This document shows positions 1 through 64,000 of a stretch of 64,000 nt of DNA, piece after piece. The stretch is from Megamonas hypermegale (GTDB lineage: Bacteria; Bacillota; Negativicutes; Selenomonadales; Selenomonadaceae), in NCBI RefSeq assembly GCF_900187035.1, contig NZ_LT906446.1, positions 1,488,001 to 1,552,000 of the forward strand, in the 5' to 3' direction. A program made the translations under genes and the position numbers. The notes under the pieces were generated by a model. The model was given only the letters and a program-made list of their open reading frames with translations. It ran no database searches and was not told the DNA's origin. Position 1 is the stretch's first letter. Each line of letters begins with the position of its first letter.

Positions 1-2277
1 AAATACCATCGCTTATTCGATTATTATAAACCACTTACTAATGCTACGCGTGGTCGCATCGGTATTCCACGTGTACTCAATATGTATGAAGATTTCCCAT
101 TCTGGTTTACATTCTTCACTGCACTTGGTTTTGAAGTCGTTTTATCCGGTAAATCCTCAGCGCAATTATATTGTAAAGGAATGTCAACCATTCCATCTGA
201 TTCACTTTGCTATCCAGGCAAACTCGTACACGGTCATATCATGGATTTAATTGAAAAAGGTATTACTACTATATTCTATCCATGTATTCCGTATAATATA
301 AAAGACCCTCTTCACGCATCTGACAACAATTACAACTGTCCAATCGTTGCTTCATATGCTGAAAATATCCGTGCTAATATGGATATCTTACGTCAAAAAA
401 ATATTCAATTCTTACAACCATTCTTGCCATTAAACGATAAAAAATCTATGATTAAACGTTTACAAGAACAGTTACCATTTACTGATATATCTAAAAAAGA
501 ATTGGCAAATGCTGTAGAAAAAGCATATGCTGAACTTGACCACTATAAAGATGATGTACGCAAATTCGGCGAAAAAACAATCGCTGAAGCTACTGCTAAA
601 AAACAACCAATCGTTGTCTTAGCTGGCAGACCATACCATGTTGACCCAGAAATCAACCATGGTATTCCAGAAATGATACAGTCCTATGGCATCGCTATCA
701 TTTCCGAAGACTCTGTATATCATCTCAATTGTCCTGAAGATGCTCTCGATATCGTTAACCAGTGGAGCTACCATGCTCGTCTTTACCATGCAGCAAGTTA
801 TGTTGCTCGCCATGAAAACATGACATTAATCCAATTCAGTTCTTTCGGTTGCGGTCTTGATGCTATCACAACTGGACAAGTTCGCGAAATCTTAGAACAA
901 CATGGCGATATCTACACCATGATAAAACTCGATGAAGTCAGCAATCTCGGTGCTGCTCGTATTCGTATTCGTTCTCTTATGGCTGCTTGGAAATATGGCT
1001 TCTCTCAAATTGATGAATTAGAACCACCAAAACAGCGCGCATACTTCTCTAAAGAATGTCAAAGTGAACATACAATTTTAGCTCCGCAGATGTCACCGAA
1101 ACATTTTGATTTCATTCAACGTGCTTGCAAAAAATCTGGCATGCGCATTGTAATTCCAGAAATGCCTACACAAGAAGATGTCGATTTAGGTTTACGCTAT
1201 GTAAACAATGATATGTGTTATCCAGCTATCATTGTTATCGGTCAGCTCTTAAAAGCATTAAAATCTGGTAAATACGATGTAAATAACACATCTATCATGT
1301 TATTCCAAACTTGCGGTGCTTGCCGTGCTACTAACTATTTAAATCTCATGCGCAAAGCATTACAAAGCGCAGGACTCAGCCAAGTTCCTGTATTCGCTTG
1401 TGTTGGTCGTGAAACAGACGATTTCCATATCAAAACAGAAGTTTGGATTGATATTGTAAAATCCATTGTTTATGCAGACTTATTAATTCGCCTTGCTAAT
1501 CGCACTCGCCCATATGAAAAAGTACCTGGTTCTGCTGATATGCTCTATAACAAATGGCGCAAAATCTGCATGGACGAACTCGACAACGGCAATTACTTTA
1601 AATTCAGCAATAATATAAAAAATGCTGTTAAAGAATTTGATAATCTCGAACTTGATGAAAACATCAAAAAACCAAGAGTTGGTATTGTCGGCGAAATCCT
1701 CGTAAAATATCATCCAACAGCTAATAACCATGTAGAAAAAATCTTAGCTGATGAAGGTGCTGAAGTCGTTACACCTGATTTAATGGACTTTTTAATGTAC
1801 ATGGCATTTGATGATATCATTAAATATAAAATGCTCGACGGTAAATGGATTGATAGAGCTAAATCTGAAATCTTCATCAAAGTATTGGAATTCTTCCGCA
1901 AACCAATGCGCAAAGCTCTTCGCTCTAGCAAACGCTTTAGCCCACCATATACTATTAAACAAATTGCACAACTCACTAAACCACATGCATCTTTAGGCAA
2001 TATGGCTGGTGAAGGTTGGTTCTTAACTGGTGAAATGGCAAAACTCATTCAAGAAGGCGTAAAAAATATCATCTGTTTACAACCATTTGGTTGCTTGCCA
2101 AACCATATAACTGGTAAAGGCATGATACGTGAACTCATGCGCACAAATGATGATGTAAATATCGTTGCTATTGACTGTGATGCTGGTATCAGTGAAGTAA
2201 ACCAATTAAATCGCATAAAATTAATGCTCTCCGTAGCAAAAGAAAAAATAGCTGAACAAAATAACAGTGCTATTTAA
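1..2277 (+). CDS. Acyl-CoA dehydratase activase-related protein, C-terminal part (5' end outside window)
   Basis: The reading frame is open from the first base, so the gene begins upstream; 758 residues are visible. The opening residues (RGRIGIPRVLNMYEDFPFW) and the Cys-rich stretches FQTCGACRATNY, FACVGRE and QPFGCLPNH match the large C-terminal region (DUF2229) of the BadF/HgdC-type activases. In that family an ATP-driven [4Fe-4S] component injects an electron into 2-hydroxyacyl-CoA dehydratases of amino-acid fermenters. The N-terminal ASKHA ATPase domains would lie outside the window, so the catalytic role cannot be verified here. A bidirectional terminator follows directly. Family call is confident; the actual substrate is unknown. 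Confidence 0.85.
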   Translation, partial: KYHRLFDYYKPLTNATRGRIGIPRVLNMYEDFPFWFTFFTALGFEVVLSGKSSAQLYCKGMSTIPSDSLCYPGKLVHGHIMDLIEKGITTIFYPCIPYNIKDPLHASDNNYNCPIVASYAENIRANMDILRQKNIQFLQPFLPLNDKKSMIKRLQEQLPFTDISKKELANAVEKAYAELDHYKDDVRKFGEKTIAEATAKKQPIVVLAGRPYHVDPEINHGIPEMIQSYGIAIISEDSVYHLNCPEDALDIVNQWSYHARLYHAASYVARHENMTLIQFSSFGCGLDAITTGQVREILEQHGDIYTMIKLDEVSNLGAARIRIRSLMAAWKYGFSQIDELEPPKQRAYFSKECQSEHTILAPQMSPKHFDFIQRACKKSGMRIVIPEMPTQEDVDLGLRYVNNDMCYPAIIVIGQLLKALKSGKYDVNNTSIMLFQTCGACRATNYLNLMRKALQSAGLSQVPVFACVGRETDDFHIKTEVWIDIVKSIVYADLLIRLANRTRPYEKVPGSADMLYNKWRKICMDELDNGNYFKFSNNIKNAVKEFDNLELDENIKKPRVGIVGEILVKYHPTANNHVEKILADEGAEVVTPDLMDFLMYMAFDDIIKYKMLDGKWIDRAKSEIFIKVLEFFRKPMRKALRSSKRFSPPYTIKQIAQLTKPHASLGNMAGEGWFLTGEMAKLIQEGVKNIICLQPFGCLPNHITGKGMIRELMRTNDDVNIVAIDCDAGISEVNQLNRIKLMLSVAKEKIAEQNNSAI

Positions 2278-2284
2278 AAAAAGA

Positions 2285-2320
2285 AACTCTCGACTACACA
2301 GTCGAGAGTTCTTTTATTTT
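2285..2320. terminator. Bidirectional rho-independent terminator
   Basis: An 11-bp perfect stem (2285-2295 with 2300-2310, arms AACTCTCGACT and AGTCGAGAGTT) has a 4-nt loop. It is followed by a T-rich run on the plus strand and preceded by an A-rich run, so it can serve both the activase gene and the convergent autotransporter gene. Confidence 0.9.
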
Positions 2321-5174
2321 AGAACATATATGTTGCTTCTACGCCACCGCGCCAACCATCACGTGCGCCAAAATAATTCTGTACATTTAAATTAAGTATC
2401 CATGGATTATCAATAGACGGTCTATAATTTAATCCAATTTCAACAATACCACTATCACCTTTTAAACTTGGCTTATCGATAACAAAATTATTTACAGAAG
2501 CACTTGCTTCACCATCAAATTCATGCTCCCATGCCAATCCTGCATAATAGCCAACTTTAGCACCGTCATTATAATTAAAACGAGCACCCATGCGCCAACG
2601 CCAAGAATCAATATCACTAAAATTAAGTTTTTCGCCTGTAGAAAGCATCGTCGTATCTCCTTCTTGACGTGTCCACAAAAGTTTTCCATACATATCTAAT
2701 GTTCTGTGTTCATCAATTTGACGCAAATATCCAGCACCAACATGCATACCATAATACATTCCGTCAATATCATAATGAGCTATACGGCCTAAACTATCAT
2801 GCAAATAAGAATTTGTATATTCATTATCTGTACGACCTAAACGCATACTACCTTCTAAATAATAGTGACCAGCATCTGTTCCTGAAAAATCTCTACGAGC
2901 CAATAAGCCACCACCAAAATACGAAGTATCTCCACTACCATGCATTTCTATTCCATTAAAATTATTCTTGGTATCATATGAACCATCACCATATTCAGCA
3001 AATATTCCCATCGTCGTTTCTGTTCCACGTTTCCATGCTGTACCTAATAACATATTAGTACCATCCATATCAACACTAGAACCAGTTTCGTAGTCAATAG
3101 AACCACGTGAAATCTGTGCAAAAATTGCACTATTTTCATTATTTGTTACATCAATAGCAGAATTAATTCCTCTATCTGCAATTAAATCTGCACCTTGTAA
3201 ATTAAATGCTAATCCACCTAAAAAACCTTCCGACAACATTTTACTTTCAGATTTTGCTCTACTACCAGAAACATCAACCACTATACTACCGCCACTACCT
3301 GGATTATCCGGATCTATTGGCTGGTCCGGATCAACTGACGGATTATCTGGATCTATCGGCTGGTCTGGGTCAATTGGTGGGTTATCCGGATCTGTCGGCT
3401 GATCTGGATCAACCGGTGGATTATCCGGATCTGTTGGCTGATCTGGATCAACTGGCGGATTTTCTGGATCTGTCGGTTCCTGTTCACCAATTACCAAATT
3501 TTCACCGTCTTCACTGACCTGAACAGCATTCGTAATATCTGCTTCAATCGTTGAACCTATATTAATTACACCATCAAAGCCTTCGCCTTTTGTAATATTA
3601 TCTGCAGTAAGCGTACCATTTGATTGAATAAGTGTCAATTTAGTACCATCAGCAATTTGTGTACCGCCTGATAAGCCTACGTTATATTTACTATTACTGA
3701 TATTTACATTACCATCAACAGAAAGTAATGGTTCAGTCGGACTAACGCTTGAAATAAAATACAAATCACTATTTTGAGCAGATAAATCACCTATATAATT
3801 AGCAGTAAGATTATTAGAACCATCTACTAATAATTGTTTTCCATCCCAATTTACATCAGCTGTTCCATGATCAAAAGTTGCCCCGCCATATAAAGCCAAT
3901 CCTGCCGAATTTGCAAGTGTATTATTTCCAACATTCAATTTACCTTCACGAACTATGGTCATACCGGAATAATCCGCCGTACCGTTTAAAGTTAATATAC
4001 CTGAACCTGTTTTTGTTAAACTATAAGGAGTTTTATTACCGGGTAAAATAGTGGATCTTTCTTCTATAATATTACGATTTAAATCTTTATCCTGATTAAT
4101 GCCAAAAGTTATACCATTTTGTCCCATATAAACATTAGAATCATTATATTGATGTTCGATAATTCCATTCCAGTTAGTATCGTTAATCATACCGCCTGAT
4201 ATAGATAAATGTCCTAATGTTAATGCATTATTTGCATCATCTAAATTACCATTACCTATTAAATGTAAATTATCAATATACGCTTCACCATTATTTGAAG
4301 ATACAACTAAATCATCATTTTCTAACATTACTGTATCAATATAAACACCCTCATCTGGTGTTTCTTTGTTAGCAGCTATTGTATTATTAAGACCAAGAAT
4401 TGTACCTGTGTTAACATTTAACATATACGTATAAAAATTTAATTTAGAATCACCATATCGATTTAATGAAATACTAGGAGCTGTTATATTATTACCATGA
4501 AAACTAACATTACCACCATTACCACCAGTAGTTACAAATCCAGGTAAAAATATTGACGGTACAAACATTCCTGTTGAAATAAGGAGTGTTTTTTCTGCTC
4601 TTAAACTTCCATGAGTTATAAAATTAACAGAACCACCATCCCCTCCATCACTTACTTTGTTACGATTAGAATAAAAATCTTCTCCAGCATATCCACCTCT
4701 AATTTCAAAATTATCGCACCATAAAAAATTATTATCAGTAGTTACATTAAGATTTCCGCCATCTCCACCTTTACCACCAAGACCGTTTAAATCTGGATTT
4801 TGGGAAGTACCATCACCTCCACCATCTCCTCCAAAACCACCTAATATTAAAACATAATCAGAATTTGATATTGATGATGTATCTATCTCATAATCCAAAT
4901 CGCCACCTTTACCGCCGGCTCCGCCGTTCATGCCGTCTGGTTCTTCACCTTTACCGATATTATAACTGCTTTCTTGTTCATTTCCGCTAACTCCAGCAGC
5001 TTCTCCATCTTTACCTACTTTAGCGTAAATGCCGCCATCACCGCCATTGCCACCGGTTCCGCCATTAATCATAAGTTGTGCATAAGCATCTGATGGTGTT
5101 ACCATTAAACCACTAAAAATTATACTTCCAGTTAATAAACTTACTAAAATTTTAGAACGTTTAGTTTTTTGCAT
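2319..5174 (-). CDS. Autotransporter (type V secretion) with Pro-Asp repeat linker
   Basis: 951 residues. A Sec signal peptide (about residues 1-32, ending near SDAYA) is followed by a Gly-rich segment (about 35-215) and a long beta-helix-like passenger. One autotransporter-associated strand repeat is seen near residues 385-415 (LTKTGSGILTLNGTADYSG). A tandem linker of 14-residue units rich in Pro and Asp lies at about 565-625. A C-terminal beta-barrel domain (about 680-951) ends in the aromatic residue of an outer-membrane protein (ATYMF). It should be exported, insert its barrel in the outer membrane and display the passenger. The start is set by AGGAGGAA at 5182-5189. Passenger function is unknown; adhesion is a family-level guess. 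It is direct evidence for a diderm cell. Confidence 0.9.
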   Translation of the reverse strand: MQKTKRSKILVSLLTGSIIFSGLMVTPSDAYAQLMINGGTGGNGGDGGIYAKVGKDGEAAGVSGNEQESSYNIGKGEEPDGMNGGAGGKGGDLDYEIDTSSISNSDYVLILGGFGGDGGGDGTSQNPDLNGLGGKGGDGGNLNVTTDNNFLWCDNFEIRGGYAGEDFYSNRNKVSDGGDGGSVNFITHGSLRAEKTLLISTGMFVPSIFLPGFVTTGGNGGNVSFHGNNITAPSISLNRYGDSKLNFYTYMLNVNTGTILGLNNTIAANKETPDEGVYIDTVMLENDDLVVSSNNGEAYIDNLHLIGNGNLDDANNALTLGHLSISGGMINDTNWNGIIEHQYNDSNVYMGQNGITFGINQDKDLNRNIIEERSTILPGNKTPYSLTKTGSGILTLNGTADYSGMTIVREGKLNVGNNTLANSAGLALYGGATFDHGTADVNWDGKQLLVDGSNNLTANYIGDLSAQNSDLYFISSVSPTEPLLSVDGNVNISNSKYNVGLSGGTQIADGTKLTLIQSNGTLTADNITKGEGFDGVINIGSTIEADITNAVQVSEDGENLVIGEQEPTDPENPPVDPDQPTDPDNPPVDPDQPTDPDNPPIDPDQPIDPDNPSVDPDQPIDPDNPGSGGSIVVDVSGSRAKSESKMLSEGFLGGLAFNLQGADLIADRGINSAIDVTNNENSAIFAQISRGSIDYETGSSVDMDGTNMLLGTAWKRGTETTMGIFAEYGDGSYDTKNNFNGIEMHGSGDTSYFGGGLLARRDFSGTDAGHYYLEGSMRLGRTDNEYTNSYLHDSLGRIAHYDIDGMYYGMHVGAGYLRQIDEHRTLDMYGKLLWTRQEGDTTMLSTGEKLNFSDIDSWRWRMGARFNYNDGAKVGYYAGLAWEHEFDGEASASVNNFVIDKPSLKGDSGIVEIGLNYRPSIDNPWILNLNVQNYFGARDGWRGGVEATYMF
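3300..3480 (-). repeat. Tandem 42-bp coding repeats (Pro-Asp linker)
   Basis: About four units of 42 bp, each encoding a variant of PPVDPDQPTDPDNP, sit inside the autotransporter gene between passenger and barrel. Units differ by scattered substitutions (T/I, V/I, P/S). The array is in frame and low in charge balance (Asp-rich), as expected for a rigid surface stalk. Slippage could change its length without shifting the frame. Confidence 0.85.
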
Positions 5175-5640
5175 AAAAATTTCCTCCTATATAAAAAATC
5201 TCTTTGTAAGTACAAACATTAATAAACTTCACAATATCTTTCATAACGGACATTTATTGTTTTTAATAACAATTTATGTATGTTTTCATTATAACATATA
5301 TTAACTTGTAAATCATTATTTATCGAATATTTTATTGTAAAATCAAAACAATTCCGCAATATTTGTTTTATATTTTTTTTAAAAAATATTTTATTTTGTT
5401 CTATTATATTAGACAAAAATCTATTTTATTACACAAAAACATTTGTCAACAAATTATTTTTTATTTATTTAAACTATCTACTGCTTCCATTCTATTGTAT
5501 CCTTTTAAGCAAACTCTAAATCAATATATTCTAAGAAATACATCGCAGGCATTTTTAAAAATAAAACTTAAGTATTAGACAACAATTCATCTGAAATTTT
5601 ATAATGAACTCATAAAAATCTATATAAAGGAGTCTTTAAA
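5175..5640. other. AT-rich divergent intergenic region
   Basis: 466 bp between the divergent autotransporter and ABM-protein genes. I see a minus-strand -10-like TATAAT (5288-5293) without a good -35, and Shine-Dalgarno sequences for both flanking genes. Several short open frames here are AT-rich and have no ribosome site. No RNA gene or mobile element is recognised. Confidence 0.5.
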
Positions 5641-6372
5641 ATGAAATTAAGCTTTAAAATTTTCTCTAGCCTCGCCCTTAGTTCCTTATTGCTTTTATCT
5701 CCCTTACATACCGATGCCAAAGCCATTGTTAATCCAGATGGCAGTCAACCACTCATTCATTGGGCAATACTGCGCTCCACAGATGGAGAAATGAAAAATA
5801 TGCAAAATATGGCAGCTAAACACGTTGCTCCCTATTCTGCCAAAGAAGATGGTACTTATATTATCTACGGCGGTATTGATAAAAACAATCCTAATATACA
5901 GCGCCTATTAGAAATATACAAAGATGAAAATGCCTATCAAATTCATCGCTCAAGCGAAGGATTTAAACAATATCAAATAGCTAGAGCTACCATTCTTGAA
6001 GAACTTCGCATCATGGAAGTAAATCCAGTTGTGATGGAAACACAAGAGCAAGGCACTGGCAATTATATCATCACAACAAAAATAGAAGTTCGCCCTGAAG
6101 CACTCGCTGATTTTAAAAAAGATTTAACTGAACTTGTAAAAACTTCCATACAAAAAAATCCTGATATCTTAGCTATAATGGCAACAAGTGAAAAAGAAAA
6201 TCCCAATATACTGCACATTTTAGAAGTCTACAAAGATGCAACAACTCATGCTGATTTCATAAATTCACCTGAATATATAAATTATGAACGACTCACACGC
6301 TATATGATAAATTCAAAAATTCATATTGAATATTTGCCAACTGATATAACACTTTCTAATAAGCCTCAATAA
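5641..6372 (+). CDS. Exported tandem ABM-domain (YgiN-like) protein
   Basis: 243 residues with a signal peptide (about 1-27, hydrophobic core LALSSLLLLSPL). Two similar alpha/beta-barrel halves follow, each resembling the antibiotic-biosynthesis-monooxygenase fold: about 37-120 containing LLEIYKDENAYQIHRSSEGF, and about 135-230 containing LEVYKDATTHADFINSPEY. In that family these motifs occur in small cytosolic quinol monooxygenases or heme-binding proteins. A secreted two-domain version is less usual and should act in the periplasm. The start is supported by AAGGAG about 10 bases upstream. The gene stands alone with its own terminator. Enzymatic activity is not shown by the sequence. Confidence 0.7.
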   Translation: MKLSFKIFSSLALSSLLLLSPLHTDAKAIVNPDGSQPLIHWAILRSTDGEMKNMQNMAAKHVAPYSAKEDGTYIIYGGIDKNNPNIQRLLEIYKDENAYQIHRSSEGFKQYQIARATILEELRIMEVNPVVMETQEQGTGNYIITTKIEVRPEALADFKKDLTELVKTSIQKNPDILAIMATSEKENPNILHILEVYKDATTHADFINSPEYINYERLTRYMINSKIHIEYLPTDITLSNKPQ

Positions 6373-6404
6373 ATTTATATCTTTCTTTAAAACTTTCTTA
6401 TACT

Positions 6405-6446
6405 AAAAACTCCCGTTCTTATTAATATCTTCTAGCGGGAGTTTTT
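6405..6446 (+). terminator. Rho-independent terminator after the ABM-protein gene
   Basis: An 11-bp perfect stem, 6405-6415 (AAAAACTCCCG) with 6436-6446 (CGGGAGTTTTT), encloses a 20-nt loop. The 3' arm ends in the T run. Confidence 0.85.
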
Positions 6447-6505
6447 AAATAAATTAATGGTTAAAAGCCTTTATTTTCCATGATAAAAAAATTTTTATAA
6501 AAAAT

Positions 6506-6540
6506 GTCAAAAAGTCAAAAATAATTATTGACTTTTTGAC
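6506..6540. promoter_or_regulatory. Perfect inverted repeat (candidate heat-shock operator)
   Basis: 13-bp arms GTCAAAAAGTCAA (6506-6518) and TTGACTTTTTGAC (6528-6540) are perfectly complementary and separated by 9 bp. The right arm overlaps the -35 box of the promoter that follows. Each arm is itself two GTCAAA half sites, 8 bp apart. The same motif recurs at 6679-6692 and, with one change, at 7221-7234. It resembles but does not match CIRCE (same 9-bp spacing, other sequence) or the CtsR box (10-bp repeat spacing). Confidence 0.6.
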
Positions 6541-6555
6541 TAATTCGAGTATAAT
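6528..6555 (+). promoter_or_regulatory. Sigma-70-type promoter upstream of the hsp20 cluster
   Basis: TTGACT at 6528-6533, a 16-bp spacer, and TATAAT at 6550-6555. Transcription should start near 6562, at the foot of the hairpin at 6563-6610. The -35 lies inside the inverted repeat, which suggests repression by occlusion. Confidence 0.75.
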
Positions 6556-6561
6556 AATACT

Positions 6562-6666
6562 TGTAAGAACGATAAGGGCTTACGAAGAGAGCTCTTAGAT
6601 AAGTTCTTACAGATAAATTTTTAATAATAACAAATGCGAACTTAAAAATTTAATGAGTTCGTTTTT
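6562..6666 (+). ncRNA. Structured small RNA or attenuated hsp20 leader
   Basis: Directly after the promoter a long two-part hairpin can form: GTAAGAAC (6563-6570) with GTTCTTAC (6603-6610), and inside it TAAGGGCT (6573-6580) with AGCTCTTA (6590-6597). A second hairpin, CGAACT (6637-6642) with AGTTCG (6656-6661), is followed by five T's and looks like an intrinsic terminator placed before the first hsp20 gene. The unit therefore resembles a free small RNA of about 105 nt, or an attenuator that must be read through under heat shock. No Rfam family is recognised. Confidence 0.5.
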
Positions 6667-6725
6667 CTTAAAATCAAATTTGACTTTTTGACTTTAATGG
6701 TTGTTATAAAATGGAGGTTTGCTTT

Positions 6726-7205
6726 ATGTTTGGTTTAGTTCCATTTGCAAAAAATATTTCTAAAGACGATGATTTCAACAGTTTATTCAATATCTTTGAT
6801 GAACCATTTTTCCATAATACATTGTTACCACTTTCAGCTACAAAATCTTTCAAAGTTGATGTTAAAGATTTAGGTTCTGCTTATGAACTCACTGCTGAAC
6901 TCCCTGGTATTAAAAAAGAAAATATTTCCTTAAATTATGATAAAGGTTATTTGACTATAAAAACAGTTGTAGATAAAAAAGATGAAAAACCTGCCGAAGC
7001 TCAAGGCGAAGAAAATGCAACTGATAAAAAACAACCTGAAAAATATTTACGCCGTGAACGTTATTATGGTGAAATGCAACGTAGCTTCTATATTGATGAC
7101 ATCAATGAAGCCAATATCAAAGCTGCTTACAAAGATGGTATCTTAACTGTTACATTGCCTAAAGTAACTGAAGAACAAACAGCTAAAACTATTACTGTTG
7201 ATTAA
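6726..7205 (+). CDS. Hsp20/alpha-crystallin small heat-shock protein, copy 1
   Basis: 159 residues. The alpha-crystallin domain runs from SFKVDVKDLGSAYELTAELP to the conserved AAYKDGILTVTLPK (family motif A-x-x-x-G-x-L), and the C-terminal ITVD supplies an I-x-V anchor. Such proteins form oligomers that hold unfolding proteins for refolding by DnaK/ClpB. An in-frame ATG at 6711 overlaps the Shine-Dalgarno GGAGG (6713-6717), so the ATG at 6726, 8 bases downstream, is chosen. It is the first of three tandem paralogues with nearly identical ribosome sites and first codons. Confidence 0.93.
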   Translation: MFGLVPFAKNISKDDDFNSLFNIFDEPFFHNTLLPLSATKSFKVDVKDLGSAYELTAELPGIKKENISLNYDKGYLTIKTVVDKKDEKPAEAQGEENATDKKQPEKYLRRERYYGEMQRSFYIDDINEANIKAAYKDGILTVTLPKVTEEQTAKTITVD

Positions 7206-7269
7206 TTTTTATAAATTCACTTTGACTTTTTGATTTTTAAATCTGTTAAATATATTGGAGGTTTGCTCT

Positions 7270-7731
7270 ATGTTTGGTTTAGTTCCATTCAATTTTAATA
7301 ATCCTGCTAATAAAGAAGACAATAAAATTAATTCTATTTTCGATATTTTTGATGAACCATTTTTCCAGAATGCTTTTGCTCCAGTACAGAGCGCTAATTC
7401 CTTTAAAGTAGATGTTAAAGATTTAGGTTCTGCTTATGAACTGACTGCTGAACTTCCTGGCATCAAAAAAGAAAATATTTCCTTAAATTATGATAAAGAT
7501 TATTTGACTATAAAAACTACTGTAGATAAAGAAGAAAAATCTGATGACACTGCAAAAGAAACTGCTAAATATTTACGCCGTGAACGTTATTATGGCGAAA
7601 TGCAACGTAGCTTCTATATCGGCGATATCGACAGCGACAATATCAAAGCTTCTTATAAAGATGGCGTTTTAACTGTTACATTGCCTAAAGCTACAAAGAA
7701 AGAAACAGCAACTACTATCAATGTTGATTGA
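7270..7731 (+). CDS. Hsp20/alpha-crystallin small heat-shock protein, copy 2
   Basis: 153 residues, closest to copy 1: the stretch FKVDVKDLGSAYELTAELPG is identical in both, as is LRRERYYGEMQRSFYI. The A-x-x-x-G-x-L motif is ASYKDGVLTV and the C-terminal anchor is INVD. The linker between the strands of the crystallin domain is shorter than in copy 1. The ATG at 7270 lies 8 bases after GGAGG; an in-frame TTG at 7255 overlaps that site and is rejected. The TTTGACTTTTTGAT motif (7221-7234) in the short upstream gap may give this gene its own control. Confidence 0.93.
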   Translation: MFGLVPFNFNNPANKEDNKINSIFDIFDEPFFQNAFAPVQSANSFKVDVKDLGSAYELTAELPGIKKENISLNYDKDYLTIKTTVDKEEKSDDTAKETAKYLRRERYYGEMQRSFYIGDIDSDNIKASYKDGVLTVTLPKATKKETATTINVD

Positions 7732-7792
7732 TTTTTCTTGATACACAAATTAAAATTTATTTCTCGTTTTAAATATATTGGAGGTTTGCCTT

Positions 7793-8242
7793 ATGTTTGG
7801 TTTAGTTCCTTTCATGTTTAATAATCCTATGAATAAAGAAGAAAATAAATTTCCATCTGTTTTTGATATGTTTAATGAACCATTTTTCCAGAATGCTTTT
7901 GCACCAATGCAGAATATGAACACATTTAAAGTTGATGTAAAAGATAACGGCGATAGTTATGAACTTACTGCCGAACTTCCTGGAACTAAAAAAGAAGATA
8001 TCCAGCTTGATTACCAAAACGATTATTTAACTATCAAAGCTGTTATGAATAAAGAAACTGATAATAGTGATGAACAGCAAAATTATATTTGCAAAGAACG
8101 TTATTATGGCACAATGCAGAGAAGCTTTTATGTAGGTCAGATAGATAAAGCTAATGCTAAAGCTGAATATACTGACGGCGTTCTTAAAATTCTCTTACCA
8201 AAGACCACTATAACCTCCTCCAGTCAAATCACTATTGACTGA
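7793..8242 (+). CDS. Hsp20/alpha-crystallin small heat-shock protein, copy 3
   Basis: 149 residues, the most diverged of the three: FKVDVKDNGDSYELTAELPG, then RYYGTMQRSFYVG, the motif AEYTDGVLKILLPK and the anchor ITID. It starts at ATG 7793, 8 bases after GGAGG (7780-7784). The upstream gap lacks the TTGACTTTTTGAC motif seen before copies 1 and 2, so it is probably read from their transcript. A strong terminator follows. Different N-termini suggest the three may form mixed oligomers (inference). Confidence 0.92.
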   Translation: MFGLVPFMFNNPMNKEENKFPSVFDMFNEPFFQNAFAPMQNMNTFKVDVKDNGDSYELTAELPGTKKEDIQLDYQNDYLTIKAVMNKETDNSDEQQNYICKERYYGTMQRSFYVGQIDKANAKAEYTDGVLKILLPKTTITSSSQITID

Positions 8243-8263
8243 TTGATAATATATAAAAAAACA

Positions 8264-8307
8264 GCCCGCCTATACTAGCCTAATTGCCTGTATAAGCGGG
8301 CGTTTTT
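8264..8307. terminator. Bidirectional terminator between hsp20 copy 3 and flavodoxin
   Basis: GCCCGC (8264-8269) pairs with GCGGGC (8296-8301), extended by TATAC with GTATA. A T run follows on the plus strand, and an A run on the left serves the convergent minus-strand gene. Confidence 0.85.
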
Positions 8308-8318
8308 ATTTTCATCAA

Positions 8319-8798
8319 TTATAAATTCAAGCTATCTATCCATTTTTTCACAGAAGATGCGCTTTCTCTACTGCTCATGCGTTTTCCATCTTTCCAAATC
8401 GCATTTTTAGAGCAGGATTTTTCTAATACACTATTCGTATTTCCCATACCACTGCCACCAGAAGTTGCAAATGGAATTATTGTTTTACCTGCAAAATCAT
8501 AACTTTCAAGGAAAGTCTGAATTATGCGCGGTGCAACGTACCACCAAATAGGAAAACCAATAAATACTATATCGTATTGATTCATATTAGAAACCTTGCC
8601 CGAAATTTCTGGGCGTGCAGATGAATCATTCATTTCTTTTGTACTGCGACTTTGTTTATTGTTCCAATTTAAATCAGCAGATGTGTATTTTTCTGCTGGT
8701 TCAATTTCGTAAAAGTCGCCACCTGTTACCTCAGCAATAGTTTTAGCAAGTCTTGCTGTTTGTCCACTTGCGGAAAAATAAGCTACTAAAGCTTTCAT
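8319..8798 (-). CDS. Flavodoxin-family protein
   Basis: 159 residues with the FMN phosphate-binding loop SASGQTAR at residues 9-16, after the first beta strand KALVAYF. PIWWYVAPRIIQTFLESYDF and FATSGGSGMGNT fit the flavin-contacting loops of the flavodoxin_4-type NAD(P)H or electron-carrier proteins. It is likely a cytosolic FMN protein carrying electrons between redox partners that cannot be read from the context. It starts at ATG 8798 with AAGGAG upstream. It is paralogous to the flavodoxin domain of the lipoprotein at 13433-14080. A LysR gene lies upstream on the same strand. Confidence 0.88.
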   Translation of the reverse strand: MKALVAYFSASGQTARLAKTIAEVTGGDFYEIEPAEKYTSADLNWNNKQSRSTKEMNDSSARPEISGKVSNMNQYDIVFIGFPIWWYVAPRIIQTFLESYDFAGKTIIPFATSGGSGMGNTNSVLEKSCSKNAIWKDGKRMSSRESASSVKKWIDSLNL

Positions 8799-8880
8799 AT
8801 GATAATCACTCCTTGAAAATCAATTTACACTTATTTTATTCCTTTAAGCCGACTATAAGTCAATATTTTTTATTCATTTA

Positions 8881-9771
8881 TTATACTTCTTTAAAAAAAT
8901 CTTTTAATATCCTAACAAATTCTTCAATATAAAAATTCGTATTCTCTTTACGCCAAAATGCACAATAATTTCTCCGTATCTGTTTTCCATCTTGATACAG
9001 CGGAATTTTACTAAATAAATCCGATTTATCTTGTTTATCTCCTATTAATTCAATTGGCATAAATCCACGATTAGCAATTACCATAAGTTGCGCTTCTTCT
9101 AGTGTTTTAGCAAAAATAAACTTCGTATTAAACCCAAGCGTATTCTGATAAAAATCTTGTTCATTATTTTCTTGCTGTCTTGATGCTACTAAAATACATG
9201 GTATAAATCTTAAATCTTCTAAAGTCACAAATTTTTTACTAGCTAAAACATTATTTTTAGCTATTTTTATATAGCAATTTCCATAAACTAAATGTAAATT
9301 TACATATTCATCGGAAAAAGCTCTTCGTTGGTCACTTAAAACTATATCCATTTCATTATGTCGCAAACCATAATATAAATCTTCATGATTACCACTTATA
9401 ATTTGAATTACAATTTGTGGATATTTTTTATAAAAATCAGCAATTACTTTTTGTAACTTAATACCATCATAAAAATTTAAATAACCTATTTTTAACTGCA
9501 TTTTATTATTTTTACCAATATTATACGTTTCTTGCTTTATTTTCTCTGCTTTACTTAATAACTCCTTACCATGATGATAAAAATATTCACCTGCATCAGT
9601 TAAATAAAATTTTCTATTTTCTCTTTGAAGAAGCTCAACACCAATATCATTTTCTAATGCTCGTATTTGTTGAGAAATTGCTGATTGAGAAATAAAACAT
9701 TTTTCTGCTGCTTGAGTAAAACTATTACATTCTACTACTGTTACAAAATATTTAATCTGCCGTAAAAGCAT
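8881..9771 (-). CDS. LysR-family transcriptional regulator
   Basis: 296 residues. The N-terminal winged helix-turn-helix is typical (MLLRQIKYFVTVVECNSFTQ, then SQSAISQQIRALENDIGVELL), followed by a linker helix and a periplasmic-binding-protein-like effector domain from about residue 92. It is divergent from the SDR gene at 10019, the common arrangement in which the regulator controls its neighbour and itself. The 247-bp gap contains a dyad fitting a LysR box (9817-9833). Start ATG 9771 has GAGGTG upstream. The effector cannot be inferred. Confidence 0.92.
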   Translation of the reverse strand: MLLRQIKYFVTVVECNSFTQAAEKCFISQSAISQQIRALENDIGVELLQRENRKFYLTDAGEYFYHHGKELLSKAEKIKQETYNIGKNNKMQLKIGYLNFYDGIKLQKVIADFYKKYPQIVIQIISGNHEDLYYGLRHNEMDIVLSDQRRAFSDEYVNLHLVYGNCYIKIAKNNVLASKKFVTLEDLRFIPCILVASRQQENNEQDFYQNTLGFNTKFIFAKTLEEAQLMVIANRGFMPIELIGDKQDKSDLFSKIPLYQDGKQIRRNYCAFWRKENTNFYIEEFVRILKDFFKEV

Positions 9772-9816
9772 TAAAACACCTCAATTTGCCATCTCTAAAA
9801 AATTTAATTTATTTCG

Positions 9817-9833
9817 AATAAGTTTTTCTTATT
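9817..9833. promoter_or_regulatory. Candidate LysR-type operator dyad
   Basis: AATAAG (9817-9822), five T's, CTTATT (9828-9833) is a perfect dyad of the T-N11-A type. It lies in the gap between the divergent LysR and SDR genes. Sequence supports the symmetry; binding is inference. Confidence 0.4.
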
Positions 9834-10018
9834 AATACTATCTACAATTAAAATTGTTTTTACTTAACTACTATTCTACAATATTACTGTAAATAAAATT
9901 ACTATACCAATTAATTTTATTGTAAAAATTTAAACACTTATTATTCCTTCTTTAGCTAGCAAAGAAAAATGTATTTTATGCACTTAACAAAAATTACAAA
10001 ATAGAAAGGATTTTTTCT

Positions 10019-10858
10019 ATGTCTAAACAAAAAGATGTATTAATTTTAACTGGCGCAGGTCAAATTGGTATGGCTATAGCTAGAAGAGTAGGCTTTAATC
10101 ATAAAATCATAATCGGTGATAAAAATATAAAAAACGCTGAAAATATTTCTAAAATCATGCAAAATGCTGGTTTTGATACAAGTTTTTTAGAAATGGATTT
10201 ATCTTCTCGCGATTCCATATGCAATTTAATAAATGAATCTCAAAAATACGGCGAAATATCTGCCCTAATAAATGCTGCTGGCGTTTCACCTAGTCAAGCT
10301 TCTATAAAAACAATTTTAAATGTAGATTTGTACGGCACAGCCGTATTACTTGAAGAAATAGGCAAAGTTATAAAAGAAGGTGGCACTGGTATAACTATTT
10401 CCAGCCAATCAGGACACAGAATGCCTGCTCTTACTCCACAAGAAGATGAACAATTGGCTATGACTCCTACACAAGAATTGCTCTCATTAGAAATACTTCA
10501 ACCTAAAAATATTCGTGATACTTTACATGCCTATCAACTTGCAAAACGTTGCAACGTAAAACGCGTTATGGCTGAAGCAGTAAAATGGGGCAAACGCAAT
10601 GCGCGTATCAATTCAATCTCACCAGGTATTATCGTAACTCCATTAGCAATTGATGAATTCAATGGTATTCGTGGAGATTTTTACAAAAATATGTTTGCTA
10701 AATGCCCTGCTGGTCGTCCCGGCACTGCTGATGAAGTAGCGAATATTGCTGAATTTTTAATGAGCGATAGAGCTTCTTTTGTCACTGGTTCTGATTTCCT
10801 TATTGATGGTGGAGCCACTGCTTCTTATTTTTATGGCCCCTTAAAACCTCAAAAATAA
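10019..10858 (+). CDS. Short-chain dehydrogenase/reductase
   Basis: 279 residues with the classical SDR layout: nucleotide-binding TGAGQIG at 11-17, NAAG at 85-88, catalytic Ser at about 128-129 (TISSQSG), and YQLAK with Tyr172 and Lys176. It should reduce a ketone or oxidise an alcohol with NAD(P)(H). The loop after the catalytic Ser (about 133-168) is longer than usual, which may shape a special substrate pocket. Start ATG 10019 is preceded by AGAAAGGA. It is divergent from a LysR regulator and followed by an MFS transporter gene, so a detoxification or solute-use role is possible. Confidence 0.9.
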   Translation: MSKQKDVLILTGAGQIGMAIARRVGFNHKIIIGDKNIKNAENISKIMQNAGFDTSFLEMDLSSRDSICNLINESQKYGEISALINAAGVSPSQASIKTILNVDLYGTAVLLEEIGKVIKEGGTGITISSQSGHRMPALTPQEDEQLAMTPTQELLSLEILQPKNIRDTLHAYQLAKRCNVKRVMAEAVKWGKRNARINSISPGIIVTPLAIDEFNGIRGDFYKNMFAKCPAGRPGTADEVANIAEFLMSDRASFVTGSDFLIDGGATASYFYGPLKPQK

Positions 10859-10872
10859 TTCAATTAATTTAC

Positions 10873-10903
10873 AAAAGGCAATACTTAGTTATTGCCTTTT
10901 TTT
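10873..10903 (+). terminator. Rho-independent terminator after the SDR gene
   Basis: AAAAGGCAAT (10873-10882) pairs with ATTGCCTTTT (10891-10900), and the T run continues to 10903. The MFS gene downstream therefore probably has its own promoter; TATAAT boxes occur at 10917-10922 and 10935-10940. Confidence 0.85.
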
Positions 10904-10955
10904 GTTTTTAGCGCGTTATAATATAGATATAGCATATAATAAAGGCGGTGTTTAT

Positions 10956-12116
10956 ATGGTAAACTCAAATCAACAACACAGAGATATTTCATTAATTCTA
11001 ATCGCTAGCTTTTTTTATATGACAAGTCCAATGCTAATAACACCAATTATCACAGGATTTTCTGAATCACTCGGCGCAAGTGGCACTATGATGGGGCTTA
11101 TCGGCGGAATAATGAATATCTGCTCTTTAATCAGTAGACCTATTATCGGGGTTTATGCTGACAAAATCAATAAATACAAAATATCCTCATTCGGCATAAT
11201 TTGCATCATAATTGCCTGCATAGGATATACTCTAGCTACTAATTCAATAATCATCATGATTGCTAGAATTATCAATGGTCTTGGTTTTGCTTGCTGTTCG
11301 ACTTGTATGTCCACTTGGATGTCAGATTTATTGCCACAAGAAAAAATCGGCTCAGGCATGGGCATTTATGGCACTATGAATGCTTTGAGCATGGCAATCG
11401 CTCCAGCTATCGGCATATACATCTATCAAAATTTCAACTACACTGTAGCTTTTTTGATTGCAACAATTACAGCAATAATCTCCATCATCATAATTCAATT
11501 CGTACAAGATAAAGATGAACCAATTCCCACTACAAAAACCAATTCTAAACTAGAATTGATTGATAAAAATGTAGTTCCCATCGCATTCATCATGATGATG
11601 TTTGCTATTCCATACTGTGCAACTCAATCATTTCTCGTAACTTATATCGAAACGAAACAACTCGATATCAATATAAGTTTATTTTTCCCAGCTTATGCCA
11701 TTGCTCTTTTAATATTGCGCATAAGTTTAAAAAGCTTATTTGATAAATTGCCTTTCGGCGTATTTTTTATATCTAGCACAATCTGTGCTTGCCTTTCCAT
11801 GTATTTTCTAAACACCATGCAAAACGATTTTGATATGCTACTTGCTTCCGTCTTCATGGCTGGTGGCACTGGCATCTTAAATTCAGTTTGTCAATCTACT
11901 GCGCTACTGCTTGCACCTAAAAATAAACGCGGACTTGCTAATAGCACATTTTATATAGGCATTGATTTAGGCATGGCACTCGGCCCAATTATTGCGGGCT
12001 TCTTCTATGAACATTTCCCTTTAGATTTATTCTATCCATTATTTTTTATAACGATACCATTAGCTATAATCGGCTATTTCTTCTATCGCCAAAAAGCTAA
12101 ACATATTTTAAATTAA
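10956..12116 (+). CDS. MFS transporter (12-TM efflux type)
   Basis: 386 residues with about 12 hydrophobic segments split by a charged central loop near residues 188-202. The motif-A region after TM2 reads GGIMNICSLISRPIIGVYADK, with RPIIG and the acidic residue typical of the DHA1 drug:H+ antiporters. It is likely an inner-membrane exporter or small-solute carrier. An upstream in-frame TTG (10902) sits in the terminator, so the ATG at 10956 with AAGGCGG (10942-10948) is chosen. The substrate is unknown. Confidence 0.88.
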   Translation: MVNSNQQHRDISLILIASFFYMTSPMLITPIITGFSESLGASGTMMGLIGGIMNICSLISRPIIGVYADKINKYKISSFGIICIIIACIGYTLATNSIIIMIARIINGLGFACCSTCMSTWMSDLLPQEKIGSGMGIYGTMNALSMAIAPAIGIYIYQNFNYTVAFLIATITAIISIIIIQFVQDKDEPIPTTKTNSKLELIDKNVVPIAFIMMMFAIPYCATQSFLVTYIETKQLDINISLFFPAYAIALLILRISLKSLFDKLPFGVFFISSTICACLSMYFLNTMQNDFDMLLASVFMAGGTGILNSVCQSTALLLAPKNKRGLANSTFYIGIDLGMALGPIIAGFFYEHFPLDLFYPLFFITIPLAIIGYFFYRQKAKHILN

Positions 12117-12119
12117 ATT

Positions 12120-13346
12120 TTATTTCTTGGGTGCGAAAAAATTCTTCATATCCACTTTTTCCAATTTCAATAAGGCTATTTTCTTATCCAACCCGCCACC
12201 GTATCCAGTCAAATTACCATTTACTCCGACAACACGGTGGCACGGCACGATTATAGATATAGGATTGTGTCCCACTGCACCGCCAACAGCCTGTGCCGAT
12301 ACTCTCGGCACTTTTCTTTTTTCTGCTATTTTGCGGGAAATCTCACCATATGATATAACTTTTCCATATGGGATTGTCTGCAAAATCTCCCATACCCTTT
12401 TTCTAAATTCCGTACCTTCTAAATGAATTGGTGGCATAAAATTCGGCTCTTTCCCTTTAAAATACATATCGAGCCATTTTACAGTCTGCGCAAATACTTC
12501 TAAATCCTTATACTGTGCCATTTTTGCCTTTGCGCTGAAATACCTGTCAAAATCAAAACACAATGCTGTGAGTTTTTCGCCATCACTCGTTAAGATTATC
12601 TTGCCTATAGGCGATGAATATTCATATTTGTATTTCATATACTCAAATGAAGCTGTAGATTTTTTTATCTTTACAGCTTTTTTATTTTCTCTACAATCAA
12701 CCATATCTGGAATAGCACCACTGGAAACAGCCCATAAATACAAACTCGCAATACTGCCATAAGGATTAAATCGCTTGCGATATTTTTCAAATAAATTACG
12801 GTCGATATTTTTACGATGATAGACCATCGACAACCCGCGCCGTATTGCTAAATCATCAAAACTAAAAATATTCTTTCTCTCTAGGCAAAATAATAAAATC
12901 ATCTCCGCTGTCCAGCGTCCAATGCCTTTTAAACTACAAAGTTTCGTTATAGCCTCTTCATCATCAGCTTTTTGCACATCAGATAAAACGAATTGACCTA
13001 AATAAACCTTTCGCACAAAATCCATGATGTATTCCGCTTTGCGCAGACTAATTCCCATTTTTTGCAATTCTTGTGCAGTCGATTTTATTAAAATACTCGG
13101 CGTTATTTGCCCATAATGATTTTGTATTCTTTGCCAAATCGTTCGATGTGCTTTTGTAGAAATCTGCTGTCCCACTATCGCATGTATCACTGATGAAAAT
13201 AAATCCGTGTCCGTTTCTCTTTTTATATATCCTATTTTATCAATGACCTGCGCTAATTTTTTATCCTTTCGCTTTAAATAAAGCAATTCTTCTTCACTAT
13301 AATTAAAATACACATCATCACCTACTTTATCATGCTTTTTAAACAT
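12120..13346 (-). CDS. Fused DNA glycosylase (AlkA-type HhH-GPD) and O6-alkylguanine-DNA alkyltransferase (Ogt)
   Basis: 408 residues carrying two repair enzymes. Residues about 1-215 are an HhH-GPD glycosylase: LKGIGRWTAEMIL (139-151) is the helix-hairpin-helix and FSFDDLAIRRG (161-171) holds the catalytic Asp, probably Asp165. Residues about 235-400 are a methylguanine methyltransferase ending in PCHRVVG with acceptor Cys369, preceded by YGKVISYGEI. The protein should excise 3-methyladenine-type bases and directly reverse O6-methylguanine. Upstream of ATG 13346 there is only a weak Shine-Dalgarno sequence, so the exact start is less certain. Both active sites look intact. Confidence 0.9.
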   Translation of the reverse strand: MFKKHDKVGDDVYFNYSEEELLYLKRKDKKLAQVIDKIGYIKRETDTDLFSSVIHAIVGQQISTKAHRTIWQRIQNHYGQITPSILIKSTAQELQKMGISLRKAEYIMDFVRKVYLGQFVLSDVQKADDEEAITKLCSLKGIGRWTAEMILLFCLERKNIFSFDDLAIRRGLSMVYHRKNIDRNLFEKYRKRFNPYGSIASLYLWAVSSGAIPDMVDCRENKKAVKIKKSTASFEYMKYKYEYSSPIGKIILTSDGEKLTALCFDFDRYFSAKAKMAQYKDLEVFAQTVKWLDMYFKGKEPNFMPPIHLEGTEFRKRVWEILQTIPYGKVISYGEISRKIAEKRKVPRVSAQAVGGAVGHNPISIIVPCHRVVGVNGNLTGYGGGLDKKIALLKLEKVDMKNFFAPKK

Positions 13347-13432
13347 TTTTCATCATTCTAACTAAGTATTTGCTATCAATTATTTGCAATGTTACACTAA
13401 ATTTAAATAAAACAACGAAGGGAGTCATTAAA

Positions 13433-14080
13433 ATGAAAAAATTATCTAAAATAATCGTTCTCATATTTTCAGCTTTATTGATTTTCTGCCTCAGTGCTTG
13501 TGCTTCAGAAAATTCTTCTGATAACAATACAAAAACCACACCAGAAACTCAACAAAGTGCTTCCACTAATGAAAATACAGATAATGCGCCATCTTCTAAT
13601 TCTAAAATATTAGTCGCTTATTTTTCTTGCACTGGCAATACTGAAAATGCCGCTCAAAAAATCGCTACAGCAACAGGTGGCGATTTGTACGCAATCACAC
13701 CAGCCGAGCCTTATACTGCTGATGACTTGCGCTACAATGATGATACAACTCGTGCAACTAAAGAACAGCATGATACATCTATTCGCCCTGCTCTTGCTGG
13801 AACAGTCGACAACTTCCAACAATACGATGTGATTTTCGTCGGCTATCCAATCTGGTGGGACCAAGCACCTCGCGTCATCAATACATTCTTAGAAAGCTAT
13901 GATTTTTCTGGTAAAAAAGTAATTCCGTTTTGCACTTCTGGCGGTAGCACCATCACCAACAGTGCCAATCAGTTAAAATCCACTTATAGCAATATGAATT
14001 GGCTTGATGGCAGACTTATCGGTCGCAGTACATCACAAGATGAAATCGCAGCTTGGATTGATAGTTTAAATATAAAATAA
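13433..14080 (+). CDS. Flavodoxin-domain lipoprotein
   Basis: 215 residues. A lipoprotein signal peptide ends in the lipobox CLSAC with Cys23 as the lipidation site, followed by a Ser/Thr/Asn-rich linker (about 24-58) and a flavodoxin domain with FMN loop SCTGNTE. PIWWDQAPRVINTFLESYDF closely parallels the cytosolic flavodoxin at 8319-8798. It is therefore an FMN protein tethered to the outer face of the inner membrane or the inner face of the outer membrane. The ATG at 13433 after GAAGGGAG is chosen over an upstream in-frame start without a ribosome site. The redox partner is unknown. Confidence 0.9.
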   Translation: MKKLSKIIVLIFSALLIFCLSACASENSSDNNTKTTPETQQSASTNENTDNAPSSNSKILVAYFSCTGNTENAAQKIATATGGDLYAITPAEPYTADDLRYNDDTTRATKEQHDTSIRPALAGTVDNFQQYDVIFVGYPIWWDQAPRVINTFLESYDFSGKKVIPFCTSGGSTITNSANQLKSTYSNMNWLDGRLIGRSTSQDEIAAWIDSLNIK

Positions 14081-14088
14081 TATATTAA

Positions 14089-14136
14089 AAGCCAAACATT
14101 AGTTTAACTTTCCTCCAATGTTTGGCTTATTTTTTA
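14089..14136. terminator. Bidirectional terminator, flavodoxin lipoprotein / aldo-keto reductase
   Basis: A 12-bp stem, AAGCCAAACATT (14089-14100) with AATGTTTGGCTT (14117-14128), has flanking A and T runs. The T run overlaps the stop codon of the convergent gene. Confidence 0.85.
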
Positions 14137-15129
14137 TTCTGCTAAAGATATTTCATCTATTTTTTTAAGTTCTTCGTCTGTAAATGAAGTATTTTCTATT
14201 GCTTTTATATTGTCCAAAATCTGCATAGGTTTTGAAGCACCGATTAAAACGCTTGTTACTATGCCATCTTTAAGTACCCAACTAAGTGCCATTTCCGCCA
14301 AAGTCTGTCCTCTATCTTTTGCCATTTCATTTAATTTTGCAATCTGATTTAAACGACTTTCAGTAAGTGCAGCTGCTTTTAAGAAACGGCCATCAGTTTT
14401 TATACGGCTATCGCTTGGAATTCCATGCAAATATTTATCCGTGAGCATACCTTGTGCCAAAGGACTGAAAGCGATAATGCCTTTTTGCAATTTATGCGCA
14501 GTTTCTTTTAAACCATTATTTTCAATAGTGCGGTCAAAAATAGAATATCTATTTTGATTAATGATAAATGGACAATGCATTTCATTTAAAATAGCTGTAG
14601 CCTTGGCTAGTGTTTCACCATCGTAATTTGAAAGACCTGCATAAATTGCCTTACCGCTTTTAACTGCTTGGTTGAGTGCGCTCATCGTTTCTTCAAGCGG
14701 TGTGTTTTTATCCATGCGATGATGGTAAAAGATATCTACATATTCAAGCCCCATGCGTTTTAAGCTCTGGTCAAGACTTGCCAGCATATGTTTTCTACTG
14801 CCCCAATTTCCATAAGGGCCGTTCCACATTTCATAACCAGCTTTTGTACTGATTACCAATTCATCACGATAAGCCATTAAATCTTCTTTTAAAATTCGAC
14901 CAAAATTCTTTTCAGCACTGCCTGGTTCTGGCCCGTAATTATTCGCTAAATCAAAATGAGTTATACCATTGTCAAAAGCTGTAAAACAAAGCTGTTTCAT
15001 ATTAGCAAATAAAGCTGTATCACCGAAATTATGCCAAAGACCGAGAGAAATTTGTGGCAGGCAAAGACCGCTTTTACCACAATGAACATATTTCATTGAA
15101 TCATATCTACTTTTAGCTGCTGTATACAT
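14134..15129 (-). CDS. Aldo/keto reductase, YghZ-like
   Basis: 331 residues. The N-terminus (MKYVHCGKSGLCLPQISLGL) and the tetrad regions FDLANNYG (Asp, Tyr), VISTKAG (Lys) and YVDIFYHHRMD (His) match the (beta/alpha)8 NADPH-dependent AKR family. The closest named relative I recognise is E. coli YghZ, an L-glyceraldehyde-3-phosphate reductase acting on methylglyoxal-type aldehydes. It should be a cytosolic aldehyde reductase. Start ATG 15129 has GGAGGT upstream. It is a single gene: a terminator separates it from the acetyltransferase gene upstream. Confidence 0.88.
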   Translation of the reverse strand: MYTAAKSRYDSMKYVHCGKSGLCLPQISLGLWHNFGDTALFANMKQLCFTAFDNGITHFDLANNYGPEPGSAEKNFGRILKEDLMAYRDELVISTKAGYEMWNGPYGNWGSRKHMLASLDQSLKRMGLEYVDIFYHHRMDKNTPLEETMSALNQAVKSGKAIYAGLSNYDGETLAKATAILNEMHCPFIINQNRYSIFDRTIENNGLKETAHKLQKGIIAFSPLAQGMLTDKYLHGIPSDSRIKTDGRFLKAAALTESRLNQIAKLNEMAKDRGQTLAEMALSWVLKDGIVTSVLIGASKPMQILDNIKAIENTSFTDEELKKIDEISLAE

Positions 15130-15220
15130 ACAGTATATACCTCCATTGCGCCGTATTTTATATTTTTTATTATACTACCAAATATATTAAAATTCATATG
15201 CTTATAAGCTTTTCACTATA

Positions 15221-15268
15221 AAATAAAAAAGTTGCAATAAAATGCTTTAAACACATTCTATTACAACT
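15221..15268 (-). terminator. Terminator after the acetyltransferase gene
   Basis: A 15-nt arm (15230-15244) pairs with 15254-15268, nearly perfectly. On the minus strand it is followed by a T-rich run (complement of 15221-15230). Confidence 0.75.
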
Positions 15269-15285
15269 CTTTTTCATATCTCATG

Positions 15286-15870
15286 TTATTTTTTCAAATT
15301 AATTCTATCATTTTCGCCTATCGTGCGAATTGGTTTGCAAGGATTGCCTACAGCTACAACATTTGGTGGAATGTCTTTGCAAACGAGGCTTTTTGCACCG
15401 ATTATACTGCCTTCGCCAATCGTTACACCTGGCAAAATCGTAACATCTCCGCCAAGCCAAACATTATCTTCAATGGTAATCGGCGTAGCTTTTTCAAAAC
15501 CTTCATTGCGTTCTTCCGCTATGATTGGATGGCTTGCTGTATACATACCGCAATTTGGCCCAATGAAACAATTTTTACCGATTTTAATTGTTGCACAATC
15601 CATCAAATACGCACCGTGATTTATAAAACAACTTTCACCAATTATACAATTTTTACCGTAATCCACATAAAAAGGAGCTAAAATGCTTACATCTTTCGCT
15701 TTATTCGGCAAAAGCTTTGCGAGCAGTGCTTCTCTCTTCGCTACATCTTTTGGACGAGTTTGATTAAATTCATGACATAAATCATCAGCTTCTAATCGTT
15801 CCGCTAAAAGTTCTTTGTCGTAATTAGCATCATACCACATGCCCTTTTGCATTTTCTCTTTTTCAGTCAT
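15286..15870 (-). CDS. Sugar O-acetyltransferase (maltose/galactoside acetyltransferase type)
   Basis: 194 residues. The N-terminal Mac domain (KEKMQKGMWYDANYDKELLA) is followed by left-handed parallel beta-helix hexapeptide repeats with I-G-x-x-x-x-I/V periodicity, for example DNVWLGGDVTILPGVTIGEG. The catalytic His is in the segment MYTASHPI. This is the LacA/Maa/NodL group, which transfers acetyl from acetyl-CoA to a sugar hydroxyl. Start ATG 15870 has AAGGGG upstream. The natural acceptor is not evident. Confidence 0.9.
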   Translation of the reverse strand: MTEKEKMQKGMWYDANYDKELLAERLEADDLCHEFNQTRPKDVAKREALLAKLLPNKAKDVSILAPFYVDYGKNCIIGESCFINHGAYLMDCATIKIGKNCFIGPNCGMYTASHPIIAEERNEGFEKATPITIEDNVWLGGDVTILPGVTIGEGSIIGAKSLVCKDIPPNVVAVGNPCKPIRTIGENDRINLKK

Positions 15871-15948
15871 AAACCCAGCCCCTTTTTAGTTTTTCTTCTA
15901 TTATAACATAAATCTATTAATAGATTTTTCATCATAGTAATATAAATA

Positions 15949-16707
15949 TTAAGCAGATAACAATTCTATATTATTAGGATTATTTCTTTTACTCCAAAGA
16001 ATTACTTTTGTTTCATAAGTAATAAAAGCTTCTTCAATCCCTTTGCCTATAGAATTTTGGTCATTCAAAATAACAATCAATTGACTATTATTTCCTCTAA
16101 CTAATTTTGTATCGTTCCACGCAAAAAGTATATTACTCATTGCTGTTTTATTAGGATTATTAACTGCTTGACATAATCGTTCTGGTTTTGTTTTACTTCT
16201 CTGTATCAAAAAATCATAGTTATGTGAAAACCCTGATTTACCCATAAATTGAACATTATCTGTACAATAAATTTCTTTTTCCGCAAAAAACTCTTGCACA
16301 TCATCTAAAAATAGAGATGAAACTCTTGTTTTAGATAAAGAAAACATATCATCTATTCTAAGCATAGCTTGAATAAATAAATGCTTCTTTTGAGGAAAAT
16401 TATTTATTGGTGCTTTTGCTATTAATTCATCACCATCTAATTGAACACCATATTGATACAATATTCTTTGGAGTTGAATTTTACGATTTTTTGTCAACGT
16501 AATACCGTGCATTTTTAAATTATTAATAGTCATGCTATCATCGGTAAATAAAATCTGATTATCTTCTTGCTTTACATAAAGTTGCAGATAATCATTTGCA
16601 CTATCTAAATATGGAGTAGTAATCTCATAATACTCTCCTATTTTTTCAAAAGTAATTTCACTTTTTAGCCAATCAGTATAATCATTTATTAATTTCTGAA
16701 TATCCAA
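15949..16707 (-). CDS. DUF1828/DUF1829-type protein (second gene of a pair)
   Basis: 252 residues of unknown function. Residues about 30-115 resemble DUF1828 (LFTDDSMTINNLKMHGI); about 135-245 resemble DUF1829 (QFMGKSGFSHNYDFLIQ). No transmembrane segment or signal peptide is seen. It starts with TTG at 16707, 5-6 bases after the strong site GGGAGGTG. Only 18 bases separate it from the gene upstream, so the two are probably co-transcribed. Such pairs are scattered in bacterial accessory regions; an immunity or toxin-antitoxin role is a guess. Family naming is from memory. Confidence 0.65.
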   Translation of the reverse strand: MDIQKLINDYTDWLKSEITFEKIGEYYEITTPYLDSANDYLQLYVKQEDNQILFTDDSMTINNLKMHGITLTKNRKIQLQRILYQYGVQLDGDELIAKAPINNFPQKKHLFIQAMLRIDDMFSLSKTRVSSLFLDDVQEFFAEKEIYCTDNVQFMGKSGFSHNYDFLIQRSKTKPERLCQAVNNPNKTAMSNILFAWNDTKLVRGNNSQLIVILNDQNSIGKGIEEAFITYETKVILWSKRNNPNNIELLSA

Positions 16708-16725
16708 GATTACACCTCCCTATAA

Positions 16726-17172
16726 TTATATTAATTCTGCTTGATAAATTATATTTGGCTTTTCAATCACATTAAACTTTGTTAAAAATAAAATTGTATT
16801 TTTTTCAAAATCTTCACTATTTATATCATCAGCAGGAAAAGCCCATTTTAACTCATACTTTTCACTATATATATGCCAATGGTTTCCCGTTATTAATTCA
16901 CCATCTGGATTAGGAGGTCTATTTGATGGATTTATATGTAATTCTAACAATACAATTCCATTCTTCATAACACGAGCACCTATATTATATTTTAAACGAT
17001 TTATTTTCCCTCTAAATATATTAATAACAAAAATATTTTCTTTTGTTTTTCCTGCAACATTAAATTCTATTGATTTCCCTGGTGATGGAAATTGTATTTC
17101 ATTTACTAATGTATGTTTTAACATTTTTAATAGTTTTTCTGCTTCTTCTTGAGTAATTTTTATAGAAGCCAC
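16726..17172 (-). CDS. DUF6978-like protein (first gene of the pair)
   Basis: 148 residues of unknown function. The conserved-looking core is HINPSNRPPNPDGELITGNH, then WHIYSEKYELKWAFP, which resembles the family I remember as DUF6978 (a small cytosolic protein with an N-P-D-G...H-x-H-I-Y signature). It starts with GTG at 17172 after AAGG; the overlapping ATG at 17174 opens only a five-codon frame. It lies directly upstream of the DUF1828-type gene. Base composition is slightly more AT-rich than the flanking genes. Confidence 0.6.
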   Translation of the reverse strand: MASIKITQEEAEKLLKMLKHTLVNEIQFPSPGKSIEFNVAGKTKENIFVINIFRGKINRLKYNIGARVMKNGIVLLELHINPSNRPPNPDGELITGNHWHIYSEKYELKWAFPADDINSEDFEKNTILFLTKFNVIEKPNIIYQAELI

Positions 17173-17288
17173 ATTTATTACCTTCTTTTATTATATATAA
17201 ATCGAATATTATTTTTTACTGATAAATAACTGCTCATATTAAAACAATTTTATTTTTATTATAACATAAAAGAGTTTTTTACATAAAC

Positions 17289-17324
17289 AAAAAGGTTACC
17301 CTTATATTTTGAGGTAACCTTTTT
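17289..17324. terminator. Terminator after the Nudix gene
   Basis: A perfect 12-bp stem, AAAAAGGTTACC (17289-17300) with GGTAACCTTTTT (17313-17324), has T runs on either strand. It isolates the DUF pair from the Nudix gene. Confidence 0.85.
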
Positions 17325-17359
17325 ATTTTATATATTATTTTTTATTCCATTATATAAAT

Positions 17360-17848
17360 TTATTCATCAAGATAAGCATTTAAAAAATATGCTGCAAGAC
17401 TATTTTCACGTATATATTTTCTTGCGTCTTCGTAGGTAAACCAACTATAATCATCAATTTCTTCATTGACACAAAAATCACTATCATTTTCTACAAATGC
17501 AGTAAAATTGCACATCAATACATTTGAAGGTTCATAAAAACTCGTTCGGTTGAATTTAATAGAAGATACATTCATTCCCGTTTCTTCTTTTATTTCCCTT
17601 GCTACAGCGTGTTCTAGTTGTTCCGTTCTATTCACATAACCCGCCACAAGAATATAAAACGGTTTTCCATACTGTTTTACGAGCAGTATCTTATTTGTTT
17701 CTTTATTTATTACAATCATGCTAACTGCAACATTGTACATAGGAAAACGATATTGATTACACTTCGGACAAAATGGAATAATACCTTCGTTTTCAAGTTC
17801 TTTTTCAGTCAATTTACTTCTACATTCATGACAATACTTAGCACTCAT
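17360..17848 (-). CDS. Nudix hydrolase with N-terminal zinc ribbon
   Basis: 162 residues. A zinc ribbon (CHEC and CPKC pairs, about residues 5-30) precedes a Nudix domain whose box G-x5-E-x7-REIKEETGM is complete. The architecture recalls NudC (NADH pyrophosphatase / RNA decapping), but the protein is shorter and lacks the full NudC N-terminal domain, so the substrate is open. The in-frame codon at 17863 overlaps the ribosome site GGAAGGAA; the ATG at 17848 is chosen. It is a single gene with its own terminator. Confidence 0.87.
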   Translation of the reverse strand: MSAKYCHECRSKLTEKELENEGIIPFCPKCNQYRFPMYNVAVSMIVINKETNKILLVKQYGKPFYILVAGYVNRTEQLEHAVAREIKEETGMNVSSIKFNRTSFYEPSNVLMCNFTAFVENDSDFCVNEEIDDYSWFTYEDARKYIRENSLAAYFLNAYLDE

Positions 17849-17933
17849 TATATTTCCTTCCACTGATATTTTTTATTAGATTATTATGCTCTTATTATAT
17901 CATAATCCATTAAAGCCATATTGATATCTAGTA

Positions 17934-17980
17934 TTGTATTTTTCAATTCACAATGATATAATAATAATCGACATATGTCG
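17934..17980 (+). promoter_or_regulatory. Promoter with 12-bp palindrome upstream of the DUF134-NifX gene
   Basis: TTGTAT (17934-17939), a 17-bp spacer, and TATAAT (17957-17962). A perfect palindrome CGACATATGTCG (17969-17980) sits at the expected transcription start. The position suits an autorepressor site; the DUF134 domain of the gene has a helix-turn-helix and is an obvious candidate binder (inference). Confidence 0.6.
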
Positions 17981-18006
17981 GAAATAGTTTTTTGCGAGGT
18001 GATTTC

Positions 18007-18786
18007 ATGGCACGACCTAGTAAATGTCGCCGTATTTGTTTTGAACCTGCTTATGACAGTTTTACGCCAGAAGGATTTTCCTGTGGTGAAAAAATCATAC
18101 TTTCTGTTGATGAATACGAAGTAATTCGCCTGATTGATTTAGAAAAACTAACTCATTTAGAATGTGCTAAACAAATGGAGATTTCACGCACGACTGTTAC
18201 AGAAATCTATGAAACAGCTCGATATAAAATAGCCGACAGCATTATCAACGGCAAAAAACTATTAATTTCTGGTGGCAACTATCGCATTTGCAGTGAAATG
18301 CCGACAAATTGCCATAGAATTTGCCCTAAACAAGAAAGACATTTTAAAATTAATTTATCCATTGCAAAAAAAGGAGACAATATCATGAGAATAGCAGTTA
18401 CTTACGATAATGGAAATATTTTCCAGCATTTTGGTCATACAGCTCAATTTAAAATATACGATATCGAAAACAATCAAATCTTAAATGAACAAATCATCGA
18501 TACAAACGGACATGGACACGGCGCTCTCGCTGCATTTTTAAATGAAGCAAAAGCTGATGTTTTAATCTGCGGTGGTATTGGCGGCGGCGCACAAAACGCA
18601 CTTGCACAAGCTGGTATCAAACTTTTAGGCGGCGTTATGGGCAACGCTGATGAAGCTGTAAAAGCATATCTTGCTGGCACACTCACTTATACTGCTAATG
18701 CAACATGCAACCATCACAACCATCAACATTCCTGCGGTCAACATAACTGCGGTGAAGATAAACACGGCTGTGCTGGCAATCATTAA
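18007..18786 (+). CDS. Fused DUF134 DNA-binding domain and dinitrogenase Fe-Mo cofactor (NifX-like) domain protein
   Basis: 259 residues. Residues 1-100 are DUF134: ARPSKCRRICFEP and a sigma-region-4-like helix-turn-helix around LTHLECAKQMEISRTTVTEI. Residues 127-232 are a NifX/NafY-type domain (RIAVTYDNGNIFQHFGH, then GGIGGGAQNALAQAGI), the ribonuclease-H-like fold that binds Fe-S or Fe-Mo cofactors. A His/Cys-rich tail (234-259) looks metal-binding. The start is ATG 18007 after GAGGTG. No nif genes are near, so a general metal or Fe-S sensing role is more likely. An internal ribosome site may release the second domain alone (see separate entry). Confidence 0.88.
   Translation: MARPSKCRRICFEPAYDSFTPEGFSCGEKIILSVDEYEVIRLIDLEKLTHLECAKQMEISRTTVTEIYETARYKIADSIINGKKLLISGGNYRICSEMPTNCHRICPKQERHFKINLSIAKKGDNIMRIAVTYDNGNIFQHFGHTAQFKIYDIENNQILNEQIIDTNGHGHGALAAFLNEAKADVLICGGIGGGAQNALAQAGIKLLGGVMGNADEAVKAYLAGTLTYTANATCNHHNHQHSCGQHNCGEDKHGCAGNH
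18385..18786 (+). CDS. Possible internal translation product: standalone NifX-like domain
   Basis: Inside the fused gene, AAAGGAG (to 18376) stands 8 bases before an in-frame ATG at 18385. This ATG is exactly the first residue of the NifX-like domain (MRIAVTYDNG). It would make a 133-residue protein of the size of free-standing family members. The site could be a relic of two genes now joined, or a working second start. Seen in sequence; expression is inference. Confidence 0.45.
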   Translation: MRIAVTYDNGNIFQHFGHTAQFKIYDIENNQILNEQIIDTNGHGHGALAAFLNEAKADVLICGGIGGGAQNALAQAGIKLLGGVMGNADEAVKAYLAGTLTYTANATCNHHNHQHSCGQHNCGEDKHGCAGNH

Positions 18787-18806
18787 TAAAACTTCATATA
18801 CGACAA

Positions 18807-18836
18807 AAAACCCGTAGATTAGTTTCTACGGGTTTT
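18807..18836. terminator. Bidirectional terminator, NifX fusion / truA
   Basis: AAAACCCGTAGA (18807-18818) pairs perfectly with TCTACGGGTTTT (18825-18836) around a 6-nt loop. It separates two convergent genes. Confidence 0.85.
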
Positions 18837-18860
18837 ATTATTTCATCAATAAATAATTTC

Positions 18861-19631
18861 TCAATAATAAACTTTATATAAATATAGTCCATTTGCTGGT
18901 GCCATTCTTCCTGCTAAAGCTCTATTTTTAGCTTCGATAATTCGAGGCATCTCATCTTTATCCACTCTACCAAGACCGATATTGGCAACAAGCCCCATGA
19001 TATTTCTAACCATGTGATATAAAAAACCACTGCCCCAAAATTTAAAGATGAAAATATTGCCTTCTTGCTTGCAACTCGCTTCATATATTTCACGCACGGG
19101 ACTTGTATCATTTCCCCCAACTGAACGGAATGAAGAAAAATCATGTTCTCCTTCAATGTATTTTAAAGCTTCTTGCATATTTTCTAAATTTAAATTTTTA
19201 TTCACATGCCAATAATATCTCGTCAAAAATGGGTCAGCTATTGGCGATTGATATATTTTATACAAATAAATCTTTGACTGTACACAGTGAAGCGCACTGA
19301 AATCTTTATCCGTTTCTTCTGCCTTTGTAATCACAATATCATCAGGCAAAAGTCTATTTGCCGCATATGCTACGCGTTCAATCGGTATCGTTCCATCTGT
19401 AAAGAAATTTACGACTTGCCCCATAGCATGAACGCCTGCGTCTGTTCTACCTGCTGCTGCAAGTTCTATGCTATCGCCGAATAATTTATGTAGCACATCT
19501 TCCAATACATTTTGCACTGCAATCACTTTATTTTGTCTTTGAAAACCGTGATAATTCGTTCCATCATACGATAGCGTCAATTTGATATTGCGCGCTCGTG
19601 CCTTCATCATCTCTTTATGTTCCGGTCTCAT
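18861..19631 (-). CDS. truA: tRNA pseudouridine(38-40) synthase TruA
   Basis: 256 residues, normal for TruA. The catalytic Asp64 lies in GRTDAGVHA, and SYDGTNYHGFQRQ and FLYHMVRNIMG are family signatures. The enzyme converts uridines 38-40 of the tRNA anticodon stem to pseudouridine in the cytosol. It is the last gene of ecfA1-ecfA2-ecfT-truA, 24 bases after ecfT, the usual Firmicutes order. The rplM-rpsI pair that often follows is missing here. Start ATG 19631 has AAGGA upstream. Confidence 0.96.
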   Translation of the reverse strand: MRPEHKEMMKARARNIKLTLSYDGTNYHGFQRQNKVIAVQNVLEDVLHKLFGDSIELAAAGRTDAGVHAMGQVVNFFTDGTIPIERVAYAANRLLPDDIVITKAEETDKDFSALHCVQSKIYLYKIYQSPIADPFLTRYYWHVNKNLNLENMQEALKYIEGEHDFSSFRSVGGNDTSPVREIYEASCKQEGNIFIFKFWGSGFLYHMVRNIMGLVANIGLGRVDKDEMPRIIEAKNRALAGRMAPANGLYLYKVYY

Positions 19632-19655
19632 CTTTTCATTCCTTTATATTAGCAA

Positions 19656-20483
19656 TTAACCTAAACTAAACAAAACTAAATCCGGTAAAAATATCTTTAT
19701 GCCGATTAAAACAACGATGATAACTATGCCGATAATCATAGCTGTATAATCGCGTCTTTGCATTTTCAATTCTTTTAATCTCGTTCTGCCAATACCGCCA
19801 TGATAGCATCTAGCTTCCATAGCCATCGCTAGTTCATCAGCACGGCGAAACGCACTGATAAACAATGGAATTAATACAGGCATGACGGATTTCATGCGCA
19901 CAAAAATATTACCTGTTTCAAAATCTGCACCACGCGATTTTTGCGCTTTAATTATCTTATCTGTTTCTTCTAACAATGTAGGAATAAATCGAAGCGCTAT
20001 CGTCATCATCATTGCCAATTCATGTGCTGGCACGCCTATTTTTTTCAATGGATTCATCAAATCTTCAATCGCATCAGCTAGTACAAGCGGTGGCGTTGTA
20101 AATGTGAGAAGTGATGCACCAAACATTAATAATAATAATCTCAAACATATAAAAGCGCCATTTGATATACCATTCCATGTTATGCTAAGTTTCCATATCT
20201 GTACTAAAGGCTCACCATTTCCACTGAATATATGAAGCACAAAAGTGAATAAAATAATCCAGATTATCGGCTTAATCGAATTGTAAAACATTTTTACAGG
20301 GATTTTAGATATTTTTATCAATCCAGCAACGATTAAACACCAAATAATATACGATAATTGATTATCGAAGATAAAAATTCCTACAATCAAAAATAATAGA
20401 CTTACAATCTTAAATCTAGCATCTATCTTATGCAATATCGAATTGGCAGGAAAATATTGCCCTATTTTTATATCTGTCAGCAT
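19656..20483 (-). CDS. ecfT: Energy-coupling factor transporter transmembrane protein EcfT
   Basis: 275 residues with five to six hydrophobic segments and the two cytoplasmic coupling-helix motifs with A-R-G-like cores (KSRGADFETG and EARCYHGG). EcfT links the two EcfA ATPases to interchangeable substrate-binding S components that import vitamins and metals. It overlaps ecfA2 by 7 bases, showing translational coupling. No S component gene is nearby, consistent with a shared group II ECF module. Confidence 0.95.
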   Translation of the reverse strand: MLTDIKIGQYFPANSILHKIDARFKIVSLLFLIVGIFIFDNQLSYIIWCLIVAGLIKISKIPVKMFYNSIKPIIWIILFTFVLHIFSGNGEPLVQIWKLSITWNGISNGAFICLRLLLLMFGASLLTFTTPPLVLADAIEDLMNPLKKIGVPAHELAMMMTIALRFIPTLLEETDKIIKAQKSRGADFETGNIFVRMKSVMPVLIPLFISAFRRADELAMAMEARCYHGGIGRTRLKELKMQRRDYTAMIIGIVIIVVLIGIKIFLPDLVLFSLG

Positions 20484-21343
20484 TTTATTCCCCGCTTTCT
20501 CAAAGATGTTAAAATTTCTTTCAAGGCATCGTTTTTATTTAAAACATTCACATTTACATCTAAGCCTTTATCTTTGATTTTTTGTAATAACTGCATTACT
20601 TCTGGTTCTAAAAGCCCAGCATCTTTTATGATTTGTCGATTAGCGAAAACCTTATCAGGCTTATCATATATCATGAGCTTTCCATGGTTCATAACGGCTA
20701 CTTTATCGGCAAGTTTTGCTATATCATCCATATTGTGTGAAACCATTATAATCGTCATTTTTTCTTTGCTGTGCAACTTCTTTATTTTGTTTAATAAATT
20801 AGCTTTAAGTTGCGGGTCAAGCCCAGCTGTCGGCTCATCTAAAACAAGATATTTAGGCTTTAACGCGATAATTCCAGCAATTGCAACGCGACGCATCTGT
20901 CCACCGCTAAGTTCAAACGGTGATTTATCCTTATATTCTTCATAATCTAGCTCGACAAATTCCATTGCATCTTTAACGCGCTCTTTTATTTCATCTTCAC
21001 TAAGCCCAAAATTTTTAGGGCCAAAAGCGATATCTTTTGATACAGTTTCTTCAAATAACTGCTGTTCTGGATACTGAAAAACAAGTCCTACACTGCGACG
21101 AGCTGTAAAAGATGCTTTATTTTTCTTATTGATATCTATGCCATCAATATGCACCATGCCCTTATCTGGAGTCAAAAGACCATTTATATGTTGCATGAGT
21201 GTAGACTTTCCTGAACCTGTATGCCCTGCTATCGCTGTAAATGAGCCTTCTTCAATCGTCAAGCTCACATCATCTAATGCCATTTTTTCATATGGCGTTT
21301 TCTCCATATAAATATGCGTTACATTTCTTATCTCTATCGACAT
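20477..21343 (-). CDS. ecfA2: ECF transporter ATPase EcfA2
   Basis: 288 residues: Walker A GHTGSGKST (40-48), signature LSGGQMRR, Walker B YLVLDEPTAGLD and the switch His in VSHNMDD. It is the second of two paralogous ATPases that form the EcfA1-A2 heterodimer driving micronutrient uptake. It starts at ATG 21343 inside the end of ecfA1 (10-base overlap). Confidence 0.95.
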   Translation of the reverse strand: MSIEIRNVTHIYMEKTPYEKMALDDVSLTIEEGSFTAIAGHTGSGKSTLMQHINGLLTPDKGMVHIDGIDINKKNKASFTARRSVGLVFQYPEQQLFEETVSKDIAFGPKNFGLSEDEIKERVKDAMEFVELDYEEYKDKSPFELSGGQMRRVAIAGIIALKPKYLVLDEPTAGLDPQLKANLLNKIKKLHSKEKMTIIMVSHNMDDIAKLADKVAVMNHGKLMIYDKPDKVFANRQIIKDAGLLEPEVMQLLQKIKDKGLDVNVNVLNKNDALKEILTSLRKRGIKC

Positions 21344-22194
21344 GATACGACCTTCTCCAATTCAACCGCTAATTGCTCAGCTGTAAATACATCATCAGAA
21401 ATTTTTACACCTCTATGTCTGAGTTCATCTGCAATATCAACGCTAAGTGGCACTTCCAGTCCCAAAGCCTTTAATTTCTTTTTATCCTCAAATATCTGCT
21501 TTGGCGTGCCATCTCGAATTACTTTGCCATCATCCATGACTATAATACGCTGAGTCTGCATCGCTTCTTCCATAAAATGCGTAATCATTATTATCGTCAT
21601 ATTATATTTTTCATGCAATTCCTTCAATGCCTTCATTACAGCAATTCTGCCTTGCGGGTCAAGCATCGCTGTCGGTTCATCTAATACTAGACAATTTGTA
21701 CGCATGGCAATCGCCCCAGCTATTGCCGTCAATTGTTTTTGACCGCCTGATAATAAATGCGGTGCAAATTTGCGTAAATGCTCAATATGCAAAGATTTTA
21801 AAGCAAATTCCACTCTTTCTCTTATCTCTTCTCGTGGCAAGCCCATATTTTCTGGGCCGAAAGCTATATCATCTTCCACGATTGTAGCGATTATCTGATT
21901 GTCTGGATTTTGAAAAACCATGCTGACTTTTTGTCGTATCTTCCAGATTTCTTCACTGTCTTCAACTTTTATGCCATCTACAAAGCAAGCCCCTTCTGTC
22001 GGCAATAACAAGCCATTTAAATGCTTGGCAAGTGTAGATTTTCCTGAACCATTTACTCCAATGATTGCAATAAATTCACCTTTATTGATACTCAAATTAA
22101 TATCATCTAAAGCTTTTAAATCCTTTTTTTGTTCATCATTACTTTTAAATATATGTGTAAGATGTTCAATTTTTATAAATTCCAAACTCATCAC
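21334..22194 (-). CDS. ecfA1: ECF transporter ATPase EcfA1
   Basis: About 286 residues: Walker A GVNGSGKST (46-54), signature LSGGQKQL, Walker B CLVLDEPTAMLD and the switch His in ITHFMEE. It is the first gene of the ECF operon, downstream of rplQ but separated by a terminator. The exact start is unclear: GTG 22194, ATG 22191 and a nearby TTG all lie close to AGGTGATG, which is too near for the first two. Confidence 0.93.
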   Translation of the reverse strand: MMSLEFIKIEHLTHIFKSNDEQKKDLKALDDINLSINKGEFIAIIGVNGSGKSTLAKHLNGLLLPTEGACFVDGIKVEDSEEIWKIRQKVSMVFQNPDNQIIATIVEDDIAFGPENMGLPREEIRERVEFALKSLHIEHLRKFAPHLLSGGQKQLTAIAGAIAMRTNCLVLDEPTAMLDPQGRIAVMKALKELHEKYNMTIIMITHFMEEAMQTQRIIVMDDGKVIRDGTPKQIFEDKKKLKALGLEVPLSVDIADELRHRGVKISDDVFTAEQLAVELEKVVSCR

Positions 22195-22242
22195 CTATAT
22201 TTATTTATTAAAAATTCATAGCAAATACACTATGTTTTTACT

Positions 22243-22279
22243 AAAAAAATAAGAACTGTGTAAAATCACAGTTCTTATT
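22243..22279 (-). terminator. Terminator of the alpha operon after rplQ
   Basis: A 13-bp perfect stem (22248-22260 with 22267-22279; core AAGAACTGTG) is followed on the minus strand by a run of T's (22243-22249). A second GC-rich hairpin (AGGCGG 22366-22371 with CCGCCT 22382-22387) lies just after rplQ without a T run. Confidence 0.85.
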
Positions 22280-22416
22280 ATACTAAGTTTTAATTGTCAA
22301 CACAATCATCTTATCAAGTAAACCAAAAAATCCATTTCAAATTTTTAGCTTACGTGATAAGACGAAGGCGGCCCATAAAGACCGCCTCTCATATCATATA
22401 TTTCAATGAACCTAAA

Positions 22417-22758
22417 TTATTTTACTAATTCAAGAAGAGCCATAGGAGCAGCGTCACCGCGGCGAACTCCTAATTTAAGGATACGAGTGTATCCACCATT
22501 GCGTTCTTTATATTTAGGTGCAATTTCATCGAATAATTTTTTAGCAACTTCTTTATCAACAAGTTCAGCAACAACCTGACGGCGAGCGCTTAAATCATCG
22601 CGTTTTGCAAGTGTAATGAGTTTTTCTGCAAGACCGCTGATTTCTTTAGCTTTCGCTTCAGTTGTTTCAATGCGTTCATGTTTAAATAAGGAAACCAGTA
22701 CACTGCGGAACAATGCTTTGCGTGCGCTGGAGTTGCGTCCTAATTTACTGTAGCCCAT
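22417..22758 (-). CDS. rplQ: 50S ribosomal protein L17
   Basis: 113 residues, normal for the short bacterial form; opens [19 protein letters not shown], which is diagnostic. L17 binds 23S rRNA near the exit tunnel. It is the last gene of the alpha cluster, 20 bases after rpoA. Confidence 0.98.
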
Positions 22759-22778
22759 TAGCAGCCTGTCCTTTCCTG

Positions 22779-23735
22779 TTATTCTTTGTCAGCGAGTGTT
22801 AATCCTAATTCCTGTAATTTCTTTTTAACTTCTTCGAGAGATTTACGACCAAGATTTCTAACCTTAATCATATCTTCTTCACTCTTTTGCATTAAATCTG
22901 CAACAGTGTTGATTTCTGCTCTCTTTAAGCAGTTATAAGAACGTACAGACAAATCAAGATCCTCGATTGTCATGTCCATTACTTTAGAAGTATTATCTTC
23001 TTCCGGACTATTAAGAATGTCTTCATCTGCAGAGATATCTTCTACAGAACCACCCATGTTCTGGAATAAGCGTAAATGTGCAATCAAGATGCTTGCAGAT
23101 TTACTAACTGCTTCTTCCGGTTTAATAGAACCATCAGTCCATACTTCTAATGTAAGTTTATCATAATCGGTAACATTACCAACACGAGTATCCGTTACTG
23201 TGTAATTAACTCTTTGAATAGGAGAGAAGATGGAATCGATTGGGATAATACCAATAACCTGGTCAGGTTTTTTGTTTTTATCCGCAGGAGTATATCCACG
23301 TCCACGTTCAACCACCATTTCCATTTTCAAAGAACCAGTTTCATCAACAGTAGCGATATGCAAATCTTTATTAAGAATTTCAATATCGGAATCAACTATG
23401 ATGTCAGCTGCTGTTACTTCTTTTTCACCAGTAACATCTATACGAATGGTATGAGGTTCTTCATCGTGCATTTTCAAGCACAATTCTTTTAAATTTAAGA
23501 TAATGTTTGTTACATCATCACGAACCCCAGGAATAGTAGAGAATTCATGAAGAACACCATCAATTTTGATAGATGTTATAGCAGCACCCTCTAAAGAGGA
23601 CAACAAAATACGACGTAAGCTGTTGCCAAGAGTAGTACCATATCCGCGTTCCAATGGTTCGCAGACAAATTTGCCATAACGACTGTCTTCGCTAATTTCT
23701 ACAATCTCAATCTTTGGTTTTTCGATTTCGATCAT
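22779..23735 (-). CDS. rpoA: RNA polymerase alpha subunit
   Basis: 318 residues. The N-terminal domain has the assembly motif [19 protein letters not shown]. An acidic linker near 235-250 leads to the C-terminal domain ([20 protein letters not shown]) that contacts UP elements and activators. It lies between rpsD and rplQ as usual. The beta and beta' genes are not in this window although their usual site is. Confidence 0.98.
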
Positions 23736-23778
23736 CTGAAGTAACCTCCTATTCTATACGCTATATAACACAGACATA

Positions 23779-24372
23779 TTATTTGGAGTACAATTCGACA
23801 ATCGCCTGTTCGTTAACTGGAACATCGATTTCATCACGGTTCGGGAATCTAGTAACAGAACCAGTAAGATTTTGAATATCAGCAGTAAGCCAAGCCGGTA
23901 CGCTTAAAGCATTTTTGCTTTCAGCAATTTCTTTGAACAATTCAGTAGAACGGCTTTTTTCTTTAACACCGATAACATCACCAACACTAACGAGTGCAGA
24001 TGGAATGTTGAGGCGTTTGCCATTTACAGTGATATGTCCATGAGAAACAAGCTGACGAGCCTGACGGCGAGTAGATGCAAGACCTAAGCGGAAAACAACA
24101 TTGTCAATTCTGCGTTCGAGAAGGCAAAGTAAGTTTTCACCAGTGATACCCTGCATTTTCTGAGCTTTGTCATAGTAGGATCTAAACTGTTTTTCTAATA
24201 CACCATATATAAATTTAGCTTTTTGTTTTTCTTTTAACTGCATTCCGTATTCGCTTACTTTACGGCCAGAACGTTTAGGCTGTCTTTTGGAGCTTTTTGC
24301 AAGACCAACTACTGCTGTTTCTAAGCCGAGGGAGCGACATCTTTTCAGAGAAGGAACTCTGTCAATAGCCAT
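23779..24372 (-). CDS. rpsD: 30S ribosomal protein S4
   Basis: 197 residues. The S4 RNA-binding domain includes [20 protein letters not shown] and [14 protein letters not shown]. It nucleates 30S assembly on 16S rRNA. In the alpha cluster between rpsK and rpoA. No N-terminal Cys zinc motif is seen, so it is the zinc-free form. Confidence 0.98.
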
Positions 24373-24393
24373 ATTTCTATTTCAACCTCCTAA

Positions 24394-24786
24394 TTATACT
24401 CTTCTACGTTTAGGCGGACGACAACCATTATGAGGAATTGGAGTAACATCTTTAATCATGTTTACTTCAAGACCAGTTGCCTGTAAAGATCTGATTGCAG
24501 CTTCACGACCTGCACCAGGACCTTTTACATAAACTTCAACCTGTTTTAAACCATGTTCCATAGCTGCTTTTGCTGCAACTTCTGCTGCCATCTGAGCTGC
24601 GAATGGAGTGCTTTTTCTGGAACCTCTGAAACCAAGTCCACCAGCACTAGCCCAAGATAAAGCATTACCATTTTTATCAGTGATAGTAACAATTGTATTA
24701 TTGAAAGTCGAACGAATGTGTGCAACACCGTATTCGACGTTTTTACGATCTTTTCTCTTTGGACGAGATGTTTTATTTGCTGCCAC
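24394..24786 (-). CDS. rpsK: 30S ribosomal protein S11
   Basis: 130 residues; the core [18 protein letters not shown] and the C-terminal [13 protein letters not shown] are diagnostic. S11 forms part of the 30S platform near the E site. It starts with GTG at 24786 behind GGAGG, 19 bases after rpsM. Confidence 0.98.
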
Positions 24787-24805
24787 TTATTAAACCTCCT
24801 TCTTC

Positions 24806-25174
24806 TTAGCCTTTTTTACCCATTACAGTCTTTTTAGGACCTTTACGAGTACGAGCGTTGTTTTTAGTGTTCTGACCACGTACAGGTAAACCTAAACGAT
24901 GACGTCTACCTCTGTAGCAGCCGATTTCAACTAAACGTTTAATATTCAAAGAAATTTCACGACGAAGGTCACCTTCTACAAGGTGATTTTTATCGATATA
25001 TTCACGTAACTTAGCAACTTCATCTTCAGTAAGATCACGTGCTCTAGTATCTGGATTAATACCAGTAGCAGCTAAAATACTTTGAGAAGTTTTAAGACCA
25101 ATACCAAAAATATATGTTAAAGCAATTTCAACTCGTTTATCGCGTGGTAAATCTACACCAGCAATACGTGCCAT
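24806..25174 (-). CDS. rpsM: 30S ribosomal protein S13
   Basis: 122 residues; [20 protein letters not shown] at the start and the basic C-terminal tail ([10 protein letters not shown]) that reaches the P-site tRNA. S13 forms the bridge between the 30S head and 50S. It is first of the classic alpha cluster order rpsM-rpsK-rpsD-rpoA-rplQ. Confidence 0.98.
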
Positions 25175-25189
25175 ACAATGAGCACCTCC

Positions 25190-25318
<129 letters not shown>

Positions 25319-25352
25319 TTACATTGCTATAATGCCTAAAAAATATTAGGTC

Positions 25353-25571
25353 TTATTTAAAACGGTAAGTGATTCGGCCTCTGGTCAAATCATAAGGCGT
25401 AAGTTCAATAGTAACTTTATCACCCGGCAGGATGCGAATAAAATTCATGCGAATTTTACCAGATACATGAGCTAAAACAATGTGTCCATTTTCTAGCTCT
25501 ACTTTAAACATTGCATTAGGCAAAGCTTCTACTACTTTACCTTCAACTTCAATTACATCTTGCTTAGACAT
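25353..25571 (-). CDS. infA: Translation initiation factor IF-1
   Basis: 72 residues, the family size; an S1/OB-fold protein ([20 protein letters not shown], then RITYRF). IF-1 binds the 30S A site during initiation. An in-frame TTG at 25586 overlaps GGAG, so ATG 25571 is chosen. It heads a new transcript behind a structured leader, and the usual map gene between adk and infA is absent. Confidence 0.97.
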
Positions 25572-25597
25572 GAAATTCTCCTTCAATTAAAGCTTAA

Positions 25598-25748
25598 GTT
25601 GGGCCGAAAACTCTATGAGGTTTGAATTATCATGCCCATGATATGCCCAAACCTGTCAGTAATCCGTTTTTACAGCAATGCCATGCCCAACATTATTGTT
25701 ATCTGCCGCAGTAAAACTTATTTGTTTACTGCCCGAATATTAATTATA
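25598..25748 (-). promoter_or_regulatory. Promoter -10 and multi-helix mRNA leader upstream of infA
   Basis: A minus-strand TATAAT (25743-25748) gives a start near 25736. The leader can then form a first hairpin (GCAGTAAA 25708-25715 with GTTTACTGC 25724-25732, one bulge). A closing helix GTTGGGC/GCCCAAC (25598-25604 with 25685-25691) and an inner helix AGGTTTG/CAAACCT (25618-25624 with 25648-25654) follow. A small hairpin TATCAT/ATGATA (25628-25643) has a GGGC loop in the RNA. Such nested perfect helices in an AT-rich gap suggest a cis-regulatory RNA; no known family is recognised. The -35 is weak. Confidence 0.5.
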
Positions 25749-25832
25749 ACATATTACAGCGTTTAAATATATCATTATCAGTGATTTTTTTTACACTTTT
25801 TTTACAGATATATTACCGTATTATATTATCAA

Positions 25833-26477
25833 TTAACTGCGCAAAATTGCAACAATGTCTTGGAATACTTTATCCATTGACTGACTACCGTCAACTTCTT
25901 TGTAAAGTTCTTCTTTTTCATAATAAGAAATAAGAGGCTTTGTCTGTTCTTCGTAAACAGAAAGACGATTTTTCATTGTTGCTTCGCTGTCGTCAGCTCT
26001 TTGATAAAGTTCACCGCCACACACGTCACAAATTCCGTCTTCCTTAGATGGCTTAAATTCTATATGATAGGTGCTTCCGCATTTTTTGCAGATACGGCGA
26101 CCAACTGCTCTTCTTATGAGTTCGCTAGATGGAACAGCTATATTTAAAGCACAGTCAAGTTTTAAATTTAATTCACTGAGAATTTTATCCAAAGCCACAG
26201 CTTGTTCTACTGTACGAGGGAAACCATCCAAAATAAATCCGTTTTCGCAGTCAGCTTTAGATAAACGTTCTTTTACTATACCGATTGTTACATTATCTGG
26301 TACTAATTTACCAGAATCCATGCAAGCCTTTGCTTGTTTACCAAGCTCAGTACCTTCTTTTACTGCTGCACGAAACATATCTCCTGTAGAGATATGAGGA
26401 ATTTTAAATTCTTCTACCAGCCTTGCTGCCTGTGTACCTTTACCAGCACCAGGAGGGCCCATTAAAAGGATGTGCAT
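25833..26477 (-). CDS. adk: Adenylate kinase
   Basis: 214 residues, long form. P-loop GPPGAGKGT (7-15), the NMP site ([19 protein letters not shown]), and a LID domain with four cysteines (CKKC and CDVC) that bind zinc. It interconverts ATP + AMP and 2 ADP. It follows secY by 11 bases; map is not found after it. Confidence 0.98.
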
Positions 26478-26488
26478 AAGAATCCTCC

Positions 26489-27745
26489 TTACTTCATAAA
26501 GCCTTCATAATGGCGCATTACGACCATTGATTCAATCTGTTGCATCGTATTAAGTGCAACCCCTACAACGATTAATAATGCTGTACCACCAAAATGAATA
26601 CCTTCAATATGAGTAGCACCAGCTATCATTGTAGGCAATATTGCAATGAATGCAAGGAAAAATGCACCCGCTAATGTAATACGTGTCATAATACGGTCTA
26701 AATAATCTGCAGTCGCCTGTCCCGGACGAATACCAGGAATAAAACCACCGTATTTTTTCAAATTATCAGCGAGGTCCGGAATTTTAAAAGTAACAGCTGT
26801 GTAAAAATACGTAAAGAATATAATCAACAATGCATATAAAGCAGACTGGAAAGGTGTTCCCCATTGGAAATAATCGGCAATCTGTTTAATCGTAGGATTT
26901 TGAACAAATTGAGCGATTGTTGGAGGAAACATCAATACAGAAGATGCAAAGATGATTGGAATAACGCCGGCCTGATTTACCTTAAGCGGAATGTGCGTAG
27001 AATGACCGCCGTATGTTTTACGACCCACAACTCGTTTTGCATATGAAACCGGAACTCTGCGTTGCCCTTCGTTGATAGCTATAACAAAAACTATCATCGC
27101 TAAAGCAATAATTCCAAAGAACAATACGTTGAAATAACTGATTGTTCCTGCTTGTAAATAATTATATATAGTACTCAAATTATGCGGAAGAGCCGCAACG
27201 ATACCTGCAAAAATGATAAGTGATATACCATTTCCCACACCGTGTGCAGTTATCTGTTCACCAATCCACATAAGGAATACCGTTCCTGCTGTCAGGGTAA
27301 TAGCAATAATAAAAATAGATGTAAAACTAGGATTTATAATGGCCTGTTTAAGACCAATGGACATACCTATAGCTTGTAAAAATGCCAAGACAACAGTTAA
27401 ATAACGAGTCGTCTTGGTTATCTTTTTATGCCCCTCTTCGCCTTCTTTTGACCATTGCTCCAATGTTGGTATTACTACTGTCAATAATTGAATAATAATT
27501 GACGCATTAATATATGGGGTAATACTCATAGCAAAGAGAGAAAATTTACTTAAAGCACCACCGGAAAATAAATCGAGTAGTCCGAACAAATTACCGCTGT
27601 TAAATAACTGTTCTAAAACTGCAGGATTTACTCCAGGCACCGGGATATGAGTCCCGAGCCTGAAGATTGCAAACATAATAAGTGTAAATACTATTTTCTG
27701 TCGCAATTCGGTGATTTTGAGGATATTGCTAAGAGCTGAAAGCAC
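26489..27745 (-). CDS. secY: Protein translocase subunit SecY
   Basis: 418 residues with ten transmembrane segments; signatures include [19 protein letters not shown] and the plug region [20 protein letters not shown]. It forms the Sec channel in the inner membrane with SecE (45006-45224). It starts with GTG at 27745, abutting the rplO stop, behind GAGGTGATC. Confidence 0.98.
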
Positions 27746-28186
27746 TTAGATCACCTCTACTTTTCCACCTGCTGCTGTAATTTTTTCTTCAGCAGATTTA
27801 GTAAAGCCGTTTGCTACTACAGTTAATTTCTTAGTAATTTCGCCGTTACCAAGAACGCGTACACCATCGCAAACGTTTTTAAGAATACCTGCTTCAACTA
27901 ATGCTGCTGGGTCTACTGTTGCGCCATCTTCAAAACGATTTAAAGAAGAAACGTTAACTTCAGCATATTCTTTTGCAAAAACATTTTTGAAGCCACGTTT
28001 TGGCAATCTACGATATAAAGGCATCTGGCCACCTTCGAAACCAGTACGAACACCGCCGCCGGAGCGAGCATTCTGACCTTTATGACCACGGCCGGAAGTT
28101 TTTCCTAAACCGGAACCTAAACCACGACCAACACGGATACGAACTTTTTTAGAGCCCGGTGCTGGTGATAATTCATGTAATTTCAT
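27746..28186 (-). CDS. rplO: 50S ribosomal protein L15
   Basis: 146 residues; the Gly-rich N-terminus ([20 protein letters not shown]) and [18 protein letters not shown] are diagnostic. L15 is a late-assembly 23S-binding protein. In the spc cluster between rpmD and secY. Confidence 0.98.
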
Positions 28187-28207
28187 AACCTGGACACCTC
28201 CTCTAAA

Positions 28208-28393
28208 TTATTCGCTGATTTTTTCTACTTTAATAAGATGTTCTACTTTGTGAAGCATACCTTTGATGCAAGGAGTGTCTTCATGTTCTACTGTAGAATT
28301 TAATTTACGTAATCCCAAAGCCTGAATAGTTCTTCTCTGAGTTTCAGGTCTGCCGATCAGACTTCTTGTAAGGGTAATTTTCAGTTTTGCCAT
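28208..28393 (-). CDS. rpmD: 50S ribosomal protein L30
   Basis: 61 residues; [20 protein letters not shown] is the family start. A small 23S-binding protein. In the usual place between rpsE and rplO, with GGAGG upstream. Confidence 0.97.
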
Positions 28394-28407
28394 TGAAATT
28401 TTCCTCC

Positions 28408-28908
28408 TTAACCTAAAAGTTCCTGAACGGATTTTCCACGAAGTTCAGCTACGAGCTCAGCTTTTTTAAGCTGTTCCAAACCTTTAATAGTTGCACGAAC
28501 CATATTATTAGGGTTGGAAGAACCTAAGGATTTAGTTAAAATGTTACCAACACCTGCGAGTTCTAAAACTGCACGAGCTGGGCCACCTGCGATAACACCA
28601 GTACCTTTTGCAGCCGGTTTTAAGAGAACACGACCTGCACCAAATATACCGATGCTTTCATGTGGAATAGTTTTATCTACTAAAGAAACTTCTACAAGAT
28701 TCTTTTTAGCATCTTCAATGCCTTTTCTGATTGCTTCAGGTACTTCACTAGCTTTACCGAGACCTGCACCTACATGACCGTTTCTATCGCCTACTACAAC
28801 AAGAGCGCTGAAAGAGAAGCGACGGCCACCTTTTACAACCTTAGCAACGCGATTAATATACACAACTTTTTCTTCTAATTCAAGTGCGTTTGCGTCAATC
28901 TTGGCCAT
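28408..28908 (-). CDS. rpsE: 30S ribosomal protein S5
   Basis: 166 residues: double-stranded RNA-binding N-terminal domain ([19 protein letters not shown]) and C-terminal ribosomal fold ([20 protein letters not shown]). It contributes to decoding accuracy and mRNA unwinding. 22 bases after rplR. Confidence 0.98.
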
Positions 28909-28930
28909 TAATTTACCTCCTGTTCCAATA

Positions 28931-29290
28931 TTAGAATTTCAGACCAGCTTCACGAGCTGCATCTGCTAAAGCTGCTACACGACCATGATATACATAGCCA
29001 CCGCGGTCAAATACAACTTCAGTAATGCCTTTTTCTAAAGCACGTTTTGCTACTGTAGCACCAATAACTTTTGCTGCTTCAATATTTCCGCCATAACCGT
29101 TAAAGTCTTTATCTTGAGTGCTAGCTGCAGCTAAAGTAACACCGTTAACATCATCGATAACTTGAGCATAAATATTGCTTAAGCTACGGAATACATTTAA
29201 ACGAGGTTTTTCAGCTGTGCCAGAAATATGATTACGAACTCTTAAGTGACGTTTCTGACGAGCTTGATTTTTATCCTGTTTTTTAAACAA
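28931..29290 (-). CDS. rplR: 50S ribosomal protein L18
   Basis: 119 residues; RPRLNVFRS-like segment ([20 protein letters not shown]) and the end [15 protein letters not shown] are diagnostic. It binds 5S rRNA. It begins with TTG at 29290 after GAGAGG; no better ATG is in frame. Confidence 0.97.
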
Positions 29291-29326
29291 AATCAGCCTC
29301 TCCTTTCTATTTCTAACTAAAGATTA

Positions 29327-29872
29327 TTATTTCTTAGAACCAGTTTTACCAGCTTTACGACGAATATGTTCGCCTTCGTACTTAATACCTTTTCCTTTGT
29401 AAGGTTCAGGTTCTCTGTAAGAACGAATTTTAGCTGCCATAGCGCCAACAGCTTCTTTGTCAATACCAGATACAACAATCTTGTTAGGAGCAGGAGCTTC
29501 TAATTTAATACCAACAGGAGGTTCAACAACTACTGGATGAGAAAAACCTAAAGATAAGTTAAGGTTTTTACCAGCTTGTGCAGCTCTGTAACCTACACCG
29601 TTAATTTCTAAGTTTTTTACAAAGCCTTGAGTTACACCTACAACCATATTATTAATAAGAGTACGTGTAAGACCATGTAAAGATCTATGCAATTTATCTT
29701 CGGAAGGACGTTCTACTGTTACAACGCCGTCTCCTACTGTAATTTTCATATCTTTATGACAGTCGCGGCTGATTTCGCCTTTTGGACCTTTTACCGCTAC
29801 GTGATTGTGTTCATCAACTGTTACAGTAACCCCAGCAGGGATTGTAATCGGTTCTCTACCAATTCTTGACAT
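29327..29872 (-). CDS. rplF: 50S ribosomal protein L6
   Basis: 181 residues; [17 protein letters not shown] at the start and [20 protein letters not shown] near the end. L6 lies by the sarcin-ricin loop where elongation factors bind. Between rpsH and rplR. Confidence 0.98.
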
Positions 29873-29900
29873 TTGTACACCTCCTAGTCTAAAACAATTT

Positions 29901-30299
29901 TTACCATACGTATGCTAATACTTCGCCGCCAACACCAGCACGACGTGCTTGCTTATCACTCATAATACCTTTAGAAGTAGAGATGATAGCAATACCAAGA
30001 CCACCAAGTACGCGAGGTAATTGGTCTTTCTTAGCGTAAGCACGAAGACCAGGTTTGGAAATACGTTTAATACCAGTGATTACTTGTTCACGGTTTGGGC
30101 CGTATTTCAAAGTGATTGTAATAACACCTTGTTTATTGTCTTCTGCGAAGGAGAAGTCTTTGATGAAACCTTCATCTTTAAGAACTTCCGCAATAGCGCG
30201 TTTCATTTTAGAACCAGGAATTTCAACTTTATCATGAAGCACGGAGTTTGCATTGCGCAAACGAGTTAACATATCTGCAATAGGATCAGTCATTGCCAT
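29901..30299 (-). CDS. rpsH: 30S ribosomal protein S8
   Basis: 132 residues; [14 protein letters not shown] and the C-terminal [20 protein letters not shown] identify it. S8 binds helix 21 of 16S rRNA and, in enterobacteria, represses the spc operon; that control is not shown here. Confidence 0.98.
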
Positions 30300-30326
30300 G
30301 AATCGATATCCTCCTTTCTTTCTACT

Positions 30327-30512
30327 TTACCAACTAGCTTTTGTTACGCCAGGGATTGCACCTTTATAACTCTGTTCTCTGAAACAGATACGGCACATAT
30401 CGAATTTACGCATATAACCATGTGGACGACCACAGATTTTGCATCTATTATATTTACGAACCTTGTATTTTGGTTCTTGACTCCATTTCTGGACCAATGC
30501 CTTTCTGGCCAT
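30327..30512 (-). CDS. rpsN: 30S ribosomal protein S14, zinc-binding (type Z)
   Basis: 61 residues with CKIC and CRIC pairs as zinc ligands ([20 protein letters not shown]), the short Firmicutes type Z form. It acts in the 30S head. Between rplE and rpsH, ATG behind a strong ribosome site. Confidence 0.97.
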
Positions 30513-30536
30513 AGATAGTATACCTCCTCTTAAGAA

Positions 30537-31079
30537 TTAAGCACTAAACGGCATACCCATTAATTTAAGAAGAGCTCTAGCTTCTTCATCTGTCTTTGCC
30601 GTAGTAACAATAATAATATTCATACCATGAATTTTTTCGATTTTATCATACTCAATTTCAGGGAAAATCAATTGTTCTTTAAGACCAACTGAATAATTTC
30701 CGCGACCATCAAAAGCTTTAGGGCTTACGCCACGGAAGTCACGAACACGAGGCAAAGCGATATTCATAAATTTATCAAGGAACTGATACATACGAGTTCC
30801 ACGAAGAGTAACTTTTGCACCGATAGGCATTCCTGCACGCAATTTCCATGCTGCAAGAGATTTTTTAGCGCGAGTCAAAACAGGTTTTTGACCAGCAATA
30901 ATTGTAAGGTCAGCTACAGCAGAATCTAATGCTTTAGAGTTGTGAGCAGCTTCACCAACACCCATACTAATAATGATTTTTTCAATCTTTGGAAGTTCCA
31001 TTACGTTTTTGTAACCGAATTGTTCAGTAAGTGCAGGAACTACTTCTTTGACATATTTTTCTTGTAATCTATCCACCAA
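30537..31079 (-). CDS. rplE: 50S ribosomal protein L5
   Basis: 180 residues; [20 protein letters not shown] and [20 protein letters not shown] are diagnostic. It binds 5S rRNA and contacts the P-site tRNA. Two adjacent starts fit GGAGG, TTG 31079 and GTG 31076; the spacing slightly favours the GTG. Confidence 0.97.
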
Positions 31080-31097
31080 GATATCCTCCTTCCTTTA

Positions 31098-31430
31098 TTA
31101 TTTTGCTTGGTCTAATGCTTCACCGCATTTTTTGCATACGCGAACCATTTTACCATTGATTTCTTTTTTAGCTACGCGAGTTGCTTTGGAGCAAGCTGGG
31201 CAAACTACCATTACTTTAGAAGCAGACATAGGAGCTTCTTTTTCAATGATGCCGCCGTTTGGAGCTTTCTGATTAGGTTTAGTGTGGCGTTTAATTTTGT
31301 TAGCGCCTTCTACTACAACTTTATCTTTAGCAGGCATAGCCTGAAGGATTTTACCTTGTTTACCTTTATCTTTACCAGATAATACTAAAACAGTATCACC
31401 TTTTTTTACATGCAATTTAGCCTGTGACAA
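31098..31430 (-). CDS. rplX: 50S ribosomal protein L24
   Basis: 110 residues; a KOW motif ([20 protein letters not shown]) and a C-terminal CPAC...CKKC zinc pair. It initiates 50S assembly. It starts with TTG at 31430, 7-8 bases after AGGAGGTG. Confidence 0.97.
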
Positions 31431-31454
31431 ATCTTGGCACCTCCTGTCTATTTA

Positions 31455-31823
31455 TTAAATTACTTCTGGTGCCAGTGAAACGATTTTCATAAAATCTTTG
31501 TCACGTAATTCTCTGGCTACCGGGCCAAAAATACGAGTTCCGCGTGGAGTTTTATCGTCTTTGATAATAACAGCAGCGTTTTCATCAAAGCGAATATAAG
31601 AACCATCTGCACGGCGTAAACCCTTTTTAGAACGTACTACTACAGCTTTAACAACATCACCTTTTTTAACAACACCGCCAGGTGAAGCGGATTTTACTGC
31701 AGCTACGATTATATCACCAATGTTGGCATATTTACGATAAGAACCGCCCATTACACGAATGCACATAATTTCTTTTGCACCAGTGTTATCACCAACATTC
31801 AACATTGTCTGTTGCTGAATCAT
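31455..31823 (-). CDS. rplN: 50S ribosomal protein L14
   Basis: 122 residues; [20 protein letters not shown] and [19 protein letters not shown] are diagnostic. It forms an intersubunit bridge and the docking site of silencing factor RsfS. Between rpsQ and rplX. Confidence 0.98.
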
Positions 31824-31862
31824 TGCTTTACCTCCTTCTTAAAATTAGAACAAACTAAAAGA

Positions 31863-32120
31863 TTATTTTGCTCTTTCAAGAATTTCAACGACTCTCCAAC
31901 GTTTATCTTTAGATAATGGACGAGTTTCCATGATAGAAACTGTGTCACCTACGTGAGCTTCGTTATTTTCATCGTGTGCTTTAAATTTTACAGTTTTCTT
32001 AACTGCTTTTTTGTAGAGTGGATGACTTTCTGTATCAACTACAGCAACAACAATAGTTTTTTCCATTTTGTCGCTTACAACTTTACCAACTTTAACTTTG
32101 CGTACATTTCTTTCGCTCAT
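31863..32120 (-). CDS. rpsQ: 30S ribosomal protein S17
   Basis: 85 residues; an OB-fold ([19 protein letters not shown], then [18 protein letters not shown]). It binds the 5' domain of 16S rRNA. An in-frame start 30 bases upstream lacks a ribosome site and the extension overlaps GGAGG, so ATG 32120 is chosen. Confidence 0.96.
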
Positions 32121-32166
32121 TAAGAGAACCTCCTTCCTTCTGCATATCATTATACTACAAAAACCA

Positions 32167-32361
32167 TTAAGCTTTTAATTCTTGTTCACGTTGAACAGTT
32201 TTAATGCGAGCAATAGTTTTCTTTACTTCTTTGATACGCATAGGGTTTTCAAGCTGACCTGTAGCAAGCTGAAATCTGAGGTTGAATAATTCTTCTTTAA
32301 GCGAAGCAAGTTTCTGGTTAAGTTCGCCAGCACTCATTTCACGTATTTCATTAACCTTCAT
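32167..32361 (-). CDS. rpmC: 50S ribosomal protein L29
   Basis: 64 residues, two helices ([20 protein letters not shown], then [20 protein letters not shown]). It sits at the tunnel exit near trigger factor and SRP. It overlaps the rplP end by 11 bases, showing coupling. Confidence 0.97.
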
Positions 32362-32788
32362 TTACTTCACCCTCCCCTTGCACTTCACGCTTAATGAATT
32401 TTGTTTTGATTGGGAGTTTGTGGCTTGCAAGACGCATAGCTTCTTTAGCAACTTCTTCGCTAACGCCGCCCATTTCAAACATTACACGACCAGGTTTTAC
32501 TACTGCTACCCAGTATTCAGGAGAACCTTTACCACTACCCATACGAGTTTCAGCAGGTTTTGCAGTTACTGGTTTATCAGGGAAGATTTTAATCCAAACC
32601 TGACCACCACGTTTAATATAACGAGTCATTGCAATACGAGCTGCTTCAATCTGACGGTTTGTAATCCATGCAGGTTCAAGAGCTTGTAAGCCGAATTCGC
32701 CATGTACTACTGTATTGCCTTTATGAGCTTTACCTTTCATAGTGCCACGGAACTGTTTACGGTATTTTACTCTTTTAGGTATTAACAT
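32351..32788 (-). CDS. rplP: 50S ribosomal protein L16
   Basis: 145 residues; [20 protein letters not shown] and the [18 protein letters not shown] loop are diagnostic. L16 positions A-site tRNA. It overlaps rpsC by one base and rpmC by 11. Confidence 0.98.
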
Positions 32789-33462
32789 TAGTCTTCGCTC
32801 CCTTCAGTAGCTTCTGCTTTTACAGCAGTTTTCTTTTCAGGAAGAACTTCGCCTTTGAAAATCCATACTTTTACGCCAAGACGGCCATAAGTTGTATGAG
32901 CTTCAGCTGTACCATAATCGATATCAGCACGTAAAGTATGAAGAGGAATACTACCTTCACGGTAAGATTCGCTACGAGCAATTTCAGCACCGCCGAGACG
33001 GCCACCTACTGTTACTTTAATACCTTTAGCGCCCATACGGATTGTACGGCTAACAGCCTGTTTCATTGCACGACGGAAAGCAACACGACGTTCGAGCTGA
33101 GAAGCGATGTTTTCAGCAACAAGTGTAGCATCCATATCTGGCTGTTTAATTTCTGCGATATTAATATCTACATGTTTATCAGTATATTTTTTAAGGCCTT
33201 TTTTGAGCTGTTCAATACCAGAACCACCACGGCCGATAACCATACCAGGTTTAGCAGTATGAATAGTTAATCTGAGACGATTTTTTGAACGTTCTGTTTC
33301 GATTTTGGAAACGCCAGAAACTTTTAATGTATCTTTTAAATAGCTGCGGATTTTAATGTCTTCATGTAAATTAGCAGCAAAGTCTTTACCAGCATACCAT
33401 TTAGCATCCCAAGTTTTTACAATACCAAGGCGCATGCCATGTGGATTAACTTTTTGTCCCAA
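32788..33462 (-). CDS. rpsC: 30S ribosomal protein S3
   Basis: 224 residues: KH domain with [16 protein letters not shown] and C-terminal [13 protein letters not shown]. It helps form the mRNA entry site. It starts with TTG at 33462, 8 bases after GGAGGG ([11 protein letters not shown]). Confidence 0.98.
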
Positions 33463-33481
33463 ATCTATTCCCTCCTTCTAA

Positions 33482-33814
33482 TTATTTTTCTTTAACTACG
33501 ATTGTAACGTGAGATGTACGTTTTAAGATTTTGAATGCCTGTCCACGGGAACGTGGGTGAATACGTTTGAGGGTAGGACCCTGGTCAACGAATGCTGTAG
33601 CCACATAGAGGTTATCAGGATTCATATCGAAATTGTTTTCAGCATTTGCTACTGCTGATTTTAAAACTTTATTGATTACATCAGCACCTGCTTTAGGTGT
33701 GAATTTTAATATTGCAAACGCGTCAGCTACGTTTTTGCCACGAATGAGGTTCATAACAATACGTACTTTACGCGGAGAAATACGGATATATTTTGCTACT
33801 GCTTTTGCTTCCAC
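33482..33814 (-). CDS. rplV: 50S ribosomal protein L22
   Basis: 110 residues; [20 protein letters not shown] and the tunnel-lining hairpin [19 protein letters not shown]. The start is GTG 33814, 7 bases after AAAGGAGG; an in-frame TTG at 33835 lies before that site and is rejected. Confidence 0.96.
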
Positions 33815-33835
33815 AGCTGCTCCTCCTTTCAACAA

Positions 33836-34117
33836 TTATTTCAAAGATGTACGTCTTTCTTCGCCAGCATGGCCTTTATAAGTTCTTGTTGGTGCGAATT
33901 CACCAAGTTTATGACCAACCATGTCTTCTGTAATGTATACAGGTACATGTTTGCGACCATCATGAACTGCAATTGTATGGCCTACAAATGTAGGAAGGAT
34001 TGTCGAACTGCGGGACCAAGTTTTTACAACTTTTTTGTCATTTGCTGCATTTAAAGCGTCAATTTTCTTTTCAAGGCTTTCTGCGACAAAAGGTCCTTTT
34101 TTTACTGATCTTGACAA
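33836..34117 (-). CDS. rpsS: 30S ribosomal protein S19
   Basis: 93 residues, the family size, beginning [18 protein letters not shown]. It acts in the 30S head with S13. The start is TTG 34117, 7 bases after AAAGGAGG; the ATG at 34135 lies before the site and would add a non-homologous extension. Confidence 0.95.
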
Positions 34118-34179
34118 AATATGTCCTCCTTTCATTTCAGAATAAGGTAATCTATTAGGCTACCTTATTCATGATTTTA

Positions 34180-35004
34180 TTATTTACGACGTTTAACGAT
34201 GAGTTTATCGGATGCTTTTTTACGACGAGTTCTAACGCCTCTAGCACATTTACCCCATTTAGTAACAGGATGTTTACGACCAACTGGGCTACGGCCTTCC
34301 CCACCACCATGTGGATGGTCGCAAGGGTTCATTGCAACACCGCGGTTTTCTGGACGAATACCGAGCCAACGGTTACGACCTGCTTTACCGATTGTGAGGT
34401 TTTCATGATCTAAGTTACCAATCTGACCGATTGTTGCACGGCAGTTGATATGAACTTTACGGATTTCACCGGATGGCATACGTAAGAGAGCATAGTTACC
34501 TTCTTTAGCCATGAGCTGAGCTGCGGCACCAGCGGAACGAACCATCTGGCCACCTTTACCGATTTTAAGTTCAATGTTGTGTACTAATGTACCAAGTGGA
34601 ATATTAGCAAGTGGTAATGTATTACCTACTTTAATATCTGCTTCTGGGCCAGATACTACCTGGTCACCAACTTTTAATCCGTTTGGAGCGAGGATGTAAC
34701 GTTTTTCACCGTCAAAATAGTTGAGCAGTGCGATACGAGCGCTACGGTTTGGATCATATTCTATAGTAGCAACGCGTGCTGGAACACCATCTTTATTGCG
34801 TTTAAAATCGATTACACGATATAAACGTTTGTGTCCGCCGCCTTGATGTCTTACTGTTAAACGGCCTTGGAAGTTACGACCGCCTTTGCTTTTAAGACTT
34901 TCAACCAAGGATTTCTCAGGTTTTTTAGCTGTGATTTCTTCGAAGGAAGAAACAGTCATAAATCTTCTACCTGCAGAATAAGGTTTAAAACTCTTTATTG
35001 CCAC
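34180..35004 (-). CDS. rplB: 50S ribosomal protein L2
   Basis: 274 residues; [20 protein letters not shown] and the peptidyl-transferase-proximal [20 protein letters not shown]. It is essential for subunit joining. It starts with GTG at 35004 after GGAGG. Confidence 0.98.
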
Positions 35005-35034
35005 TTAATTAACCTCCTTTTTTTATCTTTTTAC

Positions 35035-35316
35035 TTAAGCTTGGAAGAACTCGATAGTTTCTCCAGCTGCAAGTTTTACGATTGCTTTTTTATAATCAGA
35101 ACGTTTACCGATGTTACGGCCCATACGTTTTACTTTACCAAGAACATTGATTGTATTTACGGATTCAACTTTTACATTGAAGATTGTAGATACTGCTTTG
35201 GCAATTTCAATTTTGTTTGCTTGTTTAGCAACAACGAATACGTATTTGCCTTCTTCCATCATTTCAGTTGTCATTTCTGTAACAAGTGGTCTGATTAAGA
35301 TATCTCTAGCTTCCAT
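35035..35316 (-). CDS. rplW: 50S ribosomal protein L23
   Basis: 93 residues; [20 protein letters not shown] and the extended loop [18 protein letters not shown]. It docks trigger factor and SRP at the exit. One base separates it from the rplD stop. Confidence 0.98.
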
Positions 35317-35317
35317 C

Positions 35318-35941
35318 TTATGCTAATACCTCCTCAATACGTGTAATAGCATCTTTTGTAATGAAGAGTTTGCTATGATTTAAAATATCATAAACATTTA
35401 ATCCGCAAGAACTGATAGCTTTTACACCAGGGATATTACGAGAAGATTTTTCTACGTTTTCTACTACATCAGCAGTAACGATAAGAGCTTTCTCGTTTAC
35501 GTTGAAATCACTCATCATTTTTACAACTTCTTTTGTTTTTGGAGCTGCAAAATCTAAACTTTCTAATACAATGAAGTTACCATTGTTTACTTTATCTGTT
35601 AAAGCGCATTTAATTGCTAAACGACGCTGTTTACGAGGCATTCTGAAAGCATAGGAACGAGGAGACGGGCCAAATACTGTACCACCGCCTACCCAAAGTG
35701 GGGAACGGGTGCTTCCGCTACGAGCACGACCTGTACCTTTTTGTTTCCAAGGTTTACGTCCGCCGCCGCGTACTAAACCTCTAGTTTTTGTCGCATGCGT
35801 TCCTAAACGCTGAGCTGCCAACTGCATAACAACTGCCTGATGAACAAGGCCTTCGTTTACTTCAACGCCAAATACGCTTTCATTTAATTCGATATCACCG
35901 ATCTGCTGGCCGGCAACTGTATAAACTGCTACTTTAGGCAT
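35318..35941 (-). CDS. rplD: 50S ribosomal protein L4
   Basis: 207 residues; [20 protein letters not shown] is the tunnel loop. L4 is an early assembly protein and, in enterobacteria, an autogenous repressor of the S10 operon. In standard position between rplC and rplW. Confidence 0.98.
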
Positions 35942-35967
35942 AATATAGCATATCCTCCTTCCAATTA

Positions 35968-36609
35968 TTATTTATTAGGTTTAACTGTATCTTTAATTAC
36001 TACAAAGCTATTTTTAGCACCTGGAATAGCACCTTTGATTAAAATAAGGTTACGGTCAGCATCAACGCGAACAACGCTTAAACGCTGTACAGTAACTTTA
36101 GCGCCACCCATACGGCCTGGTAATTTTTTACCTTTAAGTACACGTCCACCATGACCAGAAATCATAGCACCTGTAGAACCTGGTTCACGATGAGATTTAG
36201 AACCGTGACCCATAGGACCTCTAGCAAAGTTGTGACGTTTAATACCGCCGGCAAAACCTTTACCTTTAGAAGTACCAGTAACATCAACTAAATCACCGGC
36301 ACCAAATATGTCAACGCTGATGGAGTCACCAGCTTTATATTCTGGAACATCTGCAAGGCGGAATTCGCGGATGAATTTTACTGGTTCAACGCCAGCTTTT
36401 GCGAAATGGCCTTTCATTGGTTTAGTTACATTTTTTTCTTTAATTGTTCCAAAGCCAATCTGAACTGCGTTATAACCGTCAGTTTCAACTGTTTTGCTCT
36501 GAAGAACAACGTTTTTACCGGATTCTACAACTGTAACAGGAACTACTTTACCTTCTTCAGTAAAGATTTGAGTCATGCCAAGTTTTTTACCTAAAATTAC
36601 TTTTGCCAT
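35968..36609 (-). CDS. rplC: 50S ribosomal protein L3
   Basis: 213 residues; [20 protein letters not shown] and [20 protein letters not shown] are diagnostic. Its loop approaches the peptidyl-transferase centre. 16 bases after rpsJ. Confidence 0.98.
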
Positions 36610-36625
36610 CTATTGCCACCTCCTC

Positions 36626-36937
36626 TTACAATTTAATTTCGATATCCACACCTGCTGGCAAATCTAAACGCATTAAAGCATCAACAGTTTTAGATGTAGG
36701 TTCTAAAATGTCAATAAGACGTTTATGAGTTCTCATTTCGAACTGTTCACGGGAGTCTTTATTAAGATGTGGAGATCTCAAAATTGTAAAAATGTTTTTT
36801 TCAGTTGGCAATGGAATAGGACCAGATACCATTGCACCTGTTCTTTTAGCCGTTTCAACAATTTTAACGGAGCTTTGATCAAGTGCTTTATGATCATATG
36901 CTTTTAAACGAATTCTAATTTTTTGCTGTTTAGCCAA
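36626..36937 (-). CDS. rpsJ: 30S ribosomal protein S10
   Basis: 103 residues; [20 protein letters not shown] and [20 protein letters not shown]. It also partners NusB in antitermination. First gene of the S10 cluster, started by TTG 36937, 8 bases after GGAGG. A leader of about 100 bases separates it from the tuf terminator. Confidence 0.98.
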
Positions 36938-37036
36938 GTTATTTTCCTCCTTGTCGCCCAGATTCTCGACCCGGACAATTTCTCCACGCCAGTTCCCTTA
37001 CGCGAGGTAAGCAATCTGCCGCGTCATCGCATTTTA
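36938..37036 (-). promoter_or_regulatory. Leader of the S10 operon
   Basis: The gap between the tuf terminator and rpsJ is more GC-rich than other gaps. It can pair TTGTC with GACAA around a GC-rich loop just before the ribosome site. Its position suits an S10 leader, known in several phyla to carry L4-mediated control. No convincing -35/-10 was found, so initiation may depend on read-through or a poorly matched promoter. Confidence 0.3.
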
Positions 37037-37037
37037 C

Positions 37038-37084
37038 AAAAAAAAACTTTATATAAGGGCAGCAAAATGCCGCCCCCATATAAA
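37038..37084 (-). terminator. Terminator after tuf
   Basis: A GC-rich inner stem (GGGC and GCA paired with TGC and GCCC, 37057-37074) is extended by TTTATAT/ATATAAA (37048-37054 with 37078-37084). On the minus strand it is followed by nine T's (37038-37046). It splits the str and S10 transcripts. Confidence 0.85.
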
Positions 37085-37105
37085 AATTTAATATTTAAAG
37101 ATTAA

Positions 37106-38293
37106 TTATTCGTCGATTTCAATTACACGACCAGCGCCTACTGTATGGCCACCTTCACGAATAGCGAAGCGAAGACCTTTTTCAATAGCGATTGGAGTGA
37201 TGAGTTCGATGCTCATTTCAATGTTATCGCCAGGCATAACCATTTCAGTACCTTCTGGAAGAGTTACAACACCAGTAACGTCAGTAGTACGGAAATAGAA
37301 CTGTGGACGATAGTTGGAGAAGAATGGAGTATGACGTCCACCTTCTTCTTTAGTTAATACGTAAACCTGAGCTTTGAATTTTTTGTGTGGATGAATTGTG
37401 CCAGGTTTAGCAAGAACTTGACCACGTTCGATTTCTTTACGGTCAATACCACGAAGAAGTGCACCGATGTTATCACCAGCAACAGCGCTATCAAGCATTT
37501 TGCGGAACATTTCGATACCAGTTACAGTAGTGGATTTCTTTTCATCGGAAAGACCAACGATTTCAACGCTGTCACCAAGTTTAAGTTCGCCACGTTCAAC
37601 ACGGCCTGTAGCAACAGTACCACGACCAGTAATTGTGAATACGTCTTCAACTGGCATTAAGAAAGGTTTATCAGTGTCACGTGTTGGAGTTGGGATGTAA
37701 TCATCAACAGCATCCATTAATTCAAGAATTTTCTTTTTAGCTTCTTCGTCGCCTTCGAGAGCCTGAAGAGCGGAACCAGTGATTACTGGAACGTCATCGC
37801 CTGGGAAGTCATAGCTGGAAAGAAGTTCACGAACTTCCATTTCAACAAGTTCGAGAAGTTCAGGGTCATCAACCTGGTCAGCTTTGTTGAGGAATACAAC
37901 GATAGCTGGAACACCAACCTGACGAGCGAGAAGGATGTGTTCACGAGTCTGAGGCATAGGACCATCAGCAGCACTAACAACGAGGATAGCACCGTCCATC
38001 TGAGCAGCACCAGTGATCATGTTTTTAACATAGTCAGCATGGCCTGGGCAGTCTACGTGAGCATAATGTCTTTTATCAGTTTCATATTCAACGTGTGCAG
38101 TGTTGATTGTGATACCGCGTTCACGTTCTTCTGGAGCTTTATCAATCATGCTGTAATCTTCGAACTGAGCCATACCTTTTTCGGATAATACTTTAGTGAT
38201 AGCAGCAGTTAAAGTAGTTTTACCATGGTCAACGTGACCAATTGTACCAATGTTTACATGTGGTTTAGTTCTTTCAAACTTTTGTTTAGCCAT
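37106..38293 (-). CDS. tuf: Translation elongation factor Tu
   Basis: 395 residues: P-loop GHVDHGKT (19-26), DCPGHADY and NKAD motifs, and the C-terminal [16 protein letters not shown]. It delivers aminoacyl-tRNA to the ribosome. Only one tuf copy is in the window, in the usual fusA-tuf position. Confidence 0.99.
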
Positions 38294-38313
38294 TTAAATT
38301 TTTTCCTCCCTTA

Positions 38314-40392
38314 TTATTCGCCTTTAACTTTAGCGACAATAGCATCAGATATATTTTTAGGAACTTCGTCATAGTAAGAAACTTCCATGGAGTAGTTCCC
38401 ACGACCCTGTGTTTTAGAACGTAAGTCGGTTGCATAACCGAACATTTCAGAAAGTGGAACAAATGCATTGATTACTTCTACACCATTGCGTGGTTCCATA
38501 CCTTCGATACGACCACGACGGGAGTTTAAGTCACCGATTACATCGCCCATATATTCTTCAGGAACAGTAACTTCAACTTTTACATATGGTTCGAGGAGAA
38601 CTGGATTTGCTTTTGTTGCACCAGCTTTGAATGCCATAGAACCTGCAACTTTGAAGGCCATTTCTGAGGAGTCAACTTCATGATAAGAACCGTCATATAC
38701 GACAGCTTTGATGTCAACCATTGGATAACCAGCAACAACACCGTTTTCCATAGCTTCTTTGACACCGTTTTCGATTGGTCCGATGTATTCTTTAGGAATA
38801 GCACCACCAACGATTTTGCTTTCGAAGGAGAAACCTGTACCTGGGTCTTGTGGAATAAGTTCAAGCCAGCAATGACCGTATTGACCTTTACCACCGGACT
38901 GACGAACAAATTTACCTTCAGCTTTAACAGTTTTGCGAATTGTTTCGCGGTAAGCAACCTGAGGTTTACCTACTTTACAATCTACTTTGAATTCGCGGCT
39001 CATACGGTCTACGATAATATCGAGATGTAATTCGCCCATACCAGAAATAATTGTCTGACCGGTTTCAACATCTGTTCTTACACGGAATGTAGGGTCTTCT
39101 TCAGCTAATTTCTGAAGAGCGATGCCCATTTTTTCCTGGTCAGCTTTTGTTTTTGGTTCAACTGCTACGGAAATAACCGGATCTGGGAATTCCATAGATT
39201 CAAGTATGATTGGATGATTTTCATCGCAAAGTGTATCACCAGTTGTAGTATCTTTAAGACCTACAGCTGCTGCGATATCACCGCTGTAAACAACTTCGAT
39301 TTCTTTACGATGGTTTGCATGCATCTGTAAGATACGACCGATACGTTCTTTTTTGCCTTTTGTAGAGTTAAATACATAAGAACCAGCATTTAATGTACCG
39401 GAGTATACACGGAAGAATGCGAGTTTACCAACAAATGGGTCAGCCATGATTTTGAATGCTAATGCAGCGAATGGTTCACTGTCATCTGCTTCACGATGGT
39501 CTTCTTCATTTGTATCTGGATTAATACCTTTAATAGCAGGAATATCAAGTGGAGAAGGCATGTAATCAACTACTGCATCAAGCATTGGTTGAATACCTTT
39601 ATCTTTGTAAGAAGAACCACATACAACTGGGCAAAGAGTACATGCTACTGTAGCTTTGCGAAGAGCTGCTTTGATTTCTTCTTCAGTGAGTTCTTCACCT
39701 TCAAGATATTTCATCATTAATTCATCATCAGTTTCTGCAATTGTATCGAGCATTTTCTGACGATATTCTTCTGCTTTTTCTTTATATTCAGCTGGAATAT
39801 CTACTAAATCAGGTTCTTTAGTATAATCTTCTTCGTAGATTACAGCTTTCATTTTAATTAAGTCAATAAGTCCTTGGAAAGTATCTTCAGCACCAATTGG
39901 TATCTGAATTGCTACCGGATTTGCATTTAAACGTTCAACCATCATCTTTAAAACGTTATAGAAATCTGCACCGATGATATCCATTTTATTTACGTATACC
40001 ATACGAGGTACATGATATCTTTCAGCTTGACGCCAAACTGTTTCAGATTGTGGTTCTACACCGCTTTTTGCAGATAATACAGTAACTGCACCATCAAGTA
40101 CTTTCAAAGAGCGTTCTACTTCAACTGTGAAATCCACGTGGCCTGGTGTATCAATGATGTTGATACGATGGTTTTTCCAATGGCAAGTTGTTGCGGCAGA
40201 AGTAATTGTGATACCTCTTTCTTTTTCCTGTGCCATCCAGTCCATTGTAGCAGCACCTTCATGAACTTCACCCATTTTGTGAAGAATACCTGTGTAGAAC
40301 AGGATACGCTCTGTAGTGGTGGTTTTACCTGCATCGATATGTGCTATAATACCAATATTACGAGTTTTTTCAAGTGAAAACGCTCTTGCCAC
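38314..40392 (-). CDS. fusA: Translation elongation factor G
   Basis: 692 residues: P-loop AHIDAGKT (17-24), [12 protein letters not shown], and the domain IV region that reaches the decoding centre. It drives translocation. It begins with GTG at 40392. Canonical in the str cluster between rpsG and tuf. Confidence 0.99.
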
Positions 40393-40434
40393 TTACTTCA
40401 TCGCTCCTTGTTTTATATAAAAGACACTCTCAAA

Positions 40435-40929
<495 letters not shown>

Positions 40930-40944
40930 TCAATCATTTAGTAA

Positions 40945-41322
40945 TTATTTTTTCTTAGGACGTTTTGCACCGTATTTAGATCTTCCCTGTTCACGATTTT
41001 GAACACCTGCAGTATCCAAAGAACCGCGAATGATGTGATAACGCACACCTGGTAAGTCTTTAACACGACCGCCTCTAATTAAAACAACACTATGTTCCTG
41101 AAGATTGTGACCAATACCAGGGATATAAGCTGTTACTTCAATACTATTCGTTAAACGAACACGGGCAACTTTACGCAATGCGGAGTTTGGTTTTTTAGGA
41201 GTAGTAGTATATACTCTTGTACAAACACCACGTTTTTGCGGGCAATTTTTTAATGCCGGTGCTGTAGATTTTTCCTGCATGCTCTGTCTGCTCTTACGAA
41301 TCAACTGATTAATTGTAGGCAT
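40945..41322 (-). CDS. rpsL: 30S ribosomal protein S12
   Basis: 125 residues; [19 protein letters not shown], with [20 protein letters not shown] at the decoding centre. Lys at the TPKKPNS position is the streptomycin-sensitive form. A gap of 114 bases separates it from the L7Ae gene. Confidence 0.98.
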
Positions 41323-41436
41323 ACATGCACCTCCTTCCTAAAGATTAAAAGGCTCCCAAGCCCTATCCAACTGCGGATATTTAGATTAAGAAATCTCACA
41401 CTTCTGTAAGACTTTCAGCATAGTTAGCGGTAATCC

Positions 41437-41673
41437 TTAAAGCAGTGCTACTGCTGCAGCTCCTACTTCAATATTGCAGGATTTACCAAGTTCAGCCATG
41501 GTACAACCAAAAATCATTTCTACATTTTTAGTCTTACACAGCTCTTTTAAAGGGCTTAAAACTCTATCGTCCGCGTCATCTGCTATGTAAACACATTTTG
41601 CTAAATCGTTTTTTACCGCTTTAGTAACTTGTTTTATACCGATAACGCGTTTAGCATTTTTTAGTGTAACCAT
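41437..41673 (-). CDS. L7Ae-family K-turn RNA-binding protein (YbxF-like)
   Basis: 78 residues; an L7Ae/L30e fold (TLKNAKRVIGIKQVTKAVKN, then CTMAELGKSCNIEVGAAAVA). YbxF in Bacillus binds kink-turns and lies before rpsL, as here. The start ATG 41673 is chosen because the upstream in-frame GTG is within the ribosome site AGGAGTG. It heads the str transcript behind a strong promoter. In relatives, rpoC normally precedes it; here that gene is missing. Confidence 0.92.
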   Translation of the reverse strand: MVTLKNAKRVIGIKQVTKAVKNDLAKCVYIADDADDRVLSPLKELCKTKNVEMIFGCTMAELGKSCNIEVGAAAVALL

Positions 41674-41720
41674 TTTTATCACTCCTAAATACTAACTGAC
41701 AGGATTTCAGGCACTTACTA

Positions 41721-41749
41721 ATATTATCATCATTAAAAAGTATTGTCAA
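41721..41749 (-). promoter_or_regulatory. Promoter of the L7Ae-rpsL-rpsG-fusA-tuf operon
   Basis: On the minus strand TTGACA (complement of 41744-41749), a 17-bp spacer, and TAATAT (complement of 41721-41726): a near-consensus housekeeping promoter. Confidence 0.8.
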
Positions 41750-41998
41750 CACTTATTTTACAAGTATTTTTATATACACGCTGCCTGGCGTATCATTTTT
41801 AAAGTGTAAAGTGGCGAAAAGCCTTGATATATAAGGATTTAATGGCATTTTCTTACATCAATAAAATTATTTTCTAAAAATTTACATTTCTTTTTATAAT
41901 AGAGTAAAACATCTGTCAAACTTAAATGAATTTTTTCACTAAAACGCAAAAAAGGACATTGGAACAAGTCCAATGTCCTTTCGTATTATCAAATAAAA
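41750..41998. other. Gap where rpoB-rpoC are expected
   Basis: Between the rplL stop and the str promoter there is only AT-rich sequence plus the rplL terminator: no remnant of rpoB or rpoC and no mobile-element end is recognised. Confidence 0.6.
41947..41981 (-). terminator. Terminator after rplL
   Basis: AAAGGACATTGG (41951-41962) pairs perfectly with CCAATGTCCTTT (41970-41981). On the minus strand a T run follows. Confidence 0.85.
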
Positions 41999-42367
41999 TT
42001 ATTTGAGTTCTACAGTTGCGCCAGCTTCTTCTAATTTAGCTTTTAAAGCTTCAGCGTCTTCTTTGGAAACGCCTTCTTTTACAGCTTTAGGAGCGCCATC
42101 AACGAGAGCTTTAGCTTCTTTTAAGCCAAGGCCAGTGATTTCACGAACAACTTTGATTACGTTGATTTTTTTGTCGCCAGCGGAAGCTAAAACAACATCA
42201 AATTCAGATTTTTCTTCAGCAGCAGCAGCGCCAGCAGCAGGAGCAGCAGCTACAGCTACAGGAGCAGCAGCGCTAACACCAAATTTTTCTTCCATAGCTT
42301 TTACGAGTTCGGATAATTCAAGAACAGTCATTTCTTCAATGGCTTGCATAATTTCTTCTTTAGTCAT
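41999..42367 (-). CDS. rplL: 50S ribosomal protein L7/L12
   Basis: 122 residues: N-terminal dimerisation helices, an Ala-rich hinge ([20 protein letters not shown]) and C-terminal factor-binding domain ([20 protein letters not shown]). It forms the stalk that recruits GTPase factors. It is followed by a terminator and not by rpoB. Confidence 0.98.
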
Positions 42368-42436
42368 TTTTATATTCCTCCAAATTTAAATCGTTAATTT
42401 CTTTTTTTATAATTTATTTATATAGAGAGAGTCTGC

Positions 42437-42979
42437 TTATGCAGATTCTTTCTGAGCACGGATTGCATCAAGCACATATACCATATTGCGGATAGTACCT
42501 TGAAGTACATTGACCATACCAGAGATAGGAGCTTGCATACTGCCAAGCACTTTTGCGATGAGAACTTCGCGAGATGGTAGGGATGCCAAAGCTTTAACTT
42601 CATCAACGCCAATAATTTTACCTTCAACAACACCAGCTTTAATAGTTAAAACTTCTGTTTTTTCAAGTTTATTTTCTTTGATGAAATCATAAATAACTTT
42701 AGCTGGAGCTACTGCATCATCAGCGGATACAGCGATAGCTGTTGTACCGTTGAGTACTGGATCTAAACCTTCTAAACCAGTTTCGTTAGCAGCGATGCGG
42801 AGCATAGTATTTTTTACTACATGATAGCTAACACCTGCTTCACGGAATTTAGCACGAAGTTTCATATCCTGAGCTACAGTTAAACCTTTATAACCTGTTA
42901 ATACAACGCCTTTTGCAGTGCTTAATTGTTCTTTTAAGCCAGCTACAGCGGCTTGTTTTTCTGGACGAATGTTTGCCAT
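42437..42979 (-). CDS. rplJ: 50S ribosomal protein L10
   Basis: 180 residues; RPEKQAAVAGLKEQLSTAKG and the region YKGLTVAQDMKLRAKFREAG. It anchors L7/L12 dimers and represses its own mRNA by binding the L10 leader just upstream. ATG 42979. Confidence 0.98.
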   Translation of the reverse strand: MANIRPEKQAAVAGLKEQLSTAKGVVLTGYKGLTVAQDMKLRAKFREAGVSYHVVKNTMLRIAANETGLEGLDPVLNGTTAIAVSADDAVAPAKVIYDFIKENKLEKTEVLTIKAGVVEGKIIGVDEVKALASLPSREVLIAKVLGSMQAPISGMVNVLQGTIRNMVYVLDAIRAQKESA

Positions 42980-42989
42980 TTCATGACAC

Positions 42990-43140
42990 CCCCTCTCAAG
43001 TGGATATATTTATTACGAAATCTAAAAACGGTCTCTAGCCGACGACCAGAGACCGCAATTTTCATGCCTTGCCAAGTATCTGACCTCGGCAGGCTATTAT
43101 TATGTTGCCGTAGCAACACCTGCTGTCTTAAGTCGCTTTA
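42990..43140 (-). ncRNA. L10 leader (ribosomal protein autoregulatory RNA) with attenuator
   Basis: The mRNA segment before rplJ carries CCTGCCGAGG (complement of 43084-43093) and the GC-rich flanking helices typical of the L10 leader. A terminator hairpin CGGTCTCT/AGAGACCG (43029-43036 with 43048-43055) followed by five T's in the RNA supplies attenuation. Binding of L10(L12)4 is family knowledge. Confidence 0.8.
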
Positions 43141-43158
43141 TCAAATAAATATTTAATT

Positions 43159-43863
43159 TTATTCTGCTTTAACAGCTTTAAAGTTTGTGTTAACAGTAAC
43201 AGCTGGTCCCATAGTAGTGCTAATAGTGATATTACGCATATACTGACCTTTAGCTGCTGCTGGTTTTACTTTTACTAATGTATCAAGTAATGTCTGTAAG
43301 TTTTGTACGAGTTTTTCGCTTTCGAAAGAAGCTTTACCGATTGGAACATGAACATTACCTGCTTTATCTGTTCTATATTCAACTTTACCTGCTTTAATTT
43401 CTTTAACAGCTTTTGTTAAATCCATTGTAACAGTACCAAGTTTAGGGTTTGGCATTAAGCCACGAGGACCGAGGATTCTACCAAGACGACCTACAACACC
43501 CATCATATCTGGAGTTGCAACAGTAACGTCGAAGTCGAACCAGCCTTCTTTAATTTTTGTTACGAATTCATCGGAACCAACATAGTCAGCTCCAGCAGCT
43601 TCTGCTTCAGCAACTTTATCGCCTTTAGCAAAAACTAATACTTTTTTTGTTTTACCAGTGCCATGTGGAAGTACAACAGCACCACGAACTTGCTGATCAG
43701 CATATTTAGGGTTAACACCTAAACGAACAGCTACATCAACAGTTTCATCAAATTTAGCAGTAGCAGTTTTCTTAACAACTTCTACAGCTTCTACTAAATC
43801 ATAAGCTTTACCAGCTTCTACTAATTTAGCAGCTTCTTGGTATTTTTTACCAAATTTAGCCAT
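43159..43863 (-). CDS. rplA: 50S ribosomal protein L1
   Basis: 234 residues; [20 protein letters not shown] and the segment [16 protein letters not shown]. It forms the mobile L1 stalk that releases E-site tRNA. 67 bases after rplK. Confidence 0.98.
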
Positions 43864-43930
43864 TTAAAAATCTCTCCTTTGTGGTTTTAACGGTATAAGC
43901 CTCCCACAGATAAGCATCTATCACCGACAA

Positions 43931-44356
43931 TTAGTCAACGATTTCGATACCCATGCTGCGTGCAGTACCTTCAATCATGCGAGTTGCTGCTTCAATATCT
44001 GCAGCGTTGAGGTCTTGCATTTTTGTTTCAGCAATTTTCATAGCTTCTGCACGTGGCAATTTAGCTACTTTCTTTTTATTTGGTTCACCGGATGCTTTTT
44101 CAATTCCAGCTGCTTTCTTTAAGAGTACAGCTGCCGGTGGAGTTTTTGTAATAAATGTAAAGGATCTATCTTCAAAAACTGTAATTTCAACTGGGATGAT
44201 TAAACCGCCCTGTTTAGCAGTTCTTTCGTTAAATTCTTTAACGAAAGCCATGATATTAACACCAGCCTGACCTAAAGCAGGACCAACTGGAGGAGCAGGA
44301 GTAGCTTTACCAGCGAGAACTTGCAGTTTTACAAGTTTAACAACTTTCTTTGGCAT
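43931..44356 (-). CDS. rplK: 50S ribosomal protein L11
   Basis: 141 residues; [20 protein letters not shown] and the Pro-rich factor-binding N-terminus. With L10 it forms the GTPase-associated centre and is needed for stringent response. Between nusG and rplA. Confidence 0.98.
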
Positions 44357-44414
44357 TGTTATTTACACCTCCTTAGGATTTTGAATATAACGTTTGTTAT
44401 ATTTATTTGCTGAT

Positions 44415-44984
44415 TTATATTTTTTCTATCTGGTCAAAACCGCATTCAACAGCAGTTTCTCTTCCAAACATATCAACAACGCCTTTAATCTTATTCTTAC
44501 TATAATCAATTTCTGTTATAGTTGCAACAAAATTTTCAAAAGCTCCGGATTTAATATTTACTTTATCGCCTATTTCAATATCTAAATCAACAAGTTTTTT
44601 ATCTTCAGTAGATTCTTCACCCTGTTCATCCATACCCATTGCTTTTAAAATTCTTTTTGCTTCTTCATCAGTCAATGGAACAGGTTTTGTATTTGAACCA
44701 ACGAAACCTGTTACTCCTGGAGTATTTCTAACGATATACCAGGAACGTTCATCTACAATCATTTCCAAAAGCACATAGCCCGGAAAGATTTTTCTTTGAA
44801 CTACTTTTTCTTTGCCATTTTTCTTTTCAATCTCTTCTTCTACAGGCACGATTACATTGAAGATTTTGTCTTCCATGCCCATGGAGTGGATTTTTCTTTC
44901 AAGATTGGCTTTTACTTTGTTTTCATAACCGGAATATGTATGGATTACATACCATTTCTTTTCTGTTTCCATGCCAAGGGACAA
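44415..44984 (-). CDS. nusG: Transcription termination/antitermination factor NusG
   Basis: About 189 residues: NGN domain starting KKWYVIHTYSGYENKVKANL and C-terminal KOW domain (IEIGDKVNIKSGAFENFVAT). It contacts RNA polymerase and links it to Rho or the ribosome. Start TTG 44984 fits AGGAGGTGGAG best; an in-frame ATG at 44972 is possible. Confidence 0.96.
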   Translation of the reverse strand: MSLGMETEKKWYVIHTYSGYENKVKANLERKIHSMGMEDKIFNVIVPVEEEIEKKNGKEKVVQRKIFPGYVLLEMIVDERSWYIVRNTPGVTGFVGSNTKPVPLTDEEAKRILKAMGMDEQGEESTEDKKLVDLDIEIGDKVNIKSGAFENFVATITEIDYSKNKIKGVVDMFGRETAVECGFDQIEKI

Positions 44985-45005
44985 GACATCTCCACCTCCT
45001 GTAAA

Positions 45006-45224
45006 TTATTGTAATATGAGATTAAATATACGGGCAAAAACAGTATCACATACCCAAATTAAAGCACAAACAAATGCTACCGCAATAAAAACTACTCCTG
45101 TATAAGAAACAAGTTCTTTGCGAGTAGGCCAAACAACTTTTTTTAATTCAGTTTTAACACCGGATAAAAAACCTATTATACCAGACTTTTCCTGTTTTAC
45201 TGGAGTATTTTCATTCTGTGCCAT
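45006..45224 (-). CDS. secE: Preprotein translocase subunit SecE
   Basis: 72 residues with a single membrane segment (VVFIAVAFVCALIWVCDTVF) after the amphipathic helix KTELKKVVWPTRKELV. It clamps SecY (26489-27745). Between rpmG and nusG. Confidence 0.97.
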   Translation of the reverse strand: MAQNENTPVKQEKSGIIGFLSGVKTELKKVVWPTRKELVSYTGVVFIAVAFVCALIWVCDTVFARIFNLILQ

Positions 45225-45255
45225 TTTTTCACATCCTCACACTAACGAAAAAAAC

Positions 45256-45405
45256 TTATTTAGTTTCTCTGTGTAAAGTATGTTTTTTACAGAATTTGCA
45301 ATACTTTTTCATTTCAATTCTATCAGGATCATTTTTTTTATTTTTATTAGTCCTATAATTGCGCTGTTTGCATTCAGTGCAGGCTAAAGTAATAGCATTG
45401 CGCAT
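45256..45405 (-). CDS. rpmG: 50S ribosomal protein L33
   Basis: 49 residues: [20 protein letters not shown] at the start and [16 protein letters not shown] at the end. CxxC pairs mark the zinc-binding form. It starts at ATG 45405 (another ATG at 45410 is out of frame). First gene of rpmG-secE-nusG-rplK-rplA, behind its own promoter. Confidence 0.96.
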
Positions 45406-45464
45406 CTCATGCACCCCTCTTTACATTAATTAGTATAATATTCGTCTTAGAACGTCGTCTATAT

Positions 45465-45493
45465 AATTTATCACAATTGATTGTTTGTGTCAA
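45465..45493 (-). promoter_or_regulatory. Promoter of rpmG-secE-nusG-rplKA
   Basis: Minus strand TTGACA (complement of 45488-45493), a 17-bp spacer, and TAAATT (complement of 45465-45470). Confidence 0.7.
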
Positions 45494-45556
45494 ATAAATA
45501 ACGACTACAGGCGAAATTGAGAATACCAAAACCGCCTGACACTGGCAATATTAATA

Positions 45557-45581
45557 TTTAATTTGAAATATTCAAATTAAA
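45557..45581. repeat. Perfect 25-bp AT-rich palindrome
   Basis: TTTAATTTGAA (45557-45567), ATA, TTCAAATTAAA (45571-45581). It lies between the tRNA terminator and the rpmG promoter, without a T run, so a protein-binding site is more likely than a terminator. Confidence 0.6.
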
Positions 45582-45607
45582 CTCACAAAGCCACTAACAT
45601 AAATAAA

Positions 45608-45624
45608 GCCCCTAATTTTAAGGG
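45608..45624 (-). terminator. Terminator of the tRNA operon
   Basis: CCCCT/AGGGG stem (45608-45624), with T-rich sequence following on the minus strand, directly after the last tRNA. Confidence 0.65.
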
Positions 45625-45637
45625 GTTATCGTTTTTA

Positions 45638-45715
45638 TTGGTGGCGGCGCAGAGATTCGAACTCCGGACACTGCGGGTATGAACCGCATGCTCTAGCCAA
45701 CTGAGCTACGCCGCC
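45638..45715 (-). tRNA. tRNA-Met (CAT), elongator
   Basis: Acceptor GGCGGCG pairs with CGCCGCC, the anticodon loop TTCATAC lies between TGCGG and CCGCA, the T-loop is GTTCGAATC, and CCA is encoded. The 1-72 pair is intact, so it is not the initiator. Last of four tRNAs. Confidence 0.93.
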
Positions 45716-45734
45716 ATGTTATGATATTTTATAA

Positions 45735-45810
45735 TGGAGCTGATGACCGGGATTGAACCGGTGACCTTATCCTTACCAAGGATACGCTCTGCCGACTGAG
45801 CTACATCAGC
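45735..45810 (-). tRNA. tRNA-Thr (GGT)
   Basis: Acceptor GCTGATG pairs with CATCAGC; anticodon loop TTGGTAA between TATCC and GGATA; TTCAATCC T-loop; CCA encoded. Confidence 0.94.
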
Positions 45811-45824
45811 AGAAATCGGCTTTT

Positions 45825-45900
45825 TGGTTGCGGGGAGAGGACTTGAACCTCTGGCCTTCGGGTTATGAGCCCGACGAGCTACCAACTGCTCCACCCCGCG
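45825..45900 (-). tRNA. Initiator tRNA-fMet (CAT)
   Basis: Anticodon loop CTCATAA sits on the three G:C pairs TCGGG/CCCGA, and position 1 is C opposite A72, the two hallmarks of the initiator. CCA is encoded. Confidence 0.94.
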
Positions 45901-45917
45901 ATTTGGTAAAGATTTTA

Positions 45918-45993
45918 TGGAGCTGGCGAGAGGAATCGAACCCCCAACCTGCTGATTACAAGTCAGCTGCTCTGCCAATTGAGCTACACCAGC
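45918..45993 (-). tRNA. tRNA-Thr (TGT)
   Basis: Acceptor GCTGGTG/CGCCAGC (one G-U type pair), anticodon loop CTTGTAA between CTGA and TCAG, CCA encoded. First of the cluster. Confidence 0.94.
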
Positions 45994-46034
45994 ATTTTTT
46001 GTTTTCTTGCTCAGCACCGCGCTGACAGTTAATA

Positions 46035-46063
46035 ATGTTATCACAACGCAACGAGTTTGTAAA
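46035..46063 (-). promoter_or_regulatory. Promoter of the tRNA operon
   Basis: Minus strand TTTACA (complement of 46058-46063), 17 bp, TAACAT (complement of 46035-46040), about 40 bases before the first tRNA. Confidence 0.7.
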
Positions 46064-46170
46064 CCCCTTTTTTGAAAAAAATTTAAAAAAAGTTTAAAAA
46101 AGTTTATTTTGCTCTTTCACAAACAATATGTATATATTAATAAGGAAACCTTTATTCAAAAATTATAATT

Positions 46171-46199
46171 TTGCTAATCCATACTAAAAACTGTATAAT
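46171..46199 (+). promoter_or_regulatory. Promoter upstream of the SufC/SufB genes
   Basis: TTGCTA (46171-46176), 17-bp spacer, TATAAT (46194-46199). A long AT-rich leader with repeated TATATTAT units follows before the sufC ribosome site. Confidence 0.6.
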
Positions 46200-46282
46200 A
46201 TTTATGGTATATTATAGTTATGATATATTATATGTAGTTTAATAATAAATCAAATAAATATATTATGATAGGAGTTTGTTAA

Positions 46283-47002
46283 ATGTTAGAATTAAGAAAT
46301 CTATCATTTTCCGTTAATGAAGGCAATTCATCTAAGGAAATTCTTAACAATATCAATCTGAAAATTGATGACAAAAAATTTATTGTAATAACAGGCCCTA
46401 ATGGCGGCGGTAAATCCACACTTGCCAAAATAATCATGGGTATAGAAAAACCTACATCTGGTCAAATCATTTTCAACGGCGAAGATATCACTGATTGGGA
46501 TATCACTAAACGTGCTAATGCTGGCATAAGCTTTGCTTTTCAACAACCAGTTCGCTTTAAAGGTATCGGCGTAAAAGATTTACTAAGCATTGCGGCTGGT
46601 GAAAAATTAACTACAAGTGGCGCATGCACTTATCTTTCTGAAGTTGGACTTTGCGCTGCTGATTACGTGCGCCGTGATGTAGATACATCTTTATCCGGTG
46701 GCGAAATCAAACGTATTGAAATCGCTACAATTTTAGCTCGCAAACAGACAAAATTAGCAGTTTTTGATGAACCAGAAGCTGGTATTGACTTATGGAGTTT
46801 CCAAAAACTCATCAGTGTATTTGAAAAAATGCACCAAGAACAGCGCTCTATTATGATTATTTCCCATCAAGAACGTATTTTAAATATTGCTGACGAAATC
46901 GTTTTAATCGCTAACGGCTCTATTCAGCAAATCGGTACTAAAGAAGAAATCATGCCTCAACTCATGGAAGTTGCTGGTGTATGCGATTTCTATAAAAAAT
47001 AA
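46283..47002 (+). CDS. SufC-type Fe-S assembly ATPase
   Basis: 239 residues: Walker A GPNGGGKST (38-46), a Q-loop FAFQQPVRFKGI typical of SufC, signature LSGGEIKR, Walker B LAVFDEPEAGID and the switch His in ISHQER. SufC energises Fe-S cluster assembly on the SufB scaffold. It is followed 12 bases later by a SufB-like gene; no sufS, sufU or sufD lies nearby. ATG 46283 after AGGAG. Confidence 0.9.
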   Translation: MLELRNLSFSVNEGNSSKEILNNINLKIDDKKFIVITGPNGGGKSTLAKIIMGIEKPTSGQIIFNGEDITDWDITKRANAGISFAFQQPVRFKGIGVKDLLSIAAGEKLTTSGACTYLSEVGLCAADYVRRDVDTSLSGGEIKRIEIATILARKQTKLAVFDEPEAGIDLWSFQKLISVFEKMHQEQRSIMIISHQERILNIADEIVLIANGSIQQIGTKEEIMPQLMEVAGVCDFYKK

Positions 47003-47014
47003 GGAGGTAATCTC

Positions 47015-47935
47015 ATGCTTGATAATATAGAAAAAGATTTACTAGAAAAAGTTTCTGGTCTTAAAGATAAACCAAAAGGAGCTTATAACATTCGTTTAAA
47101 CAGCAAAGCCATTGACCGCTCTTCTAGCTCTAATATCGCCATTACAAAAAAAGAAGATAAAGATGGTATCGATATCCGCATCGCTCCTGGTACAAAAAAA
47201 GAAGTTTGCTACATTCCTGTAATCATGGATAAAGCTGGTATCACAGAATGCGTATATAACGATTTTTACATTGGTGATGACTGCGATGTTACAATCGTTG
47301 CTGGTTGTGGTATTCATAATTGTGGTAAAGCTGACTCCGAACATGATGGTATCCATACTTTTTATATCGGCAAAAATTCTAAAGTAAAATACCTTGAAAA
47401 ACATTACGGTTCTGGTGACGGCGAAGGCAAACGTATCATGAACCCTACCACTATCGTTGAAATGGATGAAAATTCCTATATGGAAATGGAAACAACTCAA
47501 ATCCGCGGTATAAATTCCACAAAACGTATTACAAAAGGAACAGTTGGCAAAAATTCTACATTGATTGTAAAAGAAAAATTATTAACTCATGGTCAACAAT
47601 TTGCTGAAAGTGATTTTGAAGTAAATTTAGATGGTGAAAATTCTCATTCTAACATCATTTCCCGCGCTGTTGCTCAAGATAAATCCAAACAAATATTTAT
47701 CGCTAAAATTTACGGTAATAATAAATGTCATGGCCATTCTGAATGTGATGCAATCATCATGGATGAAGCAAATATCTCCGCTATTCCAGAAATCAAAGCA
47801 AATCATCCAGAATCCAACTTAATCCATGAAGCAGCTATCGGTAAAATTGCTGGAGAACAACTCATCAAATTAATGAGCCTCGGTCTTACAGAAAAAGAAG
47901 CTGAAAATCAGATTATCAATGGTTTCTTAAAATAA
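47015..47935 (+). CDS. Short SufB-type Fe-S scaffold protein
   Basis: 306 residues, much shorter than classical SufB (over 450) because the N-terminal part is missing. The beta-helix core and C-terminal region are kept: HSECDAIIMDEANISAIPEI with Cys244 at the place of the SufB cluster cysteine, and IHEAAIGKIAGEQLIKL with Glu272. Paired with SufC it has the make-up of the minimal SUF-like (SMS) systems described from anaerobes. It should assemble [4Fe-4S] clusters in the cytosol; the sulfur source is not encoded here. Start ATG 47015 after AAGGAGG. Confidence 0.87.
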   Translation: MLDNIEKDLLEKVSGLKDKPKGAYNIRLNSKAIDRSSSSNIAITKKEDKDGIDIRIAPGTKKEVCYIPVIMDKAGITECVYNDFYIGDDCDVTIVAGCGIHNCGKADSEHDGIHTFYIGKNSKVKYLEKHYGSGDGEGKRIMNPTTIVEMDENSYMEMETTQIRGINSTKRITKGTVGKNSTLIVKEKLLTHGQQFAESDFEVNLDGENSHSNIISRAVAQDKSKQIFIAKIYGNNKCHGHSECDAIIMDEANISAIPEIKANHPESNLIHEAAIGKIAGEQLIKLMSLGLTEKEAENQIINGFLK

Positions 47936-48000
47936 CCTTCTATAAATTTAAGAGTACTTTATCCTAGACTTTTTTGCAGGAATAGACTTTTTTAACTCGA

Positions 48001-48019
48001 ATATTCTTTTATAGAATAT
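48001..48019. promoter_or_regulatory. Dyad upstream of the exported protein gene
   Basis: ATATTCT (48001-48007) and AGAATAT (48013-48019) form a perfect 7-5-7 dyad just before the ribosome site at 48029. Could be an operator; no known regulator is assigned. Confidence 0.35.
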
Positions 48020-48040
48020 AAAATAATAGGAGGTTACTTT

Positions 48041-48628
48041 ATGAAAAAATCTATTTTTATTGTTTCCTTACTGGCTATGATGCTTTTCAGTATTGCTACA
48101 GCATTTGCTGCAACGGAAAAGACCACTGTCATTGATGAAAATTACGACTTAAAATCCATTAAAACCTTAGCTATCGCTACTCCATATTACAAGCCTTCAG
48201 CTTTAAGCGTTTATCTTAACGAAAACAATCGTCCTAACGCTCCAAAACTTGTCACTACTGATATGATTGTTCAAGCAGCCGTTGATGTAGCTAAAGAAGA
48301 TGGCACTGGCATTAATGTTTTATCTGACAAACAAATCAACAGTGCTATTTTAAATAGTACGGGTACAGATATCACTACACTTGATAAAGTAAATGCTAAA
48401 AAACTATACAAAGATAACATAAAAAATTATGCTGATGCTTACGTAGTATTCACTTTCTCTAATGATAGTTTCGTTTCTATGACTGCTGATATTTATAACG
48501 CTAAAGACAACAGCTGGATTTTATCTTATCGCATTGTCAATGGTAAAACCGAAAATGATACTATAGAAAATTACAACATGTTTATGCATAAATTCTATCG
48601 CATGCTTACACTCACAAACGAAAAATAA
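48041..48628 (+). CDS. Exported protein of unknown function
   Basis: 195 residues. A clear signal peptide (about 1-24, cleavage after AFA) and then a soluble domain with LKSIKTLAIATPYYKPSALS and a C-terminal half (AYVVFTFSNDSFVSMTADIY) that alternates strands. The pattern of a lipoprotein-like or DUF4136-type periplasmic fold is possible, but no lipobox Cys is present and I do not recognise the family. Single gene with its own ribosome site AGGAGG and terminator. Confidence 0.65.
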   Translation: MKKSIFIVSLLAMMLFSIATAFAATEKTTVIDENYDLKSIKTLAIATPYYKPSALSVYLNENNRPNAPKLVTTDMIVQAAVDVAKEDGTGINVLSDKQINSAILNSTGTDITTLDKVNAKKLYKDNIKNYADAYVVFTFSNDSFVSMTADIYNAKDNSWILSYRIVNGKTENDTIENYNMFMHKFYRMLTLTNEK

Positions 48629-48635
48629 ATTATTT

Positions 48636-48684
48636 AAATAGCAATATGTATATTTTATTCATAGTTATACATATTGCTATTTTT
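48636..48684 (+). terminator. Terminator after the exported protein gene
   Basis: A 17-bp perfect stem (48636-48652 with 48666-48682; core AGCAATATGTATA) ends in a T run. Confidence 0.85.
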
Positions 48685-48694
48685 ATTTTAAAAA

Positions 48695-48747
48695 ATTAAC
48701 AAATTACTATTGAAATTTTATTGTTAATGGTTGTATAATTATTAACA
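48695..48747 (+). promoter_or_regulatory. Promoter region of the arg operon with repeated TTAACA elements
   Basis: TTGAAA (48710-48715), 18 bp, TATAAT (48734-48739). Around it, ATTAACAA (48695-48702), TTGTTAAT (48721-48728) and ATTAACA (48741-48747) form overlapping inverted repeats flanking the -35 and -10. This layout suits repressor binding, for example arginine control, but it does not match the ARG box I know. A second TATAAT lies at about 48795. Confidence 0.45.
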
Positions 48748-48850
48748 TCTTATTCATTGGCGTTTTTATTTAATTTAAATTGTAATATTGTGCTATAATA
48801 TTTGTGCTGTGATTTACAATTTTACACAATTATTTTTATAGGAGGGTATC

Positions 48851-49888
48851 ATGATAAAAGTAAGTATTATCGGTGCTACCGGCTACGCAGGAGCAGAATT
48901 GCTACGTCTTTTGTACAATCATCCTCAAGTCGAAGTAGTGCACATTACCTCTGAAAGTCACACTGGTAAGGCTATATCAGAAGTCTATCCTCATCTGCGC
49001 GGTTTATACGACCAAAAATTAATCAGCATGAAGGATTTAGACGTAATAGCTAAAGATAGTGACTTCGTTTTCATCGGTCTGCCTCATGGTCATGCAATGG
49101 AAGTCGGCAAAGCTTTAGCTGATACTAATGTACGTATTATAGACCTCGGAGCAGATTATCGATTTGATGATACTACCGTTTATGAACAGTGGTATAAAGT
49201 ACCTCATACACATAAAGATGCTCCACGTGTTTACGGTTTAGCTGAACTGTATCGTGATGAAATAAAATCAGCTAAAATCATCGGTAATGCGGGTTGTTAT
49301 ACTACAGCAAGTATTTTGGCACTTGCTCCACTCGTAAAAAATGAATTCATTGAAACAAATACCATCATTGTTGATGCAAAATCTGGTACTTCTGGTGCTG
49401 GTCGTTCTCCAAAACTCATGAACCACTACCCAGAATTCTATGATAACTTTAAAGCTTACGGTGTAGCTACACACCGCCACACTCCAGAAATCGAGCAAGC
49501 ACTCGGTCATCTTTGTCACCGCAAAGTTATGCTTAACTTCACACCTCATCTCGTGCCTATGAGCCGTGGCATTTTAAGCACTTGCTACGCCAATATTAAA
49601 CAATGGGTTACTCCAGAAATGATTGACGCCGCTTATAATGAAATGTATGGCAAAGAATATTTCATTCGCCTCTTAGGTCGTGGTGGCTATCCATCTACTA
49701 AAGAAGTTCGCGGTTCTAACTTCTGCGATATCGGCTGGCATATCGACCTTCGCACAGGTCGCATAATCGTCCTTTCTGCTATCGATAACCTCGTAAAAGG
49801 TGCAGCTGGACAGGCAATTCAAAATATGAATATCGCTTGCGGTTTAGATGAAAAAACTGGTTTAGATATTACTCCAATTTATCCATGA
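48851..49888 (+). CDS. argC: N-acetyl-gamma-glutamyl-phosphate reductase
   Basis: 345 residues: NADP-binding GATGYAGAELLRLL (9-22), catalytic Cys in IGNAGCYTTASILAL and GTSGAGR. It makes N-acetylglutamate semialdehyde, step three of arginine synthesis. First of argC-J-B-D-F-G-H. ATG 48851 after AGGAGG. Confidence 0.97.
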   Translation: MIKVSIIGATGYAGAELLRLLYNHPQVEVVHITSESHTGKAISEVYPHLRGLYDQKLISMKDLDVIAKDSDFVFIGLPHGHAMEVGKALADTNVRIIDLGADYRFDDTTVYEQWYKVPHTHKDAPRVYGLAELYRDEIKSAKIIGNAGCYTTASILALAPLVKNEFIETNTIIVDAKSGTSGAGRSPKLMNHYPEFYDNFKAYGVATHRHTPEIEQALGHLCHRKVMLNFTPHLVPMSRGILSTCYANIKQWVTPEMIDAAYNEMYGKEYFIRLLGRGGYPSTKEVRGSNFCDIGWHIDLRTGRIIVLSAIDNLVKGAAGQAIQNMNIACGLDEKTGLDITPIYP

Positions 49889-49909
49889 TTGATTATAAGG
49901 AGGATTTCC

Positions 49910-51115
49910 ATGATAAAAAAAGATACTCAAGGCGTAACTTACGCTAAAGGATTTAAAGCAGCCGGCGTAAAAGCTGGTATAAAGAAAAGCGGTAACCTTG
50001 ATGTTGCTGTAATCTATACAGAAACTCCAGCAGCAATTGCTGGTACATTCACTCAAAATAAAGTAGCTGCTGCTCCTGTATACGTTTCTAAAGAAACAGT
50101 TGCTACTGGCAGTGCTCGTGCTATCGTAGCTAATGCAGGTTGTGCTAATGCTTGCACTGGTAAACAAGGCATGGACGATGCATATAAAACAAGAGAAATC
50201 GCTGCTAAAGAACTTGGCATCAATGCAGATGATGTAATCGTTGGTTCCACTGGCGTTATCGGCGTTACTCTTCCTATGGACAAATTAGAAAAAGGCATCA
50301 AAGATGCTGTAGCTGATTTATCCGAAACTGGCAGTATCAACGCTGCTAATGCTATCATCACAACTGATACTCATTGCAAAACAATGACAGTTAAATTCGA
50401 TATCGGCGATGCAGAAGTTCATATGGGTGCTATCGCTAAAGGTTCTGGTATGATTCGCCCTAATATGGCAACTATGCTTTGCTATATCACAACTGACCTT
50501 GATATTGAACAATCTCTTTTACAAAAAGCATTATCTACTTGTGTAGAAAAATCCTTCAACATGATTTCCGTTGATGGCGACATGAGCACAAATGATACTG
50601 TTGTTGTTCTCGCTAATGGTTTAGCTGGCAACAAAAAAATCACAGAAGAAAATGCTGATTACGATATTTTCTGCTCTAACTTAATGGCTTTATGCGTTGA
50701 ACTCGCTAAAGAAATCGCAGCAGATGGTGAAGGCGCTAGCAAATTCTTAACAATCAATGTAAAAGGTGCAAAATCTTTCGCTGATGCTAAGACAGTTGGT
50801 ATGGCTGTTGCTAATTCTCCACTTGTTAAAACTGCATTCTTCGGTGAAGACCCTAACTGGGGTCGTGTAATCTGCGCAGTAGGTTATTCCGGAGCAGATA
50901 TGGTTCCTGAAAAAACAGTCGTTAAATTCGGTGGCATCACTATTTTTGATTGTGGCGTAGGCGCACAATACGACAGTGAAGCACTCGTTAAAGTTATGAG
51001 AGAAAATGATATTGTCATCGATATTGAACTCAATTTAGGCGACAGTGATGCTACTGTATGGACTTGTGACCTTTCTTATGAATACGTGAAAATTAATGGG
51101 GAGTATCACACCTGA
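49910..51115 (+). CDS. argJ: Bifunctional glutamate N-acetyltransferase / amino-acid acetyltransferase ArgJ
   Basis: 401 residues: KGSGMIRPNMATMLCYITTD holds the autocleavage site, between Ala and the nucleophilic Thr of MATML, that yields alpha and beta chains. It recycles acetyl from N-acetylornithine to glutamate, so no argA or argE is needed. ATG 49910 after AAGGAGG is chosen over an in-frame start at 49889 that overlaps the argC end. Confidence 0.96.
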   Translation: MIKKDTQGVTYAKGFKAAGVKAGIKKSGNLDVAVIYTETPAAIAGTFTQNKVAAAPVYVSKETVATGSARAIVANAGCANACTGKQGMDDAYKTREIAAKELGINADDVIVGSTGVIGVTLPMDKLEKGIKDAVADLSETGSINAANAIITTDTHCKTMTVKFDIGDAEVHMGAIAKGSGMIRPNMATMLCYITTDLDIEQSLLQKALSTCVEKSFNMISVDGDMSTNDTVVVLANGLAGNKKITEENADYDIFCSNLMALCVELAKEIAADGEGASKFLTINVKGAKSFADAKTVGMAVANSPLVKTAFFGEDPNWGRVICAVGYSGADMVPEKTVVKFGGITIFDCGVGAQYDSEALVKVMRENDIVIDIELNLGDSDATVWTCDLSYEYVKINGEYHT

Positions 51116-52017
51116 TGAGCAATATTGAAAAAATTACAGCTGAAGATAAGGCTTCTATCCTTGTAGAAGCCCTTCCTTATATCCAAGAATTCTATGGCAA
51201 AACCATTGTAATCAAATACGGTGGTAATGCCATGATTAACGAAGAACTCAAACAACAAGTAATGAAGGATATCGTCCTCATGAAATACGTTGGCATTCGC
51301 CCTGTAATCATACACGGTGGTGGCCCTGATATCACTTCATTCTTGAAAAAATTCGGCAAAGCAACTGAATTTATCAGCGGATTGCGCGTTACAGATAAAG
51401 AAACAGTTCAAATTGCTGAAATGGTTCTCGCTGGCAAAATAAATTCTGAAATCGTAAATCGACTCAACCGCCTCGGCGTCCATGCTGTAGGATTAAGTGG
51501 TAAAGATGCTGATTTAATCATCGCTCACAAAAAATTAGCTGAAGTTCATGATGGTTCTGATAAAGTTCAACATGTAGATATCGGCTATGTAGGTGAAGTT
51601 GAAAAAATAAACACACCTTTAATCAACGATTTACTCGACAAAGATTATGTACCTGTAATCGCTCCAATCGGTGCAGGCAAAGCAGATGAGTCATTTAATA
51701 TCAATGCCGATTATGTAGCAGCTGAAATAGCTGGTGCACTGCAAGCAGAAAAATTATTATTACTCACTGATACAAAAGGTATTTATCGCGATTTTGAAGA
51801 TAAATCTTCATTTATTTCTACACTCACACAAAATGAAGCTAAAAAACTCATAAATAGCGGTAATATTGCTGGCGGAATGATACCAAAAGTTGAAGCTTGC
51901 CTTCATGCTCTCGATAGTGGTACAGGTAAAGCCTGCATCATCGATGGACGTGAAAGCCATTCTTTAATCCTTGAATTATTCACATCTCAAGGTATTGGTA
52001 CAGAAGTTGTTCGTTAA
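51115..52017 (+). CDS. argB: Acetylglutamate kinase
   Basis: 300 residues: KYGGNAMI and HGGGPDI bind ATP and substrate; GMIPKVEAC near the end. It phosphorylates N-acetylglutamate, usually the arginine feedback step. The start overlaps the argJ stop (TGATG), so translation is coupled. Confidence 0.97.
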   Translation: MSNIEKITAEDKASILVEALPYIQEFYGKTIVIKYGGNAMINEELKQQVMKDIVLMKYVGIRPVIIHGGGPDITSFLKKFGKATEFISGLRVTDKETVQIAEMVLAGKINSEIVNRLNRLGVHAVGLSGKDADLIIAHKKLAEVHDGSDKVQHVDIGYVGEVEKINTPLINDLLDKDYVPVIAPIGAGKADESFNINADYVAAEIAGALQAEKLLLLTDTKGIYRDFEDKSSFISTLTQNEAKKLINSGNIAGGMIPKVEACLHALDSGTGKACIIDGRESHSLILELFTSQGIGTEVVR

Positions 52018-52031
52018 TCGGAGGAATTTAT

Positions 52032-53228
52032 ATGTTAACTAATGAACAAATTTTCGCCAAAGACAAAGAAGATTACATTCCTGTCTTTGCGCGTTACAAT
52101 ATAGTTTTAGACCATGGCGACGGCCCATATGTTTATGATACACAGGGCAAAAAATATATCGACTTTTTAGCTGGTATCGCTGTAAACGTAGTTGGTCATA
52201 ATTATAAACCACTCGTTGACGCTGTAAGTCGCCAAGCTGCAAAAATGATACACTGCTCCAACCTTTACTACACTGAAGTTCAAGTTGAAGCAGCTGAAAA
52301 ACTCAAAAAATTAAGTGGCATGGATAAAGTATTTTTCGGCAATTCCGGCGCTGAAGCAAACGAAGGCGCTATTAAACTTGCTCGTAAATACGCAACTGAT
52401 ATCGACCCTGAAAAAATTCAGATAATATCTGCTATCCATAGTTTCCATGGCCGTACTATTGCAACACTCACAGCTACAGGTCAAGACCACTATCATCATG
52501 GCTTTGGTCCACTTCCTGCTGGCTTTGATTACGTTCCATTTAATGATATTGACGCTCTCGAAGCTAAAATGAGCGATAAAACATGTGCTGTTATGCTCGA
52601 AGCAATCCAAGGTGAAGGTGGCGTTCATGTACCTGATGAAGATTACCTTCCTAAAGTTCGCGCATTATGCGATAAATACAATGCCGTTTTAATCTTCGAT
52701 GAAGTTCAATGCGGTATGGGTCGTACTGGCACATTCTTTGGTTGCCAACAGTTCGGCGTAAAACCAGATATCGTAACTCTAGCTAAAGGTCTTGCTGGCG
52801 GTGTGCCAATCGGTGCATTCATGGCAACAGATAAAGTAGCTAGTGCATTCCATGCTGGTGACCATGGTTCTACATTCGGTGGCAATCCACTCGCTTGTGC
52901 TGCTGCTTGCGTTGTTTTAGATGCTTTAATTAACGATAACTTAATGGATAATGTCAAAGAAGTAGGCTCTTATTTAAAATCTAAATTCGAAGCTTATAAA
53001 GAAAAATATCCTACACTCATCAAAGAAGTTCGTGGCCGCGGTCTTATCTTAGGTATGGAATTAACTCGTCCAGGCCGTGAAATCGCTAACGAATGTCTTG
53101 ACTACGGCGCAATCATAAATTGCACAGCAGGCAATGTACTTCGTTTTGTACCACCACTCAATATCACTAAAGAACATGTTGATGAATTAATCGCTGTTTT
53201 AGATAAAGTATTACCAAAATACGCTTAA
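52032..53228 (+). CDS. argD: Acetylornithine aminotransferase
   Basis: 398 residues, PLP fold I: FGNSGAEANEGAIKLARKYA, the Asp motif LIFDEVQCGMGRTG, and the PLP Lys in TLAKGLAGGVPIGA. It makes N-acetylornithine from the semialdehyde and glutamate. 14 bases after argB with GGAGG. Confidence 0.96.
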   Translation: MLTNEQIFAKDKEDYIPVFARYNIVLDHGDGPYVYDTQGKKYIDFLAGIAVNVVGHNYKPLVDAVSRQAAKMIHCSNLYYTEVQVEAAEKLKKLSGMDKVFFGNSGAEANEGAIKLARKYATDIDPEKIQIISAIHSFHGRTIATLTATGQDHYHHGFGPLPAGFDYVPFNDIDALEAKMSDKTCAVMLEAIQGEGGVHVPDEDYLPKVRALCDKYNAVLIFDEVQCGMGRTGTFFGCQQFGVKPDIVTLAKGLAGGVPIGAFMATDKVASAFHAGDHGSTFGGNPLACAAACVVLDALINDNLMDNVKEVGSYLKSKFEAYKEKYPTLIKEVRGRGLILGMELTRPGREIANECLDYGAIINCTAGNVLRFVPPLNITKEHVDELIAVLDKVLPKYA

Positions 53229-53269
53229 CATAGAAATAATACGTTTATACAATAATTGGAGGTTTTATA

Positions 53270-54202
53270 ATGCTAAAGGGCAAAGACCTTTTATCCATAC
53301 ATGATTTAACAACTGAAGAAGTTTTTGAAATCCTCGATTTAGCTCATGAATTAAAAGCTAAACAAAAAGCCGGCATTGAACATCACCTTTTAAAAGGTAA
53401 AACACTCGGTATGATTTTTGAAAAATCCTCTACTCGTACACGTGTTTCCTTCGAAGTTGGTATGTATCAGCTCGGCGGTCAAGCTTTATTCTTATCCAAC
53501 CGCGACCTTCAAATCGGCCGTGGCGAACCAATTAAAGATACAGCTCGCGTACTTTCCCGCTACTTAGACGGCGTTATGATTCGTACTTTCGGTCATAATA
53601 TCGTAGAAGAATTCGCTCAATACGCTGATATTCCTGTAATCAATGCTCTTACAGATTTACTTCACCCTTGCCAAGCCTTAACTGACCTCTTAACAACTCA
53701 GGAACATAAAGGCAAAGACTTAAAAGGTCTTAAAATGGCATATATCGGTGATGGCAATAACATGACTCATTCCTTAATGTACGCTTGCGCTAAAGTAGGC
53801 ATGAATTTTGCTAGCGCTAGTCCAAAAGGATATGAACCAAATGCTCAAGTTGTAGCTAATGCAAAACTTGATGCTGCACAATCCGGTTCTACTATTGAAA
53901 TTTTAAATGACCCATATGAAGCTGCTAAAGATGCAGATATTTTATACACTGACGTTTGGGCAAGCATGGGACAAGAAGCTGAACACGATGCTCGTGTAAA
54001 AATCTTCAAAGATTATCAAATTAATCAAGACTTGTTAAATGTAGCTGATAAACGCGCTATCGTTATGCACTGTTTACCAGCTCATCGTGGCGAAGAAATC
54101 GCTGAAGATGTTCTCGAAAACAATGCAAATGTTATTTTTGATGAAGCTGAAAACCGCTTGCATACACAAAAAGCAATTATGGCTCTTTTAATGGGCGACT
54201 AA
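53270..54202 (+). CDS. argF: Ornithine carbamoyltransferase
   Basis: 310 residues: carbamoyl-phosphate motif EKSSTRTRVSFEVG, ornithine region HCLPAHRGEEI, and HPCQALTDLL. It forms citrulline. carAB are not in the window, so carbamoyl phosphate comes from elsewhere. ATG 53270 after GGAGG. Confidence 0.97.
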   Translation: MLKGKDLLSIHDLTTEEVFEILDLAHELKAKQKAGIEHHLLKGKTLGMIFEKSSTRTRVSFEVGMYQLGGQALFLSNRDLQIGRGEPIKDTARVLSRYLDGVMIRTFGHNIVEEFAQYADIPVINALTDLLHPCQALTDLLTTQEHKGKDLKGLKMAYIGDGNNMTHSLMYACAKVGMNFASASPKGYEPNAQVVANAKLDAAQSGSTIEILNDPYEAAKDADILYTDVWASMGQEAEHDARVKIFKDYQINQDLLNVADKRAIVMHCLPAHRGEEIAEDVLENNANVIFDEAENRLHTQKAIMALLMGD

Positions 54203-54269
54203 ATTTGTTAATATATCATTAGTCATATTTATGATTAAATTACTCGAATAGATTTAAGGAGATGTCAAA

Positions 54270-55484
54270 ATGGAAAATATTAAAAAAGTAGTCCTCGCTT
54301 ATTCTGGCGGACTTGATACATCTGTTATCATTCCATGGCTTAAAGAAAATTACAATGGCTGTGAAGTTATCGCTGTTTGTGCTGATATCGGACAGGGCGA
54401 TGAATTAAATGTTGTTCATGATAAAGCATTAAAATCTGGTGCTTCTAAAGTTTATATCGAACATTTAACTGAAGACTTCGTAGCAAACTATGTATTCCCT
54501 ACATTAAAAGCTAGTGCAATTTATGAAGGCAAATACCTCTTAGGTACTTCTTTTGCTCGTCCACTCATCGCTAAACGTCTTGTAGAAATCGCTAAAGCTG
54601 AAGGCGCTGACGCTATCGCTCATGGTGCTACTGGTAAAGGTAATGACCAAGTTCGTTTCGAACTTTCCGTTAAAGCTCTTGCTCCAAACATCAAATTAAT
54701 CGCTCCATGGCGTGAATGGGAACTCCGCTCCCGTGAACAAGAAATCGCTTATGCTGAAAAACACGGTATTCCAATTGCTAAAGAAAATAAAACTTACTCC
54801 ATGGATAGAAACATCTGGCATTTAAGCCATGAAGGTTCTGACCTTGAAGACCCATGGAATGCACCTAAAAACAGCATGTACTTAATCAGCAAAGCTCCAG
54901 AAGATGCTCCAGACAAAGCTGAATATGTAACAATTGACTTTGAAAAAGGTATTCCTGTTGCTGTTAACGGTGAAAAAATGGCACCTGTACAGCTCTTAGA
55001 AACATTAAATGACATCGGTGCTAAAAATGGTATCGGTATCACTGATATCGTAGAAAACCGTCTCGTTGGTATGAAATCCCGTGGCGTATATGAAAACCCA
55101 GGCGGAGCAATCTTATATGCAGCTCATCAAGAACTCGAATATCTCTGCCTCGACCGTCAGACTCTTCACTACAAAGAAACAGTTGCTATCAAATACGCTG
55201 AACTTGTTTATGATGGTATGTGGTTCTCCCAGCTTCGTGAAGCTCTTGCAGCATTCGTTGATGCAACTCAAGAAACAGTTACTGGTACTGTTAAACTCAA
55301 ACTTTACAAAGGTAACATTTGCCCAGCTGGTGCAAAATCTCCATATTCCCTCTACAGCCAAGAATTCGTTACATTTGAAGAAGACGATGTTTACAATCAG
55401 GCTGATGCTACAGGCTTTATCAACCTCTTCGGTCTTCCACTTAAAGTTCGCGCTTTAATGAAAGAAAAAGCAGGTCTTAAATAA
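54270..55484 (+). CDS. argG: Argininosuccinate synthase
   Basis: 404 residues: the N-type ATP pyrophosphatase loop [10 protein letters not shown] (9-18 approximately) and [13 protein letters not shown]. It joins citrulline and aspartate. It overlaps argH by one base. Confidence 0.98.
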
Positions 55485-56908
55485 TGGCTGAACAAATGTG
55501 GGGCGGCAGGTTCGCCAAATCTACCGACGAAATGATTAATGAATTTCAGGCTTCTATCAATTTTGATAAACGCATGTATCATGAAGACATTGCTGGCAGT
55601 ATTGCCCATGCAAAAATGCTCAACAAAGTTGGCATTTTAAATGATGAAGATACTAATGCTATCATCACAGGTCTGAAAAATATCTTAATTAAAATTGAAC
55701 AAGGTAATTTCGATTTTTCCGTTGACCTTGAAGACATTCATATGAATATCGAAAAACGCCTTACAGAAGCCATTGGCGATGCTGGTGGAAGACTTCACAC
55801 AGCAAGAAGCCGTAATGACCAAGTAGCACTCGATACACATATGTATGTACGCCGCGAAACAATTGAAGTCGCAAAATTAATCAAAGAACTTCAATTAGCA
55901 TTCGCAGATACAGCAAAAAAATACAAAGATGTAATCATGCCTGGTTATACTCATCTGCAACGTGCACAGCCGATTTTATTCTCCCACCATATGATGGCAT
56001 ATTTCTCCATGCTCAGCCGTGACTTCTCTCGCTTTAAAGGCGTATACGAACGTTGCGACATCATGCCACTTGGTGCAGGTGCACTCGCTGGTACAACCTT
56101 CCCTATCGACCGTCAATTTGTAGCTGAACAACTCAACTTTGACGCTATCTACTCTAACAGCCTCGACGCTGTAAGCGATAGAGATTACATCATGGAATTT
56201 TTATCCGCAGCATCTATTCTCATGATTCATTTGAGCCGTATCAGTGAAGAAATCATCTTCTGGTGCTCTCGTGAATTCTCTTTTGTAGAACTTGATGACG
56301 CTCATTGCACAGGTTCTAGCATGATGCCACAGAAAAAAAATCCAGACGTATCTGAACTTGTTCGCGGTAAAACTGGTCGTGTAATTGGTCATTTAATGGC
56401 TATGCTCACAACTGTAAAAGGTTTGCCACTCGCTTATAACAAAGACTTACAAGAAGATAAAGAAGGCTTATTTGATGCCATCGATACAATTAAATTTAGC
56501 CTTGCTGTTTATGCTCAACTCATTCGCGGTATGAAAGTTAAAGCAGATATAATGCTCAAAGCTGTTCGCGAAGACTTCTCTAATGCAACAGACCTTGCAG
56601 ACTATCTCGTTAAAAAAGGTATGCCATTTAGAAAAGCACATAGCGTATCTGGTCATGCTGTTCATTACTGCATTGAACATAAAAAATGGCTTGAAGATTT
56701 GACTATGGATGAATTCAAACAGATGTCCGATTTATTTGAAGACGACATTTATGAAGCTATCAAACCAGAAACTTGCGTTAAAAACCGCAATTCCTATGGT
56801 GGAACTTCTTATCAACAAGTAGATATGCAGCTCGAACTTGCAGATAAAATCTTAAATGATGAACAAGCTCAACTTGATATCTATAAAGATAAACAAATAA
56901 AACTTTAA
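55484..56908 (+). CDS. argH: Argininosuccinate lyase
   Basis: 474 residues: the fumarase/aspartase signature GSSMMPQKKNPD and HTARSRNDQV, with TGYTHLQRAQP-like PGYTHLQRAQPILFSHH. It releases arginine and fumarate. Last gene of the operon, with start overlapping the argG stop (TAATG). A terminator follows. Confidence 0.98.
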   Translation: MAEQMWGGRFAKSTDEMINEFQASINFDKRMYHEDIAGSIAHAKMLNKVGILNDEDTNAIITGLKNILIKIEQGNFDFSVDLEDIHMNIEKRLTEAIGDAGGRLHTARSRNDQVALDTHMYVRRETIEVAKLIKELQLAFADTAKKYKDVIMPGYTHLQRAQPILFSHHMMAYFSMLSRDFSRFKGVYERCDIMPLGAGALAGTTFPIDRQFVAEQLNFDAIYSNSLDAVSDRDYIMEFLSAASILMIHLSRISEEIIFWCSREFSFVELDDAHCTGSSMMPQKKNPDVSELVRGKTGRVIGHLMAMLTTVKGLPLAYNKDLQEDKEGLFDAIDTIKFSLAVYAQLIRGMKVKADIMLKAVREDFSNATDLADYLVKKGMPFRKAHSVSGHAVHYCIEHKKWLEDLTMDEFKQMSDLFEDDIYEAIKPETCVKNRNSYGGTSYQQVDMQLELADKILNDEQAQLDIYKDKQIKL

Positions 56909-56923
56909 TATCTTAAGATATAG

Positions 56924-56965
56924 AAAGCACGCAAATACAAATCGTATTTACGTGCTTTTCTTTTT
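56924..56965. terminator. Terminator after argH
   Basis: AAAGCACG (56924-56931) pairs with CGTGCTTT (56951-56958), with AAATAC/GTATTT inside, then T's on the plus strand; it also abuts the stop of the convergent DUF6339-like gene. Confidence 0.8.
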
Positions 56966-57707
56966 ACTTATTTTGTTTAAAATAATGATTTATTATTTTT
57001 TCCTGTAAATATTCCTTTGGTAAATAATCTAATATTGTCGTACCACTTAAAAGATTAACATACTTTATTAATTCTCGATACTGTCCACGAGTTACAACTC
57101 TTCCCTTTTCTTCAATAATTCTCATACTATCTAAAAAAACTCTTGCTATTTTAGAGTTATTAGCAAAATTACTTGAAAACAAAGTAAGTACTTTAGTTTG
57201 AAAATCTTTTTTTAGATATTCAATTGCATAGTATGGATTTTGTGCATTTTTATCATAAGTTAATCTACCAATCCACCAAAGTCTAGCAATAGGGTGACGT
57301 ATTAAACTTCGTTTCTTTCCATATGCAAAAAAGAAATTCTTTTTTATTCTATCTTCACTAAATGCACCATTTTTCAAATTAAATCTATACTGCATATATT
57401 CAAAAAGACAATCATGTGCTAATCCTACCCATAATCGCTCATCCGTAGCTTGTGCATCTGATATATCCCTTAATTTTTCATATAAAATTTTAACATTATA
57501 ATAATCTGCATCTGATGGATTTTCTCTTGTCATATCCATTTTAAAATCATTTACTTTAATTTTAAATTCCTGTAATGGATTATCTGGATAAACTGTTTTT
57601 ATCCAATTCGTATTATCATCTTTATAATAATGTAAGTTATTTTTAACATTTCCTTTAAAATATGCCAAAGCATCTTCTGTCATAAAATATAATTTCACTT
57701 TATTCAT
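56964..57707 (-). CDS. DUF6339-like protein (third gene of GHKL operon)
   Basis: 247 residues, cytosolic, no signal or membrane segment. The core LRDISDAQATDERLWVGLAH followed by EYMQYRF and the basic HPIARLWWIGRLTYD resembles the DUF6339 family as I remember it. Function unknown. The start ATG 57707 overlaps the end of the preceding gene by 8 bases, so it is coupled to it. It may be the effector or a DNA-associated partner; no catalytic motif is obvious. Confidence 0.65.
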   Translation of the reverse strand: MNKVKLYFMTEDALAYFKGNVKNNLHYYKDDNTNWIKTVYPDNPLQEFKIKVNDFKMDMTRENPSDADYYNVKILYEKLRDISDAQATDERLWVGLAHDCLFEYMQYRFNLKNGAFSEDRIKKNFFFAYGKKRSLIRHPIARLWWIGRLTYDKNAQNPYYAIEYLKKDFQTKVLTLFSSNFANNSKIARVFLDSMRIIEEKGRVVTRGQYRELIKYVNLLSGTTILDYLPKEYLQEKIINHYFKQNK

Positions 57708-58566
57708 CCTCTATATTCGTATCTATATTTTTTATAGTTAACAAAGCTTTCGCTATTGGCATATACATTATTTTTTGTGCCAAATCAATTGATATAATAC
57801 TGTCCATTGTTTCATCATTTAAATATATTGACTCTTTACTTAAAAGTCTTTCTATTGCTCTAAACCAACGATAATCCTTATAATCCTCTAAACCTTCTTT
57901 TAATTGTTCAAAAACATATACCAATGTTGGAAATATTATTGCTGTGTTTACTATATCTACCATATTTGACTGTAAAGATACTGCATAATTATAATTCTCA
58001 TAAACATCTCTATTTAAACCAATTCTTATCTTATCAGAATTTATTTCTACTTTCATATCTATCTTATCATCATCTTCTCGCTTATATATGATAAAAATAG
58101 ATGGCACATCTGCAAGGTCTTTTGTATCTTTTTCAACAGAAAATTTACGTTGCTCTCCAATAGCTAAGATATTTCCAATATCTAAATTAAAAGTTACACC
58201 TTCATAATCTACATTAAATTTAGAGTTATAATAATCTATTATTTTTTCTTTAACGACAATAAACGGACATAACGATACCTCTCCTAATAAATGGCTATCT
58301 TCTATATCAAAAGAAAATTCATTTTGCATTGAACATTTTATAAAGCGATATGAAGTTGCTGGTGACTCTACATGCAATAAATATTCTGCTTTTCCATTTT
58401 CTATCAAAGTATTAATTTCTTTATTTTTCAACTTAAACTTTGCTTTTACCGTTATAATATTAAAATTCTCTTCTATCTTAATATCACAGTCAAAAGAAGA
58501 ATTAATATAATCATCATTATTCTTCCATAAAACTGGATAAGGATACAATTTATTTATTATATCCAT
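57700..58566 (-). CDS. Unknown protein (second gene of GHKL operon)
   Basis: 288 residues of unknown family. The first half alternates beta strands (IITVKAKFKLKNKEINTLIE, then EYLLHVESPATSYRF); the second half is mixed, with IIFPTLVYVFEQLKEGLEDY and a helical end. No signal, membrane segment or nuclease motif can be claimed. ATG 58566 lies 8 bases after GGAGGT; an upstream in-frame ATG at 58605 precedes that site. It overlaps the ATPase gene by 17 bases and the DUF6339-like gene by 8. Confidence 0.65.
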   Translation of the reverse strand: MDIINKLYPYPVLWKNNDDYINSSFDCDIKIEENFNIITVKAKFKLKNKEINTLIENGKAEYLLHVESPATSYRFIKCSMQNEFSFDIEDSHLLGEVSLCPFIVVKEKIIDYYNSKFNVDYEGVTFNLDIGNILAIGEQRKFSVEKDTKDLADVPSIFIIYKREDDDKIDMKVEINSDKIRIGLNRDVYENYNYAVSLQSNMVDIVNTAIIFPTLVYVFEQLKEGLEDYKDYRWFRAIERLLSKESIYLNDETMDSIISIDLAQKIMYMPIAKALLTIKNIDTNIEDE

Positions 58567-60475
58567 GAATTGATACCTCCATTGAGCATAATTCATCACT
58601 ATCAATAGAATATATAATTGTGTACTTTTGATTTGCTATTAAATCTCCAACATATATTTTATCTTCTTTACATAATAGTTTATTTTTTTTACTATCATAT
58701 GCCATTCTTACTAAGGTTGATAATCTATCTTGTTCACCCATTAAATAAATTTGAATATATGAATGACGAGAACTCATTTTGGGTATAAAACTCAATTTAT
58801 ATTGTTTATTATCCTTATCATAAAGAAATAACCTAAAACTTAATGGCTCTATTTTTATAGGATTTTTTAATAAACTATCACCTTCACTAGATGGTATTCC
58901 AAAATATTCACAGACATTAAAATTTTTATTTTTACTAGTCTTATTATGTTTTTTTCTAGCTGGTAAATTGCCATCATCATTTATTTCTCCATTAGTATTG
59001 ACATTTCCATCATCTAAATTTGATTCATCAATAAATTGCGTTCCTTCCTTACTTGATGAGACCACATTTACTTTTTTCAAACTAGATATACTGCTTGTCT
59101 TGTTTAATAAACTTTCTTTTTTATGTTGTTCTTTAGTATTTACATTTACAACATCATCTGGTAAATATTCACTAGCTCCTACTGCATCCATTTCATCCAA
59201 AATTGTATTTCTTCCTAAATCTTTTATTTCGTCCTTTATAAACTTATTCAATTCTTTTATTATTTTTTCAGCTTCTTTTTTATTAGAATGTCTATCTGCT
59301 TCCCACTTATCATGTTGCGGCGTCTCCATTGAACGAAAATATTCATCAACTTTTTTATCTTTTAAAACACAAATCCCCGCAAATTGCATGGTAGAAGAAA
59401 TACGATTTTTATCAAATATTTTCATTCCATTTCCTCTAGCCATTAAAACTTTACGTTTATTCAAATCTTTTCCTATCAAAATATCTAAAGTTATATTTCC
59501 TAATCCCGCAAATTCTTTTTCTTTATGTACTGTATTTGGTGAACATAAAACTTGATAATATCCTTTAGTTAAATCATCTGCATATTCTTGTACTAAATTT
59601 TCTAAGTTCATTTTACTTATTAATACATTTTCTATTTTTATTTCTAAATCGCCATTATAAATACTTAATAAATAACTACTAAGTACAGATTTTATCATCT
59701 CATTTTCCCAATCATCGTCTTTTATAAAACCTAGAATATATAAATCTGTACCTATTTCTGTTCTTTTAAAATTATCCAGAGAAAAATCTTCAAAAACAGG
59801 TAAATTATTTTCTATAACTCCATAAAAACCCATACCTTGAGTCATTACTTTTTTCTTTTTTTTAGAAAAACTATCCCAAATAGTATCCTTACTTAATTTT
59901 TCTTCCTCAAAAGAAGCTAATTTAGCTACTCCTTGATATGCCCGTATATTATCTTTATCGAATGTACTATAATAAACAACTCTTAATTCAGAACTTGCAA
60001 ATGGTGCATTTTTACCTATACCATAACTGCCACCTGCTGTTCCTGTTTTATTCGATACACCAGAAGATTTTACTAAATCAATCCAATTAGAAGATTTTTC
60101 TTCTCTTGCACCAGTTATTCCCGTTGTATTAAAATCACTTATTCGCAATAATCTTATTTTTTTCGATTTAATAATTTTTAAAGCATTTTCATAAAAATTA
60201 TTAGCTTTTTTATTATTCTCCCAATAATTTTTAGATAAAACAAACACTTCCTGCAATCTTTCAAAATCAGGTATATCTTCTATGTCTATATTACTCAAAT
60301 AAAATTCTATTCTCACAGGTTTATCATCATCTAAACGAGCATCCAGTGAGTTTTGACATATTTCTTTTGCTAACGATTTAAATACATCGCCTCTAAAAGT
60401 TTCAATACCCGCTTCACTAACACCATTAACACATCCATTATCATTACTTGGAAAATTCCAGCCTATTTTTTTCAA
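58550..60475 (-). CDS. GHKL (Hsp90/MutL/MORC-like) ATPase, first gene of a three-gene operon
   Basis: 641 residues. The Bergerat fold is visible: KEICQNSLDA (Glu38, Asn42, Asp45 as the N-box), RISDFNTTGITG (Asp114, in place of D-x-G-x-G) and GGSYGIGKNAPF (148-159, the lid glycines). A central region follows, then an Asn/Ser/Lys-rich linker (about 437-525) and a C-terminal beta-rich domain (about 535-641). GHKL ATPases of this style occur in MORC/MutL-like restriction and defence operons. Start TTG 60475 is 8 bases after GGGAG; the in-frame GTG at 60484 overlaps that site. Highly AT-rich, unlike the arg genes beside it, which suggests transfer. Confidence 0.8.
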   Translation of the reverse strand: MKKIGWNFPSNDNGCVNGVSEAGIETFRGDVFKSLAKEICQNSLDARLDDDKPVRIEFYLSNIDIEDIPDFERLQEVFVLSKNYWENNKKANNFYENALKIIKSKKIRLLRISDFNTTGITGAREEKSSNWIDLVKSSGVSNKTGTAGGSYGIGKNAPFASSELRVVYYSTFDKDNIRAYQGVAKLASFEEEKLSKDTIWDSFSKKKKKVMTQGMGFYGVIENNLPVFEDFSLDNFKRTEIGTDLYILGFIKDDDWENEMIKSVLSSYLLSIYNGDLEIKIENVLISKMNLENLVQEYADDLTKGYYQVLCSPNTVHKEKEFAGLGNITLDILIGKDLNKRKVLMARGNGMKIFDKNRISSTMQFAGICVLKDKKVDEYFRSMETPQHDKWEADRHSNKKEAEKIIKELNKFIKDEIKDLGRNTILDEMDAVGASEYLPDDVVNVNTKEQHKKESLLNKTSSISSLKKVNVVSSSKEGTQFIDESNLDDGNVNTNGEINDDGNLPARKKHNKTSKNKNFNVCEYFGIPSSEGDSLLKNPIKIEPLSFRLFLYDKDNKQYKLSFIPKMSSRHSYIQIYLMGEQDRLSTLVRMAYDSKKNKLLCKEDKIYVGDLIANQKYTIIYSIDSDELCSMEVSIHGYNK

Positions 60476-60484
60476 ATTTATCAC

Positions 60485-60654
60485 TCCCTATTATTTAGAT
60501 TAATTATAGCATATCATTTAAGCTATATACTCTTACTATAATACATTTACAAATACTTCATTATCTATATTTTTGTATACTTTACATCTATATATTTCTT
60601 CTAAAATAAAATTATGATAATATAGAAATAATATAAATTCTATTTAATTTTGAT
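60485..60654. other. AT-rich gap before the IStron, including the TTGAT target
   Basis: 170 bp between the ATPase gene and the element. It ends in TTGAT (60650-60654), the insertion target. It must hold the promoters of the ATPase operon (minus) and of the hydrogenase genes (plus), but I see no convincing -35/-10 pair. Confidence 0.5.
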
Positions 60655-61143
60655 TATTGTGAGCCGCACACTTGTGATTTTAATCATGAGTTAGGCGAAC
60701 AAAATAGTCAGCGTATATAGAAATATGTACGTAGAGATAGACTAAGATCTATCCAATACTGTTTGAATTGCTGGAAAGCCCTAAAGATATCTGAACTACA
60801 ACGTAAACATGAAATAAAGTTAAACGTGAATGTGGCGAAAGCAGAAAAAATCAGATATATAGCATAAGGTTAAATCCTAAGTGTTGAAAAATGGACAATC
60901 AGCAGCGAAGCTCCGAATAGGAGAACGTTCAACGACTATTCCTCTTGAGGGAAGTACTCAGTAAGCTATTGACTGAGGAAGTGGACAGACTCTAACAGGT
61001 AAAGCTGAGGGATAAGATATAGTCTGTGCCGTTACGAAAGTAACGGAAGTTCATAAGAGAACTGTATAGAAAGTAGCGTTTCTATATGAACGAGACCTCA
61101 TAATACGACTAAAGCAGAACCTACAGTTCTTGTATATGTTATT
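60655..61143 (+). ncRNA. Group I intron catalytic core of the IStron
   Basis: Conserved elements appear in order: P AATTGCTGGAAA (60766-60777), Q AATCAGCAGCGAAG (60897-60910), R GTTCAACGACTATT (60927-60940) and S AAGATATAGTC (61014-61024). P7 forms perfectly from GACTAT (60934-60939) and ATAGTC (61019-61024). A P6-like hairpin CTCC/GGAG (60911-60923) and a P9-like hairpin CCGTTAC-GAAA-GTAACGG (61029-61046) are also present. The 5' splice site would follow the T of TTGAT; GTCAG (60707-60711) could be the internal guide, giving the required U-G pair. The 3' splice site is predicted far downstream at G62501, so tnpB sits in a peripheral loop. Confidence 0.85.
61120..61143 (+). repeat. Left arm of the 24-nt inverted repeat flanking tnpB
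   Basis: Begins CCTACAGTTCTTG and pairs with 62396-62419 at 23 of 24 positions (one A-C mismatch). The helix would close a loop containing the whole tnpB gene and bring the right end next to the intron core. Confidence 0.85.
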
Positions 61144-61280
61144 TAAAATAGGCAGTTAATATATAAACACTTGTTATATTGCTATACATATGTCATGATT
61201 ATATTAGATGATAGTATGGAAGTAATACGTGGTAAAGGATATATTTATTCATTAATTAGAAGAAAGCGTAAGTGTTTATT

Positions 61281-62390
61281 ATGGAAAAAGCTTATAAATT
61301 TAGGATATACCCCAATAAAACACAAGAAAGTTTACTTCAAAAAACTTTTGGCTGTGTACGTTTTATATATAATCACTTTTTAGATAGAAGAATTAAAGCA
61401 TATGAACAAAATAAGAAAAATATAGGTTATAATGAATGCTCAAAAGAGCTTACTCAATTAAAAAAAGAAAAAAAGTGGCTTAAAGAACCAGATAAATCCT
61501 CTTTACAAAATGCTTTAAAGAATTTAGATACAGCTTATAAAAACTTTTTTAATAGACAAAAAGTAGGCTTTCCAAAATTCAAATCTAAAAAGAATCGGTA
61601 TAAATCGTACAAAACAAATATGACAAATAACAACATTGTATTTTTAGGAAATAAAATAAAATTACCTAAAATAGGTAAGATAAAAATAAGAGATAAATAT
61701 TGCCAAATAGAAGGTAGGATTTTAAGTGCTACAGTATCACAGACTCCTAGTGGAAAATATTACGTTGCACTATGTTGTACAGACCTGCCTCAACCTGAAT
61801 TCATAAAAACGAATAAATATGTCGGCTTGGATTTAGGAATAAAGGATTTTGTCATAACCTCAGATGCAGTAAAATATAGCAATCCTAAATACTTGCAGAA
61901 ATCATTGACTAGATTAGCTAAACTCCAAAGAGAGCTTTCTCGAAAAACAAAAGGAAGTTCAAATTGGGAAAAGGCTAGAGTAAAAGTAGCAAAGTTGCAT
62001 GATAGAATTGCCAATCAAAGACGCAATTTACTACATCAAGTAACATGTCAACTTATCAGAAACTACGATGTAATCTGTCTTGAAGATTTGCAAGTTGAAA
62101 ACATGATGAAAAATCATAAATTAGCAAGAAATATAGCTGATGTCAGTTGGTCAGAGTTTATGAGACAACTAACATATAAAGCCAAATGGTTTGGCAGGGT
62201 TATTGTCAAAATAGATAAATTTTATCCTTCAAGCCAATTATGTCATATTTGTGGGTATAAAAATACTGAAGTAAAAAACTTAAATGTTAGAAAGTGGAAC
62301 TGTCCTGAATGTAAAACACATCACGATAGAGATGTAAATGCAGCTATAAATATTAGAAATGAAGGATTAAGAATATTAAACATAGCTTAA
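61281..62390 (+). CDS. tnpB: TnpB, RNA-guided nuclease of the IStron
   Basis: 369 residues, complete. The N-terminal RNA-binding region ([20 protein letters not shown]) is followed by a RuvC domain with Asp184 (VGLDLGIKD), Glu268 (ICLEDLQ) and Asp351 ([12 protein letters not shown]). A zinc finger has Cys321, Cys324, Cys341 and Cys344. All catalytic residues are intact. TnpB proteins use an omega RNA from the element's right end to cut DNA beside a TAM and so preserve the element. ATG 61281 is chosen over an in-frame GTG at 61272; the ribosome site is weak. Confidence 0.95.
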
Positions 62391-62395
62391 TCTTG

Positions 62396-62419
62396 AATAA
62401 CATATACAAGAACCGTAGG
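62396..62419 (+). repeat. Right arm of the 24-nt inverted repeat flanking tnpB
   Basis: Begins AATAACATATACAAG six bases after the tnpB stop and is complementary to 61120-61143. Confidence 0.85.
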
Positions 62420-62501
62420 AACTATGGGGATAGCTCGGAGATACTGTATTCGTTAGAATACTTGACCGAGAACCCTGCGACTTTAGTCGTGGGAGGTTCA
62501 G
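62396..62501 (+). ncRNA. Predicted omega RNA (reRNA) scaffold and right end
   Basis: After tnpB the sequence folds into CTCGG/CCGAG (62434-62438 with 62466-62470) enclosing GTATTC/GAATAC (62446-62451 with 62456-62461), then CGAC-TTTA-GTCG (62478-62489) within CCC/GGG, and ends in GGGAGGTTCAG. This hairpin plus GAGGTTCA ending is the common shape of TnpB guide-RNA scaffolds. The guide would be the host bases that follow (62502 onward). The same bases carry the predicted 3' splice site. Confidence 0.7.
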
Positions 62502-62540
62502 AGTATTCTTATGTATATATTATAAAGGTAGGTTGATAAC

Positions 62541-63041
62541 ATGATTGCTGACAGCACAAATTTTGAGCTTACAGATGAATTAAAAGAAAAAATCAAAAAT
62601 ATCATTGCAGCTCATGATTATGATTTCACTCAAATTGTTGGTATATTAGTTGAAGTCCAACAGGAAATTCCTCAGCATTATATTCCAAAAATCGTAGCGT
62701 ATTATATTGCTGAAAATTTACCTGATGTTAAAGTATCCGTTATCTATGATTGCATCACTTTCTATGATGCTCTCTCTGATAAACCACGTGGCCGTTATCC
62801 AATCGAAGTTTGCGATAATATCGCTTGCAAAGTAAACAACAATCAGTTTTTAATTGATACTCTACAAAAACTTTTAAATATCGGTTTTGATAGTGTAACA
62901 TATGATGGAAGATTTACCCTTGAAAAAGTATCATGTTTCGGTGCCTGTGATAAAGCTCCTGCTGTAAGAATTAACGGTCAGGTTTATGGCAATCTCGACA
63001 GCGAAGAAAAAATCAGAGCATTACTCGAAAAATTTATCTAA
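62541..63041 (+). CDS. NuoE-like [2Fe-2S] subunit of an NAD(P)-linked hydrogenase or complex
   Basis: 166 residues, thioredoxin-like ferredoxin of the 24-kDa family. The four cluster ligands are in CDNIACK and SCFGACD (C-x4-C and C-x3-C). In fermentative anaerobes this subunit (HydC/HndA type) works with a NuoF-like subunit and an [FeFe] hydrogenase to couple NADH and ferredoxin to H2. The NuoF-like gene follows 33 bases later. ATG 62541 after AGGTAGG. The IStron lies 39 bases upstream, in its leader. Confidence 0.92.
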   Translation: MIADSTNFELTDELKEKIKNIIAAHDYDFTQIVGILVEVQQEIPQHYIPKIVAYYIAENLPDVKVSVIYDCITFYDALSDKPRGRYPIEVCDNIACKVNNNQFLIDTLQKLLNIGFDSVTYDGRFTLEKVSCFGACDKAPAVRINGQVYGNLDSEEKIRALLEKFI

Positions 63042-63074
63042 TCAAAATCTAGGGAAAGGCAGGGTTTTTATTAT

Positions 63075-64000
63075 ATGAGTACAGTACAGTACATAACCGA
63101 AAATTTTGGCAAATATGATGTATTTTCTATTGAATCTTATATGAACATTGGCGGTTTTTCTGCTTTAAAAAAAGCTGTAACTATGGACGGCGATGATATT
63201 GCTGCTCTTTTGAGTGAAGCAAAAATCAAAGGTCGTGGTGGTGCAGCTTATCCAATGGGACGCAAATGGTCACAGGCTCGCGCTGTTCCGCGCCCACATC
63301 ACTGCGTTATTTGTAATGCTGATGAAGGCGAAACTTGCACATTTAAAGACCGTGAACTCATCACAAATGACCCATTTAATTTAATCGAAGCTATTATCAT
63401 TGCTGGCTGGGCAGTAAACGCAGAAGATGGTTATATCTATATGCGCGCTGAATACAGCCATCTTCGTCCACGCCTTTTAAATGCCATAAAACAAGCAGAA
63501 GAAAATGGCTTTTTGGGCAAAAATATCTTAGGCACAGGCTGGGATTATAAAATTCATCTCTACACTGGTGCTGGTGCTTATGTATGTGGCGAAGGTACTG
63601 CGCTTATCCGTTCTATGGAAGGAAAAGCCGGTCGTCCACGCATGAAACCGCCATTTATGAAACAAAGTGGTTTATTCGCTCGTCCAACTTGCATGAATAA
63701 CGTTGAAAGTTTATCTATCGTACCACATCTCTTACGCGATAGCGCTAAAACTTATATGAAATACGGTGTAGGCGAGTCACTCGGCACAAAACTCGTCAGC
63801 GTTGGTGGCAATGTAAAAAAACCTGGTGTTTATGAAATTCCTTTTGGCACAACTATTCGCGAAATCATTTATGATATGGCTGGCGGTATTCAAGGCGATA
63901 GAAATATTCAATTAATCCAGTTCGGTGGAGCTTCTGGTAAAATCGCTGACAGCAGTGTTTTAGATGTACCTTATACTTATGAAGATTTTGATAAACACGA
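63075..64000 (+). CDS. NuoF-like NADH-binding flavoprotein subunit (3' end outside window)
   Basis: At least 308 residues, open at the window end. KGRGGAAYPMGRKW is the NADH/FMN Rossmann motif, CNADEGE and GAGAYVCGEGTALIRSMEG complete the FMN site, and an SLBB domain (VGGNVKKPGVYEIPFGTTIR) begins near residue 240. The C-terminal Fe-S part is not visible. It is the catalytic NAD-reactive subunit of HydB/HndC-type electron-bifurcating hydrogenases or of complex I-like enzymes; the former fits an anaerobe. ATG 63075; the ribosome site is modest. Confidence 0.92.
   Translation, partial: MSTVQYITENFGKYDVFSIESYMNIGGFSALKKAVTMDGDDIAALLSEAKIKGRGGAAYPMGRKWSQARAVPRPHHCVICNADEGETCTFKDRELITNDPFNLIEAIIIAGWAVNAEDGYIYMRAEYSHLRPRLLNAIKQAEENGFLGKNILGTGWDYKIHLYTGAGAYVCGEGTALIRSMEGKAGRPRMKPPFMKQSGLFARPTCMNNVESLSIVPHLLRDSAKTYMKYGVGESLGTKLVSVGGNVKKPGVYEIPFGTTIREIIYDMAGGIQGDRNIQLIQFGGASGKIADSSVLDVPYTYEDFDKH

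Follow-up and report, generated by a model that had tools for sequence, protein, structure and literature searches.

A predicted CtsR operator with half-sites 8 bp apart at hsp20 and other heat-shock promoters of the Negativicutes

The repeated motif that accompanies three tandem hsp20 genes in the window (the whole 64-kb stretch of Megamonas hypermegale DNA that was analysed) is very probably, judging from sequence comparison, a class-specific form of the CtsR operator: a direct repeat of GTCAA(A) with a period of 8 bp (GTCAA-N3-GTCAA), as against 10 bp elsewhere in the Bacillota. The positions of the sites, their enrichment, their gene context, their conservation and the class-wide match of 8-bp operators to a distinct CtsR clade were all observed directly. 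From the established biology of CtsR it would follow that CtsR binds these sites and represses, and that the repression is lifted by heat. The regulon is the known CtsR regulon; the spacing is not the described one.

A scan of the window for TTGACTTTTTGAC returned three exact copies and, between hsp20-1 and hsp20-2, one copy with a single mismatch (Table 1). The first two exact copies lie on opposite strands and are exact reverse complements separated by 9 bp, and the copy on the + strand contains the −35 hexamer of a sigma-A-like promoter (TTGACT, 16 bp, TATAAT) that agrees with the consensus at 11 of 12 positions. The perfect 13-9-13 inverted repeat over the −35, on which the original prediction was built, is thus present, as are the direct copies that it placed before the first two hsp20 genes but not the third: upstream of hsp20-3 the window scan found nothing within two mismatches of the motif. 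Whereas the 64 kb hold three exact copies, each of 100 dinucleotide shuffles held none. With two mismatches allowed there were seven matches in the window, and at least seven were reached in 18 of the 100 shuffles; because this number is unremarkable, only the exact and near-exact copies carry weight. The genes themselves belong to the HSP20 family, hsp20-1 by its match to PF00011 and hsp20-2 and hsp20-3 by their identity to hsp20-1 (72% and 53%). A plasmid search with the hsp20 region gave no match.

Table 1. Features of the hsp20 operon and its leader (positions in the window)
Feature	Position	Strand	Basis or remark
Predicted CtsR operator, the more upstream of the two that face each other	6506..6518	-	GTCAAAAAGTCAA on the + strand; exact motif copy; two half-sites, 8-bp period
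Predicted CtsR operator holding the -35	6528..6540	+	TTGACTTTTTGAC; two half-sites, 8-bp period; same layout at 27 of 28 family hsp20 promoters
-35 hexamer TTGACT of the hsp20 promoter	6528..6533	+	Promoter scan
-10 hexamer TATAAT of the hsp20 promoter	6550..6555	+	Promoter scan
Predicted stem-loop in the hsp20 leader	6561..6612	+	Leader fold against shuffles, z -5.35 and -4.61
Predicted second leader hairpin	6636..6662	+	Stem region directly followed by TTTTTCTT; resembles a weak terminator; absent from the terminator scan
Internal CtsR-type site in the leader, just 5' of hsp20-1	6680..6692	+	Exact motif copy
hsp20-1	6726..7205	+	Open reading frame, PF00011
Internal CtsR-type site between hsp20-1 and hsp20-2	7222..7234	+	Motif scan, one mismatch
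hsp20-2	7270..7731	+	Open reading frame, identity to hsp20-1
hsp20-3, without the motif upstream	7793..8242	+	Open reading frame, identity to hsp20-1
Terminator-like stem-loop after the operon	8285..8302	+	Terminator scan

Both internal sites, 6680 and 7222, are downstream of the promoter and directly 5' of the Shine-Dalgarno sequences of hsp20-1 and hsp20-2, respectively. Inspection rejected them as promoters of these two genes, since any −10 at a tolerable spacing would place the start inside the Shine-Dalgarno sequence, and the promoter scan lists none there. They probably serve as auxiliary sites or as roadblocks, or else gene duplication brought them along. In a second genome of the genus (G016), site 6680 is identical within an otherwise diverged leader, which speaks for some use; at a guess, it might serve in looping or as a roadblock. 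The copy at 7222 may have arisen merely as a side effect of the gene duplication. We also observed that a prophage of ~45 kb is inserted at the hsp20 promoter of G016 (about 1444.7-1490.4 kb; L363, L365, L366, L367). It is flanked by a 148-bp direct repeat (98.6% identical) holding both predicted CtsR operators, the −35 and the −10, so that the promoter is restored before hsp20, and a gene named by reading as an integrase adjoins the right repeat. A phage source for the repeated promoter was rejected, with no exact match in viral contigs and none in phage records. Elsewhere in the window, a gene for a large protein at 2319-5174 (−) has a proline- and aspartate-rich repeat stretch of the DPDQPTDPDNPPV type and an end that, by reading only, resembles an autotransporter barrel; Rfam assigns S10-Clostridia and L10 ribosomal-protein leaders and a cluster of four tRNAs to 36951-37035, 43014-43150 and 45642-45993 (−).

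Across the genome of the window (a single contig of 2.23 Mb), we searched for the motif as spaced half-sites, GTCAA-WWW-GTCAA, that is, GTCAAWWWGTCAA. Exact matches numbered nine, and all nine are intergenic, lying upstream of hsp20 (three), clpB (two), ctsR-mcsA-mcsB, htpG, a Bax1-like gene and a zinc-ribbon gene. Together with a one-mismatch copy at hrcA, beside a CIRCE-like element, these sites bear out the expectation that the motif would recur at chaperone genes. The 10-bp counterpart of the pattern had two exact matches in the genome, both within genes. When one mismatch was allowed, 42 matches to the 8-bp pattern stood against 27 to the reversed pattern; as this enrichment is mild, and as the one-mismatch sites whose surroundings were read lie mostly within genes, we trust only exact sites or near-exact sites in promoters. 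The genome encodes CtsR, with PF05848 and PF17727 over their cut-offs and a relationship to the solved CtsR 3h0d. Sites at ctsR, clp and chaperone genes define a CtsR regulon, and here they were found at ctsR-mcsA-mcsB, clpB, htpG and hsp20; autoregulation would require one directly ahead of ctsR.

Two of the genes with exact sites call for a separate remark. One, which has an exact CtsR-type site in each of the two genomes of the genus (L002 at 98297; L355 in G016), encodes a small protein with an N-terminal zinc-ribbon-like pair of CxxC motifs. In the window's genome it adjoins yajQ, which lies behind it, and Pfam gives the protein no family above the cut-off; it is a possible new heat-shock protein. 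The other encodes a Bax1-like membrane protein (PF12811; L012, 894885), the exact CtsR-type site lying just 3' of a −10-like TATAAT.

The half-site of the motif is that of CtsR, GTCAAA, as had been recognized from the start. The published CtsR box reads A/GGTCAAA NAN A/GGTCAAA, with half-sites 10 bp apart, in the available text of PMC12634643. At 6506-6519 we found the direct repeat of this half-site as GTCAAAAAGTCAAA, with T in place of A/G before the first half-site, but the 10-bp spacing given by the NAN spacer is replaced at hsp20 by one of 8 bp. The earlier remark that the 8-bp period differs from the published box therefore stands.

We then asked how far the motif is conserved upstream of hsp20. 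Of the 54 genomes of the family with a match, 30 hsp20 loci were taken, and 28 were anchored on the start codon (in L217 and L227 it was not located). An exact TTGAC-N3-TTGAC pair was present in 27 of the 28, mostly at the same position before TATAAT, and none had a 10-bp pair; the conservation in relatives on which the original prediction depended is thereby confirmed. In ten Negativicutes genomes the exact 8-bp pattern occurred 45 times and the reversed pattern five times, as against four and 14 times in ten other genomes. The surroundings were read for 42 of the 45 sites, the remaining three being placed by coordinates at clpB, ctsR and hsp20. CtsR-type target genes accounted for 31 of the 42: clpB (nine), hsp20 (nine), ctsR (five), htpG (three), hrcA (three), dnaK (one, named by reading the N-terminus) and the zinc-ribbon gene (one). 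A further nine lay within unrelated genes (five of them in G146) and two at a duplicated hsp20 promoter. None of the four exact sites in the ten outgroup genomes was at these CtsR-type targets.

The spacing was then compared across lineages in the ~150 bp before ctsR, counting GTCAA pairs by period and tolerating no more than one mismatch per pair. Among the 30 best-scoring of 121 ctsR matches in 120 genomes of the order, a period of 8 was found in 27 (19 exact) and a period of 10 in none. For the class we used 59 of 60 loci (in L128 CtsR was not parsed), and for the rest of the phylum 74 of 77 matches, three (G000, G001 and G122) belonging to the class. Period 8 occurred in 53 of the 59 class loci (38 exact) and in 10 of the 74 others (3 exact), whereas period 10 occurred in 9 of the 59 (7 exact) and in 60 of the 74 (39 exact). 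Taken locus by locus, 45 class loci had only the 8-bp spacing, one only the 10-bp spacing, eight both and five neither; in the outgroup the corresponding numbers were 1, 51, 9 and 13. That the sampled class is the Negativicutes rests on a parallel set of named genomes, including Selenomonas, Pectinatus, Propionispira, Mitsuokella, Anaerovibrio, Schwartzia, Sporomusa, Pelosinus and Veillonella, in which period 8 was found in 21 of 22 loci and period 10 in two. In 58 other named Bacillota (Bacillus, Paenibacillus and others), period 8 was found in one and period 10 in 46; a 6-bp pair was also common there (44 of 58). By the nearest named relatives of its CtsR, the organism of the window falls in the Selenomonadaceae. 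Veillonella and a relative (L262, L263, L136) differ from the rest of the class in having hardly any CtsR site, or none, immediately upstream of ctsR, and Veillonella L263 has neither spacing.

Outgroup ctsR promoters often carry three half-sites in a 10+8 array (L086, L106, L140, L144, L158, L162, L171), in which the third half-site, 8 bp from the 10-bp pair, is often mismatched (e.g., L086, L106, L140, L171). Such third half-sites may be the source of the 8-bp pair. Some Negativicutes (L061 and Sporomusa L254) retain both periods in one array, and a simple path would be one in which the class retained the 8-bp neighbour and lost the 10-bp partner.

The repressor differs along the same line. 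CtsR was present in all 60 class genomes, and in a quick tree of 146 rows, which drew on 14 of the 80 named ctsR loci (L276 fell out), the CtsR proteins of the class formed one side of a branch with a support of 99. For the loci with only the 8-bp or only the 10-bp spacing, the tree required three changes. The alignment column that best separated the two groups was the second glycine of the tetraglycine loop in the wing: in the class (n = 59) this position was Ser in 38, Leu in 19, Thr in one and Gly in none, whereas it was Gly in 68 of the 74 others. No class protein had an intact loop (0 of 59), and in the window's genome it reads G-L-G-G. Moreover, an Asn of the recognition helix is replaced in the class by Ser or Thr, and the C-terminal domain has a gap of about four residues in 59 of 59. 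We infer that these class-specific changes in the recognition helix, the wing and the dimerisation domain belong to the changed register of the half-sites. Published work assigns thermosensing to the tetraglycine loop and places it in a region that is conserved in every Gram-positive homologue (available text of PMC5506225), and a G65S change in Bacillus subtilis CtsR is cited as suppressing heat inactivation (available text of PMC6305308). In the Bacillus homologue L318, which starts VGHN, the first loop glycine is residue 64, so the position changed in the class aligns with 65; the numbering of L318 would presumably equal that of B. subtilis CtsR.

Against this background, it is very unlikely that a non-CtsR repressor, so far undescribed, reads GTCAA-N3-GTCAA in the Negativicutes and took over the targets of CtsR. 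Such a protein would account for a period that differs from the published box (PMC12634643), and the binding of CtsR is itself a prediction. However, the half-site is that of CtsR, known targets of CtsR carry the sites, as does ctsR itself, the protein is encoded throughout the class, and a class-specific form of it goes with the class-specific spacing.

We consider it very unlikely that the leader is a fourU-like RNA thermometer and that the repeats matter as RNA. The leader (6557-6725) does fold far better than its shuffles (z −5.35), and GGAGG is paired with UUUUU in the predicted fold, but much of the stability comes from two hairpins in which the Shine-Dalgarno sequence takes no part. Sequestration of that sequence beyond chance, conserved in relatives, was not found when 28 family leaders were compared with shuffles: it was not less accessible (0.416 versus 0.440 in shuffles, mean rank 0.43), and 17% of 40 shuffles matched the window's leader in this respect. 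No Rfam family reached the gathering score in the leader, and even at a low threshold Rfam gave no match there that came near a gathering score. A thermometer would also leave the motif at the promoters of other genes unexplained. As an observation in its own right, the leader is strongly structured: it holds a long stem-loop and another hairpin with a T-rich run behind it, and might cause attenuation between the promoter and the internal CtsR-type site.

The consensus arms of CIRCE, the HrcA operator, are TTAGCACTC and GAGTGCTAA. That the inverted repeat is a variant CIRCE read by HrcA can practically be dismissed: it shares the 9-bp gap, the inverted layout (here 13-9-13) and a heat-shock promoter with CIRCE, but its arms at 6506-6540 are unrelated to TTAGCACTC and GAGTGCTAA, most motif sites are not inverted pairs, and CIRCE elements occur separately beside the motif, one with these arms and the 9-bp gap at htpG and a near form at hrcA. 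The likeness to CIRCE in the original prediction was thus correct as to the gap, but is a coincidence.

We therefore return to CtsR. On the model of its known action, CtsR bound to the two facing operators would cover the −35 and exclude RNA polymerase, and its release by heat, or by McsB and ClpC, would allow transcription of the three hsp20 genes. It is also possible, although we put this forward tentatively and with more doubt than belief, that CtsR shifted register early in the Negativicutes together with its whole regulon, that the wing thermosensor lost its second glycine (to Ser or Leu) and that heat relief came to use another route. The shifted dimer would then contact half-sites 8 bp apart; compared with other Bacillota, their separation would be shorter by 2 bp and about 70 degrees of helix turn. 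With the second loop glycine lost in the class, relief under such a register shift would not proceed through the intrinsic tetraglycine switch; in its place, McsB and ClpC alone, for example, or a different melting of the protein might serve.

Much of this agrees with CtsR control in B. subtilis and other Bacillota, where a repressor of the same family is found with GTCAAA direct-repeat half-sites at ctsR, clp and small heat-shock genes, at their core promoters. What differs is the period, 8 rather than 10 across the class, and the CtsR protein, which lacks the tetraglycine loop, has an altered recognition helix and shows a gap in its C-terminal domain. CtsR has been reported to control the small heat-shock genes hsp1 of Lactobacillus plantarum and hsp18 of both Oenococcus oeni and Clostridium acetobutylicum, and to have sites at hrcA as well (available text of PMC3842655, PMC6305308 and PMC3828012). 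Like hsp1 and hsp18, the window has an hsp20-family gene under a CtsR site, here a predicted one, but it has three such genes in tandem, facing operators with an 8-bp period and extra sites in the transcribed region. With these precedents the regulon is already known; the original prediction of an undescribed heat-shock regulon holds as to heat shock but not as to being undescribed, since the targets are known CtsR targets, ctsR among them, and CtsR is encoded. In open-licence PMC papers we found no description of an 8-bp CtsR site, and nothing on CtsR in Negativicutes or Selenomonas or on the spacing or spacer of the CtsR operator. In one Veillonella paper, the single mention of CtsR concerns expression.

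The feature is real and well conserved, and what looks new is the half-site register of the predicted operator of Negativicutes CtsR, together with the co-occurring change in the heat-sensing loop. A search with the standard 10-bp CtsR motif would overlook a large part of the heat-shock regulon in a class of gut, rumen and oral bacteria, a part that the 8-bp form recovers. Moreover, a natural change of register common to a repressor and its operators would provide a clean case for studying their coevolution.
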